This document shows, piece by piece, positions 1 through 64,000 of a stretch of DNA of 64,000 nucleotides. Source of the DNA: Sulfuriferula multivorans (GTDB taxonomy: Bacteria; Pseudomonadota; Gammaproteobacteria; Burkholderiales; Sulfuriferulaceae); the NCBI RefSeq assembly GCF_003851125.1, contig NZ_BGOW01000036.1:1-64000 (forward strand). The letters run 5' to 3'. Within the stretch, counting starts at the first letter, position 1. Each line of letters opens with the position of its first letter. A program made the position numbers and the translations under genes. The notes under the pieces were generated by a model. It was not told the origin of the DNA and made no database searches. It saw only the letters and a program-made list of their open reading frames with translations.

Positions 1-29
1 CGGGCTGTACTACTTTGCGTTTGGTCATG
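1..29 (-). CDS. possible 5' end of a gene running off the window
   Basis: An ATG on the minus strand at 27-29 opens a frame reading MTKRKVVQP to the window edge without a stop. A purine-rich GGAAAA lies just upstream as a weak ribosome binding site. Only nine codons are visible, so no product can be assigned. It would lie downstream of, and co-oriented with, the solute-binding protein gene. Confidence 0.3.
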
Positions 30-139
30 GTTTTCCTTTGGAGGTGGCAGTCTCCTGCCTAATGACCGTTTACACAAAATTATTTACACCCTCGGGCAAC
101 GGTCCTAAGGTAGAAGTTGCCCGACTCTTTCAAGCGATG

Positions 140-1159
140 TTACTTGATTGCACGGACTTCAAGCTCTTCTTTTGTGGCCTTGATGAAGCCGAACTTGGCG
201 TAGGCATCCTGGGCAGCAGGTGTTCCCAGGAATTTCAGGTATTCCGCAGCGGCCTTGGCATGCGGCGCGCCAGTGACATCGCCGGCAAAGTAATTGACTT
301 CATTTTTCATGCTGTCTTTTTCAGGCAGATTCACGACGCTCACCGGTGCATGGTGGGCAATGGCATTCTGATATTCGGTTGCCCAGACGATGCCCACATC
401 CACCTTGCCGGCGTTGATGCCATCCGGAATTTCGCGGTGGTGTACTGAGGTGAAGTAGACATTAGGTGCGCCATAGCAGGACTGGCATTCTTTGCCAGCG
501 GAGAGCTTGTCCCACAGGCCATCGTTCTGCAGCACTTTTTTTGCATAAAACTTCATGATCCCCTCGGTGACGGGATTGGGAAGCATGACTTGCAGGTCGG
601 GGCGCCCCAGATCGGCGATACCCTTGATATTCTTGGGGTTGCCTTTGGCTACCATCAGCACCAGCTGGTTATGCATGTAGGTCACATAATCCTTGCCCTT
701 GCCGGCTTCCTTGAGTTTTTGCATGGAACCCATGTCGACCATGCCGAATACGTCAGGCGTCATGGCATATTCCTTGTCCTTATAAACCCAGCCGCCTTTC
801 AGGACTGCGTTCATTACTTTTCCGGGCGGCATCGTGATTACACCCACTACATCCTTATGCTGCTTCTGGAAGGCATGGATGACCTCTTCCATGGCAAAGA
901 ACTGGTTGCCTGCCAGCCATATATTGAATCCGGTTTTCCCGGTCTTCATCAATTCCAGAGCCGCTTCGCCCTTGACGACCTTGCCGTCAGGGTAAAAAAC
1001 ACGCAGGTCTTCGTCCTTGTCGGCAGGAATGGGCTCAAGTTTCTGTGCTGCCGGATTCACCTGAGCCGGTTTCTCGGCATCCGATGCGGCAGACACGGCG
1101 ACAGCGCCCAGGGTGAATACGGGGATCACTAATGCAGCAAGTAATTTGCTCAGCTTCAT
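140..1159 (-). CDS. periplasmic ABC-type solute-binding protein (molybdate/anion-binding-like)
   Basis: A 339-residue protein with a Sec signal peptide (basic N-terminus, hydrophobic core, cleavage near VSAASDA). The rest resembles type II periplasmic binding proteins of the molybdate/sulfate group (SBP_bac_11-like): NIWLAGNQFF near residue 80, a hinge region with LPNPVTEGIMKFYAKK, and VDVGIVWATEY in the second lobe. An unusual ECQSCYG (CxxC) in lobe 2 suggests a disulfide or bound metal or heme. No permease or ATPase gene is visible nearby, so the transported ligand is unknown. The start is an ATG preceded by GAGG. Family assignment is from overall pattern; ligand is not inferred. Confidence 0.7.
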   Translation of the reverse strand: MKLSKLLAALVIPVFTLGAVAVSAASDAEKPAQVNPAAQKLEPIPADKDEDLRVFYPDGKVVKGEAALELMKTGKTGFNIWLAGNQFFAMEEVIHAFQKQHKDVVGVITMPPGKVMNAVLKGGWVYKDKEYAMTPDVFGMVDMGSMQKLKEAGKGKDYVTYMHNQLVLMVAKGNPKNIKGIADLGRPDLQVMLPNPVTEGIMKFYAKKVLQNDGLWDKLSAGKECQSCYGAPNVYFTSVHHREIPDGINAGKVDVGIVWATEYQNAIAHHAPVSVVNLPEKDSMKNEVNYFAGDVTGAPHAKAAAEYLKFLGTPAAQDAYAKFGFIKATKEELEVRAIK

Positions 1160-1196
1160 GTTTAAGCCTCTTCAAGTTTGATTTAGATACACTCGA

Positions 1197-1217
1197 ACTT
1201 CCCTGAAACAGGGAAGT
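1197..1217. promoter_or_regulatory. perfect inverted repeat upstream of the solute-binding protein gene
   Basis: Arms ACTTCCCTG and CAGGGAAGT are separated by AAA, giving a 9-bp perfect stem 38 bp upstream of the ATG at 1159. There is no T-run on either side, so it does not look like a terminator. It is placed where an operator or 5'-UTR hairpin would be. The binding factor is unknown. Confidence 0.4.
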
Positions 1218-1363
1218 GAAATGATAGTGTGAAAAATGTCAGGTCGGGATGACGCAACAAGCATGAATCGCGCCGTGCCAGACCGTGGGCAAGCGTAGCA
1301 GAACTTCAAGAAAGAAATCCACCCACATCGGTTACTGCGTCGTGGAATATTTGCATTGTGTCA

Positions 1364-1456
1364 TTAGCTGCTCGACCCACACTTCTGGCCTTTTGGTTCG
1401 GTGCTGTCAAAAGGGTCGGTCAGCTGTATGGCTTGTGTATTCCCCCACGCTTGCAT
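1364..1456 (-). CDS. candidate 30-residue small protein, single C-terminal Cys
   Basis: Within the 379-bp gap between the PEBP gene and the solute-binding protein gene, the minus strand carries GAGGAG (1463-1468), six T residues and an ATG at 1454-1456. This opens 30 codons ending in TAA at 1364-1366. The peptide starts MQAWGNTQAIQLTDPF and ends KGQKCGSSS. It is hydrophilic, with no membrane segment. The ribosome binding site is close to ideal and two hairpins precede it (1471-1509). I recognise no family. It could be a genuine microprotein or a peptide precursor, or a chance ORF with a good Shine-Dalgarno. Confidence 0.4.
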   Translation of the reverse strand: MQAWGNTQAIQLTDPFDSTEPKGQKCGSSS

Positions 1457-1470
1457 AAAAAACTCCTCAG

Positions 1471-1509
1471 GCTGATTTCGGAATGAAATCGGCTGCAGAT
1501 ATGCAGCCG
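1471..1509 (-). promoter_or_regulatory. two overlapping, mutually exclusive hairpins before the small ORF
   Basis: Hairpin A (1490-1509) pairs CGGCTGCA with TGCAGCCG around GATA. Hairpin B (1471-1493) pairs GCTGATTTC with GAAATCGGC around GGAAT, with one wobble. They share 1490-1493, so only one can form at a time. Hairpin B ends 2 nt before the GAGGAG of the small ORF. Hairpin A alone could be the transcript end of the PEBP gene, but it has no adjacent T-run. Confidence 0.35.
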
Positions 1510-1538
1510 CATGGCCTCGACAGTTCCCGTGTCTCGCA

Positions 1539-2096
1539 TCAGTGGTGCTGGTACAGGCCGACGAGTTCGGCCTGCATCAGAATGTGCCCCTGCATTGCTT
1601 TTTCCAATGCAGCTTTGCCGGGATGATTGAGATTCGGCAGTGCCTCATCCAGCGCATAGAGTTTGAAAAAGTAGCGATGGCGCCCGATCGGCGGGCACGG
1701 ACCGCCGTAGCCGGTGCGTTTCCAGTCGTTGCTCCCCTCCAGCGTGCCGGCCGGCAGTGCTGTTATCCCTTCCGTAAGGCCAGTGCTGGTCACGGGCAGA
1801 TTGTAGAGCAGCCAATGTACCCAGGTGCGTTGCGGAGCGGCCGGATCGGGCGCGTCGGGGTCGTCAACGATGAGCACCAGGCTCTTCGCGTTGGCAGGTA
1901 CGCCGCTCCATGCCAGCGGCGGAGAAGTATCCGAGCCATCGCAGGTGTAGTGTTTGGGGATGGCGCCATGGTGCGCGAATGCGGTTGAGGTGATGGTCAA
2001 GCCCATTTTCGAATTCCCCTCCGAAGCCAGACACAGGGATGTCGCTGGCACCAACGCCAGGGCACACAATGCGGCCATGAATTTTCCATTTTTCAT
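1539..2096 (-). CDS. YbhB/YbcL-family (PEBP) exported protein
   Basis: 185 residues. An N-terminal signal peptide (MKNGKFMAALCALALVPA...) is followed by a bacterial phosphatidylethanolamine-binding-protein fold, the YbhB/YbcL or Raf-kinase-inhibitor-like family. Diagnostic segments are HYTCDGSDTSPPLAWSGVP near residue 50, VLIVDDPDAPD near 75, WVHWLLYNLP near 92, and YGGPCPPIGRHRYFFKLYALD near 130, which form the ligand pocket. Cytoplasmic E. coli homologues lack the signal peptide; this one is predicted periplasmic. Physiological role in bacteria is unclear. It stands alone between two intergenic gaps. Confidence 0.85.
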   Translation of the reverse strand: MKNGKFMAALCALALVPATSLCLASEGNSKMGLTITSTAFAHHGAIPKHYTCDGSDTSPPLAWSGVPANAKSLVLIVDDPDAPDPAAPQRTWVHWLLYNLPVTSTGLTEGITALPAGTLEGSNDWKRTGYGGPCPPIGRHRYFFKLYALDEALPNLNHPGKAALEKAMQGHILMQAELVGLYQHH

Positions 2097-2188
2097 CTAT
2101 CCATTCTAGGACATAAAAAACAAGATGAAAAAATGAAGGATTTATCCTGGTTAACTTGCCACCGTGTTTATCCAAAAAAGCCATTTAT

Positions 2189-2344
2189 CCACGAAAAACA
2201 CGAAAGACACGAAAAATTGCCTTGAATAGGTCGTTAATCCTTTTCGTGATGCGTTACTGCTTGCGATCTCATTGGATATTTTGCGAGCTTTCCTTACTGC
2301 GAAATGCCTGCTTACCAATTTCGTGTTTTTCGTGTCTTTCGTGG
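2189..2344. repeat. inverted pair of 9-bp-periodic ACGAAARAC repeats
   Basis: The left copy (2189-2216) is three tandem near-identical 9-mers, ACGAAAAAC, ACGAAAGAC, ACGAAAAA. The right copy (2317-2344) is its near-perfect reverse complement. The pair brackets about 100 bp with no credible gene, between the PEBP and queD genes. Similar cacgaaagacacgaaa strings occur as dispersed intergenic repeats in other bacterial genomes. Function unknown. Confidence 0.55.
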
Positions 2345-2364
2345 ACCAACTGTTTTTTCCAGAA

Positions 2365-2811
2365 TCATTCCCCTGGCATGCAATCCGCCCAGTTGTTGGG
2401 TGTTTCGTAGATGCGCACCTGTTTCAGGCGCAGGTGGTTGCCATACGTATCACGGTAGGCGGGATTGAGAATGTCGAAAGCGATTTGCGCAAGATTTTCA
2501 ACCGTCGGCACAACTTCGAGAATAACGGTTTTGTGGTTCGGCAAGCTCGCCAGAAAGTCGCACACCACCTTGTCGCCGCGATACGCGAGGAATGCGTGAT
2601 CCCACGCGTCCACCAATTGCTCCTTGGCGATGCGTTTGACGTCGGAGAAGTCCATCACCATGCCCTGCGCGGATTGTCCTTCGGCTGTAATGATGTCGCC
2701 GGACAGCGTGATTTCTATCGCGTAGCGATGCCCGTGCAAATGCTTGCACTGGCTGGTGTGGTTGGGGATACGATGCCCGGCGTCGAATTCCAGGCGGCGG
2801 GTGATAAGCAT
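2365..2811 (-). CDS. queD: 6-carboxy-5,6,7,8-tetrahydropterin synthase QueD
   Basis: 148 residues of the 6-pyruvoyl-tetrahydropterin synthase fold. QueD converts 7,8-dihydroneopterin triphosphate to 6-carboxytetrahydropterin, the second step toward preQ0 and queuosine. The zinc-binding histidines are visible in FDAGHRIPNH (His13) and CKHLHGHRY (the HxH pair, with the catalytic Cys just before). The conserved MVMDFSDVK, DHAFL and PTVENLA motifs follow. Length and start agree with the family. No other que genes lie in the window; it is a single-gene unit. Confidence 0.93.
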   Translation of the reverse strand: MLITRRLEFDAGHRIPNHTSQCKHLHGHRYAIEITLSGDIITAEGQSAQGMVMDFSDVKRIAKEQLVDAWDHAFLAYRGDKVVCDFLASLPNHKTVILEVVPTVENLAQIAFDILNPAYRDTYGNHLRLKQVRIYETPNNWADCMPGE

Positions 2812-3060
2812 GTGGATGTCGGTCGTGAGCGGATGATGAGTTGCGAATTATATCTTGTTGGCGCTGGTATTGACCTTGTCACCATAAGCGCACTTGCGCA
2901 GAGCGTCAACCGGGCGACCCTTTTTCCTCTAGCGCACGATGCAGGGCCGGAATTTGACTGGATCAAGCCAAATTAAATTTATCTGCTTGCAGAATAAAAC
3001 AGGCTGGCTGTCTGTTAATTCCTTTGCAAGACCCTGTACTTCAATTTAAAGGAGAGAAAA

Positions 3061-3426
3061 ATGTATCGTATCGCAAAATATCTGGTCGCTGCCCTGCTCG
3101 CCCTGGCCTTTGCGGGCTGCGCCAGCTATCAGCCAACCATGATGTCGGGTGGCGTGTTAACAGACAGCGCCGGCATGACACTTTATACCTTCGACAAAGA
3201 CGCCGCCAATAGCGGCAAAAGCGCCTGCAATGGCCCGTGTGCCGCACTGTGGCCGCCGGTCGCAGCAACCGGTAGCTTGAGCGGCGACTATTCTGCCATC
3301 ACCCGCGATGATGGGACCAAGCAGCTGGCTTATAAAGGCAAGCCGGTATACCTGTTCGCCAAGGACCAAAAACCCGGCGACAAGCTGGGTGATAACGTTA
3401 AAGACGTGTGGCACGTGATCAAGTAA
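3061..3426 (+). CDS. lipoprotein with secreted-repeat (PF03640-type) domain
   Basis: 121 residues. A lipoprotein signal peptide with lipobox LAFAGC puts the lipidated Cys at about residue 20. The mature part carries the two copies of the 'secreted repeat of unknown function' (COG4315): LTDSAGMTLYTFDKD ... CNGPCAALWPP, then QLAYKGKPVYLFAKDQKPGD ... VWHVIK. The family is often found next to electron-transfer or stress genes, but the function is not known. An AAAGGAGAG ribosome binding site sits 6 nt before the ATG. Predicted outer- or inner-membrane-anchored periplasmic protein. Confidence 0.85.
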   Translation: MYRIAKYLVAALLALAFAGCASYQPTMMSGGVLTDSAGMTLYTFDKDAANSGKSACNGPCAALWPPVAATGSLSGDYSAITRDDGTKQLAYKGKPVYLFAKDQKPGDKLGDNVKDVWHVIK

Positions 3427-3537
3427 TTGCAATACCTGATTTAAACATGGCCTTCACATGAAAAAAACTCCCATCATGCTTGTCTATCCGGCACAGGCAT
3501 TTTGGGAGCTGTCTTGAATGGTGCAGATCAGTGAAGA

Positions 3538-3954
3538 TTAAATGGGATCGTCGTAATAGGGGGTAGTGCCATAGTAGTTATGGATACCCGTTGCCCGAGT
3601 GGTGTCGGCCATATTTGGCCAGTGGTCCTCATCAAAACCAGGCGCGTCCTTGAGGCGTTCCTTTTCCACGTTCAAAATAAAACGCTTATTCACGGTGTCC
3701 AGAGTCAAGGCATTCCAGGGGACCGCAAATAATTTTTCGCCCATACCAAGAAATCCGCCAAATGACAACACCGCATAGGCAATTTTACCGCTGCGCATGT
3801 CCAGCATGATTTCCTTGATGTCCCCGAGATCCTCTTCTCTATGGTTATAGACATCTTCGCCTATTAAAGTATCGGCGCCCATCAGGGATGGGCCTGGGCC
3901 GGTTGCATCGCCAGATTTATACATGCCATACGTATCGCGATCAAGATAACTCAT
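3538..3954 (-). CDS. PRC-barrel domain protein
   Basis: 138 residues from the ATG at 3952-3954, chosen because AAGGAG lies 8-9 nt upstream; the longer open frame above it overlaps the transporter gene and is not coding. A PRC-barrel occupies roughly residues 22-100: LMGADTLIGEDVYNHREEDLGDIKEIMLDMRSG, KIAYAVLSFGGFLGMGEKLFAVPW, RFILNVEKERLKDAPGF. Proteins of this type are common in environmental Proteobacteria and usually counted as stress or photosynthesis-type barrel proteins of unknown role. The tail is Tyr/Asp/Pro rich. Confidence 0.85.
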   Translation of the reverse strand: MSYLDRDTYGMYKSGDATGPGPSLMGADTLIGEDVYNHREEDLGDIKEIMLDMRSGKIAYAVLSFGGFLGMGEKLFAVPWNALTLDTVNKRFILNVEKERLKDAPGFDEDHWPNMADTTRATGIHNYYGTTPYYDDPI

Positions 3955-4100
3955 TAGGGTTTCTCCTTTAAGTAAGAGATTCCAGCATAAGTTTGAAGAC
4001 GCGTATGGTCTGTTCGATCCCTCACATTGCCTGCAGAAATTTTTTTCCAATCCAAGGAGTCTTAAGAAAGCTGGGGCAAGATCATTCTGCTGTTCATGTG

Positions 4101-5153
4101 TCAGGGCTGATGCGACAACCTCTCGTCGAGGAACCGTAGCAGTGCCACAATGACGGTCAGCAGTACCGGCCCGATGATCACGCCGATCATACCAAAGGCT
4201 GAGACGCCGCCGATGACGCCGACGAATACGGCGAGTGTCGACACCGGCGCCCGCCTCGAAATCAGCAGCGGCCGCACCAGGTTGTCGGAGACTGACACGC
4301 CGGTGCCCCAGATCAACATGAAGATCGCCCCATCCCACTGTGAAGTGGCGGCCAGGAAAATGGCCGTCGGCACCCATACGATGGCCGTGCCGCCCACCGG
4401 CAGCAGCGCAAAAGCCGCCGCCAGCACGCCGAACACGACGGATGAGGGCAACCCTGCGATAGCGAAGCCGATACCCACCAACGCGCCCTGGAAGAGGGCG
4501 GTCAAGACCTCGCCGTAGACCACGGCCCGGGTCGTGTCGCCAACCAGTTTGAGCAACTCGCTCTTGCGCTGCGGTTCCATCGGCACCAGGCGCACCACGC
4601 GGTCGAGCATCTGGCGGCCGTCGCGCAGCAGAAAGAACAGCAGGAATAGCATCATGAGGAAGTGGACGAACGTGGTCATGGCGCTGAGCACGAAGTTACC
4701 CCCTCTGGCCGCCAGTGACTGCAGCAACATCTGAGCGCCGCTGACCAGCCAGGCATCAATTTGTTCGGTTGTAGCGGCGAGGTTATGGCGCAGCCACTCG
4801 GCAACGCTGCCTATGAAGGGGTTGTGTTCCAGTTGCGCGAGCAGACTGGTGTTGAAGCGCAACGGCTGTTGTTGCAGGCGCACGGCCAGAGCCGCGACCT
4901 GATTCGCGAATGCCGCGCCAAGACTGAGCAGTGGGCCCGCGAGCAGGACAGGCACCAGCACGGTGATGATCCCCGCCGACAGGTTGGCACGTCCCTTCAG
5001 TTTGCGCATCAGCCAGTTCTGCATCGGCGCCAGCAGGTAAGCGAGACAGATGCTCCAGGCCAGCGCCCCCCAGAAGGGCGCAAGCATGCCGTACAGGGCG
5101 AGGGCGCAGAGGGCAGCGACGACGATCACGAAGTCCCTGGTATAGTGGTCCAA
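4101..5153 (-). CDS. AI-2E family transporter (PerM/YdiK-like)
   Basis: 350 residues in an AI-2E-type multi-spanning membrane protein: paired N-terminal helices (DFVIVVAALCALALYGML, WGALAWSICLAYLLAPM), a central soluble segment, FLLRDGRQM, and C-terminal helices with LLPVGGTAIVWVP and DNLVRPLLISRRAPVSTLAVFVGVIGG. I chose a TTG start at 5151-5153 because AAGGAG precedes it by 5 nt and the family starts near here. The open frame continues to 5252 without a Shine-Dalgarno. Substrates of this family are mostly unproven; TqsA exports autoinducer-2 and others are Na+/H+ antiporters. Confidence 0.85.
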   Translation of the reverse strand: MDHYTRDFVIVVAALCALALYGMLAPFWGALAWSICLAYLLAPMQNWLMRKLKGRANLSAGIITVLVPVLLAGPLLSLGAAFANQVAALAVRLQQQPLRFNTSLLAQLEHNPFIGSVAEWLRHNLAATTEQIDAWLVSGAQMLLQSLAARGGNFVLSAMTTFVHFLMMLFLLFFLLRDGRQMLDRVVRLVPMEPQRKSELLKLVGDTTRAVVYGEVLTALFQGALVGIGFAIAGLPSSVVFGVLAAAFALLPVGGTAIVWVPTAIFLAATSQWDGAIFMLIWGTGVSVSDNLVRPLLISRRAPVSTLAVFVGVIGGVSAFGMIGVIIGPVLLTVIVALLRFLDERLSHQP

Positions 5154-5300
5154 GTTTACTCCTTGGGAAACGTTGGGCCAGTTTATGGCGGGATGATTCG
5201 ACCAGCCTGCGCCTGAATATGCCACGATCCGGCCAGGTAATCGAAGTCCCATGGCGGACTGCGGTCGGACCTCCGCTGACCTAAAGGCCAGGGCGCGTTT

Positions 5301-5558
5301 TCAAGGCAACTTGGCAGTAACGCATTTAATGCCTGTTATGCCGGAACCTTGTGCAGCGATCGTCTGGCACGCCAATGTTTGGCGTGACGATGGCTCATGG
5401 AACCAGACAGTGCTGGTATTTCCGCTCGAAGAGACGCCAATGGGTACCCAGCTGGGCGTGGCGTTGATCTGGGACCGAGCAGTCGGCGACCAGAATATTG
5501 CGAGCCCGACCAGCAATAGCGCACCAATTATCAAGAAGTAAACATTTCGTGTACTCAT
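5301..5558 (-). CDS. small membrane-anchored protein of unknown function
   Basis: 85 residues. An N-terminal hydrophobic helix (VYFLIIGALLLVGLAIFW) is followed by a short extracytoplasmic region with two Cys (LACQTI, GIKCVTAK) that could form a disulfide. GGAG lies 8 nt before the ATG, which supports a real gene. I recognise no family. It sits between the AI-2E transporter and the zinc-finger gene, all on the minus strand. Confidence 0.55.
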   Translation of the reverse strand: MSTRNVYFLIIGALLLVGLAIFWSPTARSQINATPSWVPIGVSSSGNTSTVWFHEPSSRQTLACQTIAAQGSGITGIKCVTAKLP

Positions 5559-5642
5559 GTGTTATCTCCAAGCTGTGGTTGAGCGCGCCCCTGTTAATCC
5601 TGTCTATAGCTTGTTTGACAGTGCGCATCCTTGCGGGGTATG

Positions 5643-5849
5643 TCAGTGCCCATGTCCCATCGCGCCGCCCTTGAGTACGTACATGGTGCCGCAGTAGGGG
5701 CATAGCGCTTCGCCTTTGACTTCGATCGGCAGGAACACGCGCGGGTGCGAGTCCCAGGCAACCATGTTCGGCATCGGGCAATGCAGCGGCAGATCGCTGC
5801 TGCTGACTTCGATGATGCGCTGGGTATTTTCGTGTAGCACTTGAGCCAT
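5643..5849 (-). CDS. CHCC-type zinc-finger protein
   Basis: 68 residues matching the zf-CHCC family (related to the NDUFS6 subunit of complex I): LPLHCPMPN around residue 22, HPRVFLPIEVKGEALCPYCGTMYVL near 36-60. Ligands are the Cys/His of HCP, the H of HPRV and the CPYC pair. Function in bacteria is unproven. It starts 10 nt after the end of ilvE on the same strand, an arrangement common in betaproteobacteria, so the two are probably cotranscribed. Confidence 0.88.
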   Translation of the reverse strand: MAQVLHENTQRIIEVSSSDLPLHCPMPNMVAWDSHPRVFLPIEVKGEALCPYCGTMYVLKGGAMGHGH

Positions 5850-5859
5850 GATGCGTCCC

Positions 5860-6780
5860 TTAAATGTAGCTGAGCCAGCCGGTGTGTTGCGGGTCTTTGC
5901 CGGTCACGCAATCGAAGTACATTTTCTGCAATTGCGTAGTGATGGGGCCGCGCGAGCCATTGCCGATAGCGCGATTGTCGAGTTCGCGGATCGGCGTGAC
6001 TTCGGCGGCGGTGCCGGTGAAAAAAGCTTCGTCGGCGCTGTATACCTCGTCGCGGGTGATGCGTTTTTCCACCACTTGCAGGCCGATTTCACCGGCCAGT
6101 TGCACAATGGTGTCGCGCGTGATGCCTTCCAGCGCGCTGGTCAGGTCGGGGGTGATGAGCTTGCCGTTACGCACGATGAATACGTTCTCGCCCGAGCCTT
6201 CGGCAACGAAACCGTCCACGTCCAGCAGCAGCGCTTCCTGGTAGCCGTCCTGCGCGGCTTCCTGGTGCGCCAGGATGGAGTTCATGTAGTTGCCGTTGGC
6301 CTTGGCCTTGCACATGGTGACGTTGACGTGGTGGCGTGCAAACGACGAAGTCTTCACGCGGATGCCGTGCTCCAGCGCTTCTGCGCCCATGTACGCGCCC
6401 CAGGTCCAGGCGGCGACGATGACGTGGGTGGACAGGGTCTTGGCGGAAATGCCCATGGCCTCTGCGCCGTAGAACGCCATCGGGCGCAGGTAGGCGGATT
6501 CGAGCTTGTTGTCGCGCACGGCGGAGAGCTGGGCAGCGGTGATGGTGGCTTTGTCGAACGGCATTTTCATGCCGAGGATGTGGGCCGAGCGGAACAGGCG
6601 GTCGGTGTGCTCCTGCAAGCGGAAAATCGCGGTACCCTGGTCGGTTTTGTAGGCTCGCACGCCTTCGAATACACCCATGCCGTAATGCAGGGTGTGGGTG
6701 AGGACGTGGGTGGTGGCGTCGCGCCAGGGCACCATTTTGCCGTCGTACCAGATAAAACCATCGCGGTCCGCCATTGACAT
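5860..6780 (-). CDS. ilvE: branched-chain amino acid aminotransferase IlvE
   Basis: 306 residues, class IV PLP-dependent aminotransferase. It catalyses the last step of Ile, Leu and Val synthesis, moving an amino group from glutamate to the branched 2-oxoacids. Visible motifs are FIWYDGKMVPWRDA at the N-terminus, HYGMGVFEGVRAY near 32, KAKANGNYMNSILA with the Schiff-base Lys near 160, and EGSGENVFIV near 195. Length is typical. It lies between glnE and the CHCC zinc-finger gene on the same strand. Confidence 0.95.
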   Translation of the reverse strand: MSMADRDGFIWYDGKMVPWRDATTHVLTHTLHYGMGVFEGVRAYKTDQGTAIFRLQEHTDRLFRSAHILGMKMPFDKATITAAQLSAVRDNKLESAYLRPMAFYGAEAMGISAKTLSTHVIVAAWTWGAYMGAEALEHGIRVKTSSFARHHVNVTMCKAKANGNYMNSILAHQEAAQDGYQEALLLDVDGFVAEGSGENVFIVRNGKLITPDLTSALEGITRDTIVQLAGEIGLQVVEKRITRDEVYSADEAFFTGTAAEVTPIRELDNRAIGNGSRGPITTQLQKMYFDCVTGKDPQHTGWLSYI

Positions 6781-6836
6781 TGCAGCAACTCCAAAGACTT
6801 GTAAAGAGAAATTGTAACCGATTCGGCGCGCGCCGG

Positions 6837-9512
6837 TTATCCGAAAAGTGTGCCCCAGAGCCGCCTGACCGCTGCAGCATGGTCAGCGACTTGCATCGGC
6901 TCGGTGCGTGCGGTCTGCGCGCTCTGCAGGCGTAACGCATGCTGGAGGCGGCGGAATTCGCGGTAGGCGTTGCGCACTGCCTCAGCGTCGCCGGCCGGAA
7001 TCAGTTCCAGCCCGGCAGCAAGCCTGAGCAACGCGAGGTTGCCGCTGTTGCGGGTGAGTTCGGGATGGTGCGCAGCGTGGGCGAGCACCAGGTATTGCAC
7101 CATGAATTCCACGTCCACGATGCCGCCGGCGTCGTGTTTGAGGTCGAACAGATCGCTGCGATTGGGATGGCCGTCATGCATTTTCCGGCGCATGGCGAGC
7201 ACGTCTTCGCGCAGTTTGGCGGGGTCGCGCGGCTGGGTGAGGATGTCGTAGCGGATGCGCTCGAACGCGGCACCCACGGCAGTGTCGCCCGCCACGTAGC
7301 GGGCGCGGGTCAGCGCCTGATGTTCCCAGGTCCAGGCGTGGCCGTGCTGGTATTGGCTGAATGCCTCGACGCTGCTGACCAGTAGGCCGGCCGCGCCGTC
7401 CGGGCGCAGGCGCAGGTCGGTTTCGTAGAGTATGCCGGCGGAGGTGGTGCTGCCCAGCCAGGTGTTGATGCGCTGGGCAAGGCGCGCATAGTGCTCGGCG
7501 GCTGCGGGCGCGGGGTCGTCGTAGAGAAACACCAGGTCGAGGTCGGAAGCATAGCCCATCTCGCGCCCGCCCAGCTTGCCGTAGCCGATGACGGCAAAGG
7601 CTGGCGTAGCGCGGTGGCGATTGCGCACGCCTGCCCACGCCAGCGGCAGGGTGGCCGACAGAATCAGCGCGGCCAGGTCGGAGAGATGGTCGGACAGGGT
7701 CTCCAGCGCCAGCACGCCGGCCAGGTCTTGCGCCAGCAGGTGAAAGGTGACGCGCTGACGGAACTGGCGCATGGCGTCCATCTGGCGTTCGGTGTCGCCG
7801 CTGTGGGTGTCCATCAGCGTTTGCAGTTCGTCGCCCAGCGCCGGCCAGTCCGGTGCTGCGTAAAGCACGCGGGTGTCGAGCAGCTCGTCCAGCAGCATCG
7901 GGTTGCGCGCCAGATACTGCGCCGCCCACGGACTGGCTGCGCACAACGCGGCCACGCGCTGCAGGGTGGCGGGGTATTCCACCAGCAGCGCCAGGTAGGA
8001 ATCGCGCCGCGCCACGGTTTCCAGCAGATCGAGGATGCGCGCCAGCGTGGCATCGGGCGGGCTGCAACCGGCAGCGACTTCGATCAGCGCCGGCATCAGC
8101 GTGTCAAAGCGCGCGCGATTGCTGGCGGGCAAGGTGGTATAGCGGGTGCTGGAGCGGATCTGGCGCAGGCGGTTGCAGACTTCGGAGGGCACGCTGTAGC
8201 CAAGCTCGGCCAGGGTCGCCAGCGCATCGGCGTCTTCCAGCGCGCCCTGCCACAGCCCGGCCAGCGGGTGGCTGCCGCCGTCCGCCTGCGGGGCGGCGAA
8301 TACCTGGTCGAAGTGGCGCGACACCTGGCTGCGATGGGCGTTGAGCGCGGCCAGAAAAGCCGGGTAATCGGTGTATCCCATGCTGGTGGCGATGCGCGTC
8401 TGGTCGTCCGGTTGAGTCGGCAGCATCTGGGTTTGCGCGTCGTCGAGGTATTGCAGGCGGTGCTCCAGATTGCGCAAAAAGACATAGGCCGCCTGCAACT
8501 CGGCCACCACGTTTTCCGGCAACAGGCCGCGCGCCGCCAGCAGAGGCAGCACCGCCAGCAGCGAGCGGGTTTGCAGCACGGGCACCCGGCCGCCGCGGAT
8601 CAACTGGAATACCTGTGCGATAAATTCGATTTCGCGGATGCCGCCCGGCCCCAGTTTGATATTGTCGGCACGGTCGCGGCGGATGACTTCGCGGCGGATC
8701 TGCGTGTGCAGTTCGCGCATCGCGGCAAAGGCATTGAAGTCCAGATACTTGCGGAACACGAACGGGCGGATGATCTGGTCGAGTTCCGCCAGCCGGGTGC
8801 CGGTCAACGCGCGTCCCTTGATCCACGCGTAGCGTTCCCACTCGCGGCCGTGGGCTACGAGGTAGTCCTCGAATGCGGCATAACTCATCGCCAGCGGCCC
8901 GGCATCGCCCCATGGACGCAGACGCATGTCCACGCGGAACACGAAGCCGTCGGCGGTCAGGTCGGAAATCGCCAGGCCGAGCTTTTTGCCCAGCAGGATG
9001 AAAAAATCGTGGTGGGAAATGGGCTTGGCGCCGGTGGTTTCGCCCTGTTCCGGATAGAGGTAGATGAGGTCGATGTCCGACGAGACATTCAGCTCGCGCC
9101 CGCCCAGCTTGCCCATCCCCACCACCACCAGTTGCATGTCGCTGCCGTCCGGATTTTTCGGCATGCCGTGTTTCTGCGCCAGCCAGGCGCTGTGGTGGGC
9201 GAGGGCGAACCGCAGTGTGGTTTCGGCCAGATCGGTGCAGGTGCCCATGACTTCGGCCAAGTCCGCCAGGCCGCCGAGGTCGCGCACAATCAGCCGTGCC
9301 ATTACCGCCTGGCGCAATTTGCGCAGTGCGGTGCTGAGCGCGGCCTCGTCGCCGGGCGCGGCAGCCTGCAACTGCGCCTGCATGGTATCCGCGTCGAATG
9401 GTCGATCGAGTCCGCGGGCGAGGCTGTGGACGAATTGCGCATCTGCAGCCAGCAGACGCGTCAAATAATGTGAATGAGAGGCGGCGCGTTCTATCATGTG
9501 ATGTGCGGGCAT
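6837..9512 (-). CDS. glnE: glutamine synthetase adenylyltransferase/adenylyl-removing enzyme GlnE
   Basis: 891 residues with two nucleotidyltransferase modules. The N-terminal deadenylylation domain has [25 protein letters not shown] near 130 and the C-terminal adenylylation domain has [26 protein letters not shown] near 640. Both carry the GxGKxGGRE...SDxDL catalytic signature and each is followed by a GlnD-PII/GlnE helical domain. The enzyme tunes glutamine synthetase by AMP addition or removal in response to PII. It is somewhat shorter than the E. coli enzyme, which is normal for betaproteobacteria. An in-frame ATG 15 nt downstream (MIERAAS) is an alternative start. Divergent from acs. Confidence 0.95.
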
Positions 9513-9573
9513 GGTGTGCTTCGGGTTAAAATGGTTTTTTGTACTGCGTATCAGAATAATTCAGGAGCCCCGC

Positions 9574-11544
9574 ATGGCCAATATCGAATCCATTTTGCAG
9601 GAAACACGCATTTTTCCGCCTTCTGCCGCATTCCAGGCACAGGCCAACGTCTCGGGCATGGACGGCTACCAGGCCTTGACTGCGCGCGCGGCGGCGGATT
9701 ATGAGGGCTTCTGGGCGGATATGGCGCGCGCCAGCATCACTTGGAAAAAAGATTTCAGCAAAACCCTGGATGAATCCAATGCACCATTCTACAAGTGGTT
9801 TTACGACGGCGAGCTGAATGTTTCCTACAACTGTCTCGACCGCCACCTGCCGGACAAGGCCGGCAAGACCGCGCTGGTTTTCGAGGCCGACGACGGCGCG
9901 GTGACGCGGGTCACTTATCAGGCACTGTACAACCAGGTGTGCGCGTTCGCCAATGGCCTGAAATCGCGCGGCGTGCAAAAGGGCGACCGCGTCATCATCT
10001 ATATGCCGATGAGCGTGGAGGCGGTGGTGGCGATGCAGGCCTGCGCGCGCATCGGCGCGATTCATTCGGTGGTGTTCGGCGGTTTTTCCGCCAAGTCGCT
10101 GCATGAGCGCATCCGCGATGCCGGCGCCAAACTGGTGGTGACGGCGGATGGCAGTATCCGCGGCGGCAAGACCGTGCCATTGAAGTCGGCGGTGGATGCG
10201 GCGATTGCGCTGGGCGGTTGCGAATGCGTGGAAGCTGTCGTGGTGTACCGGCGCAGCGGCGACGCTAGCGCATGGAACGCCGCGCGCGACATCTGGTGGC
10301 ACGATCTGGTAAACGGCATGGCGCAGACTTGCGAGCCGGAATGGGTGGATGCCGAACACCCGCTGTTCATTCTCTACACGTCCGGCTCCACCGGCCATCC
10401 CAAGGGCGTGCAACATTCCTCGGGCGGTTATTTGCTGGGCGCGATCCTGTCGATGCAGTGGGTGTTCGACGCCAAGCCGGATACCGATGTGTTCTGGTGT
10501 ACCGCCGACGTGGGCTGGATTACCGGCCACAGTTATGTGGCATATGGCCCGCTGGCGCTGGGCATGACCGAAGTGATCTTCGAAGGCGTGCCGACCTATC
10601 CCGATGCCGGGCGCTTCTGGAAAATAATCCAGAATCACCAGGTCACCACGTTCTACACCGCACCCACGGCGATTCGTTCGCTGATCAAGCTGGGCGCGGA
10701 TTTGCCCAAAAACTACGACCTTTCCAGCCTGCGCCTGCTGGGCACGGTGGGCGAGCCGATCAACCCGGAAGCGTGGATGTGGTATTACGAGACGGTCGGC
10801 CAAAACCGTTGCCCGGTTACCGACACCTGGTGGCAGACCGAAACCGGCGCGCACATGATCGCGCCGCTACCCGGCGCGGTGGCGGCCAAGCCCGGCTCGT
10901 GCACCCTGCCGTTGCCCGGCATCATGGCCGATGTGGTGGACGAGCACGGCGGCAGTGTGCCGCTGGGGCAGGGCGGCTATCTGGTGATCAGGCGTCCATT
11001 CCCGTCGCAATTGCGGAGCCTGTGGAACGACCCGGAACGCTACAAAAAAGCGTATTTCCCCGAGGAACTGGGCGGCAAAATTTATCTCGCCGGGGATTCC
11101 GCCCACCGCGATGCCGACGGCTATTACTGGATCATGGGCCGCATCGACGATGTGCTGAACGTGTCCGGCCACCGCCTCGGCACCATGGAAATCGAATCGG
11201 CGCTGGTGGCCAATCCGCTGGTGGCGGAAGCCGCCGTGGTGGGCAAGCCCCACGACATCAAAGGTGAGGCAATCGTCGCTTTCGTTGTGCTCAAGGGAGT
11301 GCGTGCGTCCGGTGACGAGGCGAAGAAAATCGTCGCGGAACTGCGCGACTGGGTCGGCAAGGAGATCGGTCCCATCGCCAAGCCGGATGAAATCCGCTTC
11401 GGCGACAATCTGCCCAAGACCCGCTCCGGCAAGATCATGCGCCGCCTGCTGCGCGCGATCGCCAAGGGCGAGGAAATTACCCAGGACGTGTCCACGCTGG
11501 AGAATCCGGCGATTCTGGAACAACTCAAGGAAGCGGTGCGGTGA
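9574..11544 (+). CDS. acs: acetyl-CoA synthetase
   Basis: 656 residues of the AMP-forming acyl-CoA synthetase superfamily; makes acetyl-CoA from acetate, ATP and CoA. Motifs: [16 protein letters not shown] (P-loop, near 265), the [16 protein letters not shown] block, DTWWQTETG near 415, and the C-terminal [14 protein letters not shown] with the catalytic, acetylatable Lys near 610. The ATG at 9574 follows CAGGAG by 6 nt; a longer in-frame extension lacks such a site. Divergent from glnE with only 61 bp between, so the two promoters must be interleaved. Confidence 0.96.
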
Positions 11545-11717
11545 GTTAGCAAGCCTGCAAGTCAGCCGACGTGACGCCAATAGAAAGGACAAATTGAGGA
11601 CAGTATTTCCCGGAATTGACAGAACCTGCCAAATTTTTCTCGAACCATCCTGTCAATCCTGTCCTGCGGGTTATTTTCTAATGATGGTAGCGACATGACG
11701 GTATTGGGTATTTCAGC

Positions 11718-14700
11718 ATGATTGCTTTTAGCCGCCGCTGGATCAGGCGTGGCGTTGACTATGTGTTTCTGCCGCTGGCGTTGCTGTTCGTGGCGCTGGT
11801 TTTGTTGTTGCGTTTGTGGATATTGCCCGACATCGACCGCTGGCGTGATGACATTGCCGCGTCCATCAGTCACAGCGCCGGGCAGCGCGTCACGCTGGGC
11901 GAAATCAATGCCAACTGGCAAGGCCTGCATCCGCACCTGCGCATCCGCGACATTCGCGTGTTTGGTGCGGACGGGCGCCCGGCACTGTTTCTGGCCGATG
12001 TGCGCGCGGTGCTGTCGTGGACATCGCTGCTGCATGGCGAGCTGCGCCTGGCCTCGCTCACCATGGACGATGTGGTGCTCACCATCCGGCGCGACATGCA
12101 GGGCATTCATGTGGCCGGTATCCTGCTCAACCAGTCCGGTTCATCCGGCGGGTTTGGCGACTGGCTGCTGGCGCAGCGGAATATCCAGGTCAATCATGCC
12201 ACGCTGGCGTGGGACGACGCACGCCGCGGCGCGCCGTATCTGGTGGCGCGCGATGTCAGCCTGACGTTGCAAAATCGCGGCCATAGGCACCGTTTTCGCT
12301 TGACAGCCATCCCCCCCGAACAGCTTGCCCAGCCACTTGATATACGGGGCGATTTCAGCGGGCGCAGCCTGGATGATCTGGCCAGTTGGCATGGTCAGAT
12401 ATACGCTCGTGCGGATCGTACCGATCTCGGCCAGTGGCGCCAATGGCTGACGCTGCCGTATGCCATCAGCCAGGGTTACGGCGGCCTGCGCGTGTGGCTG
12501 GATGTGGCCAGCAAGCAAGTGATTGCCGCAACGGTGGATGCTTCCCTGCGCCAGGTGTCGGTACAGTTCGCGCCGAATTTGCCGGTACTGAAACTGGCGA
12601 ATATATCCGGGCGCACCATCTGGAAGCGCTTGGGACTGGCGCAGTCGTTTGCGGTCAAACAATTGAGTTTACGCACAACGAATTTTGTCTATGTGGCGCC
12701 GTTCGACCTCACGCTGAGGCTGGATCCGGCCAAAGCGAACCTGCCGGGCGGCGGCCGTATTGATACGAACAATATACAGCTCGAGCGGCTGGCGGCATTG
12801 GCACCCTATCTGCCGCTGGATGCAACGCAACGCCAGCGCCTGACAGATTTGCAGCCGCGCGGCCAACTGGAGAAATTCACGCTGGCGTGGCGCGGCAGTG
12901 CCGACCATATGCCGCTCGATTACCAGGTCAAAGGCCGTTTTACTCGGCTCGGCTGGCAGGCTCAGGGGAGTTTGCCCGGGGCCGCGGGATTGTCCGGAAA
13001 TATCGATGCAACGCGAAGCAATGGCACGCTGTCGATCAATAGCAGCAATGTGATGCTGGCGCTGCCGCGCGTGCTGCCCGTAGCAGACGTGGCGCTGGCT
13101 ACCCTGACAGCACAAATGAACTGGCGCGAGCAAAAGCAAGGGTATCTATTCAAACTCACCGAAGCCAGCTTCGCCAATACCGATCTGTCAGGCAGTGCGT
13201 TTGGCGAATATCAGTATCAACCGGGGCAGCGGGGAAACATCGATTTGACCGCGCGTCTGGGTCGATTGGATGCGCGTCAGGTTTATCGTTATCTTCCCGT
13301 GACAGTCAATGAGCACACGGATCAGTGGCTGCAAACGGCATTGCAGGGTGGGCAGGCTCGCGATATGAGCGTGCGGTTGAAAGGAGATCTTGCGCACTTT
13401 CCTTTCCGGGGCGGGCGTGATGGTTTATTCGAAGTGGCTGCCAGGATCGAAAATGGGGTGCTGCAATACGCGCCGGATTGGCCCAGGATCGAAGGCATAC
13501 AGGGGAATCTGCTGTTTCGCGGCGAGCGTATGGAAATTACCTCGAACCAGGCGAACATCTATGGCGTGGCACTCAGCCGGGTAAGCGCAATAGTTCCTGA
13601 CTTGTTCAATGGGAACCCGATGCTGGAGGTGAACGGTGAGGCGCGCGGGACTACGGACGCGTTCGTGCGCTTTGTCAATACCAGTCCAGTGACAAAATTA
13701 ATAGACGGCATCACCAACAATATGGGTGCCACCGGCAACAGCCGGTTGCGTCTGAATCTGAAAGTGCCGTTGCACCATGCGCACGACGTCACGGTGGCTG
13801 GCGATCTCACTTTCGACGGCAATACGCTGACCCCTGTCGGCATGCCGCCATTGCAGAATATCCGCGGCCGGCTGCAATTCACCAACACCGGCATTGCGGC
13901 GCAAAACATCAGCGTTCAACTGTTGGGCGGGCCCGCTACGATTTCAGCGACCAGCCAGCCGGGTGGGATAACGCGCCTGGTTACCCAGGGCCGCATGAGT
14001 GCAGCCGGGCTAAAAAGCTTTCTGACCCCGGCATTGGCAAACCATCTGCGCGGCACGGCGGACTGGCACGCGACGATCAATCTGCGCCATCTTCAGACCG
14101 AAGCTGATTTTGAATCAAATCTGGTGGGCATGGCATCCGATTTGCCGCCGCCTTTTGCCAAGACGGCGGCGGAGAGCCAGCCGCTGCGCGTGAAAAAAAC
14201 CCTGCGCGCAGCGGGTGAATCGCTGCTGTCGATCCATTATGGACAGGTGGCTTCGGCGTTGCTGTTACAAACACTGAAAAACGGCCAACCGGTGTTCGAA
14301 CGCGGTGCATTGCGTTTTGGCGGCGAGGCGGCACTCCCGCAGGAGAGCGGACTATGGATTACAGGCTCGCTACCCCTGTCTGGTCTGGATCGCTGGCGCA
14401 ATCAGTTCTCGGCGGCTGGAGCTGGTGCGGGCGGGTTGCCACCCTTGGCCGGGGTCAATCTCAACTTCAGTACGCTCGACCTGTTTGGTCACCGTTTTCA
14501 GGATATCAACATCAATGCACGCAACCAGAGCGGCACGTGGCGGGCCAACGTAGCCGGACAGGGGGTCAATGGCGAGGTGACATGGCAACCCGCAGATGCC
14601 GGTGCTGGCCGGCCGCAGGACAAACTCAGTGCGCATTTCAAAACCCTGGACATCCCGGCGGCCCTGCCTGCAGACGGCGTGAAATCCTCACAGAATGGCA

Positions 14701-15527
14701 GCCTGCCGGCGCTGGATATCAGCGTGGATAATTTGCAGTTGCGAAATCGTCCGCTCGGTCAATTACAGGTCACTGCCACGCCGCAGGGTGACGGTCTTGA
14801 TTTTGAATCCATTCGCCTGTCTCACCCGGACAGTACCTTGACCATGCAAGGGATATGGAATCCTGACCGCATTCCGCAGACCCAGGCCAAAATTCACCTT
14901 GAAGTGAATGATGTGGGCAAGTTTCTTGGACGTTTCGATCATCCTGGCCTGGTCAAGCGCGGCCGGGCAACGCTGGATGGCGAGGGCGAGTGGAACGGCA
15001 CACCCGCGGATATCGCCATTCCCTCGTTGTCCGGCACGTTTGCATTGAAGGCCAGCAGTGGCCAGTTTGCCAAGGTAGACCCCGGTATTGGCAAGCTGTT
15101 AGGAGTGCTCAGCCTGCAGGCATTGCCGCGTCGCATCGGGCTGGATTTCCGGGATGTGTTTAGCGACGGGTTCGCCTTCGATGAGATTTCCGGTACCATG
15201 AGGTTGAGTCGTGGCGTGGTTTACAGTGACGATTTCAGCATGCAGGGCCCCTCTGCCAAGGTGCGCATGAGCGGTATGGTGAATATCAATACCGAGACCC
15301 AGCAGTTGCGCGTGGCGGTATCCCCAAAACTGAGCGAAAGCGTGGCGCTGGCAGGTACCCTGATTGGCGGTCCGGTCGTGGGGCTGGGCGCGCTGGCCGT
15401 GCAAAAATTACTGAAGGATCCCTTCGGCCAGGCGGCCACGTTTGAATACAGCGTTACCGGCGCGTGGTCTGATCCGGTGGTCAAGCGGGTTGACCGTGAG
15501 GCCAAGGGCGGAGAATTATCGCCTTGA
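11718..15527 (+). CDS. yhdP: YhdP family inner-membrane AsmA-like protein
   Basis: 1269 residues. One N-terminal transmembrane helix (YVFLPLALLFVALVLLLRLWIL) is followed by the signature LGEINANWQGLHPHLRIRDIRVF and a very long periplasmic beta-rich region of the AsmA/DUF3971 type, ending in the AsmA_2-like block near the C-terminus. In E. coli YhdP is one of the bridge-like proteins moving phospholipids between inner and outer membrane. Length matches the family (about 1250-1300). Followed at once by the nitrilase-family gene and tldD, a gene order often seen in Proteobacteria. Confidence 0.93.
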   Translation: MIAFSRRWIRRGVDYVFLPLALLFVALVLLLRLWILPDIDRWRDDIAASISHSAGQRVTLGEINANWQGLHPHLRIRDIRVFGADGRPALFLADVRAVLSWTSLLHGELRLASLTMDDVVLTIRRDMQGIHVAGILLNQSGSSGGFGDWLLAQRNIQVNHATLAWDDARRGAPYLVARDVSLTLQNRGHRHRFRLTAIPPEQLAQPLDIRGDFSGRSLDDLASWHGQIYARADRTDLGQWRQWLTLPYAISQGYGGLRVWLDVASKQVIAATVDASLRQVSVQFAPNLPVLKLANISGRTIWKRLGLAQSFAVKQLSLRTTNFVYVAPFDLTLRLDPAKANLPGGGRIDTNNIQLERLAALAPYLPLDATQRQRLTDLQPRGQLEKFTLAWRGSADHMPLDYQVKGRFTRLGWQAQGSLPGAAGLSGNIDATRSNGTLSINSSNVMLALPRVLPVADVALATLTAQMNWREQKQGYLFKLTEASFANTDLSGSAFGEYQYQPGQRGNIDLTARLGRLDARQVYRYLPVTVNEHTDQWLQTALQGGQARDMSVRLKGDLAHFPFRGGRDGLFEVAARIENGVLQYAPDWPRIEGIQGNLLFRGERMEITSNQANIYGVALSRVSAIVPDLFNGNPMLEVNGEARGTTDAFVRFVNTSPVTKLIDGITNNMGATGNSRLRLNLKVPLHHAHDVTVAGDLTFDGNTLTPVGMPPLQNIRGRLQFTNTGIAAQNISVQLLGGPATISATSQPGGITRLVTQGRMSAAGLKSFLTPALANHLRGTADWHATINLRHLQTEADFESNLVGMASDLPPPFAKTAAESQPLRVKKTLRAAGESLLSIHYGQVASALLLQTLKNGQPVFERGALRFGGEAALPQESGLWITGSLPLSGLDRWRNQFSAAGAGAGGLPPLAGVNLNFSTLDLFGHRFQDININARNQSGTWRANVAGQGVNGEVTWQPADAGAGRPQDKLSAHFKTLDIPAALPADGVKSSQNGSLPALDISVDNLQLRNRPLGQLQVTATPQGDGLDFESIRLSHPDSTLTMQGIWNPDRIPQTQAKIHLEVNDVGKFLGRFDHPGLVKRGRATLDGEGEWNGTPADIAIPSLSGTFALKASSGQFAKVDPGIGKLLGVLSLQALPRRIGLDFRDVFSDGFAFDEISGTMRLSRGVVYSDDFSMQGPSAKVRMSGMVNINTETQQLRVAVSPKLSESVALAGTLIGGPVVGLGALAVQKLLKDPFGQAATFEYSVTGAWSDPVVKRVDREAKGGELSP

Positions 15528-15561
15528 GCCAGATTGAGTGAACTGCCGCGAGGGCGGCAGC

Positions 15562-16503
15562 ATGGAGAGAATAGTGACCGAAAGAAACAGTAAATCCACA
15601 TCCAGTTTTGCCAAACGCAAAAGCCGCACTGCCGTGGCCAAACCGGCACGCGCAACTGCGCCCGGCGTCATCCGCATGGCTGCCATCCAGATGGCTTCCG
15701 GCCCCAATGTCAGCGCCAATCTGGCGGAAGCCGAACGGCTCGTCGCACTGGCCGCAGCCGGCGGCGCAAAACTGGTGGCGCTGCCCGAGTTTTTCGCGAT
15801 TATGGGTAACAAGGACACCGATAAGGTTGCCGCACGCGAGGAGGAGGGCAAGGGCCCGATCCAGAAATTTCTCGCGACTGCCGCGAAAAAACACAAGATC
15901 TGGCTGGTAGGCGGTTCCGTGCCGATGGCCTGCGACAACCCCAAAAAAGTGCGCAACAGCTGCATGGTGTACGACGACAAGGGCAAGCTGGTGGCGCGCT
16001 ACGACAAGATTCACCTGTTCGGCCTCGACCTGGGCGTCGAACACTATCAGGAAGAGAAAACCATCGAAGCCGGTGACCGGATTGTGGTGCTGGATTCGCC
16101 ATTTGGCCGTATCGGGCTGTCCGTCTGTTATGACCTGCGCTTCCCCGAACTGTATCGCGCCATGCCCGACGTGGACATCATCCTGGTGCCGTCGGCATTT
16201 ACCGCCACCACCGGCAAGGCGCATTTCGAAACCCTGGTGCGTGCACGTGCCATAGAGAATCTGGCCTACGTCATCGCGCCCGCGCAGGGCGGCTATCATT
16301 TGTCCGGCCGCGAGACGCATGGCGACACCATGATCGTCGACCCGTGGGGAGTGGTGCTGGATCGCCTGCCGCGCGGCTCGGGCGTGGTCATGGCGGGTAT
16401 TAATCCAGCCTATCAGGCGAGCCTGAGAAAAAGCCTCCCTGCATTGAAACATCGCACTCTGGATTGCAGTCATATCCAGATTCAAGGCAAGGCGATTAAA
16501 TAG
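15562..16503 (+). CDS. carbon-nitrogen hydrolase (Nit/omega-amidase group)
   Basis: About 313 residues from the ATG at 15562, which has GAGGGCGG upstream. The nitrilase-superfamily triad is visible: Glu in LPEFF (near 75), Lys in YDKIHLFGLD (near 150), and Cys in SVCYDLRFPELYR (near 190). The sequence is closest in style to Nit1/Nit2-type amidases, which hydrolyse omega-amides or deaminated glutathione; exact substrate is inferred only. A basic, Ser/Lys/Ala-rich N-terminal tail of about 35 residues precedes the domain and is atypical. Cotranscribed between yhdP and tldD. Confidence 0.88.
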   Translation: MERIVTERNSKSTSSFAKRKSRTAVAKPARATAPGVIRMAAIQMASGPNVSANLAEAERLVALAAAGGAKLVALPEFFAIMGNKDTDKVAAREEEGKGPIQKFLATAAKKHKIWLVGGSVPMACDNPKKVRNSCMVYDDKGKLVARYDKIHLFGLDLGVEHYQEEKTIEAGDRIVVLDSPFGRIGLSVCYDLRFPELYRAMPDVDIILVPSAFTATTGKAHFETLVRARAIENLAYVIAPAQGGYHLSGRETHGDTMIVDPWGVVLDRLPRGSGVVMAGINPAYQASLRKSLPALKHRTLDCSHIQIQGKAIK

Positions 16504-16566
16504 TAAATAGCTTGAACGCTGGCGCTTCGTCACCATCTAACCCTACTCACTTCACAGGCGTATTCC

Positions 16567-18042
16567 ATGACGACTTCCACACTCACCGGCGTACTGATCC
16601 CCAACCCGGAGACGCTGTTTCAGACCGCGCATGAAACCCTGCTGGTGCCCAACCAGCTCGACGCCAGCCAGCTTGATAGCGTGTTCGGGCGGCTTATGGA
16701 CCATCATGTGGACTACGCCGATCTGTATTTTCAATATACGCGCTCCGAAGGCTGGAGCCTGGAAGAGGGGCAGGTCAAATCCGGCAGCTTCAACATCGAG
16801 CAGGGTGTGGGGGTGCGTGCCGTATCCGGCGAGAAAACCGCGTTTGCCTATTCCGACGACATCAGCCAGCCGGCCTTGCTCGCCGCCGCGGAAGCCACGC
16901 GTGCCATCGCCAAGAGCGGTGCAGTGCGCAAGTCGCATGCGGTGGCGCGTCCTGGCGGCCATGCCCTGTATCAGCCGCTGGATCCGCTCACCACCCTGAA
17001 AGACGCAGAAAAAGTCGCGCTGCTGGAGAAGCTGGAGCGCTATGCGCGCGCCATCGACAGCCGCGTCACGCAAGTCATGGCGAGCCTGGCGTCGGAATAC
17101 GACGTGGTGCTGATTGCGCGCTCCGATGGGCACCAGGCTGCCGACGTGCGTCCGCTGGTGCGGCTGTCGTTGCAGGTGATTACCGAGCAGGATGGCCGCC
17201 GCGAGCAGGGCTCGGCCGGCGGCGGCGGACGTTTCGGGTATGAGTATTTCAGCGATGCGATGCTGAAAAAATATGCCGAACAGGCGGTGCATCAGGCGCT
17301 CACCAATCTGGCTGCCAAGCCAGCCCCGGCGGGCAGCATGACGGTAGTGCTGGGTGCGGGCTGGCCGGGCATTCTGTTGCATGAGGCGATCGGCCACGGC
17401 CTGGAAGGCGACTTCAACCGCAAGGGCAGTTCGGCGTTTGCCGGGCGTGTGGGCGAGCGCGTCGCCGCCAGCGGCGTGACGGTGGTGGACGACGGCACCC
17501 TGATGAACCGGCGCGGTTCGCTCAATGTGGACGACGAAGGCAATCCCACTCAGTGCACTACGCTGATCGAAAACGGTGTGCTCAAGGGTTATATGCAGGA
17601 CACCCTCAACGCGCGTCTGATGGGGGTGCCGATTACCGGCAATGCGCGGCGTGAATCCTTTGCCCATATCCCGATGCCGCGCATGACCAACACCTACATG
17701 CTCAATGGCGACAAGGATCCGGCCGAGATCATTGCCTCGGTCAAGCACGGCCTGTATGCGGTGAACTTCGGCGGTGGGCAGGTGGACATCACCAGCGGCA
17801 AATTCGTGTTTTCCGCGGCCGAAGCCTACATGATCGAGGATGGAAAAATTACCTATCCGGTGAAAGGTGCTACCTTGATAGGCAATGGTCCCGATGTGCT
17901 CACCCGCGTCTCCATGATCGGCAACGACATGGCGCTCGACCCGGGTGTCGGTACTTGCGGCAAGGAAGGCCAGAGCGTGCCAGTCGGCGTTGGTCAGCCA
18001 ACCTTGCGCATTGATGGTTTGACGGTGGGCGGCACCGCCTGA
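16567..18042 (+). CDS. tldD: metalloprotease TldD
   Basis: 491 residues of the TldD/PmbA (U62) family. TldD forms a heterodimer with TldE/PmbA and degrades unfolded or leader peptides; in E. coli it matures microcin B17 and degrades CcdA. The zinc motif HEAIGHGLEGD (HExxxH) is at about residue 272-282, and the conserved GVGTCGKEGQSVPVGVGQPTLRIDGLTVGG tail is present. The partner tldE is not in this window. Starts 64 bp after the amidase gene. Confidence 0.94.
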   Translation: MTTSTLTGVLIPNPETLFQTAHETLLVPNQLDASQLDSVFGRLMDHHVDYADLYFQYTRSEGWSLEEGQVKSGSFNIEQGVGVRAVSGEKTAFAYSDDISQPALLAAAEATRAIAKSGAVRKSHAVARPGGHALYQPLDPLTTLKDAEKVALLEKLERYARAIDSRVTQVMASLASEYDVVLIARSDGHQAADVRPLVRLSLQVITEQDGRREQGSAGGGGRFGYEYFSDAMLKKYAEQAVHQALTNLAAKPAPAGSMTVVLGAGWPGILLHEAIGHGLEGDFNRKGSSAFAGRVGERVAASGVTVVDDGTLMNRRGSLNVDDEGNPTQCTTLIENGVLKGYMQDTLNARLMGVPITGNARRESFAHIPMPRMTNTYMLNGDKDPAEIIASVKHGLYAVNFGGGQVDITSGKFVFSAAEAYMIEDGKITYPVKGATLIGNGPDVLTRVSMIGNDMALDPGVGTCGKEGQSVPVGVGQPTLRIDGLTVGGTA

Positions 18043-18227
18043 CGCGCACAAAGCGTGCATGGATGCACGGACGTGGTGCGGGGTCCGGATGTTGCCCCAC
18101 CCAGCAGCGCCGCAACTGCGCTGCGAACCCCCGGTATGCAAATTGCTGTTACCAGGTTCAGCGTCGTTTTAACCTGACTGTCAAACGCAGTCTGTAAGCT
18201 CCCTGCTTAATCAAATGGAGAATATTC

Positions 18228-18587
18228 ATGGCCGAGTCCAAAGAAAAAACCAAAGCATCAGGCAAAACGGCATCCACTGCTGCCGAAACCAAAGTCAAAG
18301 CCAAAACAAAAACTGCAAAGCCTGCGACCGGCAAATCGGCAGCAAAGGCTGTGGTAGCCGCCGAGCCCAAGGTGACCAAGGCTAAAATGGCCGCCCCCGT
18401 TGAGAAGGCTCCGGCAGCCAAACGCAGTGTGAAGGCACCCATGCTCCCAATCAATCCCGAGCAGCGCTATCGCATGATTGCCGAAGCGGCCTACTACATT
18501 GCCGAGCGTCGCAGTTTTGCGCCAGGTGATCCGACTGCAGACTGGGCGCAGGCGGAAATGCAGATCGTTGCCCTGCTGAAAAAATAG
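18228..18587 (+). CDS. DUF2934 protein with Lys/Ala-rich tail
   Basis: 119 residues. The first 70 are a low-complexity Lys/Ala/Thr/Pro sequence resembling the tails of histone H1-like nucleoid proteins. The C-terminal 45 match the DUF2934 domain (RYRMIAEAAYYIAERRSFAPGDPTADWAQAEMQI). The tail suggests binding to nucleic acid or another polyanion; this is inference. GGAG lies upstream of the ATG (AAATGGAGAATATTC). Monocistronic, between tldD and the DAHP synthase gene. Confidence 0.8.
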   Translation: MAESKEKTKASGKTASTAAETKVKAKTKTAKPATGKSAAKAVVAAEPKVTKAKMAAPVEKAPAAKRSVKAPMLPINPEQRYRMIAEAAYYIAERRSFAPGDPTADWAQAEMQIVALLKK

Positions 18588-18689
18588 CCGGCAGTTTTCA
18601 TCCGATTGAAAGATCAAATCGAGGCTGGACGGATCATCCATCAGCCGGGTTAGGCTACAATCGTGCTTTTATCGAATGGCGTGTAAAGC

Positions 18690-19811
18690 ATGATCCTCAT
18701 CCTCACTCCCAATACCCGCTCGGACAGTTCGGCTTACCAGCAGCTCATGGGCTATCTGGACAAGTTGCCGGGTATCCAGTATCGCGTACATGAAGAACAG
18801 GGCGCGACGCAACTGCTCACCGAGATTTACCTGATCGGCAGCACCGCCGGGCTGGCAATGGACTACATGCAAAGCCTGCCGGGGGTAGAGCGCGCGGTGC
18901 GGGTATCCGAAGAATACCGCGTACTCGGACGCCATCAGGCCAACGACCCGCGCCCCAGCCATTTTGAATACAACGGCGTGCGCTTCGGCCAGGACAACCT
19001 CAACATATTTGCCGGGCTGTGCGCGGTAGATAACCCCGAGCACGTCGAGCAAATGATGAAGGTACTGCGCGACAATGGCCAGGTCTGCACGCGCATGGGT
19101 GCCTACAAGCCGCGCACCAATCCCTATGCATTTCAGGGACACGGCAAGGACTGCCTGCCTTACGTATTCGAGCTGGCCGGCAAATACGGCATCAAGGTCA
19201 TCGCCATGGAGATCACCCATGAATCGCACATGGCAGAGATTTTCGAGGCGCTGCACCAGACCGGCGATCCCACCGGCGTGATGCTGCAGATCGGTACGCG
19301 CAACACGCAAAATTTCGAATTGCTCAAAATTGTCGGACGCCAGCAGCGCTTCCCGGTGCTGTTGAAGCGCGGTTTCGGCATTACCCTGGACGAATCGCTC
19401 AATGCCGCCGAATACCTGGCCAGCGAAGGCAACCGCAAAGTCGTGTTCGGCCTGCGCGGCATGAAAACCAACATGGGCGACCCGCACCGCAACCTGGTGG
19501 ACTTCGCCCACGTGCCGGTGGTCAAGCGCCTGACCCGCATGCCGGTGTGCATCGACCCGTCGCACTCGGTCGGCACGCGCGCAGCCGGACCGGACGGCAT
19601 GCTAGACATCGCCCATGTCGTGGCGCAAGGCGTCATCGCCGGCGCCAACATGATCCTGGTGGACTTCCATCCGAACCCCGCGTCCGCGCTGGTGGATGGG
19701 CCCCAGGCATTGACGCTGCCGGAACTGCCGTATTTTCTCGAAGATGTGGCGATCGCGCGCGAGGCGTATGAGAAGCGCCTGACGTTGCGGCAAAAATACC
19801 CAAGTACCTGA
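18690..19811 (+). CDS. aroF: 3-deoxy-7-phosphoheptulonate (DAHP) synthase, type I-beta-like
   Basis: 373 residues. An N-terminal ferredoxin-like regulatory domain (MILILTPNTRSDSSAYQQLM..., about 90 residues) is followed by a TIM-barrel catalytic domain, joining phosphoenolpyruvate and erythrose 4-phosphate at the head of the shikimate pathway. Motifs: GAYKPRTNPYAFQGHG near 150, LLKRGFG near 225, GLRGMKTNMGDPHRN near 255, CIDPSHSVGTR near 287. The regulatory domain may confer feedback control. Its TGA stop ends 3 bp before the last CRISPR repeat, leaving no room for its own terminator. Confidence 0.92.
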   Translation: MILILTPNTRSDSSAYQQLMGYLDKLPGIQYRVHEEQGATQLLTEIYLIGSTAGLAMDYMQSLPGVERAVRVSEEYRVLGRHQANDPRPSHFEYNGVRFGQDNLNIFAGLCAVDNPEHVEQMMKVLRDNGQVCTRMGAYKPRTNPYAFQGHGKDCLPYVFELAGKYGIKVIAMEITHESHMAEIFEALHQTGDPTGVMLQIGTRNTQNFELLKIVGRQQRFPVLLKRGFGITLDESLNAAEYLASEGNRKVVFGLRGMKTNMGDPHRNLVDFAHVPVVKRLTRMPVCIDPSHSVGTRAAGPDGMLDIAHVVAQGVIAGANMILVDFHPNPASALVDGPQALTLPELPYFLEDVAIAREAYEKRLTLRQKYPST

Positions 19812-19814
19812 CTT

Positions 19815-22712
19815 GTTTCAATCCGCACCCGGCCAATTGGCCGGGTGATGCGCACTGGCCTACATCCAGTCCAATGCCAACCAGCAGTTTCAATCCGCAC
19901 CCGGCCAATTGGCCGGGTGATGCGCGGCTTCTGCGCTACCCAACAGCGCAAATTCATGTTTCAATCCGCACCCGGCCAATTGGCCGGGTGATGCCCATTC
20001 AGCACATGCGCGACAATCATGCGCTTGCCGTTTCAATCCGCACCCGGCCAATTGGCCGGGTGATGCATGGGTTTTTCAGCAAGGCCGGGGACGTTATCCA
20101 GTTTCAATCCGCACCCGGCCAATTGGCCGGGTGATGCCACCCAGCAGCGCAAGCGCAACGCGGCGGCGCTGGTTTCAATCCGCACCCGGCCAATTGGCCG
20201 GGTGATGCACCCGGTGCCCGGTTTCCTTCCCCTGTTTCTCATGTTTCAATCCGCACCCGGCCAATTGGCCGGGTGATGCCCCCGGCATGGCTTGAGAGAA
20301 TGCACAACCACCGGTTTCAATCCGCACCCGGCCAATTGGCCGGGTGATGCCAGGAAAGACGAGGAAACGCCAGGATGGCCGACCGTTTCAATCCGCACCC
20401 GGCCAATTGGCCGGGTGATGCTTAAGCGCGGAGAATGAAATGGAACTGAACAAAGTGTTTCAATCCGCACCCGGCCAATTGGCCGGGTGATGCTTGCTTA
20501 CCGGTTCGTGTGGCGCGTACGGATGAGGGTTTCAATCCGCACCCGGCCAATTGGCCGGGTGATGCGTAAATCGTGGGCCTCATCTACGTCCCAGAACGGT
20601 TTCAATCCGCACCCGGCCAATTGGCCGGGTGATGCAAAAAGGTCAGAAGCATTCCGAGGCTTCAAAATTGTTTCAATCCGCACCCGGCCAATTGGCCGGG
20701 TGATGCATTCTCACGCTGGAACAGCAGGAGTTCTCGTTTTAAGTTTCAATCCGCACCCGGCCAATTGGCCGGGTGATGCAATAACATCAACGTGGCTTGA
20801 ATCAGTAGTGTAAAGTTTCAATCCGCACCCGGCCAATTGGCCGGGTGATGCATTTCAGCGAGGTTTTACAACAAGTCGGTCTTATGTTTCAATCCGCACC
20901 CGGCCAATTGGCCGGGTGATGCGCAGACCGAGATCCTCGCCTCGCATCGCCAAAATGTTTCAATCCGCACCCGGCCAATTGGCCGGGTGATGCGGGTGTG
21001 CGCCGAATGCAATCAGCGCCGCCTGGTGTTTCAATCCGCACCCGGCCAATTGGCCGGGTGATGCGTGGCGGCGCTGCGCACCGACCAGGCCAGCGGCGTT
21101 TCAATCCGCACCCGGCCAATTGGCCGGGTGATGCGGTCAGCTTGCGGTCGATCTTGTAGGCCAGGCTGGTTTCAATCCGCACCCGGCCAATTGGCCGGGT
21201 GATGCGGCACCGGCTGGTATGGGCGCTGGATGCCTTGCAGTTTCAATCCGCACCCGGCCAATTGGCCGGGTGATGCGGGCGTTATCCGCGCTTGAGATTG
21301 CCGCGCTTGCGTTTCAATCCGCACCCGGCCAATTGGCCGGGTGATGCTTTGCATTTTTGGTTCTCCTGTCAGTCTGGTTGAGTTTGTTTCAATCCGCACC
21401 CGGCCAATTGGCCGGGTGATGCGCGCGATGTACGCGGCGTGGAAACGCTGCAAACGCCGGTTTCAATCCGCACCCGGCCAATTGGCCGGGTGATGCCCGG
21501 GGTGTGGGCGAAATGGTGATTCCGCATGGATGTTTCAATCCGCACCCGGCCAATTGGCCGGGTGATGCGCAGGTGCAGGCGCTGAACTGGGACAGCATCA
21601 CCGTTTCAATCCGCACCCGGCCAATTGGCCGGGTGATGCCGTGCCGCCCGCGCTGGTGGAAACACCCATCCCGGTTTCAATCCGCACCCGGCCAATTGGC
21701 CGGGTGATGCCTGGCGATCTGCTCAACCAGATCCGCCTGTATGTCGTTTCAATCCGCACCCGGCCAATTGGCCGGGTGATGCGGTCACGGATTTGATTGC
21801 CACGATCCAGACCAAAGTTTCAATCCGCACCCGGCCAATTGGCCGGGTGATGCAGCGCCGCAATGGCCCACCAGATAAGGCCAACCACGTTTCAATCCGC
21901 ACCCGGCCAATTGGCCGGGTGATGCCCAGGCCGAAATGCTCGACCCTGACCGCACAATCGTTTCAATCCGCACCCGGCCAATTGGCCGGGTGATGCATCC
22001 GGTATCGTGATGCGCTTGACCTACCGCAAAGTTTCAATCCGCACCCGGCCAATTGGCCGGGTGATGCTAGCTAAGCACGTCGAGTGGATTTTCGCAGGAG
22101 TGTTTCAATCCGCACCCGGCCAATTGGCCGGGTGATGCATCCGCGAGCCGGACTCGGAAATCTGGCTGACCTGGTTTCAATCCGCACCCGGCCAATTGGC
22201 CGGGTGATGCCATCACAAAGCGCCGATTAGCCGTCGGCGCACGTTGTTTCAATCCGCACCCGGCCAATTGGCCGGGTGATGCAATATTTTTTGCTACACT
22301 ACGAAAACTCGCAGATGGTTTCAATCCGCACCCGGCCAATTGGCCGGGTGATGCTGAACCGCGAGCTGCTGCGCGGCACGACGGCGATGTTTCAATCCGC
22401 ACCCGGCCAATTGGCCGGGTGATGCAAACCACCATAGACACCTCCCCAATGGTGGTGTAGTTTCAATCCGCACCCGGCCAATTGGCCGGGTGATGCGCGG
22501 CCAGCTTTCCCTGCAGGTCGTCGGTGCAGCGGTTTCAATCCGCACCCGGCCAATTGGCCGGGTGATGCCGCTTCGGCACCATCCGGGCGCACATCAGATA
22601 GCCAGTTTCAATCCGCACCCGGCCAATTGGCCGGGTGATGCTTTGCACGCTGATCTCGCCGCCCGGCGTATTGCCGTTTCAATCCGCACCCGGCCAATTG
22701 GCCGGGTGATGC
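19815..22712 (-). CRISPR. type I-C CRISPR array: 41 repeats, 40 spacers
   Basis: 41 copies of a 37-bp repeat by my reading all identical, at 19815, 19887, 19958 ... 22605, 22676, separated by 33-38 bp spacers (mostly 34-35). In transcribed sense (minus strand) each repeat begins GCAT and ends CGGATTGAAAC, the standard I-C 3' end. The centre is a perfect 22-bp palindrome: CACCCGGCC, AATT, GGCCGGGTG. Cleavage by Cas5c at the stem base would leave an 11-nt handle. The leader-proximal end is at 22712, next to cas2. No terminal repeat is degenerate and no spacer is duplicated to the eye. Spacers look phage- or plasmid-like but were not searched. Confidence 0.98.
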
Positions 22713-22890
22713 TCCGCCCACGTAACGTATCGCTACGTAAGAAGATTCCTGTATTTTCCCGCGAACTGGCTTCAGAAAGCCACTGTTTTTGGCTCATGAA
22801 TTTTGTTCTGCGTGAAAAATGTTTATTAGTCATCCGGTTAGCTCCTGCGCGAAAGCCTCGGGCATTGGCCGTTGATAGAGGTTCGCGCAC
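22713..22890 (-). promoter_or_regulatory. CRISPR leader
   Basis: 178 bp between the cas2 stop codon and the first repeat, co-oriented with both. It contains a 6-bp-stem hairpin, TGGCTT and AAGCCA around CAGA (22767-22782), and near the array a partly palindromic ACGTAACGTATCG/CTACGTAA block (22720-22740). No convincing -35/-10 pair could be fixed. No terminator separates cas2 from the leader, so read-through from the cas operon into the array is possible. Confidence 0.75.
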
Positions 22891-23181
22891 TCAGGCAATG
22901 AGAGGCCCTTCAAAGTCCACGGAGCGGAAGCAGCCATGTTGTTTGACGCGCACTTCCACTGGCTCGGTGATGCGGTAGAAACGCAGATTATCCTGACTTT
23001 CGTCGATTTCTGCGAGCAGTGTACGCTCCAGTTGTTCAAACTGCATTTCGTTGACGGTGCATTCGAACACGGATTTCTGTACGCGCTGTCCCATCTTTTC
23101 GCAGGCTTTTGCAACCCGTCTTAGTCGCTTGCGTCCGGCCGCAGTTTCGGTGGAGACATCGTAGGTGACGATGATGAGCAT
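22891..23181 (-). CDS. cas2: CRISPR-associated endonuclease Cas2, type I-C
   Basis: 96 residues with ferredoxin-like fold; forms the Cas1-Cas2 spacer integrase. The catalytic-site Asp8 is in [11 protein letters not shown], followed by [26 protein letters not shown], typical of Cas2. An AGGAAA ribosome binding site overlaps the cas1 stop (TAG), and the ATG is 8 nt further on. Last cas gene before the leader. Confidence 0.97.
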
Positions 23182-23189
23182 GCGGTTTC

Positions 23190-24224
23190 CTATTTTGCCA
23201 GATAAGGCAGGTAGCCTTCCATCTCGCCCCGGATAGTGCGTGCGATGAAACGTGCCTGGATGAAGGGTAGCAGGCCGATGGGGATTTTGTTTTCGGTGAG
23301 CGGATGGGTGATTTCTTCCTGTTTGCGTTCCTGCCAGGCGGTGACGACAGCGCGGCGGCCTTTGTCGTTGAGCATGACAGCACCGCCTTCGCGTTCGTCA
23401 AAATCAGCGGCAGTGATTTGGCCGCGGTTAATGAGGGTAAGGGCCAGCCGGTCGGCAAGTATCGAGCGGAATTCTTCCTGCAAATCCAGCGCGAGCGCGG
23501 CACGGCCGGGGCGCACGGCGTGGAGGAAACCGAGTTGTGCATCCAGCCCGGCGGCCTCAACGGCGGAGCGGCAGTCATTCATGCTCATGGCGTAGAGGAA
23601 GGAAAGCAGCGCATTGAAACGATCCAGCGGCGGGCGACGGGTGCGGCCATTGAGTGCAAATGATGCACGCGTCTGGGGTTTGACAATGAGGTTGAGGGCA
23701 GCGAAGTAGCCGCGCGCGGCTTCGCCTTCCACCCCGCGCAGTTCGTCCATGGTTTTGGCAACGGCCGCTGCGCGCAATGAGGCGGCGAGGTTGTTGGCAG
23801 TGCGGGTGAGTATTGCGGCTTCATCTGGGTCGGCGGCTTCGCGTGCACCGCGCTGCAGGTTGGTGCGGCTGTTTTTGAGTTTTCCCGCGACTACGGCACG
23901 CGCAAACTCCAGGGTGAAAGCGGGTTCCAAGGCTGCGCGGTGATGCGCCTGACGCAACAGGATATTGCCGGAAACCGGGCCTTCGAGCCGCGCTTTGAAA
24001 CGCCCTGAATCATCCAGCAACACCAGCGATTTGCCTTCATCCGCCAAGCGGTGCATGAGCGCGGGCGAGACCATGACATTGCCGAAACAGACCAGCCCGC
24101 CCAAGTGATGCAGCGGTACCTGGAGCTTTTTCTCACGCTCCACGTCGATACGCAGGGTGGCGTTTTCCAGATGCGCGTAGGCGTGCGGCGTCATGACGTA
24201 GAGCGTGTTCTGGACGGTGTGCAC
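23190..24224 (-). CDS. cas1: CRISPR-associated integrase Cas1, type I-C
   Basis: 344 residues from a GTG start at 24222-24224, preceded by CGGAGAA and placed 2 nt after the cas4 stop; a longer in-frame extension overlaps cas4 and is unlikely. The start [20 protein letters not shown] and length agree with I-C Cas1. The metal-site Glu lies in [13 protein letters not shown], the His in [17 protein letters not shown] and the Glu in [13 protein letters not shown]. It integrates prespacers at the leader-repeat junction with Cas2. Confidence 0.97.
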
Positions 24225-24226
24225 CG

Positions 24227-24853
24227 CTATTTCTCCGGGTTGAATAAATCTTGTCTTTGTTGGTGCTGCTTGCTCTGTCCGGCCAGCGCCTCCGGCTGGC
24301 AAATGTCTTTCAAAGAGCACTCTTTACAGCGCGCATCGTTCACCGGAGGTGGGAGCTTGCCCGAGGCCAGCATGGCGCGAATGGCATCGGCGGTTTCTTC
24401 CACCAGTTGCCTGAGTTCCGGTGTGATGGATACTTCTCGCCGCCGGTGGCTGGTGGCGTGAAAAATCGCACCTTTGGGCACGGGGCGGTTCAGCATTTCC
24501 TCCAGGCAAATCGCCTGCGCGGCGAGCTGGATGTCGTCGTGCAACTTCTGACGCTTGGCGCCGTGTTTGAACTCGACGGGATACACACTGCCGTCTGGAT
24601 GGAACTCAACCAGATCGGCCTTGCCAATCAGGTTGAGCCGGTCGCACCACACGGGCAACGCACGCTCAACACGTACGCCAGATTTGATCTCATAACCCGG
24701 CGTATCAACAAGATGATGCACGGCCTGCCCGCGCGCCGTGTGTATGTTGTCCTCGAACGCCTGTTCCAGATGAATCAACCCACACTGGCGCGGGCAGTAG
24801 ATCCAGTGTTGCAGGGCAGAGAGGGCGACAACTTCGTCTGCAGGATTTGCCAC
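24227..24853 (-). CDS. cas4: CRISPR-associated exonuclease Cas4, type I-C
   Basis: 208 residues, RecB-like nuclease that trims prespacers and selects the PAM-bearing end. Visible: LSALQHWIYCPRQC (Cys20), GKADLVEF (Asp80), YPVEFKHG (Glu94, Lys96) and a C-terminal cluster Cys176, Cys179, Cys185, giving the four Fe-S ligands. The GTG start directly follows the hicA TGA stop in the same reading frame. I see no Shine-Dalgarno in front of it, so translation probably depends on ribosomes ending hicA. In standard I-C loci cas4 follows cas7 directly. Confidence 0.96.
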   Translation of the reverse strand: MANPADEVVALSALQHWIYCPRQCGLIHLEQAFEDNIHTARGQAVHHLVDTPGYEIKSGVRVERALPVWCDRLNLIGKADLVEFHPDGSVYPVEFKHGAKRQKLHDDIQLAAQAICLEEMLNRPVPKGAIFHATSHRRREVSITPELRQLVEETADAIRAMLASGKLPPPVNDARCKECSLKDICQPEALAGQSKQHQQRQDLFNPEK

Positions 24854-25096
24854 TCAATCAAACAATCGTTGGATGAGTTCATCGCGCGCGAGGCCGTGAT
24901 GCGCGGCTACGCTGGCGAGAATGGAGGCGAGCGTACCCAGCCTGAGCGGGTCGTGATTGGGGATGGTGATGTGATGCTCGCCACGAACGGAGCTAGTCAG
25001 CCGCATGTGACTGCCCGTCTGGCGTGTGACGCTGTGTCCCATTCGCTCAAGGCGCTTGACCAGATCCGCCCCGGAGAGATCACGCGGCACTCTCAT
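24854..25096 (-). CDS. hicA: HicA-type toxin (mRNA interferase)
   Basis: 80 residues with the small dsRBD-like HicA fold: DLSGADLVKRLERMGHSVTRQTGSHMRLTS, catalytic His30 in the GSH motif, then HHITIPNHDPLRLGTLASILASVA. HicA toxins cleave mRNA and tmRNA and are neutralised by HicB. The ATG overlaps the hicB stop as ATGA. It lies inside the type I-C cas operon between hicB and cas4; the same-frame TGA-GTG junction with cas4 is unusual. Activity inferred from family. Confidence 0.9.
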   Translation of the reverse strand: MRVPRDLSGADLVKRLERMGHSVTRQTGSHMRLTSSVRGEHHITIPNHDPLRLGTLASILASVAAHHGLARDELIQRLFD

Positions 25097-25299
25097 GCCG
25101 TCAGCACTTCTTCACGGGTGATGTGCAGGCGGATCAGACCGGGCAATTTTCCTTCGTCAAAGTGGCAATGCACCGCGTCGCGGACCTGGGCGTGCAGGCT
25201 GGGTAGATCGTCGGCCTCGGTCACAATATCCACGCCAACAGCACGCGCAACATAACCGCCCTCTGGCGCTTCTTCAACAATGAAATGGATTTCGCTCAT
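25093..25299 (-). CDS. hicB: HicB-like antitoxin (short form, DUF1902 type)
   Basis: 68 residues from the ATG at 25297-25299, which has GGAGG 8 nt upstream; the open frame extends further but without a start signal. MSEIHFIVEEAPEGGYVARAVG, DLPSLHAQVRDAVHCHFD is the partial RNase H-like HicB fold. Homologues are often mislabelled '2-oxoisovalerate dehydrogenase subunit'. It has no C-terminal ribbon-helix-helix or HTH domain, so it is unlikely to autorepress through DNA binding by itself. Pairs with the overlapping hicA. A 124-bp gap separates it from cas7c. Confidence 0.85.
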   Translation of the reverse strand: MSEIHFIVEEAPEGGYVARAVGVDIVTEADDLPSLHAQVRDAVHCHFDEGKLPGLIRLHITREEVLTA

Positions 25300-25423
25300 G
25301 GATACTGTCCTCCAATAACAAAGATAGCTTCTAGTATCGCCTATCCCACAGATAAAAAATATTGACCTTGAGCCGGACTCTTCAACACGACTTCTGGCTG
25401 GGTGCGGTAAGCGGCTCCGGCAT

Positions 25424-26308
25424 TTAGAACCCGTTGATTTCTTCAGGAACCAAGTTTTCCAGGTCGGCAAGCGCGTAGCTGCCATCTGGATTGACAGTGA
25501 GTGTCCGATGCACTTTGGCCGAAGAATGCTGGCCCGATTTGCAGTTGTGTTTCCACCAGATGACTTTCAGCACCTCCATGCTGCCCGCCGGACGTGCAGA
25601 TGATTCGTCATTTTCAAGCAATTTGGGAAGTACCTGCTTGATGGCTTCGGCATCGGCGTCGGAGAAGCTGGTTCTCTCGGCAAGCTGCGGGTTCATGCTG
25701 CCGCAGAACACATAAACGCCTTGGTCAACGCGGTGCTTCATTCCCATTGTATCCGAGCCGCGCTTGGTGCCGTCGCCTTCGCCACTGACGCTCTTGGTGA
25801 TCTGGGTGCTGGTGATGTCTATGGGCTCGACGCTGAAGGCGGATTGGACGGTGACCGGGCCGCGAATGCCGATGGATACGCCGGTGTCGCCTTCATCGTC
25901 GCTGCCATCGTCCTTTTTCTTTCCGGCTTTCTTGTTGCTCTTCAGCGCAAACAATTGACCAAAGGCACGCACGTCAAACCACTTCTCGCAGGCGAGCTTG
26001 GCGGTCTCGTCAGACCCCAATTTGTTACCCAAAACAGCTTCGGCGCGTGCGCGCAGACTTTTTGCCTCATCTACTTTCCGATCATCTGACTGAACGAAGA
26101 TCATGTTTCCGTCATCGTTCTTACCATCTGCTACCCAGCGTTCCAGCAGCCGATCCCGAATCTTCCGCTTGATCGAAACATCCGTCATTTCTCCGAAGTT
26201 TGAATAGTCAGTGCGCGGACGGTTGCCATTGAGTGGATCACCATTGGGATTGGCGTTCTTGACGCGGAGGATGACGGCGAAGTCGATTTTGTTTTGCAAA
26301 GTAGTCAT
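25424..26308 (-). CDS. cas7c: Cascade backbone protein Cas7c (Csd2)
   Basis: 294 residues, RAMP-fold backbone subunit that binds the crRNA spacer along its length. Typical Csd2 segments: NKIDFAVILRVKNANPNGDPLNGNRPRTDY at the N-terminus, VSIKRKIRDRL, FDVRAFGQLFA and GIRGPVTVQSAFSVEPIDI. The loop with KKAGKKKDDGSDDEGD is low complexity. A strong AAGGAG precedes the ATG, 20 bp after the cas8c stop. Immediately after its TAA stop an ATG opens a 13-codon frame, then the hicBA pair begins. Confidence 0.97.
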   Translation of the reverse strand: MTTLQNKIDFAVILRVKNANPNGDPLNGNRPRTDYSNFGEMTDVSIKRKIRDRLLERWVADGKNDDGNMIFVQSDDRKVDEAKSLRARAEAVLGNKLGSDETAKLACEKWFDVRAFGQLFALKSNKKAGKKKDDGSDDEGDTGVSIGIRGPVTVQSAFSVEPIDITSTQITKSVSGEGDGTKRGSDTMGMKHRVDQGVYVFCGSMNPQLAERTSFSDADAEAIKQVLPKLLENDESSARPAGSMEVLKVIWWKHNCKSGQHSSAKVHRTLTVNPDGSYALADLENLVPEEINGF

Positions 26309-26328
26309 GTTTGGCTCCTTGGATTAGT

Positions 26329-28233
26329 TTATTCGGCAGGTGTTTTTTCGGCGCTGGCGGCAGTATCCGCCTTGGGTGGGTTCAATGCCTGTCGCTGACA
26401 GTGGTAGCCAAGCAGGAATTCGCCAGAGAGTTTTCGATCGTCAAGGAAGTCCTCTTCGGCAAAGCTTGAAACGACTTCGTCGTGCAGTTTTTCCATTTCA
26501 TACAAAAAGCCGGGGCGTTTGGCGCGTAGGCGCGACTTCGATGGCGTCAGGGCAAGTTCGATAGTGCGCCAAGTGCTCGCTGGCCGGTCAGCGAAGCGCT
26601 GCATCAGTTTGGCGGCGGAAGTATCGCGTGTTTCGCCGCCGACATACAGCCCTCTGCCTTCAATGTGTTCAGCAATGGCGAGGAGGCGGCCGTACAGGTA
26701 ATCCCGGGATGTCCGGTCTGTTTCCAGTGTCATTTGATACTCCCTTTTATTGAAAAATCCCTTGAAAAGCGCACAAGAAATACCCAAGTTTTTCTCCCAT
26801 TCCCAGTGTTCCAAACCCACCCGGTTATAGGTTCGGCGCACCACCGATTCAACGAGATCGCGGGGCAGTGGGCGACCATCGACAATGCAGGGCAGAAGCC
26901 GTTCCACCGTGGTTTTGCGCAATTTGTCGTCGAGGCGGCGACCGAAGGCGGCTTCGGCGATGTCGCGTGGGGCTGGCGTGCCAACAAACTTGGAATCCTT
27001 GCCGAAGTTTTGCGGCCAGGCGTGCTTTTCATGCCAAGCCTGAATTCTGTTCAGAAACTCCGAACCCAACAGTTCGCGATAGAAGGTGATGGCCATACGC
27101 CCAGGTGTTGCAGAGTCCAAACCCATGACGACGATGCCTTCAGTCGGGTCGAGCTGTGCGCGATACCCGGAAATCGCTTTCTTCAGCCGTAGTGCGAATG
27201 CCTGGCCAGTATCGCCCGTATCATGAAGCACGCTTTCCGTTGCCGCTTGAGCGGTCTCTTCACTGCTGAGAAAGAGCGAGAGCGAGTCCTTGAATGGATC
27301 GGGGACGGGCTTGCCTGAAACAGCCCAGGTTACAATCACCTGATCTTCGTTTCGATAGGCCTGTCGGTGGATAAGCCAGCGTAAAGCGTTGTGTGCTTTT
27401 TGGGTAACCTCATAACCGACCCCGCACGCTTGCAGGCCAGTATCATCCGTGAATCTGCCTCGGAACGTATAGCCTGAGGCATCATTGGCGCTGATCAGTT
27501 TGGCGCCATCTCCAGCGTGCCTGATTCGCTTGGGATGGCTCACGGCAAGCGCTACGTCCTCGCCAGTAACCATGCATATACCCATCAACTGTTTCGTGCT
27601 GGCATCAAACTTTGCCCAGGCTTCTTGCAATGAAGGGTCTTCCCAAACGGCAGTGCATGGATTGTTGGCTTCCCGGACATGCCAGCGGATAAACGCATCC
27701 CCTTGGTCCCGCTCGCCAGCCTTTGCGGTCAGTAAACGAAAGAGATCAGGGGCTTGATTTTCCCCTGTCCAGCGGGTCAATAACTTTCTATCGGAATCGA
27801 TGTGAAGGATTTTTTCCTTGACTAGATCAGCCACTACGCAGCCCTTGCGAATATATGCAAGCACCGCCTTGGCCTTGGGATGGCTGAATTCGGATTCGCA
27901 CCACTTGCCAAGTTGCGCCTCGTATTCCTTGAAAAATGAAGGTTTTCCGCCGCCGTATCCAGGGTAATCATCCGCACAGTACTGCACTTTGTCACACAGG
28001 GGATGAGGTGGCGGGGTTTTACCTGTTCTGCCCGCCGATTTTTCAGTGGCAGGGATTACTGTCTCTTCTTTCTGGACGATTCTGGCACCCTTAAAATTGC
28101 CATCGGCATCAAGCGTAATTTCGATGTGCGCTTGTTGTGGCGTGTGACTAATCGGCATTAGCCGTTCCGACCCTGGTGGTTCTTGTCCTTTGCACTGCTC
28201 ATAGGTCTCATGGAGTTTCTGAATCCAGCTCAT
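26329..28233 (-). CDS. cas8c: Cascade large subunit Cas8c (Csd1)
   Basis: 634 residues from the ATG at 28231-28233 (MSWIQKLHETYEQC), with GGAG upstream; the open frame above overlaps cas5c and is not used. Csd1 proteins recognise the PAM and start R-loop formation in type I-C, and an internal start often gives a small Cas11c subunit. Visible family segments: CDKVQYCADDYPGYGGGKPSFF, FIRWHVREANN, ANDASGYTFRGRF, and the C-terminal EWEKNLGISCALFKGFF plus YLYGRLLAIAEHIE. Length is at the upper end of the family. Confidence 0.95.
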   Translation of the reverse strand: MSWIQKLHETYEQCKGQEPPGSERLMPISHTPQQAHIEITLDADGNFKGARIVQKEETVIPATEKSAGRTGKTPPPHPLCDKVQYCADDYPGYGGGKPSFFKEYEAQLGKWCESEFSHPKAKAVLAYIRKGCVVADLVKEKILHIDSDRKLLTRWTGENQAPDLFRLLTAKAGERDQGDAFIRWHVREANNPCTAVWEDPSLQEAWAKFDASTKQLMGICMVTGEDVALAVSHPKRIRHAGDGAKLISANDASGYTFRGRFTDDTGLQACGVGYEVTQKAHNALRWLIHRQAYRNEDQVIVTWAVSGKPVPDPFKDSLSLFLSSEETAQAATESVLHDTGDTGQAFALRLKKAISGYRAQLDPTEGIVVMGLDSATPGRMAITFYRELLGSEFLNRIQAWHEKHAWPQNFGKDSKFVGTPAPRDIAEAAFGRRLDDKLRKTTVERLLPCIVDGRPLPRDLVESVVRRTYNRVGLEHWEWEKNLGISCALFKGFFNKREYQMTLETDRTSRDYLYGRLLAIAEHIEGRGLYVGGETRDTSAAKLMQRFADRPASTWRTIELALTPSKSRLRAKRPGFLYEMEKLHDEVVSSFAEEDFLDDRKLSGEFLLGYHCQRQALNPPKADTAASAEKTPAE

Positions 28234-28237
28234 GTCA

Positions 28238-28948
28238 TCACTCCAATTCTGCTGCTTCGTTTTCGACGCTGCGCAGGCTGCCCTTGCCGAACTTCTTTGC
28301 ACCCATGTCTCGAACGAACTTGTGGATGGTGCAATCCTCCGGGCGGATGAAGCGGATATGACCATCGGTCATGGTGGGTCGCCAGAAACGAGCATGCAGT
28401 TCTTTCACGCCCGTTTCGTCGGGGTAGTCGAAGCCGTGGAACATCAGGCTGTAGGCGAGTTCTCCTGCGCCGTCGTAGTCGCCGTCATCTGAGCCAAACT
28501 CACAAGGTTCGGCATAGCCCTGACAATCCCGCGTACCCAGAAAAATGTCCTGCCGACCGCCCCGTTCCAGCATGCGCTGGGCGACGGCGTAGTGTTTGCC
28601 TTCGATCCGGTCGTCTTCCAACTCAGGCCGATACGTGTTCCATTCAAAATGGGCGCGTACTTGGTATTCCACGTCGGCCAGGAAGGTGTAAATGGCCAAA
28701 GTATTACCGCCACCGAATTCCAGTGGCTTGGTGCCCTTGGTCTGGGTGCGGATACGCTTCATCACGCGCACCTCATCAATGATCCAGATGAAGGTGGGCT
28801 TCCAGTAGATGGACTTGGCGATGCCCTTGAGCGCCTCATAGGTCGGGATGTGGTACGAACATTTTTCACCGCCGATTCGTGTCAATGGGTCAGTGAACAG
28901 TGCATGGCGTGCTGAGACTTTGAATTCAATTCTATTTCTTTCAGCCAC
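28238..28948 (-). CDS. cas5c: Cas5c (Cas5d), pre-crRNA endonuclease of type I-C
   Basis: 236 residues from a GTG at 28946-28948, chosen because GGAGG lies 6 nt upstream; it overlaps the end of cas3 by 8 nt (GTGGCTGA). In type I-C this protein replaces Cas6, cutting pre-crRNA at the base of the repeat hairpin and then holding the 5' handle. Family segments: EFKVSARHALFTDPLTRIGGEKCSYHIPTYEALKGI and HFEWNTYRPELEDDRIEGKHYAVAQRMLERGG. No cas6 exists in the locus, in agreement with this role. Confidence 0.96.
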   Translation of the reverse strand: MAERNRIEFKVSARHALFTDPLTRIGGEKCSYHIPTYEALKGIAKSIYWKPTFIWIIDEVRVMKRIRTQTKGTKPLEFGGGNTLAIYTFLADVEYQVRAHFEWNTYRPELEDDRIEGKHYAVAQRMLERGGRQDIFLGTRDCQGYAEPCEFGSDDGDYDGAGELAYSLMFHGFDYPDETGVKELHARFWRPTMTDGHIRFIRPEDCTIHKFVRDMGAKKFGKGSLRSVENEAAELE

Positions 28949-31514
28949 AGAGAACCTCCATTTTTCCATCCGGTGTTTCACTCAAGCCAAACTCAGAACT
29001 GTAGTAGCGCGAGTCGGCCAGGAACAGTATGCCCGTTCCCTCCAGGATTTCCTTCACTGCATCGGCCTTGGTGAGCCGCTCCAGCGTTTGTGGGAACACG
29101 TTTACGGTGAATTGTTGTGCCCGGCGCAACAGGTCGAATTCTTTATCCGGCAGGTAGGCCGCGCATAGCGCGGTGATGATGGCGCGCCCCGCCTCTCCAT
29201 GCGGGACGATGACTCCGCGTGTTGGTGCGTCAATCGCCTTGAACGCCCTAGCGGCGGCCATGAAGGACTGACGCAGGTAGATGTCGGGTGCCTGCCCCTT
29301 GGTTCTGCCATATTCGGCAGTGGCTTGTGTGTTGATTGAGAGCAGGTTGAGCAAGGTGTCGTTGTGCCCCAGTGTTCTATCGGAAGCCGGGTAATCCATA
29401 TCACTGGCACGGGCGAAAAAGTAGTTCTGGTAATACCAAGCCATTGCTTCCGGCCCGATGCGGTTGTTTCTGTACTTGCCGGGATTTTTCTCGTAGTCGT
29501 CCAAAACCCGCTCTGCCTTATCGCGGCCAATGCTGATGTCAGGCAGCATGCCCAGACTTTCATCTTGCGGATTGACGACATGGACAAACCCTACTTTGGG
29601 ATTTCCGTCAGCATCTTTTTGCTTTCCATTACGATTGCAACGCCCCGCCGCTTGGGCGATGGAATCCAGCCCGGCGGTAAAGCGGATGACCGCACTGAAA
29701 TCCACATCTACACCGGCTTCAATCAATTGGGTACTGACGCACAACGTCGGTTCCTGCTTTTCAAGCCGCATCCGTACCTTGGCCAGAATCGACTTACGAT
29801 GCGCCGGACACATACTGGTGCTCAAGTGATAAGTCGGGATAGCGGCCTGTTCACTGCATAGTCGATAGATCGTTTGCGCCGCTTTCTTGGTATTGACGAT
29901 GACCAAGCAGCTACCGGCTCTCGTGGTTTCCTCCCGCGCCAGCGAGGCAATTTCATCCATTGTCCAGCCGCCTGGTTTGCGGCGGTTCAACACATCTACT
30001 CGCTTCAAATCATCAAATAATTTTTTCACATCCGGCATGAGTTCGTTGCCCTCTGGGATGCGAATGGCTCCTTTATTTGCATCGACCTTGTCCAGCAGTG
30101 GCTGAGTGGCGGTACACAGGACGACCGTGCTGCCGCATTGCTCAACCAGAAAATTGATGGCATTGTTAAACAAGTGAACGCAATTGATCGGTAGCGTCTG
30201 GATTTCGTCGAAGATCAGTACGGCATTCGTCAGCTGGTGCATCCTGCGGGCACCACGTGTACCCGCACCAAACAGGGTTTCCAGAAATTGCACACTGGTG
30301 GTGTAGATGACCGGCGCGTCCCAGTTCTCCGAGAGAATTTTTCCGCGCCAGCTTTGTTCTTCAGGGGTGAGGTTGGAATGGTGTTCGAGAACCACGCTGC
30401 TCGGCTCTATGCCCTCCGGCTCAAGGATTTTTCGCACTATGTCAGCGTTCTGGTCGATGATGGACGTGAATGGAATGACGTAGATCACCCGATCCATTTT
30501 CACGCCGTTCGTTTCCTTGTTCGCGTGATGCAACGCAAATCGTAGGCTAGCCAGTGTTTTGCCACCGCCAGTCGGCACAGTGAGAGTGTAGATGCCTTTG
30601 CCGCGCGACGCGCCTTCCAGGCAATGGCGGGAGATGTCTTGCCGAAGGTTATCGATAGGGTGACGGGGTTGAAGGGTTTCTAGGTGCTTTTCCAGACGGT
30701 CGATCAAGACATCCCATGCGGCATATCCGCCATTCGCCCTGAGTTTCTTTCCCTTGGGATTCTCAAAGTCGGCGCTATCAATGCGGTCGGCGTCAATGAG
30801 GCAACTGAACAGAAAACGCACCAACAATCCGATTTGTTGTTGCGCTACCATGCTCTTGTCATCTTTGCCCGGTGCGACACGTACAATCCCGGAAATCGCT
30901 GCTTGCATGGCTTTGAGCATTTCAGGCTTGCTAGTGAGTTCGCGAGCGCGGGTAAGGATAGCCTCGTCGGCGATGCCAAGTGCTTCATTGAAGTGGCTCC
31001 GGTCATCGGCCTTGTTCATGCGCCTGCCGAATACGTCTTCGCCAAGGCTGTTCGTATCGGAAGACAGGCAGTCGATCAGCCCGGAATGGTGGGAGGCGAT
31101 GCAAAGGGAGAGGATTTGTCCGACGATCTGTCCAAGCTGTCCCTGTTTGGAGAGTTCCCGCCACACCAATTGGGCTCCGGCGGTGGAGTGGTCGATCTTG
31201 CCCTTCAGCCCGGCTGCATCGACGAATTCTTCGTCCTCATCCTGGTTGAGTAGGCCGACGGCGGACTTGATGTAGGCCTGAAACGCTGCGCTGAATTTCC
31301 CCAAATCGTGGAGCAGGCCGATCAGCTCCCCTTGTTTATCCAAACCGACTTTCCCTGCGAATACGTTTGCCAGCATCGCCACGTTACATAAATGGGTCAC
31401 GAGTGATTGCGTAGCACTATCCGATTCACGATGGTGGGCGATGAACTGCGGTTTGCTCGCCACGTCCCCAGCTTCTGTGCCTTGGGCTACTTTTTTCGCT
31501 GTATGTGTTTTCAC
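28941..31514 (-). CDS. cas3: Cas3 HD nuclease-helicase, type I-C
   Basis: 857 residues. The HD nuclease domain shows THLCNV (His41), LLHDLGK (His69-Asp70), DHSTAGAQ and ASHHSG. The superfamily 2 helicase domain follows with Walker A VPTGGGKTLAS (near 310), the DExx motif IFDEIQ, and helicase motif VI-like QAAGRCNRNG (near 625). It unwinds and degrades the nontarget strand after Cascade binding. The start is a GTG at 31514 with a poor Shine-Dalgarno; a GTG 17 codons later is an alternative. First gene of the interference block, 78 bp after the WYL gene. Confidence 0.96.
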   Translation of the reverse strand: MKTHTAKKVAQGTEAGDVASKPQFIAHHRESDSATQSLVTHLCNVAMLANVFAGKVGLDKQGELIGLLHDLGKFSAAFQAYIKSAVGLLNQDEDEEFVDAAGLKGKIDHSTAGAQLVWRELSKQGQLGQIVGQILSLCIASHHSGLIDCLSSDTNSLGEDVFGRRMNKADDRSHFNEALGIADEAILTRARELTSKPEMLKAMQAAISGIVRVAPGKDDKSMVAQQQIGLLVRFLFSCLIDADRIDSADFENPKGKKLRANGGYAAWDVLIDRLEKHLETLQPRHPIDNLRQDISRHCLEGASRGKGIYTLTVPTGGGKTLASLRFALHHANKETNGVKMDRVIYVIPFTSIIDQNADIVRKILEPEGIEPSSVVLEHHSNLTPEEQSWRGKILSENWDAPVIYTTSVQFLETLFGAGTRGARRMHQLTNAVLIFDEIQTLPINCVHLFNNAINFLVEQCGSTVVLCTATQPLLDKVDANKGAIRIPEGNELMPDVKKLFDDLKRVDVLNRRKPGGWTMDEIASLAREETTRAGSCLVIVNTKKAAQTIYRLCSEQAAIPTYHLSTSMCPAHRKSILAKVRMRLEKQEPTLCVSTQLIEAGVDVDFSAVIRFTAGLDSIAQAAGRCNRNGKQKDADGNPKVGFVHVVNPQDESLGMLPDISIGRDKAERVLDDYEKNPGKYRNNRIGPEAMAWYYQNYFFARASDMDYPASDRTLGHNDTLLNLLSINTQATAEYGRTKGQAPDIYLRQSFMAAARAFKAIDAPTRGVIVPHGEAGRAIITALCAAYLPDKEFDLLRRAQQFTVNVFPQTLERLTKADAVKEILEGTGILFLADSRYYSSEFGLSETPDGKMEVLCG

Positions 31515-31592
31515 TAATGACTCGCTAATCCTGTAATCGCATTTTGTATCCTACCCCCACCCAGGCCCAAAACCTGAGCCTGCTGCAAACCC

Positions 31593-32558
31593 TTATCCAT
31601 ATTGGCCTCTGGCGCGGTCGAGCTGAATTTTGACGGCTGCTTTCAACGCATCCGGCGCGATCACTTCTACATCCGCGCCGTATTTGAGGATGTCCATGAT
31701 GAGTTCTTTGTCGTTGGAATAGGGGATGCTGAGTTCATAGCGGCCGTCTTCGAGCCAGCGGGATTGTTGCTCGGGGTGCCAGGTTTCATCGGCGACCCAG
31801 CGGGCGCGGTGGGCGGTAAAGCGCAGGATGGCGGTGGCGACGGGTTGGCCTGCGAAGATGCCGTAGGCGCTGGCGAGCTGGCGGTTGAGGGTGGTGTCGG
31901 GAAGGGTTTTAGCGGGCTTGTCCAGCGTGGTTGCCTGGCGGATGCATTCGACGGCGAAAATGCGCAGGCCTTTTTTCTGATGGCACCAGGCGTCGAGGTA
32001 CCAGTTGTCGCGGTAGTGGGTGAGGCGTTGCGGCGAGATTTCGCGTTCGCTGGTCTGGCTGCGGTCGCGGTTGTAATACTGGATGATTAATCGTTTGCGT
32101 TGCAGTACGGCGCCTGCGACGCTCTGAAAATGGCGCAGGTCTTTGGTGCGGGCGGCCATGGACAGGATGCGGATGCGTTTGTGCGCTTCGCCGCTGCCGA
32201 GATGTTCGGTCTGGAGGAGCGCGTCGATGCGGGTGCGGATGGGCGCAAGTGCGGAATCCAGCAGGCCGGGCTGGAGGGTTTGCAGCAGGTGATTGAGGGT
32301 GATGAGGGCATGGAGTTCTGCGCTGGTGAACCACAGGCCGGGCAGGGGGTGGTGGCCGTCCGCGGTGTCGTAGCGGTAGCCGCCGTATGCTGTGTCGAAG
32401 ATGAGGGGCGCGCCGAGTTTGTTGCGCAGGTCGGTGATGAGGCGGGTGAGTTTGGAGCGGGAAATTTCCAGTTCGTCCATCAATGCCTGGCGGCTGATGG
32501 TGCTGCGCCGGCCATCGAGCAGGCGGTGCAGCCGGTAGAGGTCGTCGAGTTTGCTCAA
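31593..32558 (-). CDS. WYL-domain transcriptional regulator (YafY-like)
   Basis: 321 residues. An N-terminal winged helix of the DeoR/HTH_11 type (LYRLHRLLDGRRSTISRQALMDELEISRSKLTRLITDLR) is followed by a WYL domain with the segment LTHYRDNWYLDAWCHQKKGLRIFAVECI and a C-terminal WCX domain. WYL regulators bind nucleic acid or small ligands and control several CRISPR or phage-defence loci. It lies directly upstream of cas3 on the same strand with no visible terminator, so it is probably the first gene of the cas transcript and its local regulator. The regulatory sign (activator or repressor) cannot be read. Confidence 0.9.
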   Translation of the reverse strand: MSKLDDLYRLHRLLDGRRSTISRQALMDELEISRSKLTRLITDLRNKLGAPLIFDTAYGGYRYDTADGHHPLPGLWFTSAELHALITLNHLLQTLQPGLLDSALAPIRTRIDALLQTEHLGSGEAHKRIRILSMAARTKDLRHFQSVAGAVLQRKRLIIQYYNRDRSQTSEREISPQRLTHYRDNWYLDAWCHQKKGLRIFAVECIRQATTLDKPAKTLPDTTLNRQLASAYGIFAGQPVATAILRFTAHRARWVADETWHPEQQSRWLEDGRYELSIPYSNDKELIMDILKYGADVEVIAPDALKAAVKIQLDRARGQYG

Positions 32559-32996
32559 GACGGTCTGCTCACTTCAAACCCGGGGTGATTGGCAAGTTTG
32601 CCGGTGGCCTGAAACAGGCGTAGCGGTGGTGCTTCCCTCCAGCTTCGGCGTTGATGTTTATGTTGGCTCCAATAAAACAGAATCAGCGATTTCCTAAACC
32701 TTCGTCGATAATATCACCGCCTGCGTCCTCTGCAGATGCAGGTGGATTGCAGCACGTCGGCGATCTGGTGGCGCGTAGTGCAATGAGAATCAGCACCTTC
32801 ATTCAGCGAGGTTCCGTTGTTATCCTGCACGTTCAGCTCTGTATCCATGATTCCATTTCTTGAGCATTACGAAGCGGCCATTTTCTCAAAATAAATGACG
32901 TCGGGCATGATTGTTTTCGTCAGGCTCAATCCTGCAGGACAAAGAGATGCGTATCTTGTTTAAGAGGCATTGCCGAAGGGCGAGGCTTGTAACGCG
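32559..32996. other. gene-poor stretch upstream of the CRISPR locus
   Basis: No credible coding region on either strand: candidate frames lack ribosome binding sites and recognisable sequence. It must contain the promoter of the WYL-cas operon, but no strong -35/-10 pair stands out. The only clear element is the hairpin terminator that follows at 32997-33050. Confidence 0.5.
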
Positions 32997-33050
32997 AATC
33001 CGCCTGACATTGCTGTCAGAAAGACAGCAATGTCAGGCGGATTTTGTTTT
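32997..33050 (+). terminator. strong intrinsic terminator with no upstream gene
   Basis: Left arm 32997-33017 and right arm 33023-33043 are perfect 21-bp complements (left arm starts AATCCGCCTGAC) around the loop AGAAA, followed by TTGTTTTTG on the plus strand. No plus-strand gene precedes it for more than 10 kb. It may terminate a small RNA made in 32559-32996, or protect the minus-strand genes from read-through. Confidence 0.75.
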
Positions 33051-33128
33051 TGACACGGAACAAGGTTAGGGCTGCGGCGCAGCCTTATTCATGCTGCTGA
33101 AGGCTGTAGTCAGACCCAATGCAGGCTG

Positions 33129-33539
33129 CTATTTTTTGGAATGGACGATATCTCCACAGGCAACGTAGACCTGTATTTCATCAGGGCTTTTGTGAACGTT
33201 GATCGCTGTTTTGTCTTTCAGGATGGTTTCCAGCGAGGCCGGCACCATGGTGGTCGATTTTCCGTCCTTGACCGGTTCCAGCTTCCATTTGGGCGCCTTA
33301 TCGAGTTTGGCGCAGGTGCCTTCATGGATATGAGCGGGCTGGGCGACGCCGGCAGGTGCGTTTGTCAGTTCGATAACCACCTTGGTTTTGTGGCCTTCAG
33401 GGGTGAGTGTCGCGGTACCCGTTTCCCCCGAATCATTTTGCGCACCGAGATTGATGGTGAGGGGCATTTCCTTGGCGGCGAAAGCCGGAACTGCAAAAAA
33501 ACCCGCAAGTATTACAGCCAGAGTTGTACGACGAATCAT
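33129..33539 (-). CDS. secreted protein, CHRD/SOD-C-like
   Basis: 136 residues with a clear signal peptide (MIRRTTLAVILAGFFAVPAFA|AKE). The mature region looks beta-rich with conserved histidines and cysteines: VAQPAHIHEGTC, AINVHKS, VYVACGDI. This pattern resembles CHRD and Cu/Zn superoxide dismutase-like extracytoplasmic domains, but the full SOD metal set is not evident. Function unknown; may bind metal. Monocistronic on the minus strand. Confidence 0.6.
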   Translation of the reverse strand: MIRRTTLAVILAGFFAVPAFAAKEMPLTINLGAQNDSGETGTATLTPEGHKTKVVIELTNAPAGVAQPAHIHEGTCAKLDKAPKWKLEPVKDGKSTTMVPASLETILKDKTAINVHKSPDEIQVYVACGDIVHSKK

Positions 33540-33711
33540 GATTCATCCTTAAAATATAAATGAGGGACTATTTGTATAGCAGGTAAAAATAAAAATACAA
33601 GAATTAATGTGCCATGAATGGTTTTTGCCCTGTGTTTTGGCGGGTGTTGATTGAGGCACTGCATTGCGTTTGCTGTCGTATTTCCTTGGAATTTGTCGGG
33701 AATCCCTGGTT

Positions 33712-34038
33712 TCAATGGCGCCACTTTTTTTGATAGGTACTCAACCCCACTCTGACTGCCACGGCGTTTAACAATAAAATTGCCGGATATATCAGGTTCT
33801 GAATCCGGTCTTTTCCTGCCGTGGAGAGATAAACAACGGTTTCGAGCGAGACGGCGATACAGATAATGACCATGAGCCTGGTCAAGGTTCTGCGTGCTTC
33901 CACGGGAGAACGTAATTCGCGATCCCTCAATACTTCTTCTTCCATGAGATATTTTCCATCATCATCATCATGATGATAGGCCAGGATTTTTTGTAGACAA
34001 GCCTCATTTGCTGCGGCCAATGAGGATAAGAAATGCAT
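33712..34038 (-). CDS. small two-helix membrane protein of unknown function
   Basis: 108 residues. A hydrophilic N-terminal third contains a metal-binding-looking AYHHDDDDGKY, followed by charged LMEEEVLRDRELRSPVEARRTLTR, then two transmembrane helices (LMVIICIAVSLETVVYL and LIYPAILLLNAVAVRVGL). The start is uncertain: AAGTGA precedes the first ATG weakly, and an internal ATG at 33945 is possible. No family recognised. Divergent from the DUF6164 gene, 62 bp away. Confidence 0.5.
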   Translation of the reverse strand: MHFLSSLAAANEACLQKILAYHHDDDDGKYLMEEEVLRDRELRSPVEARRTLTRLMVIICIAVSLETVVYLSTAGKDRIQNLIYPAILLLNAVAVRVGLSTYQKKWRH

Positions 34039-34100
34039 TTTTCACTTAAAATTAAAAAGCGATGTGTTCGATATCCTTGCCGAACTAAAAGGAATGATCC

Positions 34101-34466
34101 ATGCCAACCCGATTGTTTGCCTTGAATGGGGTGCCCGATGACGAAGCCGAAGATGTGCGCGCCGTGCTGACAGATGGAGGTATAGACTACTACGAAACAC
34201 CGGCAGGAAACTGGGGTATTTCTTCACCCGCGATATGGCTGAATGATGAGCGCCAATTGGATCAGGCCCGATCATTGATCGATGCATACCAGCGTGCGCG
34301 CATGGTTAGAGTGAGGGAGGAGTATGCGCAGATGGAAAAGGCCGGCGAACGGCGCACTGTCCTTGACGTGATCAAGGGAAATCCGCTGCGGTTTATCCTC
34401 TATCTGGCTGTCATTGCCGCCGTTGTTTATTTTTCCACGAAACCGTTTATGGATTTCGGGAAATGA
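34101..34466 (+). CDS. DUF6164 family membrane protein
   Basis: 121 residues. The N-terminus (TRLFALNGVPDDEAEDVRAVLTDGGIDYYETPAGNWGISSPAIWL) resembles the DUF2007-like signal-transducing fold of DUF6164 proteins, followed by an amphipathic linker and one C-terminal helix (FILYLAVIAAVVYFSTKPFM). Function unknown. AAGGAATG lies upstream of the ATG. Confidence 0.75.
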   Translation: MPTRLFALNGVPDDEAEDVRAVLTDGGIDYYETPAGNWGISSPAIWLNDERQLDQARSLIDAYQRARMVRVREEYAQMEKAGERRTVLDVIKGNPLRFILYLAVIAAVVYFSTKPFMDFGK

Positions 34467-34700
34467 CGTTGCCTTGTGTCCTGAAAGCGAATGGTACGAA
34501 AGTGCGACTGATTTGAATATGGACTAGGCAGCGAATATATATCGGGGCGAATGCTTTGGTGTACTCTGCGTATGGATCAGCCATTTAATCATGGTCCGAT
34601 TTATAGAAACTTGGCGTTATGCTTTGAGTACTTGGTGCTCACATGATGTACGCCGGAATTGTGTTACTCCTGTATGGTTCACTTAAATAAAGGATATCCC

Positions 34701-34853
34701 ATGAATCTCCATTTGGCTCTTACTCCACTCGTGTCGTTGGTTGCCGGTATTCTGATCTTGGTCATGCCACGTTTGTTGAATTACATCGTCGCCATTTATC
34801 TGATCGTCATCGGTCTGATCGGGTTGTTTGGCACAGGAAATCTTCTGCGCTGA
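34701..34853 (+). CDS. DUF3096 small membrane protein
   Basis: 50 residues, nearly all hydrophobic: two helices, LALTPLVSLVAGILILVMP and LLNYIVAIYLIVIGLIGLF, matching DUF3096. AAAGGA lies 9 nt before the ATG. These proteins are widespread in environmental Proteobacteria and of unknown role. Upstream (34467-34700) I see nothing else of note. Confidence 0.8.
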   Translation: MNLHLALTPLVSLVAGILILVMPRLLNYIVAIYLIVIGLIGLFGTGNLLR

Positions 34854-35043
34854 AACCAGGTGCGGATGACAATAAAATGCGCAATGCCAATCCTGTGAGT
34901 CGTTTTCCACCATAGTTCAAATTTAATCGTTTAGATAGACTGAGCGATAGGTAAAATCTGTTCCGGGTTTTGACGGAGTGTCCGCGCCCTGAAATGAATG
35001 TAATATTCCATCCCTTCAGATGAACGATGCGCAAGGGAAGGCG

Positions 35044-36156
35044 ATGGGGATACAGATACACAGGGTGTCGACGCAGGCTCTCGAAGCGGATCGACTCAGT
35101 TTCCTGAGCCAACTCGAAGCGCTTGGGCTTGTGCAGTATGTTCAAATTATAAATGCCGAGGATGTCGGAATCCTTTGTATCAAGTTCCAGCTTCGTACTG
35201 AGGTTGCCAATGAGTTGGCGCCAGGCTGGGATACGTTGCAGCTGTGTCAGGCACTCGATCTGGATAGCGAAGGCAATTCCGACGATCTGGAACGTGAAAT
35301 CCTGCTGGCCATGTTGTTGAGCCCGGTGCCATTCCAGTTTCCGAGTTATGACGAACTGGCCTCTGCGGTTCGTATCAGAAAAAACATTGTGGAAGCGGCG
35401 CGCAAGACCACTCTGGCTTTTGACACAAACGAGGCAGAACGCCCCGCCGATTGCTGGACCTATTCCGAGGATCGCGGGTTTACATTGATACCCGGCAGCC
35501 ACTTGGTGACGGCATTACAGAGAGCGACGCAGCCTGACGAGTCCGGAAGGTGCTACTCTTTTTCATGCTACCGGGCCACCGAGTATGTGATTCTGCTTGG
35601 CATCGCCCAGGAGGTGATGGCCAGCAATCCGGAATTATTCCGCCGCCTGCAACAGCAGGGTGAGCGCAGAGCGATCAAGTCTGGCGAATTCCATGAAGTC
35701 TTTCTGCGCGAGTACGGCTCCATGAGCGATCCGTTGCCGCTGAAGTATTTCGTCCCCGGAGATCGAACCTGGTTCCGTAATCCTGATGATTATTCCTCGG
35801 ACGTGGCGGGTTATGAGGGGTCCTGGGTATTGTATCTCGGTGGGGGACGGTTCACCAACTTCTGGAAGCGGGCCGAACCCTACACGCTGACGACGAAGTG
35901 TCTGGAGTTGTTTCATTGGCGCAACGCGACTTATCGAGATCAGGCAGGCGAGTTGCAGATTGACGAGGCGGTCGTCGAGCAACGGGTACATACTTCGTTG
36001 CAGGATCCGGCAGAGGTGGAGCGCATTCTCAAGATGATGCTGCGGCTGCGCGAACCGAGCGGTGTGTATATTGATGGCGGCTGTATCGACACTTCGCGCG
36101 AATATCCGCGCCGGGTTTGTCCGGGTACGTCAGACTTACTCCTACCCGATCATTGA
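35044..36156 (+). CDS. Tgl-family transglutaminase-like protein
   Basis: 370 residues from the ATG at 35044 (AAGGGA 5 nt upstream; an in-frame ATG at 35020 lacks one). From about residue 92 it parallels Bacillus spore transglutaminase Tgl: PVPFQFPSYDELASAVRIRKNIVEAAR, the Cys block CYSFSCYRATEYVILLG (Cys175 as nucleophile candidate), and FVPGDRTWFRNPDDYSSDVAGYEGSWVLYLGGGRF. It differs from Tgl in having an extra 90-residue N-terminal region and a Cys-containing tail (GGCIDTSREYPRRVCPG). The Glu next to the Tgl nucleophile appears to be Ser here. If active it would form glutamine-lysine crosslinks; a noncatalytic role is possible. Confidence 0.65.
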   Translation: MGIQIHRVSTQALEADRLSFLSQLEALGLVQYVQIINAEDVGILCIKFQLRTEVANELAPGWDTLQLCQALDLDSEGNSDDLEREILLAMLLSPVPFQFPSYDELASAVRIRKNIVEAARKTTLAFDTNEAERPADCWTYSEDRGFTLIPGSHLVTALQRATQPDESGRCYSFSCYRATEYVILLGIAQEVMASNPELFRRLQQQGERRAIKSGEFHEVFLREYGSMSDPLPLKYFVPGDRTWFRNPDDYSSDVAGYEGSWVLYLGGGRFTNFWKRAEPYTLTTKCLELFHWRNATYRDQAGELQIDEAVVEQRVHTSLQDPAEVERILKMMLRLREPSGVYIDGGCIDTSREYPRRVCPGTSDLLLPDH

Positions 36157-36495
36157 GACTTCCCGGTTGGTCCTTAGCCTGTTCTCCGCTGTGTTGCCGT
36201 CTCGCTGCCATGCCGAACAGTCTGTTTCGGCATGTGTATATCGATTCTTTCCTTGATGAGGTGGCTGTGTACACAGCGGCACAAGGTAAGTTGTTTGCAA
36301 GTTGAGCAAGTTGCGTAATGATTAAGTTGCAAAGACCCACGATAGGCTGAGGCCTCCACTGGCACAAATTTTTTGTGCAGGCATTCATGACAGATCAGCA
36401 TTGTTTTTTCCATGAATGGTAAGCATGCGGCAATGCTAGATTCATAAGATGGCAGAATGATGAAATTTTAGAAATTCGTTCCAGGAGATATGTAT
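36157..36495. other. intergenic stretch with hairpin after the Tgl-like gene
   Basis: 339 bp without a credible gene. At 36209-36234 a perfect 9-bp stem, CATGCCGAA and TTCGGCATG around CAGTCTGT, lies 53 bp after the stop codon and may end the Tgl-like transcript, though only a weak T-rich tract follows. The rest is AT-rich and should hold the promoter of the next gene. Confidence 0.4.
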
Positions 36496-36891
36496 ATGGC
36501 TATCAGTATGCTTTCAGCATTCAAGATTATTCCGTGGAGCGACGTGCTGACGGCGGCGCCATATATCGTCCAGGGAGCGGAGAAGCTATGGAGCATCATT
36601 GCCGGAAAACCGGCACCACAGCGCGGCAATGACCGCGCAGAGGAAGAAGTTTCCCAGTCAGTGAGTTTGTCGGCCCTGGATACCCGGGTTCACTCGCTGG
36701 AACTGTTGACTGCTGAACTTCACAAAGAAGTATTGTTGTCTTCTGAGCTGATTAAATCTCTCGCGCAGCAAAATATTCAGCTAGTCCAGGCGGTGGATGT
36801 GCTGCGTGTCCGCACACGTATTTTGTTTGTCTTTTGTGGCGCGCTTGCGGTTGTCACCACTGCGTGTGTGTTCTTGGTGGTCTTCCGCTAA
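36496..36891 (+). CDS. coiled-coil protein with C-terminal membrane anchor
   Basis: 131 residues from the ATG at 36496, which is 8 nt after AGGAG; an ATG 6 nt earlier is too close. The N-terminus (LSAFKIIPWSDVLTAAPYIVQGAEKLWSII) is amphipathic, the middle (VSLSALDTRVHSLELLTAELHKEVLLSSELIKSLAQQNIQLVQAVDVL) is a predicted coiled coil, and one transmembrane helix ends the protein (ILFVFCGALAVVTTACVFLVV). No family function known. Confidence 0.6.
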   Translation: MAISMLSAFKIIPWSDVLTAAPYIVQGAEKLWSIIAGKPAPQRGNDRAEEEVSQSVSLSALDTRVHSLELLTAELHKEVLLSSELIKSLAQQNIQLVQAVDVLRVRTRILFVFCGALAVVTTACVFLVVFR

Positions 36892-36973
36892 AGGGTACTT
36901 GATCCAGAAAAAACCGAGTCGAGTGGAGGAAATATTATGTATCAGGGAATGTATTAAACATAAGGTGCGCAAC

Positions 36974-37240
36974 ATGGACGAAACCATAGAATTTGTAACG
37001 GTTGCACGTTCCCTCGATACCTCAGAGATGCTCATACTGAGCGCTCGCCTGGAAGCGGAAGGCATTCCGTCGTTTGTGGCGGACGCCAATATCAATCAGA
37101 CCTACTCGCTGATGTCCATTGCTGCCGGTGGAGTCAGGCTGCAAGTGCCCAGTGAATTTTCTGTCGCAGCGAAAAAAATCATTGCTGACGTGAATTCGGG
37201 TTTATTGGCACTCGACGACGATGAAGGCTTTTCGGTCTGA
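36974..37240 (+). CDS. DUF2007 domain protein
   Basis: 88 residues from the ATG at 36974. The domain resembles DUF2007, 'putative prokaryotic signal transducing protein': EFVTVARSLDTSEMLILSARLEAEGIPSFVADANI ... GGVRLQVPSEFSVAAKKII. No transmembrane segment. Function unknown. It lies 82 bp after the coiled-coil membrane gene and is convergent with mtnP. The 266 bp that follow (37241-37506) hold no recognisable feature. Confidence 0.75.
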   Translation: MDETIEFVTVARSLDTSEMLILSARLEAEGIPSFVADANINQTYSLMSIAAGGVRLQVPSEFSVAAKKIIADVNSGLLALDDDEGFSV

Positions 37241-37506
37241 TTCCGGGCCGGAGTCTGGAGGAGAAACGCACAAGTTCTGTTCTGTACAGGACAGGAAATT
37301 CATTGCTTGCCCGGCTTTACACGTCGCTAGCTGCCGGGCTTGTCGAAGACTTGTTACGGGGTGGTGTATTGCACGCACAGCATGTCATGGACTGGTTCTG
37401 GTTTTACCGGCCAGTTTGGCAGAGGTTGATATCAACAGCTTATGATTGCCGGAATTACTGGTTGATCAATCCTGTGGTTGGCCTGTTTAAAGCCCTGAAT
37501 ATAGCA

Positions 37507-38256
37507 TCAGCTTTCATTATGCAGCGCCACCAAGTGTGCGAGGACCGTACGTACGTGACCCATGGCTTGAGCAAGGGTCGCTTGTACTTCAGCGCTGCTA
37601 ATGGCGATTTTGCTATTGCCGCGGCCGGCCGCATGGTTGGAGACGACACCGATGGCCGCATAATTGAGGCCGAGTTCGCGTGCCAGCGAGGCTTCGGGCA
37701 TCCCGGTCATGCCCACCATGGTGGCGCCATCGCGTTCCAGGCGATTAATCTCGGCGGCGGTTTCCAGTCGCGGACCCTGTACGGCAGCATAAACGCCATG
37801 ATCAATCGCGCTTTCTCCCGCGTCCGCTATGGCGGCCATAATTTTGGCGCGCATGCTTGAGCTATAGGGCTCAGTGAAGTCGATGTGCGTTACGGTTTTG
37901 TCACCGCCATTGTAAAAACTGTGCTTGCGACCATGGGTGTAGTCGATGATCTGATCGGGAACAACCAGAGCGCCTGGAATGAGGTCAGGGTGGATGCCGC
38001 CTACGCTGGCCACGGATACGATGTGAGTGACTTTTTGCTCCTGTAGTGCCCACAGGTTGGCGCGGTAGTTAACCTCGTGCGGCGGAATGGTGTGGCCGTA
38101 GCCGTGGCGTGCCAGAAAAATCACCTGATGCCCGTTGATGTTGCCAAAGGTCAGTGCACCGGAAGGCTCGCCGTAAGGCGTACGGGCGACCTGCCGATGG
38201 GTGATTTCCAGATTGTCGAGTTGAGTGAGGCCGGTGCCTCCGATAATGGCGAGCAT
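37507..38256 (-). CDS. mtnP: S-methyl-5'-thioinosine phosphorylase
   Basis: 249 residues of the MTAP/PNP family: MLAIIGGTGL at the N-terminus, phosphate site LARHGYGHTIPPHEVNYRANLWAL near 53, MVGMTGMPEASLARELG near 180. The base-binding segment reads VSNHAAGRG; Asn at the first of these positions points to 6-oxopurine specificity, as in bacterial methylthioinosine phosphorylase, rather than the Asp of true methylthioadenosine phosphorylase. It salvages 5'-methylthioinosine to hypoxanthine and methylthioribose 1-phosphate. It starts 4 nt after the Tim44-like gene; hpt upstream would recycle its hypoxanthine. Confidence 0.88.
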   Translation of the reverse strand: MLAIIGGTGLTQLDNLEITHRQVARTPYGEPSGALTFGNINGHQVIFLARHGYGHTIPPHEVNYRANLWALQEQKVTHIVSVASVGGIHPDLIPGALVVPDQIIDYTHGRKHSFYNGGDKTVTHIDFTEPYSSSMRAKIMAAIADAGESAIDHGVYAAVQGPRLETAAEINRLERDGATMVGMTGMPEASLARELGLNYAAIGVVSNHAAGRGNSKIAISSAEVQATLAQAMGHVRTVLAHLVALHNES

Positions 38257-38260
38257 GAAT

Positions 38261-39097
38261 CTATTGCGCCTGCTGAATGCCGGCGACAAACCACGGTGCG
38301 TTGCGGTCGGTAGCGGATTTCTGGATATTCCAGATTTCGTCGAACGGCGCTGCGGGGGCGTTGGCTTCCTCGCGGATCAGGCCATGGAAACGCACGCTGG
38401 CGATCACCAGATTGCCTTCGGTGACCACGTCAAGCATGTCGGCATTGAGCAGCGTGACGTCGGTTTTTTGTGCGCTGGCGCCACGTTCCTGGATTTGCAG
38501 GCTGATCTCGGCAAAGACTTCGGGTGTGGTGTATTCGCGGATATCGTTGAGGTCGGCCACATCATAAGCGGCTTGCAGGCGGATGAAGTGGGCCTTGGCG
38601 TCGCGCAGGAAAGCAGCGTCGTCAAACCAGGCGGGGCGGCTGCCGGCAACTGGGGCGACCGCGGTGCTGCCCATGGGCAGTTCGGCGTTGCTCACCGGCA
38701 TCGGTACCTGGATGCTTTGGCCGTGTGCGGTGTAGGCAGTGGCTTGGGGTTCGGCTGATTTACGGCGCATGGCACGCATGATGAAGAATACGCCCGCAGC
38801 CAGTGCCAGCATCAGCAGAATGTCCATGCCCTTGATCCCGTCAAAGCCGTGACCCATGAACAGCGAGGCGAGCAGGCCGCCGGCTGCGAGACCGGCCAGC
38901 GGGCCCAGCCATTTGTTGCCGCCGGCTGCCGGGGCGGCCGCGGGCGCAGCGGGCGCGCGCGGTGCAGCCTGCTGGCTGATGCTTTCACGCTGCTTGCCGA
39001 AGCTTTTGCCGCCGCCAAAGCGCTTGGCGTAAGCGTCGGTGGTGATCATGCTCATGCTCAATAGCAGGGTCAGGAACAAGACTAGGAATTTACGCAT
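38261..39097 (-). CDS. Tim44-like domain membrane protein
   Basis: 278 residues from the ATG at 39097, with GGAG 6 nt upstream. A signal or anchor helix (FLVLFLTLLLSMSMITTDAYA) is followed by a Gly/Ala/Pro-rich spacer, two hydrophobic helices (LGPLAGLAAGGLLASLFMG, GMDILLMLALAAGVFFIM) and a C-terminal Tim44/TimA-type domain (AFLRDAKAHFIRLQAAYDVADLNDIREYTTPEVFAEIS ... FDEIWNIQK). Role in bacteria is unproven, possibly protein or lipid binding at the membrane. Between hpt and mtnP on the same strand. Confidence 0.85.
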   Translation of the reverse strand: MRKFLVLFLTLLLSMSMITTDAYAKRFGGGKSFGKQRESISQQAAPRAPAAPAAAPAAGGNKWLGPLAGLAAGGLLASLFMGHGFDGIKGMDILLMLALAAGVFFIMRAMRRKSAEPQATAYTAHGQSIQVPMPVSNAELPMGSTAVAPVAGSRPAWFDDAAFLRDAKAHFIRLQAAYDVADLNDIREYTTPEVFAEISLQIQERGASAQKTDVTLLNADMLDVVTEGNLVIASVRFHGLIREEANAPAAPFDEIWNIQKSATDRNAPWFVAGIQQAQ

Positions 39098-39200
39098 TTG
39101 GTACTCCAAAAATTAAAGCGATGAACAGTGATTCTATCAAGTACAACTTATCAAGTTTGACAGAATAAACTTGCATGAGTATCAGAAAAAACCGATGTAA

Positions 39201-39755
39201 TCAGGTGTGGACGTCCTTCAGGGCATAGATGGCCGGCAAATTGCGCCATGCCCCCTCCACATCCATGCCGCAGCCGAATACATAGCGGTTGGGTAATACC
39301 AGGCCGACAAAGTCGGCACGTATTGGCTTACTTTGCCCGGTGTGTTTTTCAGTCAGTACTGCACAGGTGACTTCAGCTGCGCCCCGGTCCAGCAGCCGGG
39401 CACGGATGGCGGCCAGGGTGTGGCCTTCGTCGAGGATGTCGTCGAGCAGTAGTACGCTACGCCCAGCCACCGATTCGCGTGGCTCGACGATCCATTCCAG
39501 ATCGCCGCCGCGCGTGTTTTTTCCATAACGGGTGGCATGGACGTAGTCGAAATCCAGCGGGAAGTGCAGCATGGGCAAAATTTGCCCGGTAAATACTACC
39601 GCGCCGCCCATCACCGATAGCAGTAACGGAGTAGTGTCTTTAAAGCGTGCAGTGATTGCGGCAGCCAGGGTGGCGATGGCAGCCTGCACCTCGGCCTCCG
39701 AGTAAATCAGATCGGCATCCTCGAGGATGCGCCAGGCGTCGGCGTTATTGATCAT
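39201..39755 (-). CDS. hpt: hypoxanthine-guanine phosphoribosyltransferase
   Basis: 184 residues, type I phosphoribosyltransferase. The PRPP-binding motif VLLLDDILDEGHTLAAI is near 100-116, the PPi loop near LLSVMGGAVVFTG (47), and the base site in ADFVGLVLPNRYVFGCGMD near 147. It converts hypoxanthine or guanine to IMP or GMP. The ATG overlaps the end of rlmB by 11 nt, placing it in the rnr-rlmB-hpt unit. Confidence 0.92.
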   Translation of the reverse strand: MINNADAWRILEDADLIYSEAEVQAAIATLAAAITARFKDTTPLLLSVMGGAVVFTGQILPMLHFPLDFDYVHATRYGKNTRGGDLEWIVEPRESVAGRSVLLLDDILDEGHTLAAIRARLLDRGAAEVTCAVLTEKHTGQSKPIRADFVGLVLPNRYVFGCGMDVEGAWRNLPAIYALKDVHT

Positions 39756-40494
39756 GACTGCTGGTTACACGCTGACGCCGGGTTTCGTACAGGCAGATGC
39801 CTGCGGACACTGATACGTTCAGGCTCTCAACGGTGCCATACATGGGGATTTTAACCAGGATGTCGCAGTGCTCGCGGGTGAGACGACGCAGGCCGCCGCC
39901 CTCGGCTCCCAGCACCCAGGCGATGGAACCCCCGACACTGGCCACTGGTAATTCGGTTTGCGCTTCGCCATCGGCACCGACAATCGTCACGCCGTATTCC
40001 TTGATGTCGCGCAGTGCGCGGGCGAGGTTGGTAACGGTGAGGTAGGGCACGGTGTCGGCAGCGCCGCAGGCTACTTTGGCTACCGTGGGAGTAAGACCGA
40101 CGGCGCGGTCCTTGGGTGCGATTACGGCATTGGCGCCCATCGCATCGGCCACGCGCAGACAGGCGCCGAGGTTGTGCGGATCCTGGACGCCGTCGAGCAC
40201 CAGTAATAGCAGATCGCCTTGCAGACCTTCGAGTACTTCGTCCACGTGGCGCGGTTGCTGCACCATCGTCACGCGCGCGGCAATGCCCTGGTGGCGCGGG
40301 CCGCCGGCGATGCCGTCAAGGCGCTTGCTGTCCACCTGCAAAACACGGACTCCGAGGCTTTTGGCGTGCTCCAGCAGCTCGCGTGCGCGCCCATCCTGGC
40401 GTGCGGCATCCACGAAAATTTCTTCGACGCTGGCCGGATTCTGGCGCAGGCGCGAAGTCACGGCATGGAAGCCGTAGATCAATATGCCCGCCAT
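39745..40494 (-). CDS. rlmB: 23S rRNA 2'-O-methyltransferase RlmB
   Basis: 249 residues of the SpoU (TrmH/SPOUT) family. An N-terminal substrate-binding domain (LIYGFHAVTSRLRQNPASVEEIFVD) is followed by the knotted methyltransferase domain with LVLDGVQDPHNLGACLRVADAMGANAVI near 93, WVLGAEGGGLRRLTREHCDILVKIPM and the final motif ESLNVSVSAGICLYE. It methylates G2251 in the peptidyl-transferase loop. Its ATG directly follows the rnr stop (TAAATG). Confidence 0.95.
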   Translation of the reverse strand: MAGILIYGFHAVTSRLRQNPASVEEIFVDAARQDGRARELLEHAKSLGVRVLQVDSKRLDGIAGGPRHQGIAARVTMVQQPRHVDEVLEGLQGDLLLLVLDGVQDPHNLGACLRVADAMGANAVIAPKDRAVGLTPTVAKVACGAADTVPYLTVTNLARALRDIKEYGVTIVGADGEAQTELPVASVGGSIAWVLGAEGGGLRRLTREHCDILVKIPMYGTVESLNVSVSAGICLYETRRQRVTSSHDQ

Positions 40495-42837
40495 TTAGTG
40501 CGCTCCCTTACCGGATTTGCGACGCCGGCGCGATTTTTTTGCTGGCTCGCTGGGGGTGCTGGCTGAGTGCGTGTGGGACTTCTTGCCTGCATCGGATTTT
40601 TTTGGTTGTTTGCTGCCCTGCAACTGATTTTGTTCCGATGTCTGAGCGGGGCGGCTGGTACCGGCGAGGCTAAAGTCAATCCGGGCGGTATCCAGGCTCA
40701 CGCGCACGATTTTGACTTGCACCCGGTCGCCCATGCGATAGCGTGTGCCGGTACGCTCGCCCATAATCTGGTGACGCGCCTTGTCGAAGTGGAAGTAATC
40801 ACTGCCCAGTTCGGAGATATGCACCAGACCTTCCACATAAATGCCGTCGAGTGCCACGAAAATGCCGAAACCGGTCACGCTGGAAATGGTGCCGGGAAAT
40901 TCCTCGCCAACCCGGTCCTGCATATAGAAGCATTTCAGCCAGGCTTCCACGTCGCGCGTGGCGTCGTCGGCACGGCGCTCGGTCATTGAGCAATGCCCCC
41001 CCAACTCGACCCAGTTACCGGGCACGTATTTTTCACCATCGAGTGCGGCCTTGATGGCGCGGTGGATGAGCAGATCGGGATAGCGCCGGATGGGGGAAGT
41101 GAAGTGGGTGTAATGCTCGTAAGCCAGGCCGAAGTGGCCGACGCTGTCCGGGCTGTATACCGCCTGCTGCAATGAGCGCAGCATCACGGTTTGCAGCAAG
41201 GCAGCGTCCGGGCGGCCCTTGATTTTTTCCAGCAGCGTGGCGTAGTCCTTGGCCTGCGGGTCATCGCCACCGCCCAATGCAAAGCCGAATTCGGTCAGAA
41301 ATTCACGCAGGGCGGCGAGTTTTTCCGGGGTGGGGCCTTCATGGATGCGGTATAGCGCGGGCTGCTTTTTCTTTTGCAGAAAATCCGAAGCGCAGACATT
41401 GGCGGCGAGCATGCATTCCTCGATCAGGCGGTGCGCGTCGTTGCGGGTGACCGGCACGATTTGCTCGATCTTTTTCTCATCATTGAAAATCATCTGGGTT
41501 TCCAGCGTCTCGAAATCGATCGCGCCACGCCGTCCACGCGCCTTCAACAGTACCTTGAACAGGGTGTAGAGATTGTTGAGCTGCGGCAATAGATCGCCAT
41601 GACCGCCGGCATTTTGCGGGTGCTGTAGCCAATCCCAAACCTGGTTGTAAGTGAGGCGTGCGTGCGAATACATGACGGCGGGGTAGAAGCGGTATTCCTT
41701 TACCGCACCGAGAGCGCCGATTTGCATGTCGCAGACCATGCAGAGTCTTTCGACTTGCGGGTTGATCGAGCACAGGCCGTTGGAGAGTTCTTCCGGCAGC
41801 ATGGGAATGACGCGGCGCGGGAAATATACTGAGTTGCCGCGATTGTAAGCTTCGGTGTCTAGTGGATCGCCGGGCTGTACATAATGCGACACGTCGGCGA
41901 TTGCTACGACCAGGCGGAAGCCTTTTCCTTGCGGCTCGCAATACACCGCATCGTCGAAATCGCGCGCGGTTTCACCATCGATGGTGACGAGCGGCAGGTG
42001 GCGAATGTCTTCGCGTCCGGCATGGTCTTTTTTGAGCACTTTCTTGGGCAGTTTTTTGGCGATTTTTTCCACTGCCTCAGGAAAAATATAGGGCAGCGAA
42101 TGCTTGCGCAGTGCAATTTCGATTTCCATGCCGGGGTCGGCGTAACTGCCCAGCACTTCCACCACGCGTCCCATCGGCTTGGCGTATTTACCGGGTTGTT
42201 CGATGATCTCGACCGTGACTACCTGACCGGTCTGGGCGCTGCCCTCATTGCCGGCGGGAATGAGAATATCCTGGGTGATGCGCTTGTTTTCCGGGGCCAC
42301 CAGCATGATGCCCTGCTCCACCAGCAGGCGCCCGACGATATGGGTATTGACACGTTCCAGCACTTCGACAATTTTGCCTTCGCGCCGTCCGCGCCGATCC
42401 AGGCCGATTTCACGGGCCATGACGCGGTCGCCGTGCATGGCTTTCTGCATTTCGCGCGGCGACAGGAACAGGTCGTCGCTGCCGTCATCGGGGGAAAGGA
42501 ATCCGAAACCTTCGGGATGGCCTTCCACGCGACCCTTGATCAAGTCGAGTTTTTCTACCACGCACAGGTCGCCGCGCCGGTTCTGCATCAACTCGCCATC
42601 GCGTTCCATGGCGCGCAAACGGCGCGCAAACAGGTCGATTTCTTCGGGAGCAATATCGAGCAATTCAGCCAGCGTTTCCGGCTGTAGCGGCGCACCTTGC
42701 TGGCGCAATACATCCATGATGAATTCGCGGCTGGGCAGCGGGTGCTCATAGCGCTCGCGCTCGCGTTCCAGATGCGGATCAGTCGCACGCATGCCAGTAA
42801 GGTGCGTGGTTTCCGCGTGTGCCGTGGGTTTTTTCAT
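40495..42837 (-). CDS. rnr: ribonuclease R
   Basis: 780 residues from the ATG at 42837 (MKKPTAHAE), with AAGGA upstream. Domains in order: N-terminal HTH_12 (FIMDVLRQQGAPLQPETLAELL), cold-shock domains (HPEGFGFLSPDDGSDDLFLS), the RNB exonuclease domain with the metal-binding Asp cluster in TIDGETARDFDDAVYCE, an S1 domain (EEFPGTISSVTGFGIFVALDGIYVEGLVH) and a Lys/Arg-rich tail. It degrades structured RNA 3' to 5'. The -35 box of the divergent tRNA-Leu promoter overlaps its start codon. Confidence 0.95.
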   Translation of the reverse strand: MKKPTAHAETTHLTGMRATDPHLERERERYEHPLPSREFIMDVLRQQGAPLQPETLAELLDIAPEEIDLFARRLRAMERDGELMQNRRGDLCVVEKLDLIKGRVEGHPEGFGFLSPDDGSDDLFLSPREMQKAMHGDRVMAREIGLDRRGRREGKIVEVLERVNTHIVGRLLVEQGIMLVAPENKRITQDILIPAGNEGSAQTGQVVTVEIIEQPGKYAKPMGRVVEVLGSYADPGMEIEIALRKHSLPYIFPEAVEKIAKKLPKKVLKKDHAGREDIRHLPLVTIDGETARDFDDAVYCEPQGKGFRLVVAIADVSHYVQPGDPLDTEAYNRGNSVYFPRRVIPMLPEELSNGLCSINPQVERLCMVCDMQIGALGAVKEYRFYPAVMYSHARLTYNQVWDWLQHPQNAGGHGDLLPQLNNLYTLFKVLLKARGRRGAIDFETLETQMIFNDEKKIEQIVPVTRNDAHRLIEECMLAANVCASDFLQKKKQPALYRIHEGPTPEKLAALREFLTEFGFALGGGDDPQAKDYATLLEKIKGRPDAALLQTVMLRSLQQAVYSPDSVGHFGLAYEHYTHFTSPIRRYPDLLIHRAIKAALDGEKYVPGNWVELGGHCSMTERRADDATRDVEAWLKCFYMQDRVGEEFPGTISSVTGFGIFVALDGIYVEGLVHISELGSDYFHFDKARHQIMGERTGTRYRMGDRVQVKIVRVSLDTARIDFSLAGTSRPAQTSEQNQLQGSKQPKKSDAGKKSHTHSASTPSEPAKKSRRRRKSGKGAH

Positions 42838-42864
42838 TGACAAGTATCCTTGATCATTTATAAT
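42837..42864 (+). promoter_or_regulatory. consensus sigma-70 promoter for tRNA-Leu
   Basis: TTGACA (42837-42842) and TATAAT (42859-42864) match the sigma-70 consensus at all twelve positions with a 16-bp spacer. A GC-rich discriminator (GCGCG) follows, typical of stable-RNA promoters under stringent control. The -35 box begins on the first base of the rnr ATG on the other strand. Confidence 0.85.
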
Positions 42865-42877
42865 GCGCGTCTTTCCA

Positions 42878-42964
42878 GCCCAGATGGCGGAATTGGTAGA
42901 CGCACATGGTTCAGGTCCATGCGGTGGCAACACTGTGGAGGTTCGAGTCCTCTTCTGGGCACCA
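42878..42964 (+). tRNA. tRNA-Leu (anticodon CAG)
   Basis: 87 nt including an encoded CCA. The acceptor stem pairs GCCCAGA with TCTGGGC; the anticodon loop TTCAGGT (anticodon CAG, 42912-42914) sits on CATGG/CCATG; a long variable arm (GGTGGCAACACTG) marks class II; the T-loop is GTTCGAGTC. It reads CUG, the main Leu codon in a GC-rich genome. Confidence 0.97.
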
Positions 42965-42985
42965 GATTAGCAGTACATCAAACTC

Positions 42986-43020
42986 AAAAGGGCAGCGCCA
43001 GCTGCCCTTTTCGTTTTTTT
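42986..43020 (+). terminator. intrinsic terminator of tRNA-Leu
   Basis: AAAAGGGCAGC and GCTGCCCTTTT form an 11-bp stem around GCCA, then CG and seven T. It starts 22 nt after the tRNA and faces the 3' end of purA. Confidence 0.92.
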
Positions 43021-43098
43021 GCATTGCCAGTCCGAATTCAGTCATCCGTATTGCCTTGAATACCGTACCCGTACACGCACGAATACGGCGGTTATTGC

Positions 43099-44418
<1,320 letters not shown>

Positions 44419-45576
44419 TTATTTTGTCAGAGGGGCGACTTCCCATTCGCCTTTGTTGTCGAGCAGTATGCGGTCGCAGTTGAGTTCGCTGCGATCAGCT
44501 TCGTGACCAGCCAGTTCGACGACTACAATCTCACCGCTACTGCGCAGTTGCTGGATTTTCTGCGCCAGTTTGGCGTTTTTCAGATAGGGCGCCAGAATGC
44601 CTTTTGAGCCGGGAGAACGCCAGAACAGTGTGGCAATTTCGCGCAGATCAAGGCTGAATCCAGTGGCAGGGCGGGCGCGGCCAAATGCTTTGCCGACCTC
44701 GTCATAACGTCCGCCCTGCGCCAATACGTTGGTATGCGTTCCCGCATAGGCGGAAAACACCACACCGCTGTGGTAGTGGTAGCCGCGCAGCTCGGCGAGG
44801 TCAATATTGATTTTTGCACTACCCTTGAGTTCATTTTCGATGGCGCGCAATTGTTCCAGGGCCTGGGTGATTTCCAGGCTGCTAGGCAAAATTTGAAATG
44901 CTTCGTCCAGCACCTCTACCCCGCCATAGAGCGTGGGCAGTGCGGTAAATGCGGCACGGGTTGCCTCGTCCATGCCGTGGGTCAAATCGCGAATGGCCGG
45001 GGTGTCTTTAGCCTGCAGCGCCTGGAACAAGGCGGCTTCTTTCTCTGCGGGAACGTGCCCGTAAGCCATCAATCCGCCAAATACGCCAACATGTCCAATA
45101 TCCAGATAGAGGTCACTGACGCCAGCGAGAGCCAATGCATCCAGCATCAGTCGCTGGATTTCAACGTCGGCTTCGTAACCGCTGTGGCCGTAAAGCTCGG
45201 CACCTACCTGCAGTAATTCACGCGAGCGATTCATGCCTTCGGGCAAGGTGTGCACAACGACACCGGCATAACACAGGCGCGTCACCCCCTGATGATTGAG
45301 CAGATGCGCGTCGATGCGCGCGACTTGTGGAGTGATGTCTGCCCGCAGACCCATCATGCGTCCCGATAATTGGTCCACCAGCTTGAACGTACGCGTGTCC
45401 AGGTCGCTACCCGTACCGGTGAGTAGCGATTCCAGATACTCCAGCATGGGTGGGGTAACCAGTTCGTAGCCGTGAGTGCGGAACATGTTGAGCGTGCTGA
45501 GGCGCAGGTACTCCAGACGCCAGGCGACCGGTGGCAGGAGATCTTCGATATATTCAGGTAATAGCCAGTTATGCAT
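44419..45576 (-). CDS. hisZ: ATP phosphoribosyltransferase regulatory subunit HisZ
   Basis: 385 residues from the ATG at 45576 (MHNWLLPEYIEDLLPP). It is a class II aaRS-like paralogue of histidyl-tRNA synthetase without an aminoacylation function: FRTHGYELVTPPMLEYLESL, then MMGLRADITPQVARIDA near 78. It combines with short-form HisG to make histidine-regulated ATP phosphoribosyltransferase, implying a short HisG elsewhere in the genome. The real HisRS is separately encoded at 55.7-57.0 kb. Confidence 0.93.
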   Translation of the reverse strand: MHNWLLPEYIEDLLPPVAWRLEYLRLSTLNMFRTHGYELVTPPMLEYLESLLTGTGSDLDTRTFKLVDQLSGRMMGLRADITPQVARIDAHLLNHQGVTRLCYAGVVVHTLPEGMNRSRELLQVGAELYGHSGYEADVEIQRLMLDALALAGVSDLYLDIGHVGVFGGLMAYGHVPAEKEAALFQALQAKDTPAIRDLTHGMDEATRAAFTALPTLYGGVEVLDEAFQILPSSLEITQALEQLRAIENELKGSAKINIDLAELRGYHYHSGVVFSAYAGTHTNVLAQGGRYDEVGKAFGRARPATGFSLDLREIATLFWRSPGSKGILAPYLKNAKLAQKIQQLRSSGEIVVVELAGHEADRSELNCDRILLDNKGEWEVAPLTK

Positions 45577-45766
45577 GGGAATGAGATGCAAGCAGAATTA
45601 ACAAACCGCTGAGCATAGACGCGAGTCCGGCGAAGCGCAACTGGCTATCATTCAGGATGACCATCTTACGAAACGCTTCACGCCATAAACTGGGCGCCAC
45701 TGACGGCAGCAGGCCTTCCAGCACCGGCATCAGTGCAATGGCAGTGAGGAAGTTGCCACCGTTCAT
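45569..45766 (-). CDS. DUF2065 small membrane protein
   Basis: 65 residues, two hydrophobic helices (FLTAIALMPVLEGLLPSVAP and FAGLASMLSGLLILLAS) flanking WREAFRKMVILNDSQLR, the DUF2065 pattern. It starts 4 nt after hflC and its end overlaps the start of hisZ by 8 nt. The gene is conserved next to hflC in many Proteobacteria; function unknown. Confidence 0.9.
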   Translation of the reverse strand: MNGGNFLTAIALMPVLEGLLPSVAPSLWREAFRKMVILNDSQLRFAGLASMLSGLLILLASHSHA

Positions 45767-45769
45767 GGC

Positions 45770-46642
45770 CTATTTTCCCGCATTGGGTGATTTCATGTAC
45801 TTGAAGAAGGCATTATTCGGTTCAAGTACCAGTACGTCACTTTTGCTCTTGAAGCTCTGGCGGTACGCATCCATGCTGCGATAGAAGGCGTAAAACTCTG
45901 GGTTTTTCGAGTAGGCCAAGGCATAGATGGCGCTGGCTTTGGCATCGCCCGCGCCCTTGATCTCCTGGGCGTCACGGTAGGCGTTGGCAATGATGACCTG
46001 ACGCTGGCGGTCAGCATCTGCCTTGATTTTCTCGGCTTCTGCGGAACCGGTGGAACGCAGTTCATTGGCTACCCGTTTACGCTCCGCTTCCATGCGCCGA
46101 TATACCGACTCGCTGACTTCGTCCGGCAGATCCACGTGTTTGAGACGCACATCAAGTACTTGCACGCCGATTGCACGCGCATCCTGATCGGCTTTTTGAC
46201 GCAGGGTTGCCATGATTTGGTCACGTTCACCGGATACCACGTCATGTATGGTGCGTTTGCCGAACTCGGCGCGCAATCCGTCATTGATGGTCTGGCGCAG
46301 GCGTGTCTTCGCGCGGGTTTCATCACCGCCCACGCTGACGTAATATTGCCGGGTGTCAATAATGCGCCATTTAACAAAGAAATCCACCAGCACGTTCTTC
46401 TTTTCCGAGGTAATGAAACGATCTGGCTGGGCGGGGTCGAGGGTCAGCACGCGCGTATCGAAATAGCGCACGTTCTGCACCAGTGGCAGTTTGAAATACA
46501 GCCCTGGCTTTTTATGTATGGCAACGACCTCACCCAGCTGGAAGACCATCGCGTTCTGGCGCTGATCCACGGTATACATGCTAAGGCTCGCCAATATCAG
46601 TATGCCCAGTATGACGACTATCAGGATATTCAAATGTTTCAT
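45770..46642 (-). CDS. hflC: HflC, modulator of FtsH protease
   Basis: 290 residues. One N-terminal transmembrane helix (ILIVVILGILILASLSMYTVDQRQNAMVFQLGEV) and a periplasmic SPFH/band-7 domain (RYFDTRVLTLD...), then a coiled-coil region (KADADRQRQVIIANAYRDAQEIKGAGDAKA). HflC and HflK form a large cage around FtsH in the inner membrane, restraining its access to membrane substrates. Overlaps the end of hflK by 4 nt (ATGA), so the two are translationally coupled. Confidence 0.96.
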   Translation of the reverse strand: MKHLNILIVVILGILILASLSMYTVDQRQNAMVFQLGEVVAIHKKPGLYFKLPLVQNVRYFDTRVLTLDPAQPDRFITSEKKNVLVDFFVKWRIIDTRQYYVSVGGDETRAKTRLRQTINDGLRAEFGKRTIHDVVSGERDQIMATLRQKADQDARAIGVQVLDVRLKHVDLPDEVSESVYRRMEAERKRVANELRSTGSAEAEKIKADADRQRQVIIANAYRDAQEIKGAGDAKASAIYALAYSKNPEFYAFYRSMDAYRQSFKSKSDVLVLEPNNAFFKYMKSPNAGK

Positions 46643-47811
46643 GGCCGATCCTCCCGGTCACGGCTGCGGAAGGTGTCGCGCGAGCGGTCATCCGGAGCGG
46701 GTGGGGTGGTGCTGGGCTTGGGAGTGGCATCCAGCATGACCGGCGGCGGGGGCGTGCCCTGACCAGACATGTTCATCAGTTTGTCGAGAGGCAGATAAAG
46801 CAGGTTGTTGCCCCCCTTGCTGCTGTCAACCAGCACCTTGGTGGTGTTCGATAATACCTGCTGCATCATGTCCTGATACATGCGTTCACGCGTGACACCT
46901 GGCGCCTTGTTGTATTCCTCAACTATCTGCTTGAAGCGGCTGGCATCACCTTCGGCATTGGCAATGACCGACTGCTTGTAGCCTGCAGCCTCTTCAGACA
47001 GGCGGGCTGCCATGCCGCGTGCTTTGGGAATGACATCGTTGGCATAAGCCTGGCCTTCACTCTTCAGGCGTTCGCGATCCTGGCCGGCTTTGACCGCATC
47101 ATCGAATGCGCCCTGTACTTGCTGGGGCGGCTGCGCGTTCTGCAGGGTGACCTGGCTGATGCTGATGCCGGTTTTGTAGCGATCGAGGACTGTCTGTATC
47201 TGCTTGGCGGCGTTCGCAGCGACATCGGCGCGACCTTCGTAAAGCACATAGTCCATTTTGCTCTTGCCTACGATTTCGCTCATGACACTTTCGGCAACCT
47301 GGCGCACGGCTTCGTCGGGCGAACGGTTATTGAACAGGTAATCTTCAGGATTTTTCAGGATATATTGCACGGCAAACTGGATATCGACGATATTTTCGTC
47401 ATCGGTGAGCATCAGCGATTCTTTCAACATCTTGGTTTGAACGTTGTTGCGATAGCCGATTTCCACGGTGCGCACTTGCTCGATGTTCACTACCTGTACG
47501 CTTTCAATTGGCCACGGCAAATGCCAGTTCGGACCGGGCTGGGTGGTTTCGATGTATTTTCCGAAACGCAGCACCACACCACGTTCACCAGCATCCACAA
47601 TGTAAAATCCGCTGGCCAGCCATACCGCGACAATGATAGCGCCTACAATACCCAGGCCGGCGGCGCCCAAGCCATTCGAGCCAGGCGCACCGCCGGGAGT
47701 TTTTTTTCCGCCAAACAAGCCTTTGAGCTTATCGGTAAATCGACGCCAAAGCTCATCCAGATCCGGCGGTCCCTCGTTTTTTTTGCCCCACTGCGGGTCG
47801 TTCCAAGCCAT
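46639..47811 (-). CDS. hflK: HflK, modulator of FtsH protease
   Basis: 390 residues. A Gly/Pro-rich cytoplasmic N-terminus (MAWNDPQWGKKNEGPPDLDELWRRFTDKL) precedes a transmembrane helix (GAIIVAVWLASGFYIV), the SPFH domain (ERGVVLRFGKYIETTQPGPNWHLPWPIE) and a helical region (EAAGYKQSVIANAEGDASRFKQIVEEY). The Pro/Arg/Asp-rich tail ends SRDREDRP. It pairs with HflC. Starts 4 nt after hflX. Confidence 0.96.
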   Translation of the reverse strand: MAWNDPQWGKKNEGPPDLDELWRRFTDKLKGLFGGKKTPGGAPGSNGLGAAGLGIVGAIIVAVWLASGFYIVDAGERGVVLRFGKYIETTQPGPNWHLPWPIESVQVVNIEQVRTVEIGYRNNVQTKMLKESLMLTDDENIVDIQFAVQYILKNPEDYLFNNRSPDEAVRQVAESVMSEIVGKSKMDYVLYEGRADVAANAAKQIQTVLDRYKTGISISQVTLQNAQPPQQVQGAFDDAVKAGQDRERLKSEGQAYANDVIPKARGMAARLSEEAAGYKQSVIANAEGDASRFKQIVEEYNKAPGVTRERMYQDMMQQVLSNTTKVLVDSSKGGNNLLYLPLDKLMNMSGQGTPPPPVMLDATPKPSTTPPAPDDRSRDTFRSRDREDRP

Positions 47812-47815
47812 GGTT

Positions 47816-48973
47816 TTAGTCCAGTTCTGGATGATATTCGTTGTTGATGATGGCGGTGCTCAATTGCGGGGCTGCAGGCTCATGGTGATGCTGCGACATT
47901 TGCGTCAGCACATCACGCAATGCGGGAATGCCTGCGCCGGTTTTGGCGCTCACTCTGATCCGTGTAATCTTACCATACTCATCCTGCTCGACACCGGGTT
48001 CTATCGTCCCAAGATCAATCTTGTTCATTACCAGGATTTGGGGCACGTGCAATGCGCCGATTTCCGCCAGTACCTTGTTGACTTCGGCGATCTGTTTGTC
48101 GCGATTCGGATTGCAGGCATCCACCACATGCAGAAGCAGGTCGGCCTGGATGGTTTCTTCCAGCGTGGCACGAAAACTCTCCACCAAAGTATGCGGCAGG
48201 CGGGTGATGAAACCGACTGTGTCGGAAACCACGATTTCGCCCGCATTCGGCAGGTACAGCTGACGTGTCGTGGTATCCAGGGTGGCGAACAGTTGGTCGG
48301 CGGCATAGCTGCCAGCGTTGGTGAGCGTATTGAATAGGGTGGATTTGCCGGTATTGGTGTAACCCACGAGCGACACCGACATGACCCGGCCGCGGCTGCG
48401 CGCACGGCGCTGTACAGTGCGCTGGCGGTGCTGCTTGACCAGCCGGTCTTTTAATAGTTTGACGCGCTTGCCGATCAGGCGGCGGTCGGTTTCCAGCTGG
48501 GTTTCACCCGGACCACGCAGTCCGACGCCGCCTTTCTGACGTTCCAGGTGAGTCCAGCCACGGACCAGACGCGTGGAAATGTGCCCAAGCTGGGCGAGCT
48601 CGATCTGCAACTGGCCTTCGGCACTTTGTGCGCGGCGCGCAAAAATATCCAGAATCAGGCTGGTACGGTCCACTACCCGGCACTGCAATATCTTTTCCAG
48701 GTTGCGTTCCTGGGCAGGGGACAATGCGTGGTTGAAGATCACGACGCCTGCCTCGGTGCTCTGCACCATGGCAGCTATTTCTTCCACTTTTCCGCTGCCG
48801 GCGAATAGTGCTGCATCGGGCCGGACGCGGCGTCCTTCGACCAGACCCGCCACTTCAAGCTGAGCACTTTCAGCCAGGCGATGCAGTTCTTCTACGCTAT
48901 CGGCGTAATCCGGTTCGCCAAAATCCAGGCTGGCCAGCACCACGCGTTCGCTACCGGCATGACGTTCAAACAT
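47816..48973 (-). CDS. hflX: GTPase HflX
   Basis: 385 residues from the ATG at 48973. An N-terminal HflX domain (LAESAQLEVAGLVEGRRVRPDAALFAGSGKVEEI) and coiled coil (GPGETQLETDRRLI) precede a TRAFAC GTPase domain: SLVGYTNTGKSTLFNTLTN (P-loop), DTVGFI (G3), MNKIDL (G4). HflX splits stalled or hibernating 70S ribosomes under stress. It lies between hfq and hflK as in many Proteobacteria. Confidence 0.95.
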   Translation of the reverse strand: MFERHAGSERVVLASLDFGEPDYADSVEELHRLAESAQLEVAGLVEGRRVRPDAALFAGSGKVEEIAAMVQSTEAGVVIFNHALSPAQERNLEKILQCRVVDRTSLILDIFARRAQSAEGQLQIELAQLGHISTRLVRGWTHLERQKGGVGLRGPGETQLETDRRLIGKRVKLLKDRLVKQHRQRTVQRRARSRGRVMSVSLVGYTNTGKSTLFNTLTNAGSYAADQLFATLDTTTRQLYLPNAGEIVVSDTVGFITRLPHTLVESFRATLEETIQADLLLHVVDACNPNRDKQIAEVNKVLAEIGALHVPQILVMNKIDLGTIEPGVEQDEYGKITRIRVSAKTGAGIPALRDVLTQMSQHHHEPAAPQLSTAIINNEYHPELD

Positions 48974-49047
48974 GGAAATGCACCGCAATGGTTTTACCCA
49001 GACAGCATGCTAAAGGACGCGTCTGGCGATAGTCAGATAAGCAGAAG

Positions 49048-49287
49048 TTATTCAGCGCCTTGATCCGGACGAAGGTTGACCGCGCGAGCCGGAACGACGG
49101 TGGAAATGGCATGTTTGTATACCATCTGCGTTACCGCATTTTTGAGCAGGACGACGTATTGGTCAAACGACTCGACATGCCCCTGTAATTTGATGCCGTT
49201 TACCAGGTAGATGGAAACGGGTACGTGTTCCTTGCGTAACACGTTGAGAAAGGGATCCTGCAACAATTGACCCTTGGATACGCTCAT
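49048..49287 (-). CDS. hfq: RNA chaperone Hfq
   Basis: 79 residues, Sm-like hexameric ring that pairs small RNAs with mRNAs. Sm1 is [39 protein letters not shown] and Sm2 is MVYKHAIST. The C-terminal tail is very short, usual for betaproteobacteria. GGGAG lies before the ATG. First gene of the hfq-hflX-hflK-hflC group. Confidence 0.98.
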
Positions 49288-49376
49288 TTTTATGTACTCC
49301 CAAGCTTATTGGATATTAGTTGATTATGCGGTCAAGCTGCGTATCGGGCAAATATGAGAAAATGCTGATATGCAGT

Positions 49377-51206
49377 TCATGCCGTCGGTGTATCGAATTG
49401 CGGACGCCCGAAGTGGTAACCCTGCCCCCAATTGACGCCCATTTCACGCAGGAGTTCCGCGGTCTCGGCGTCCTCGATGTTTTCTGCAATGGTGGTAATG
49501 CCCTGTTTGCGGGACAGGTCGACGATACTTTGTATCATGTCGCGAATTTTCAAGTTGTGACGCAAATTGGCAATCATCCAGCCTTCGATTTTCAGGAAGC
49601 TGACCGGTAGCTTGGCCAGGTACAGAAACGAGGAATAACCGCTGCCGAAATCGTCCAGCGCCAGACGAAAGCCGGAATCCAGCAAGGGTTGTATCTCGCG
49701 CATCAGGAGATCGAAGTTGGCGATGTACTGGCGCTCGGTAATTTCGAACACCAGCGGCTTGGCCGAATCCATCGTGACTGCGCAACTACTGCAAATCTGC
49801 TGGGTGAGTTCGAGCAGTTGTTTGACCAAATCGCTGCGTGCCAGGAATTGCGGTGACAAGTTAATGAAATGGGCGAAATCCGGCGTTGCACCCGCATCCA
49901 GGCGCGCGGCGCAACGCATGATGGCCTGGCGGGTAATGCTTTGATCCACCAGATGGATCAGGTGCAGTCCTTCGGCAGCTTCGATGAATTCAGCGGCTGG
50001 AGCGGTACGTCCGGTTCTGCCGACCAGGCGCGCGAGCGCTTCGTCTGCGACCGGTGCGCCGGTAGAGAGATCCACCATGATCTGATAGGCCGTGACTATG
50101 CGTTTGTCCTGTAATGCGGATTGCAGCTCTCCGGCATGCCAAAGCAGTCCGCGCTGTGCCGTCTGGTGCAAAATCACGCGGTCACGCCCGCCATTTTTGG
50201 CTTCATACAAGGCACTGTCGGCTTCAGCCAGGATGTGGGCGATATTTTTCTCGCCGCCCTGATAGACGCTAACGCCGGCGCTCAAAGTCAGATCCAGGCT
50301 GCCATGCGGTGTTGCAATCGGGTGCTGCGCATAGGCCTGGCGCAGTCTGTCTATCACCGCAAACGCCTGTGGGCCGTCCACCTTATGCAAGTAGATGAAA
50401 AATTCTTCGCCGCCCCAGCGAGCGATCCAGTCGCCATCGCGCATTTGCTCCACCAATATGGCAGCCGCCTGGCGCAGAACGGTATCACCGGTTTCATGGC
50501 CGTAATGATCATTCACCAGCTTGAATCGATCCAGATCGCAAATTGCGATAGCAAAAGTTTCACCGCTGCGCTGGGAACGTGCAAACTCATCAGCGAGCCG
50601 GGTTTCTGCGGCGCGCCGGTTAGGCAAGCCAGTAAGCAGATCGGAAAGCGCCAGCGCCTTGAGTTCTTCACTCTGCCGTTTTTGCAGCAAAAACTGCCCA
50701 AACCATGCGGCGAGTAATTCGACAAATGCGATATCGTCTTCTGAACACGCTGTCGTCAACACTGTGCGACGCATGAATGACAAGGTGCCGTAGAGATGCT
50801 CGCCTACCCATATTGGGGTACCGATATACACATTAAAGCCCAGCTGGGTATGCAGTGCATGTTCACGGTAGTGTTGATCCTGACTCAGATCAGGGAGGCA
50901 CAGACTGCTTTGGGTAATGGCCACCGCATGAGAAATGGAATCATGTAATGCGATTTGCCAGGGCGTCTGGAATATTCCGGTTGCATCGAATAGATAACTC
51001 AGCGTGTAATGCTCGTCGACTTCGCCGACCAGCGCGGTTTCCATGTTCATCGCCGCAGTAGCAGCCTCGAGCATGGCGTCGATTTTTTGTATCTCGTCCA
51101 GGGTGCGGTCTGTGGCCAGTCGCCATAATGCGCGCAGACGATCCTGCAGGTTTGCTGGGGTGCTGGAGGGGCCCAAATCAGAATTTCCGGATAAGTGGTT
51201 TTTCAT
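49377..51206 (-). CDS. GAF-GGDEF-EAL cyclic-di-GMP signalling protein
   Basis: 609 residues. An N-terminal GAF domain (about 40-180) senses an unknown signal. The diguanylate cyclase domain has SDLLTGLPNRRAAETRL and an intact active site WGGEEFF near 265. The phosphodiesterase domain has DEALARL, LVFEITER, LALDDFGSGYSSFLYLAKLPVSFLKIEGWMI and TIAENIED; the usual EGVE loop reads ENIE and KID reads KIE, so phosphodiesterase activity may be altered. No membrane segment, so cytoplasmic. Monocistronic between galT and hfq. Confidence 0.92.
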   Translation of the reverse strand: MKNHLSGNSDLGPSSTPANLQDRLRALWRLATDRTLDEIQKIDAMLEAATAAMNMETALVGEVDEHYTLSYLFDATGIFQTPWQIALHDSISHAVAITQSSLCLPDLSQDQHYREHALHTQLGFNVYIGTPIWVGEHLYGTLSFMRRTVLTTACSEDDIAFVELLAAWFGQFLLQKRQSEELKALALSDLLTGLPNRRAAETRLADEFARSQRSGETFAIAICDLDRFKLVNDHYGHETGDTVLRQAAAILVEQMRDGDWIARWGGEEFFIYLHKVDGPQAFAVIDRLRQAYAQHPIATPHGSLDLTLSAGVSVYQGGEKNIAHILAEADSALYEAKNGGRDRVILHQTAQRGLLWHAGELQSALQDKRIVTAYQIMVDLSTGAPVADEALARLVGRTGRTAPAAEFIEAAEGLHLIHLVDQSITRQAIMRCAARLDAGATPDFAHFINLSPQFLARSDLVKQLLELTQQICSSCAVTMDSAKPLVFEITERQYIANFDLLMREIQPLLDSGFRLALDDFGSGYSSFLYLAKLPVSFLKIEGWMIANLRHNLKIRDMIQSIVDLSRKQGITTIAENIEDAETAELLREMGVNWGQGYHFGRPQFDTPTA

Positions 51207-51310
51207 CAGGGTTTATTTTCCGGATAGCCTATTTGTGTGGGCAATACACCCCCGTAGAGCGGGCGCTTCACTTCCAGTCTAGACAACATTTCCCAAAAGA
51301 ACTATAGGCA

Positions 51311-52396
51311 TTATTCTTGCTCTATTTGCGCGTTGCGCAGACGTGCTGCGGCGGCTTCAGGGCTGATTGTGTTGACAAATAATCCGGAGCCCAATTCAAA
51401 GCCGGTAGGGATCGAGGTGCGTGGGCAGATTTCCAGATGCCAGTGGTAACTGGCGGCGTGTTCGGCGGAGTGTTGATCATGCGGCACGGCGTGCAGGAAG
51501 TAGTTGTACTGGGCGCCGCCGATCACTGCGTCAAGACGTGCCATGGTGCGTTTGAGCACGTTGGCGAGATCGGCCAGATCGTCTGTGCTGATGGCCAGAA
51601 AATCTGATTGGTGCACGAGAGGCAGGATGTGTACTTCCCATTCGAAGCGGCTGGCGAACGGCTTGATGGCGATGAATTTTTCCCCGCGCTCCACCACGTA
51701 CTGGCCGACGTCGATTTTGCGCCGGATTTCGCCCGAATTACGATCGTAAATGGTGGCTTCAAAGGTCAGCGCTTCATCAATCAACGCGCAGAAAATGCAG
51801 TGATGATGCTTGCGGAAGTACTCGCGGCTGTTATCCACCTCGGCCTGCACGTTCTCCGGCACCACCGGCATGGCAATCACCTGGCTGTGGGTGTGGGGGA
51901 TCGAGGCGCCTGCTGCGGGTCCAAAATTTTTGAATATCAGTACATATTTGAGCCGTTCGTCCGAGGCGTAAATTTGCGCCATGCGGTCCCGATAGGCACC
52001 AAACAGCATGGCCAGATGGGCGCTGCTCATGTCATGCAGGGCGGTACCGTGTTCATAGTGGTCGATAATGACCTCGTGGCGGCCATAGCCGTCGATGGTC
52101 TGCTGCAGGCCAAAACTGAAATTGCTTTGACTGCGATCGTCCCCCAGCACCGGGTAGAGGTTTTCCACGATACGGATATCCCAGTCACCGCTGGCCGGGT
52201 AAGTCAGTATTTCCGGCGGCGTCTTGTCTTCGTTGCCGCGGCAGAACGGGCAGGTTTCCACGTGTTTGCGCGTGTCGCGCGGCGCCAGATCCTCGGCTTT
52301 TTTTGGGCGCATGCTGCGTGCCGTGGCAACCAGCACCGATTCGCTGGGCACAATGGGGTTGATGCGGATTTCGCGGATTTCGTTTGATTCGCTCAT
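51311..52396 (-). CDS. galT: galactose-1-phosphate uridylyltransferase family protein
   Basis: 361 residues, HIT-superfamily GalT. Zinc site TCPFCRGNEDKTPPE near 49; active site IPHTHSQVIAMP near 165, where canonical HPHSQ reads HTHSQ; second zinc region with HHHCIFCALIDE near 195; C-terminal HWHLEICPR. It transfers UMP between UDP-glucose and galactose 1-phosphate. No galK, galE or galM is nearby, so it may serve sugar-nucleotide turnover rather than galactose catabolism. AGGAAAA precedes the ATG. Confidence 0.9.
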   Translation of the reverse strand: MSESNEIREIRINPIVPSESVLVATARSMRPKKAEDLAPRDTRKHVETCPFCRGNEDKTPPEILTYPASGDWDIRIVENLYPVLGDDRSQSNFSFGLQQTIDGYGRHEVIIDHYEHGTALHDMSSAHLAMLFGAYRDRMAQIYASDERLKYVLIFKNFGPAAGASIPHTHSQVIAMPVVPENVQAEVDNSREYFRKHHHCIFCALIDEALTFEATIYDRNSGEIRRKIDVGQYVVERGEKFIAIKPFASRFEWEVHILPLVHQSDFLAISTDDLADLANVLKRTMARLDAVIGGAQYNYFLHAVPHDQHSAEHAASYHWHLEICPRTSIPTGFELGSGLFVNTISPEAAAARLRNAQIEQE

Positions 52397-52484
52397 ATTT
52401 TTTCCTGCATTATTTTGAAAGCAAAGAATTCTGGTTTGGCCATGACTTTAATAGCTGTTCAAACATTTAATGTCGTTCTACAGA

Positions 52485-53897
<1,413 letters not shown>

Positions 53898-53946
53898 GGT
53901 GTATTCATCGCCGTGTATTGAGCGGCGATTGGTTCCGGTTTATATT

Positions 53947-55110
53947 TTACAAAGCAAGTGCGTAGACACCGCCGTTGGCGGTTTGTACTACGACACCGCC
54001 GCTGCGTGGTTGCGGGCGGCTGATAATGGCGGACCCATCGGTGGCGATGCGGCCGACAAAATGACCGTCATCCAGTGCCAGCAGGTGTACATAGCCCTGC
54101 CCATCACCTACCGCCAGATAGTTGCCGACCCGTTGTGGTGCCGTGGTGCCGCGTGCTCGCAATTTGTCCTGCGTCCACAGGATTGCGCCACGGTTCTTTT
54201 CCAGTGCGACTACCTCGCCTTTGTCATTAGTCACATAGAGATTGCTGTCATCCATGGTAAGGCCAGCCACACTGGACAGTTCGCGCGTCCAGTTGACATT
54301 GCCGGTGCGCAGATCAAAACAGGCCACGCGCCCCTGGAAGGCAGCAGCGCATACCTGTTTGTCATCAGCGACCGGGGTGCTGGTGACATCGGCAATCCGT
54401 TCGATTTCCGAAGCACCTTTTGGAATCGCCACACTAGCCTCCCAGCCGACTGCTCCGGTATCCAGCGCGAGTGCCACCAACTTGCCGCCGGCGTAACCGG
54501 CGAAGACGCCACCACGTGTAATGAGTACACCAGGCTGGCTGCGTAACAACAACGCAGGCAACAAGCGTTCATACATCCACTTACGCGAGCCATCCTTGGC
54601 ATCCAGCGCATAAATGTGGCCGTCGGCGGTGCGTGCCACGACGAAGCCATCGGCAACTTGAGGGACTCCAAGCACTTCGCTGGATAGCTGTACTTGCCAG
54701 CGCGGCTTGCCCTTGCTATCGAATGCCAGTAATTGGCCTTTGGGCGTGCCTACCAGTTCCAGATCGTCGCCAATGCCCACCCCTGCAGACAGTTTGCCGC
54801 CGGTTGCGATGCGCCACAAGGTGGCGCCATTGCCGGCATCAAGCTTGGCCAATTGACCATCGTATCCGGCCACGTAAATCGCATCGGCACTCAAACCCGG
54901 TGCAAAGGCATAGCTGCGCGCCGGATCTATCTTGGCCTGCCAACCGGTCTTGAGATTGACTGCGGGCTTGAACTCCACCAGCGGCGCAGGCTTTTCTGCT
55001 GGAGAACTGCTGTCGAACCAGTTCATCGGGTTCATGCTGGAACAGCCGGCAAGGGCGGCGACGAGTGCGAATACGCTGAGGCGCGGCACCATGTGGATGA
55101 GTTTGTTCAT
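53947..55110 (-). CDS. bamB: outer membrane assembly lipoprotein BamB
   Basis: 387 residues. A lipoprotein signal with lipobox ALAGCSS is followed by an eight-bladed PQQ-like beta-propeller (repeats such as AKLDAGNGATLWRIATGGKLSAGVG, YALDAKDGSRKWMYE, VACFDLRTGNVNWTRE). BamB is an accessory subunit of the BAM complex that folds outer-membrane beta-barrels. Its ATG overlaps the yfgM stop (ATGA), giving a coupled pair. Confidence 0.95.
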   Translation of the reverse strand: MNKLIHMVPRLSVFALVAALAGCSSMNPMNWFDSSSPAEKPAPLVEFKPAVNLKTGWQAKIDPARSYAFAPGLSADAIYVAGYDGQLAKLDAGNGATLWRIATGGKLSAGVGIGDDLELVGTPKGQLLAFDSKGKPRWQVQLSSEVLGVPQVADGFVVARTADGHIYALDAKDGSRKWMYERLLPALLLRSQPGVLITRGGVFAGYAGGKLVALALDTGAVGWEASVAIPKGASEIERIADVTSTPVADDKQVCAAAFQGRVACFDLRTGNVNWTRELSSVAGLTMDDSNLYVTNDKGEVVALEKNRGAILWTQDKLRARGTTAPQRVGNYLAVGDGQGYVHLLALDDGHFVGRIATDGSAIISRPQPRSGGVVVQTANGGVYALAL

Positions 55111-55745
55111 TTGGGTTCCCCGCCAAGGGCGTCGAGTTTGACTTCAATATATTTTCGGTACGGGCTTTGCGCGTCGATTTTTTCCAATGCGATCTTGTAA
55201 CTGGCACGTGCCTCGGCAATTTTGCTTTGCTGTACCAGCGCGTCGCCCTTGAGATCATTGAAGCGGGCGGCAAAGGCTTCATTGTAGGGAGCATCCAGCA
55301 ATTTCAACGCGCCTGCCGGATCTTTCTGTTCCAGCAGCACGGCGGCCAGGCGCAGGACTGCCAATTGTTTGATGCCGTCTTCACTGGTGTGATCGATGAC
55401 CCATCGCAACTGTGTTTCAGCGGTTTTCGTATCCCCGGCCTGGATACTGCTGCTGGCGGAAATCAGCGCCGCGCGCGACGCATAAGGAGTGCCCGGATAT
55501 TTGGCGACAATGGTCGCTGCGTCATCCTTGATGACTTTAGGCTGGTTTGCCTGCAAACCCAGTTGTAATGCGCCATATATCACGGCAGCCTGGGCAGATT
55601 TTTCATGCTGCTGATATCGCCACCATTGTGCGCCCGCTGCGCCGATGATCAGTATGGCCAGTGCGCCTGTCACCCAGTTGCCATAGCGTTTCCACCAGTC
55701 TTTGAGTGCGTCGAGTTTTTCCTGTTCTTCCAGATCGAAAGTCAT
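55107..55745 (-). CDS. yfgM: YfgM-family TPR membrane protein
   Basis: 212 residues. A short cytoplasmic N-terminus (DLEEQEKLDALKDWWKRYG) leads into one transmembrane helix (NWVTGALAILIIGAAGAQWW) and a periplasmic TPR-like domain (DUF2133). In E. coli it is an ancillary SecYEG-translocon protein working with PpiD and SurA. It starts 2 nt after hisS ends and overlaps bamB, a conserved hisS-yfgM-bamB-der order. Confidence 0.92.
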   Translation of the reverse strand: MTFDLEEQEKLDALKDWWKRYGNWVTGALAILIIGAAGAQWWRYQQHEKSAQAAVIYGALQLGLQANQPKVIKDDAATIVAKYPGTPYASRAALISASSSIQAGDTKTAETQLRWVIDHTSEDGIKQLAVLRLAAVLLEQKDPAGALKLLDAPYNEAFAARFNDLKGDALVQQSKIAEARASYKIALEKIDAQSPYRKYIEVKLDALGGEPK

Positions 55746-55747
55746 GT

Positions 55748-57013
55748 TCAGTTCCTTGATTGCAAAAGGTCTGTCGCCTCAGAGAGGCTGCAGCGCGTTT
55801 GTTCAGCAGTTTCTCGCAATGCTTTCAGGGTAATCAAGCCAGCAGCGGCTTCATCGTCACCGATAATCAGCGCAAAACGTGCGCCGCTGGCATCGGCTTT
55901 TTTCATTTGGGCTTTGAAACTGCCGCCGCCGCAGTGTAACACCACACTCAGACCGGCTTGGCGCAAGCTGTTGGCAACCTGCCAGGCAAACGCCGTAGCG
56001 GTTTCACCCTGATGCACGAGGTAGGCATCGGTAGAGGTCGCTGGCGCATTGACACCGGACTCTTCCAGTAATGCCAACAGGCGTTCCACGCCCATTGCGT
56101 AACCGCAGGCCGGTGCAGGTTTGCCGCCGATCTGTTCGATCAGGCTGTCGTAGCGGCCGCCGGCGCACACAGTGCCCTGGGCGCCGAGTTTGTCGGTTAC
56201 CCACTCAAACACCGTGTAGTTGTAGTAATCCAGCCCGCGCACCAGACGCGGATTGATGCGGTATTCGATGTCATTGCTGCGCAACAGCCCTTGCACATCC
56301 TCGAAGTGTTTGATGGCGTCCGTGTCGAGGTCATCCATCAGGCGCGGAGCGGATTCGACCAATGCGAGCATGGCCGGGTTTTTGGTGTCTAGAATCCGCA
56401 GCGGATTGCTATGCAGACGGCGCCTGGCATCTGCATCGAGCTGATCCTGGTGTGTTTCGAAATGCGCGATCAGGCGGTCACGATGACGGGCACGGCTGGC
56501 AGCATTGCCCAGCGTGTTCAACTCCAGCGTAATGCCGGTCAGGCCAAGGCGTCGCCACAGATCAGCGGTCATCACGATGTGCTCGGCGTCGATGTCCGGA
56601 CCTGCAAAACCCAGCGCTTCGACGCCGACCTGGTGAAATTGCCGGTAGCGGCCTTTTTGCGGTCGTTCGTGGCGGAACATGGGGCCGGCGTACCATAATC
56701 GCTGCGGTGCGTTGTACAGCAGGTTATGCTCGATCACGGCACGTACGCAAGCGGCTGTGCCTTCTGGGCGCAACGCGAGATGCTCGCCATTCAAGGCGTC
56801 TTCAAACGCGTACATTTCTTTTTCGACAATGTCGGTGACTTCACCGATGGCGCGTTTGAACAGCGCGCTCTGCTCGACGATGGGCGTACGAATTTCGCGG
56901 TAGCCGTATGCGCCGAGCCAATCGCGTATCACGGCTTCAAAGTGCTGCCAGCGCGGGCTGTGTTCGGGCAGGATGTCGTTCATCCCGCGTATGGCCTGGA
57001 TAGTGTTACTCAT
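55748..57013 (-). CDS. hisS: histidyl-tRNA synthetase
   Basis: 421 residues from the ATG at 57013 ([17 protein letters not shown]). Class II aaRS motifs: motif 2 with [28 protein letters not shown] near 107, His-specific blocks [13 protein letters not shown] near 258 and [29 protein letters not shown] (motif 3) near 284, and the anticodon-binding C-terminus. It charges tRNA-His. It begins 76 bp after ispG. Confidence 0.97.
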
Positions 57014-57089
57014 TTTTAAATTCGTTTCTTTTGCGACAGAGTGTCGGGAACATTCCTTGGTATTTCCCTGGGCTCTGCGGCAAATAATA

Positions 57090-58358
57090 TCAGGCGATGG
57101 CAATCGGTATGGTTTTGGGTTTGCTGCTTATTTGGCCGCCAGAATAATGGCTTTGTACATAGTCTTCTACAATCCGCTGAAATTCCTCGGCGATGCGCTC
57201 GCCTTTCAGCGTCACGGTTTTTTGGCCATCCACATATACCGGGGCGACCGGAACTTCGCCGGTACCGGGCAGGGAAATGCCGATGTTGGCATGCTTGGAT
57301 TCACCCGGCCCGTTCACCACGCAACCCATCACCGCCACGCGCATATCTTCTACACCGGGATAGTGGTTGCGCCATACCGGCATCTGGTCGCGCAGGTAAC
57401 GCTGGATGTCCTGCGCCAGGTGCTGGAACACGGTGCTGGTGGTGCGTCCGCAGCCCGGGCAGGCGACTACCATCGGAGTGAACGAACGCAAACCCATGGT
57501 TTGCAGAATTTCCTGCGCCACCACGACTTCCTGGGTGCGGTCGCCACCGGGTTCTGGCGTCAGCGAAATACGCAGCGTGTCGCCGATGCCCTCCTGCAGC
57601 AGCACCGATAGCGCAGCGGTGGAGGCGACAATACCCTTGGAACCCATGCCTGCCTCGGTCAGGCCCAGGTGCAGCGGGTAATCGCTGCGCGTGGACAGTT
57701 CGCGGTAGGTGCTGATCAGATCCTGCACGCCGGACAGCTTGCAAGACAGAATAATGCGGTCGCCGGGCAGGCCGAGTTCCTCGGCCTTACGCGCGGAATC
57801 CAGGGCCGAGACAATAAGCGCCTCGCGCATCACCCATTCTGCTTCGCGCGGTTCGGCAAGACCGGCGTTGTCGTCCATCATGCGTGCCAGTAGCGCCTGG
57901 TCCAGGCTGCCCCAGTTGACGCCAATGCGAACTGGTTTGTCATACCGGCAGGCGGTTTCTATCATGGCTGCGAACTGTTCGTCGCGTTTGCTGCCTTTGC
58001 CCACATTGCCCGGGTTGATGCGGTATTTGGCCAATGCCTCGGCGCAGGCGGGCACACTGGTGAGCAGCTTGTGGCCGTTGAAATGGAAATCACCGATCAG
58101 CGGCACGTCGCAGCCGCGCCGGCTCAACAGGTCGCGAATACGCGGCACCGTCTCGGCGGCCTCCTGGGTATTCACGGTGATGCGCACCAGTTCGGAGCCG
58201 GCGCGCCACAATGCATAGACCTGCTCGGCGGTCGCTGCCGCATCGGCCGTATCGGTGTTGGTCATCGACTGCACCACAATCGGCGCATCGCCGCCGACAG
58301 CAATATTGCCAATCCATACTTTGCGCGTGACATGGCGCGAAATGTGAAAATCAAACAT
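57090..58358 (-). CDS. ispG: 4-hydroxy-3-methylbut-2-enyl diphosphate synthase IspG
   Basis: 422 residues. A TIM-barrel domain ([29 protein letters not shown]) is followed by a C-terminal 4Fe-4S domain with [13 protein letters not shown] near 303 and [25 protein letters not shown] near 345. It reduces methylerythritol cyclodiphosphate to HMBPP in the non-mevalonate isoprenoid pathway. The insert typical of longer bacterial IspG is present. Starts 3 nt after rodZ ends. Confidence 0.96.
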
Positions 58359-58361
58359 TCT

Positions 58362-59213
58362 TTACTCGATAGTCAGGTGCGCGACTGTTGTTCCGGGACG
58401 CGGCGTGAGGGTAACCGGTTTGCCGTTATAGGTCATGCTGACGTTGGCGGCGTTGCCGATGATTGCTCTAAAAGGCGCCTCACCGGTGAGTTGTGCGGTT
58501 TCTCCGGCACGATAGATGCGCGAGGTGAGGCGCCGCTTGCTGGCGTCGGTAATCTGTACCCATGCATCCTGTTTAAAGTTGATCTGGATGTGACCGCTTC
58601 CTTCAGCTTGGGTAGCCGGGGCGGTTGGTGGTACGGCTATGGAAACAGGTGGTGCGGTTGGTGGTACGGCTACGGAAACAGGTGGTGCGGGCTGCGCGGG
58701 CGTGGGTGGTTCGACAGCAGGTGCGGCAGGTGCTGGTGCGATTTTTGGAGCGGGTGGAGACGCCAGCGGCGCTGCGTTATGAGCTGGAGATGCTGCCTTG
58801 GGTGCGTCGTCGGCGCGTAGCCATTGATACACTGCCAGCGGCAGTGCAATCACGATGAGCAGCGCCAGAAGGCTGAGTTTCAACCAGTGGCGTGACAGGC
58901 TGCCGGTCAGCGCAATTTGTTCGTCATGGATGGCAAGCGCTTCGACAGGGTTGACAGGGGCGGCCTGCATGGCATCCAGAAACGGTTGCGGATCCAGTTG
59001 CAGCAATCGTGCGTAGTTACGTACAAAACCGCGGCTGAATATCGGCCCCAGACTGGCGAAATCGTCCTGTTCAATTGCCGTGATCTGTCTGGGGGTGAGC
59101 TTGAGGCGATAGGCGACATCGTTCACGCTCATGTTCTGTGCCTGGCGTATGGCAGCGAGTTCCGCCCCGACTGATTGAATGGTGCTCTGGCTTGACTGTT
59201 CGTCTGCGCTCAT
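58362..59213 (-). CDS. rodZ: RodZ-like HTH/DUF4115 membrane protein
   Basis: 283 residues. An N-terminal Xre-type HTH_25 (LAAIRQAQNMSVNDVAYRLKLTPRQITAIEQDDFASLGPIFSRGFVRNYARLL), one transmembrane helix (LKLSLLALLIVIALPLAVYQWL), a Pro/Ala-rich spacer with near-repeats of APPVSIAVPPTAP, and a C-terminal DUF4115 beta domain (HIQINFKQDAWVQITDASKRRL). RodZ links MreB to the elongasome in cell-shape control. Overlaps the end of pilW by 4 nt. Confidence 0.92.
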   Translation of the reverse strand: MSADEQSSQSTIQSVGAELAAIRQAQNMSVNDVAYRLKLTPRQITAIEQDDFASLGPIFSRGFVRNYARLLQLDPQPFLDAMQAAPVNPVEALAIHDEQIALTGSLSRHWLKLSLLALLIVIALPLAVYQWLRADDAPKAASPAHNAAPLASPPAPKIAPAPAAPAVEPPTPAQPAPPVSVAVPPTAPPVSIAVPPTAPATQAEGSGHIQINFKQDAWVQITDASKRRLTSRIYRAGETAQLTGEAPFRAIIGNAANVSMTYNGKPVTLTPRPGTTVAHLTIE

Positions 59214-59989
59214 TCGTATTTCCCGTTCAACAGCAAATGAGTTTCCGGTGCATCGGGAAAACGCTTGCGCAATTGCAAGCCGTAACTTGCTTCGGCATTG
59301 CGATCATCCATTTTCCGCATTAGACGCACGCCCAGCCAGAGTGCTGCCGGACTGGGCTGGCTGACATCGAAATAGCGGGTAAGCAGCGTACGAGATTCCG
59401 TATAACGGCCTTGGCGAAAATAAATATCAGCGAGTTGCGACAGCGCCTGTGGCTGATTGGGCTGGTACTTGAGTGCGCGTTGGAAATAGGCTTCGGCGGC
59501 AGTCTGGTTACCTGCTTTCAGCGAACACACTCCTGCATTGGTGAGTGCGCGTTCGGGCGAAGGATAGAGCGGATTGCGCAGCGCCTCATTGAATTGTGCT
59601 ATGGCAGGCTCGAAACGATTGCGCGTGCACAGGAACCAGCCGTAATTATTATGGGTTTCGGATTCGTTCGGCGCCAGTTCGAGAGCGCGGCGAAAGTTGC
59701 TTTCTGCAGTTTTGTCTTCATGCAATTCCATGTAGACCAGGCCAAACATATTGTAAGCCGGCGCATAGTTGCTATCGGCACTGATCGCATCACGTAATTC
59801 TTCCAGCGCAATTGCATACTGGACGCGGGTGAAGTAGTCGGCAGCAAGCTCGGTATGTATGCGCGCGCGATTTTGTGCTTCGCTCACATTTCCGGTGGAA
59901 GTCTGCTGCGAATTGAGCGTGTCGGCACCCGGCGGTTGCGCGCAGGCGCCCAGCAGCAGGGTAATGAGCAGAACAGCAAACTTGTTCAA
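59210..59989 (-). CDS. pilW: type IV pilus biogenesis/stability protein PilW
   Basis: 259 residues. A lipoprotein signal ([13 protein letters not shown]) is followed by six TPR units ([64 protein letters not shown], and so on). PilW (PilF) is the pilotin that brings the PilQ secretin to the outer membrane. Overlaps the end of rlmN by 4 nt and rodZ by 4 nt, a tightly coupled set. No other pil genes are in the window. Confidence 0.92.
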
Positions 59990-61068
59990 TGTGATACCTC
60001 CATACGGCGCATAACCCGCCGGGTTTTATCCTGTACTTGTCCGGCCAGTTGACCACAGGCGGCATCGATGTCGTCGCCACGGGTTTTACGGATGGTCACG
60101 ATATGGCCCGCCTGCATCAGCATATCGCGAAAACGCCGCATCGCATCGCCGCGCGAACAGCGGTAACCGGAATCCGGGAACGGGTTGAACGGGATCAGGT
60201 TGAATTTGCACGGCACGTCGCGTACCAATTCGATCAACTGGCGTGCGTGCTCGGGCTGGTCGTTGATGCCGTCCAGCATTACATACTCGAACGTGACAAA
60301 ATCGCGCGGGGCTTTTTCCAGATAACGCAGACAAGCCGCCATCAGTTCGGCCAGCGGGTATTTCCGGTTGATCGGCACAAGTACGTCGCGCAGCTTGTCG
60401 TTGGGGGCATGCAAGGAAACTGCCAGGGCCACCGGGCAATCCTCGCGCAGCCGATCCATGGCCGGTACCAGACCGGAGGTGCTGACCGTCACGCGGCGTC
60501 GCGACAGGCCGTAAGCGTTGTCGTCGAGCATGATATTGAGCGCGGTGACCACGTTGGTATAGTTTGCCAACGGCTCCCCCATGCCCATCATCACGACGTT
60601 GGTGATGATGCGCTCGCCTTTCGGATCGCGTCCCATCGCGTGGTTCGCCCACCACAACTGGCCGATGATTTCTGCCACCGACAGGTTGCGGTTGAAACCC
60701 TGGCGACCGGTAGAGCAGAACGTGCACTCCAGTGCACAGCCGACTTGCGATGACACGCACAGTGTGCCGCGCGTGCCATCCGGGATGAATACGGTTTCCA
60801 CTCCGTTCATGCTGCCTACGTCCAGCAGCCACTTGCGCGTGCCGTCAGCGGACGCCTGTTCCGCCATCATGCTGGGCGGCGTCACTGTCGCCAGTTGCCC
60901 CAGTTTCTCGCGTAACGACTTGGCCAGATCGCTCATTTCAGCGAAATCCGCTGCGCCGAAATGATGCATCCAGCGCATTACCTGTTTGGCGCGAAACGGC
61001 TTTTCGCCGAGTTCGGCGAAATAAGCAGCAAGTCCTGGCAGGTCGTAGTCGAGAAGGTTAACAAGCAT
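59986..61068 (-). CDS. rlmN: dual-specificity RNA methyltransferase RlmN
   Basis: 360 residues, radical SAM enzyme making 2-methyladenosine at 23S A2503 and tRNA A37. The cluster motif [12 protein letters not shown] (CxxxCxxC) is near 112-122, [13 protein letters not shown] near 158, and the second catalytic Cys is in GDAMRRF/CGQLAGQ near the C-terminus ([13 protein letters not shown]). The N-terminus [14 protein letters not shown] is typical. It follows ndk by 39 bp. Confidence 0.96.
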
Positions 61069-61107
61069 GGCTGGCCGATGGTGGAGTTGTAAGCCGATTA
61101 GGACTGT

Positions 61108-61533
61108 TTAACGCGAATAAACGTTCAGCGCGGGGAAAAAGTAGGCGATTTCCACTGCGGCGGTTTCTGCGGCGTCGGAGCCATGCACCGCGTTGGCATC
61201 GATGCTGGCAGCAAAATCGGCGCGGATGGTACCAGGAGCCGCTTTTTTCGGGTCGGTTGCGCCCATCAGGTCGCGGTTTTTAAGGATCGCCCCTTCGCCT
61301 TCCAGTGCCTGGACCATCACCGGGCCGGAAATCATGAAATCGACCAGATCCTTGAAGAAAGGACGTTCGCGGTGAACGGCATAAAAGCCTTCGGCTTCAT
61401 TGCGGGACAAATGCATCATGCGTGCGGCGATAATTTTCAGCCCGGCATCTTCAAAGCGCTGATAAATTTTCCCGATTACATTTTTGGCCACTGCATCGGG
61501 TTTGATGATGGAAAGGGTGCGTTCGACTGCCAT
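61108..61533 (-). CDS. ndk: nucleoside diphosphate kinase
   Basis: 141 residues. The N-terminus [18 protein letters not shown] and the active-site stretch [27 protein letters not shown] with the phosphorylated His (NAVHGSD, near 117) are diagnostic. It balances NTP pools by transferring the gamma phosphate to NDPs. CGGAGT lies 8 nt before the ATG. The 82-bp gap to tilS contains an AGGTTTTT/AAAAACCT stem (61557-61579) that could weakly terminate tilS. Confidence 0.97.
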
Positions 61534-61615
61534 TGCGGTACTCCGTGAATTTTAAGAGGTTTTTGGGGTTGAAAAACCTGATTAAAGTACCACGAAATGC
61601 CGATAAAATAAAGGC

Positions 61616-62968
61616 TTAGCGGGTATTGTTATTCCATTCGGGCTGGATGCCTGCTGTATCGGCAGGGGCCTGCCACGCACAATCCACACCGATTCCGGCA
61701 ACCCACACCAGCGTTTCGCCGCAATATAGCAATGGCAGACGATCGCGTAGCCAGGGCGGGATGGCGTATTCCTGCAGCAAATTTTTCAGGCTACGGCGCG
61801 GACGCTGGCAGTCGGGACGGAAGTGTTCACCACCCTGACGTAAACGGATGGTGACCGATGCCTGGTCAAGTTTGTTGCGGTCCAGTCCCTGGCCGATAGC
61901 AGGAGTTAATTTCAGGACGCCATCGAGTTCTTTGAGGAGCAGCTGCGTTTCGCGTTGCCAGGGCCAACGCAGATTCGCAACGAGGGAGGGTAACCCGCTT
62001 GTGAGATGTACCCAGCCCTGGTAGCGGTGCAACTCCCAACTGGCGTGCAGAATGCATGGTCGGCTATCCGCACTGGCGTGGGTGAGTTGTTCCAGCATGG
62101 TGGCGAGTCGCGCCTGACTGGGCATGGGAATATCATTGCGCGCGAGAAAATAGCGCAGCAGATTACGCGCACGAGCCGGGGGCAGGGCAGCCAGTTGAGC
62201 GCAACTCAGGCGCTGGTTGCGGATACTGTCTGTAGCGTCGAGCGCGGCGAGCTGATCGAGCAGGTCGGCAGCTTCGGCAAGGTTTTGCGCGCTCCTGGCA
62301 AGCGTGGCGCGCCATGCCGGGAATCGCTCACCCAATTGCGGCAGCACGCAATGGCGTAAAAAATTGCGATTGAAATGGGTATCCTGGTTGCTTTCGTCTT
62401 CAACCCATTGCAGTGCATGTTGTCTCGCCCAAGCCTCAATCTCGCTGCGATCGATATCCAGCAGCGGGCGTATATAGGCGGGATGATTGGTCGCTTCACG
62501 TAACACAGGCATCGCCGCCAGCCCTTTGACCCCGGCACCGCGCAGCAACTGCAGCAGGAGTGTTTCGGCCTGGTCGTCGCGATGCTGAGCCAGCGCAATG
62601 AAGTCCGTATCCAGTTGCGCGTATTCGGCATAGCGCGCACGCCGTGCAGCCGCTTCCAGACCAAGTTTCGCGGCGTCTTCAATATCGATGGTATGCATCC
62701 GTAGTGGAATATGACGGCTTGTGCAGAGCGTTTGGCAGATATCTGCCCAGTCTTTTGCGTGGGGGCTGATCTGATGGTTGACGTGGATGGCACTGAGATG
62801 GAAGGAAAGATCGGCTGCCAGGCGCGCCAGCAGGTCGAGCAATACAACCGAATCCACACCGCCGCTCAAACCCAGAGTGATGCGTGCACCAGGTTTGACG
62901 TATCGAGCCAATTGCGCTCGTACTGTTTCCAGTAAATTATTTGGCGGGCGTGTCCTTGAATCGGCCAT
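61616..62968 (-). CDS. tilS: tRNA(Ile)-lysidine synthetase TilS
   Basis: 450 residues. The N-terminal PP-loop ATPase domain has [21 protein letters not shown] near 31, [13 protein letters not shown] and [29 protein letters not shown] near 126. Middle (TilS) and C-terminal substrate domains follow, ending [34 protein letters not shown]. It makes lysidine at C34 of the AUA-reading tRNA-Ile. The first ATG overlaps the end of accA by 32 nt in another frame, so a slightly later start is possible. Confidence 0.95.
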
Positions 62969-63905
62969 AGCTCATCAGGCGCTCGTAGCGGGTCTTGAGC
63001 AGGGCGTCGAGAGGTTGGCTGGTGAGGCTGTCCAACGCGTCCTGTAACGCTGTTTTCATGGATTGCATCATCAGCGCCGGATCACGATGCGCGCCACCCA
63101 GAGGTTCGTTCACAATACGATCAATCAGATCGAAGGATTTCAGGCGTGGTGCGGTAATGCCCAGTGTCTCGGCCGCGACGGACGCTTTGTCTGCGCTTTT
63201 CCATAAAATAGAGGCACAACCTTCCGGCGAAATCACCGAATAAGTCGAATATTGCAGCATCATGGTCTGGTCGCCCACGCCTATCGCCAATGCGCCGCCG
63301 GAGCCGCCTTCGCCAATGATGGTACAGAGTATGGGTGTTTTTAGCTCCGCCATGACAAACAGGTTGCGGGCGATGGCTTCGGACTGGCCGCGTTCCTCGG
63401 CACCGATGCCGGGGTAGGCGCCTGGAGTATCAATGAAGGTCATTACCGGTACGCCGAATTTCTCAGCCAGGCGCATCAGGCGCAACGCCTTGCGATAACC
63501 TTCGGGGCGCGGCATCCCGAAATTGCGGTAGATTTTTTCCTTGGTGTCGCGGCCTTTCTGGTGGCCAATGAGCATCACGCTCTGACCATTGAATCGCGCC
63601 AGCCCACCTACAATTGCAGGGTCGTCGCCGAACGTACGGTCGCCATGCAGCTCTTCAAAATCGCTGAACAGCGCACCCACGTAATCGAGCGTGTATGGAC
63701 GTTGCGGGTGGCGTGCTACCTGGGAAATCTGCCATGGGGTGAGCTTGGCATAAATATCTTTGGTGAGTTTTTCACTCTTTTTTTGCAGGCGGCCGATTTC
63801 TTCCGAGATGTCCAGCGCAGAATCGTCCTGCACATAGCGCAGTTCTTCGATCTTGGCTTCCAGCTCGGCGATCGGCTGCTCGAAATCCAGAAAAGTGGTT
63901 TTCAT
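62937..63905 (-). CDS. accA: acetyl-CoA carboxylase carboxyltransferase subunit alpha
   Basis: 322 residues. N-terminal [22 protein letters not shown] coiled segment, then the carboxyltransferase crotonase-like domain: [27 protein letters not shown] near 66, [32 protein letters not shown] near 155, and [42 protein letters not shown] near 190. It works with AccD to carboxylate acetyl-CoA for fatty acid synthesis. Shine-Dalgarno before the ATG is weak. Confidence 0.97.
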
Positions 63906-63945
63906 AGGCAGTCAGGGCCGTGAAAAAAGCGGCATTGTAGCTGAT

Positions 63946-64000
63946 TCAGGTGCCAGACAGAATCGCACCGTAGACAATGCCGCCCGCAGGTAGTCGTTGT
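63946..64000 (-). CDS. possible C-terminal end of a gene entering the window
   Basis: On the minus strand an open frame runs from the window edge to a TGA at 63946-63948 and encodes QRLPAGGIVYGAILSGT. It lies 40 bp upstream of accA on the same strand. Only 17 residues are visible, so no product is assigned. Confidence 0.3.
   Translation of the reverse strand, partial: QRLPAGGIVYGAILSGT

Follow-up and report, generated by a model that had tools for sequence, protein, structure and literature searches.

A HicBA-family gene pair at the cas7-cas4 border of type I-C CRISPR loci and its association with the adaptation genes

Organization of the locus

The stretch of DNA analysed here (the 'window', 64,000 nucleotides from Sulfuriferula multivorans) carries a complete type I-C operon on its minus strand, which reads cas3-cas5c-cas8c-cas7c-hicB-hicA-cas4-cas1c-cas2 and is followed by a CRISPR array. 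All seven of its cas genes are matched by NCBIfam models, and the features of the locus are as follows:

31593..32558, minus strand: gene for a WYL-domain regulator, at the far border of the exchanged effector block
28941..31514, minus strand: cas3 (NCBIfam model match)
28238..28981, minus strand: cas5c (NCBIfam model match)
26329..28248, minus strand: cas8c (NCBIfam model match; start approximate)
25424..26308, minus strand: cas7c (NCBIfam model match)
25300..25423, minus strand: cas7c-hicB gap of 124 nt, of which the 89 nt on the hicB side (up to 25388) are common to relatives with other effectors
25093..25299, minus strand: hicB, putative short antitoxin of 68 aa (predicted fold and constant pairing with hicA)
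24854..25096, minus strand: hicA, putative toxin of 80 aa (PF07927 match; Gly28 and catalytic His30 present)
24227..24853, minus strand: cas4 (NCBIfam model match)
23190..24320, minus strand: cas1c (NCBIfam model match)
22891..23181, minus strand: cas2 (NCBIfam model match)
19815..22712, minus strand: CRISPR array with 41 repeat copies of 37 nt

A preliminary description of this DNA had placed hicB and hicA, co-oriented and overlapping, between cas7c and cas4, and this layout is confirmed: the two genes share the bases ATGA, and the GTG start codon of cas4 directly follows the hicA stop codon. A scan of positions 24700-25600 returned no sigma-70-like site, and a search of the window's locus at 66% identity returned no ectopic CRISPR repeat. 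The genome as a whole gives three HicA-family matches and one Cas7c match. The stretch just before hicB (25300-25388) is similar in the window and in four related loci (L072, L134, L135 and L157) despite their unlike effectors; it contains an inverted repeat, GATAG...CTATC, which was recognized by eye and is a possible operator or leader.

Identity of HicA and HicB

The product of hicA matches PF07927 at 44.6 bits (cut-off 27), and its predicted model (pLDDT 93) puts His30 where strand 2 begins, the position at which the catalytic histidine of HicA has been placed (PMC12297915). A fold search with the HicA model gave 1whz, 6g26 (twice) and 5yrz as the four best PDB matches, with probabilities of 1.00 but E values of 0.016-0.039, and a profile search of solved structures with the HicA sequence gave nothing at 0.01. 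The first of these entries, 1whz, we take to be a HicA. By family match, fold matches and His30, the window protein is thus predicted to have the HicA fold with its catalytic histidine.

The partner gave no match at 1e-3 against Pfam, NCBIfam or PADLOC, and its identification as a HicB is based on its predicted fold and its constant pairing with hicA. Compared with the partial RNase H fold of HicB proteins, the predicted model (pLDDT 90) has the order E-E-E-H-E; the best fold matches (1wv8, 3k6q and 2yzt) have probabilities of 0.87-0.95 but weak E values of 0.06-0.65, and a sequence profile reaches 2yzt at an E value of 0.013, beside clear chance matches at 0.02. The preliminary description was also correct in calling this HicB a short form: the 68-residue protein is a single domain, from which the C-terminal DNA-binding part that is usual (if not defining) for HicB is absent. 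The pair is a module of the HicAB family, embedded in type I cas genes.

Recurrence among relatives

Relatives of the window's HicA were gathered with two peptide patterns from a collection in which 84,980 species are each represented by a single genome, and the best 80 of 294 were kept (loci are labelled L and genomes G; many of the loci are MAG contigs). A pair was counted as cas-linked if cas7 or a cas remnant lay upstream of it, or cas4 downstream, on the same strand. Of these nearest relatives (best 80 of 294), 37 directly adjoin cas genes at the type I-C cas7-cas4 junction, and 43 have no cas genes in the stretch examined; the latter, six of which fall inside the main clade described below, indicate that hicBA also lives alone. 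The possibility raised at the outset that the pair is unique to this genome can be set aside, as the arrangement recurs in dozens of loci. Among close relatives of the window's HicA, plasmids contributed two records, both cyanobacterial, and phages none, so that those collections offer no sign of a recent plasmid or phage origin.

Forty-two cas-linked pairs were compared: 36 of the 37 (L181, which duplicates L065, was dropped), five that genome searches added, and that of the window. In every one both genes are intact, overlap by 4 nt and encode a HicB of 68 aa; Gly28 is kept in all 42 HicA proteins and His30 in 41. The genes are also tightly packed: in 25 of 38 measurable loci the cas7-hicB gap is at most 35 nt, and in 34 of 39 no more than 35 nt lie between hicA and the matched cas4, an arrangement that leaves little room for a promoter before hicB in most loci. 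In the window's own lineage the cas7-hicB gap is longer (82 nt in L072, 84 nt in L134, 124 nt in the window) and of similar sequence. The suggestion of the preliminary description that control may come from the cas transcript is therefore in keeping with the layout and with the short gaps of most loci, but less so with the 124-nt gap of the window itself.

The cas7-cas4 junction as an insertion site

Cas7c matches over the cut-off were found in 32 of 369 genomes of the class and 29 of 398 of the phylum (the window's own genome being counted in each), and the junction sample was made up of the window and 58 other regions; it leaves out six further matches over the cut-off, which lie on small or second contigs. 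Standard I-C loci had been assumed to run directly from cas7 to cas4; this holds for most of them, at most 130 bp separating the two genes in 37 of 53 sampled junctions, but not for the remainder. Long insertions, defined as more than 400 bp of extra DNA in a same-strand junction, stand in 16 of the 53 cas7-cas4 junctions (11 of 28 in the class, 4 of 24 in the phylum, plus the window), in 4 of 52 cas4-cas1 and 2 of 48 cas3-cas5 junctions, and in none of the cas5-cas8 (0/55), cas8-cas7 (0/58) and cas1-cas2 (0/51) junctions. For loci that are not fully independent, the comparison of 16/53 with the pooled 0/164 gives p 2e-11.

Toxin-antitoxin (TA) genes, HicBA included, are found in 12 of the 16 cas7-cas4 insertions when only genes inside the junctions are counted. 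Four insertions (with that of the window) hold HicBA and five Unstab_antitox and/or ParE; L050 has DUF4258 with an MqsA-like gene, L063 the same two with RhuM, and L055 DUF433 with DUF5615; three hold RhuM alone, and L068 a transposase-like gene. Pfam scans covered the insertions of L048, L049, L050, L055, L109, L111 and L114 and parts of those of L063, L068 and L113; resemblance to similar sequences, judged by eye, is the basis for RhuM in L063, L064 and L066 and for the L113 antitoxin, and two of the matches (MqsA in L050, ParE in L113) fall below the cut-off. Within this sample hicBA itself is a minority trait: apart from the window, it occupies 3 of the 28 junctions from the class and none of the 24 from the phylum.

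At the cas4-cas1 junction the insertions consist of an antisense Phd+PIN pair, Unstab_antitox with ParE, a nucleotidyltransferase with HepT, and a BRO-like gene (by eye); the two at cas3-cas5 are a Phd+PIN pair and an antisense Unstab_antitox. Long open reading frames in the cas4-cas1 gaps were rejected as genes, as genes matching Pfam occupy the other strand. In L134 (8857-9521, minus strand) and L072 (11724-12472, minus strand) this gap is filled by a second, antisense TA pair, a PemK/MazF-like toxin with a ribbon-helix-helix partner (by eye for L072); the window, unlike these near relatives, has no such gap. One I-C locus (L148, 7798-10177) seemingly holds three TA sets: in addition to hicBA, it has an antisense Phd+PIN pair before cas1 and, by eye, an addiction-antitoxin-like gene, also antisense, ahead of cas4. 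Single degenerate CRISPR-repeat-like sequences (22-27 of 33-37 bases) lie between cas genes, outside arrays, at L139:4144, L157:9920 and L052:10387, and are candidate crRNA-like regulators. The cas7-hicB gap of L145 contains, by eye, a repeat-like hairpin that ends in GGTTGAAAC, just before hicB.

In Bacteroidota, where the matches of 30 of 33 genomes were examined and cas4 was reached in 28, eight loci have long cas7-cas4 insertions, mostly BRO or RhuM-like and two with an antisense PIN; in Actinomycetota such an insertion is present in 1 of 19 loci. The border is often occupied in Bacteroidota by BRO/RhuM-like or DUF559 genes or by IS200-like transposases, as in L258, L262, L263, L264, L265, L273 and L277 (the third, fifth, sixth and seventh by eye). 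HicBA was seen in none of the long gaps of these 28 Bacteroidota and 19 Actinomycetota loci, and the counts of long insertions in these other phyla indicate that the hotspot is not universal.

Loci that have lost the I-C effector

Five loci (L136, L137, L160, L165 and L173) have lost their I-C effector genes and keep an uninterrupted hicBA, with His30 in four of them. Two are from Tepidimonas (L136, T. fonticaldi; L137, T. charontis) and have a piece of the start of cas3 upstream of hicBA and pieces of cas4 and cas1 downstream; in the other three, hicBA follows a C-terminal stub of cas7. In the genomes of these five loci and of L164 (T. sediminis), whose completeness is unstated, searches gave no Cas8c, and no Cas7c beyond the three stubs. 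The genomes of L165 and L173 (G800 and G801; completeness likewise unstated) gave no Cas1 and no Cas3 over the cut-off, and those of L164 and L160 (G799 and G802) gave Cas1 and no Cas3 over the cut-off.

That the Tepidimonas loci stand in genomes devoid of any Cascade was ruled out, as a type I-E operon lies just downstream: in the genome of L137 (G798) the downstream genes match type I-E CasA and Cas7e, and a like Cas3 stands in the same place in G797. In L137 (8250-16176) the I-C remnants and the intact hicBA lie just upstream of a transposase-like gene and the type I-E operon, an arrangement that looks as if one CRISPR subtype had replaced the other. Between L136 and L137, hicBA differs by one silent change in 147 codons; in the cas4 piece (130 codons) there are ten changes, 5 of them silent and 5 replacements.

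The catalytic histidine of HicA is a tyrosine in L173, so that it is lost in 1 of 5 effector-less as against 0 of 37 other loci (p 0.12, not significant). The sample was found through HicA, and decayed loci that have lost hicBA are invisible to it.

Lineage, selection and effector exchange

A tree of HicB and HicA from 84 loci (42 cas-linked and 42 not), built on a short alignment that leaves 30 of 81 inner branches open, requires seven changes of the cas-linkage label; 500 shuffles of the labels averaged 28.1, and none of them reached so low a value. A single clade, with support of 100/98, unites 37 cas-linked and six unlinked loci; its members are mostly Pseudomonadota, plus one from Methylacidiphilaceae and one unlinked row from Myxococcota. 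The cas-linked pairs outside it are L073 with L211, L062 with L065, and L184. For pairs of loci picked by hand, some of which share lineages, the dN/dS of hicA is 0.06-0.22 in 13 of 14 with a defined value, and that of hicB is 0-0.29 in 15; the window and L072 give a hicA value of 0.44, which derives from just 3 silent and 4 replacement changes. These ratios indicate that hicBA is under purifying selection.

The pair has diverged along with the adaptation genes. Across 30 loci (the 35 with all five genes, less four failing the length filter and less L181), HicBA distances correlate with those of Cas4 (r 0.64) and Cas1 (r 0.63) and with those of Cas7 at only 0.18, and the partial correlation with Cas7 falls to 0.01 given Cas4 and 0.05 given Cas1. 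Effectors from dissimilar Cas7 branches stand beside near-identical hicBA. The window and L072, which belong to the same genus, are 93% identical both in the WYL regulator and across hicBA-cas4; in the effector block between, they have only two short common stretches (62 and 109 bp), and identity resumes at 25388, 89 nt before hicB. The sequence comparison points clearly to an exchange of effectors in situ.

In five further hand-picked pairs with differing effector cassettes (L143/L147, L149/L150, L148/L151, L073/L211 and L158/L174, the last a comparison of two isolates), DNA identity sets in no more than 2 nt away from the start codon of hicB: just upstream 11-24 of 60 bases agree, and from the ATG onwards 74-87 of 90. 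In four pairs without exchange, 48-60 of the 60 upstream bases agree. The effectors of L149/L150 are the least distant of the exchange pairs (Cas7 dN 0.42). In L139/L157 and in L134/L072, the break lies inside cas7 rather than at hicB. Selection for an intact hicB is one possible cause of a break at the start codon.

A proposed addiction module on the memory side

That hicBA stays with the memory half of the locus while the effector half is swapped suggests that it helps to prevent the loss of that half from cells, and the reading we prefer, at a probability of about one in two, is that of an addiction module tied to the adaptation side of type I-C loci. It draws on the recurrence of the arrangement at this junction, the intact and closely packed genes with their catalytic residues, the clustering of cas-linked loci on the tree, the purifying selection, the co-divergence with Cas4 and Cas1, the exchange seams, the survival of hicBA after effector loss and the TA genes of other families in the same junction. 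On this account, an I-C lineage would have taken up hicBA, a type II TA pair, as a lasting component of its adaptation side (hicBA-cas4-cas1-cas2-array), transcribed within the cas operon. HicB would have a short life, and its renewal would depend on continued reading of the operon; if a deletion, a polar insertion or silencing put an end to that reading, the supply of HicB would fail, HicA would cut mRNA and growth would stop, such that cells losing the CRISPR locus would be selected against. Such a lock would be blind to Cascade, any effector cassette that keeps hicB translated being sufficient, and effectors would therefore be exchangeable as far as hicB, with the pair, the adaptation genes and the spacers remaining in place. 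The guarding role proposed in the preliminary description persists as the best reading, but its CreTA-like part, dependence on Cascade, is unsupported: hicBA is intact after loss of the I-C effector, follows Cas4 and Cas1 rather than Cas7 and stays through effector exchange, and the window's locus gave no ectopic repeat at 66% identity. Against the addiction reading itself stand the I-C loci that have been lost around hicBA, the seams that fall inside cas7, the relatives that live apart from cas genes, the hicA ratio of 0.44 for the window and L072, and the restriction of the trait to a minority of loci.

The main rival, appreciably less probable in our judgement, is a passive hotspot, in which the border between effector and adaptation genes tolerates insertions, mobile TA pairs land there, and hicBA is linked to cas4-cas1 with no role in CRISPR function. 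BRO, RhuM and DUF559 genes and transposases do occupy the same border, the 0/164 at other junctions may reflect harm to the complex when cas5-cas8, cas8-cas7 or cas1-cas2 is broken, and 43 of the 80 nearest relatives (best 80 of 294) have no adjoining cas genes. Chance landing accords less well with the single, well-supported clade in which 37 of 43 loci are cas-linked, with the common strand and tight packing, with the purifying selection on the pair, and with the presence of TA genes in 12 of 16 insertions (inside junctions only). A back-up by abortive infection, in which phage shut-off of transcription or an attack on CRISPR would let HicB decay and HicA stop the infected cell, seems unlikely; with this layout HicB would need to be renewed from the same operon, and a coupling of immunity with dormancy has been proposed earlier (PMC3506569), but there is no sign here of infection as the trigger, and the pair tracks the adaptation genes rather than the effector.

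We consider a guard gated by Cascade in the manner of CreTA, the effector complex restraining a toxin that its loss would free, to be highly improbable. The placement of the pair in the operon, the tyrosine of the effector-less L173 and the repeat-like stretch before hicB in L145 (by eye) could be cited for it. Yet the persistence of intact hicBA after loss of the I-C effector argues against it: four of the five such loci retain His30, and the genomes of all five gave no Cas8c and no Cas7c beyond stubs, G800 and G801 also no Cas1 and no Cas3 over the cut-off; effectors from dissimilar Cas7 branches beside near-identical hicBA, the lack of an ectopic repeat in the window and the non-significant link between loss of the histidine and loss of the effector weigh in the same direction. 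Just as improbable is a regulator of the operon, in which HicA would trim the cas mRNA between the effector and adaptation genes and so set their ratio: the pair does lie between the two modules and the HicA fold belongs to an RNase family, but unrelated toxin families, some of them antisense, occupy the same or the next junction, and most I-C loci manage without any toxin there.

A bolder form of the addiction reading, which we offer only tentatively and regard as doubtful, is that hicBA acts as a protein lock that polices module exchange: effectors would be replaceable only at a seam that keeps hicB translated, which would protect cas4-cas1-cas2 and the spacers and fix the point at which effectors plug in, other TA families doing likewise in other I-C lineages. 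If the addiction reading is true, the persistence of CRISPR memory through effector turnover would be explained by a small protein lock on the memory half, in place of an RNA guard acting on the effector, and the old proposal of a coupling between immunity and dormancy in cas loci would become testable with a two-gene module, which is carried by named isolates (for example, Thiomonas delicata DSM 16361, L140, and Acidithiobacillus ferrivorans DSM 22755, L174). The seam, lying at a single start codon, also provides a countable marker of effector exchange.

Relation to known systems

The presence of TA pairs in type I cas loci is already known, having been reported in 2013 (PMC3936711). The window pair, with hicB and hicA both enclosed by type I cas genes (cas7c and cas4), belongs with those systems, which likewise have the antitoxin before the toxin and lie mostly on the strand of the cas genes; their Phd/PIN, Unstab_antitox and RhuM families recur here. 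The section on TA pairs in that paper, however, mentions neither HicAB nor a fixed junction, and makes no connection with adaptation genes. HicB was listed in 2006 as loosely associated with cas genes (MCA0653 and MTH321; PMC1462988, Table 3), an entry that resembles the present case in having HicB near cas genes and differs in giving no subtype, position or role. Searches of the open-licence literature gave no description of a HicBA pair between cas7 and cas4 of I-C loci, of its joint inheritance with the adaptation genes, or of the seam.

When compared with HicAB type II modules in general (PF07927), the pair shares the HicA fold, the catalytic histidine at the start of strand 2 and overlapping genes, has a partner whose predicted fold weakly resembles that of HicB, and differs in its 68-aa HicB without a DNA-binding part and in being built into a cas operon. 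CreTA, as described in PMC9458426, is likewise a toxin inside a type I cas locus that is proposed to make loss of the locus costly; it is made of RNA, with a crRNA-like antitoxin and ectopic repeats, and needs Cascade to restrain its toxin, whereas the present pair consists of two intact protein-coding genes with no ectopic repeat in the window at 66% identity, and its uninterrupted state in effector-less loci and genomes suggests no need for Cascade. The closest parallel to the exchange itself is the in situ replacement of effector modules beside a fixed adaptation module and array (PMC6452270), in which effector genes are similarly shuffled while adaptation genes and array are kept; the loci described here differ from the exchanges presented there in having a TA pair at the border, whose start codon is the seam in five lineages.
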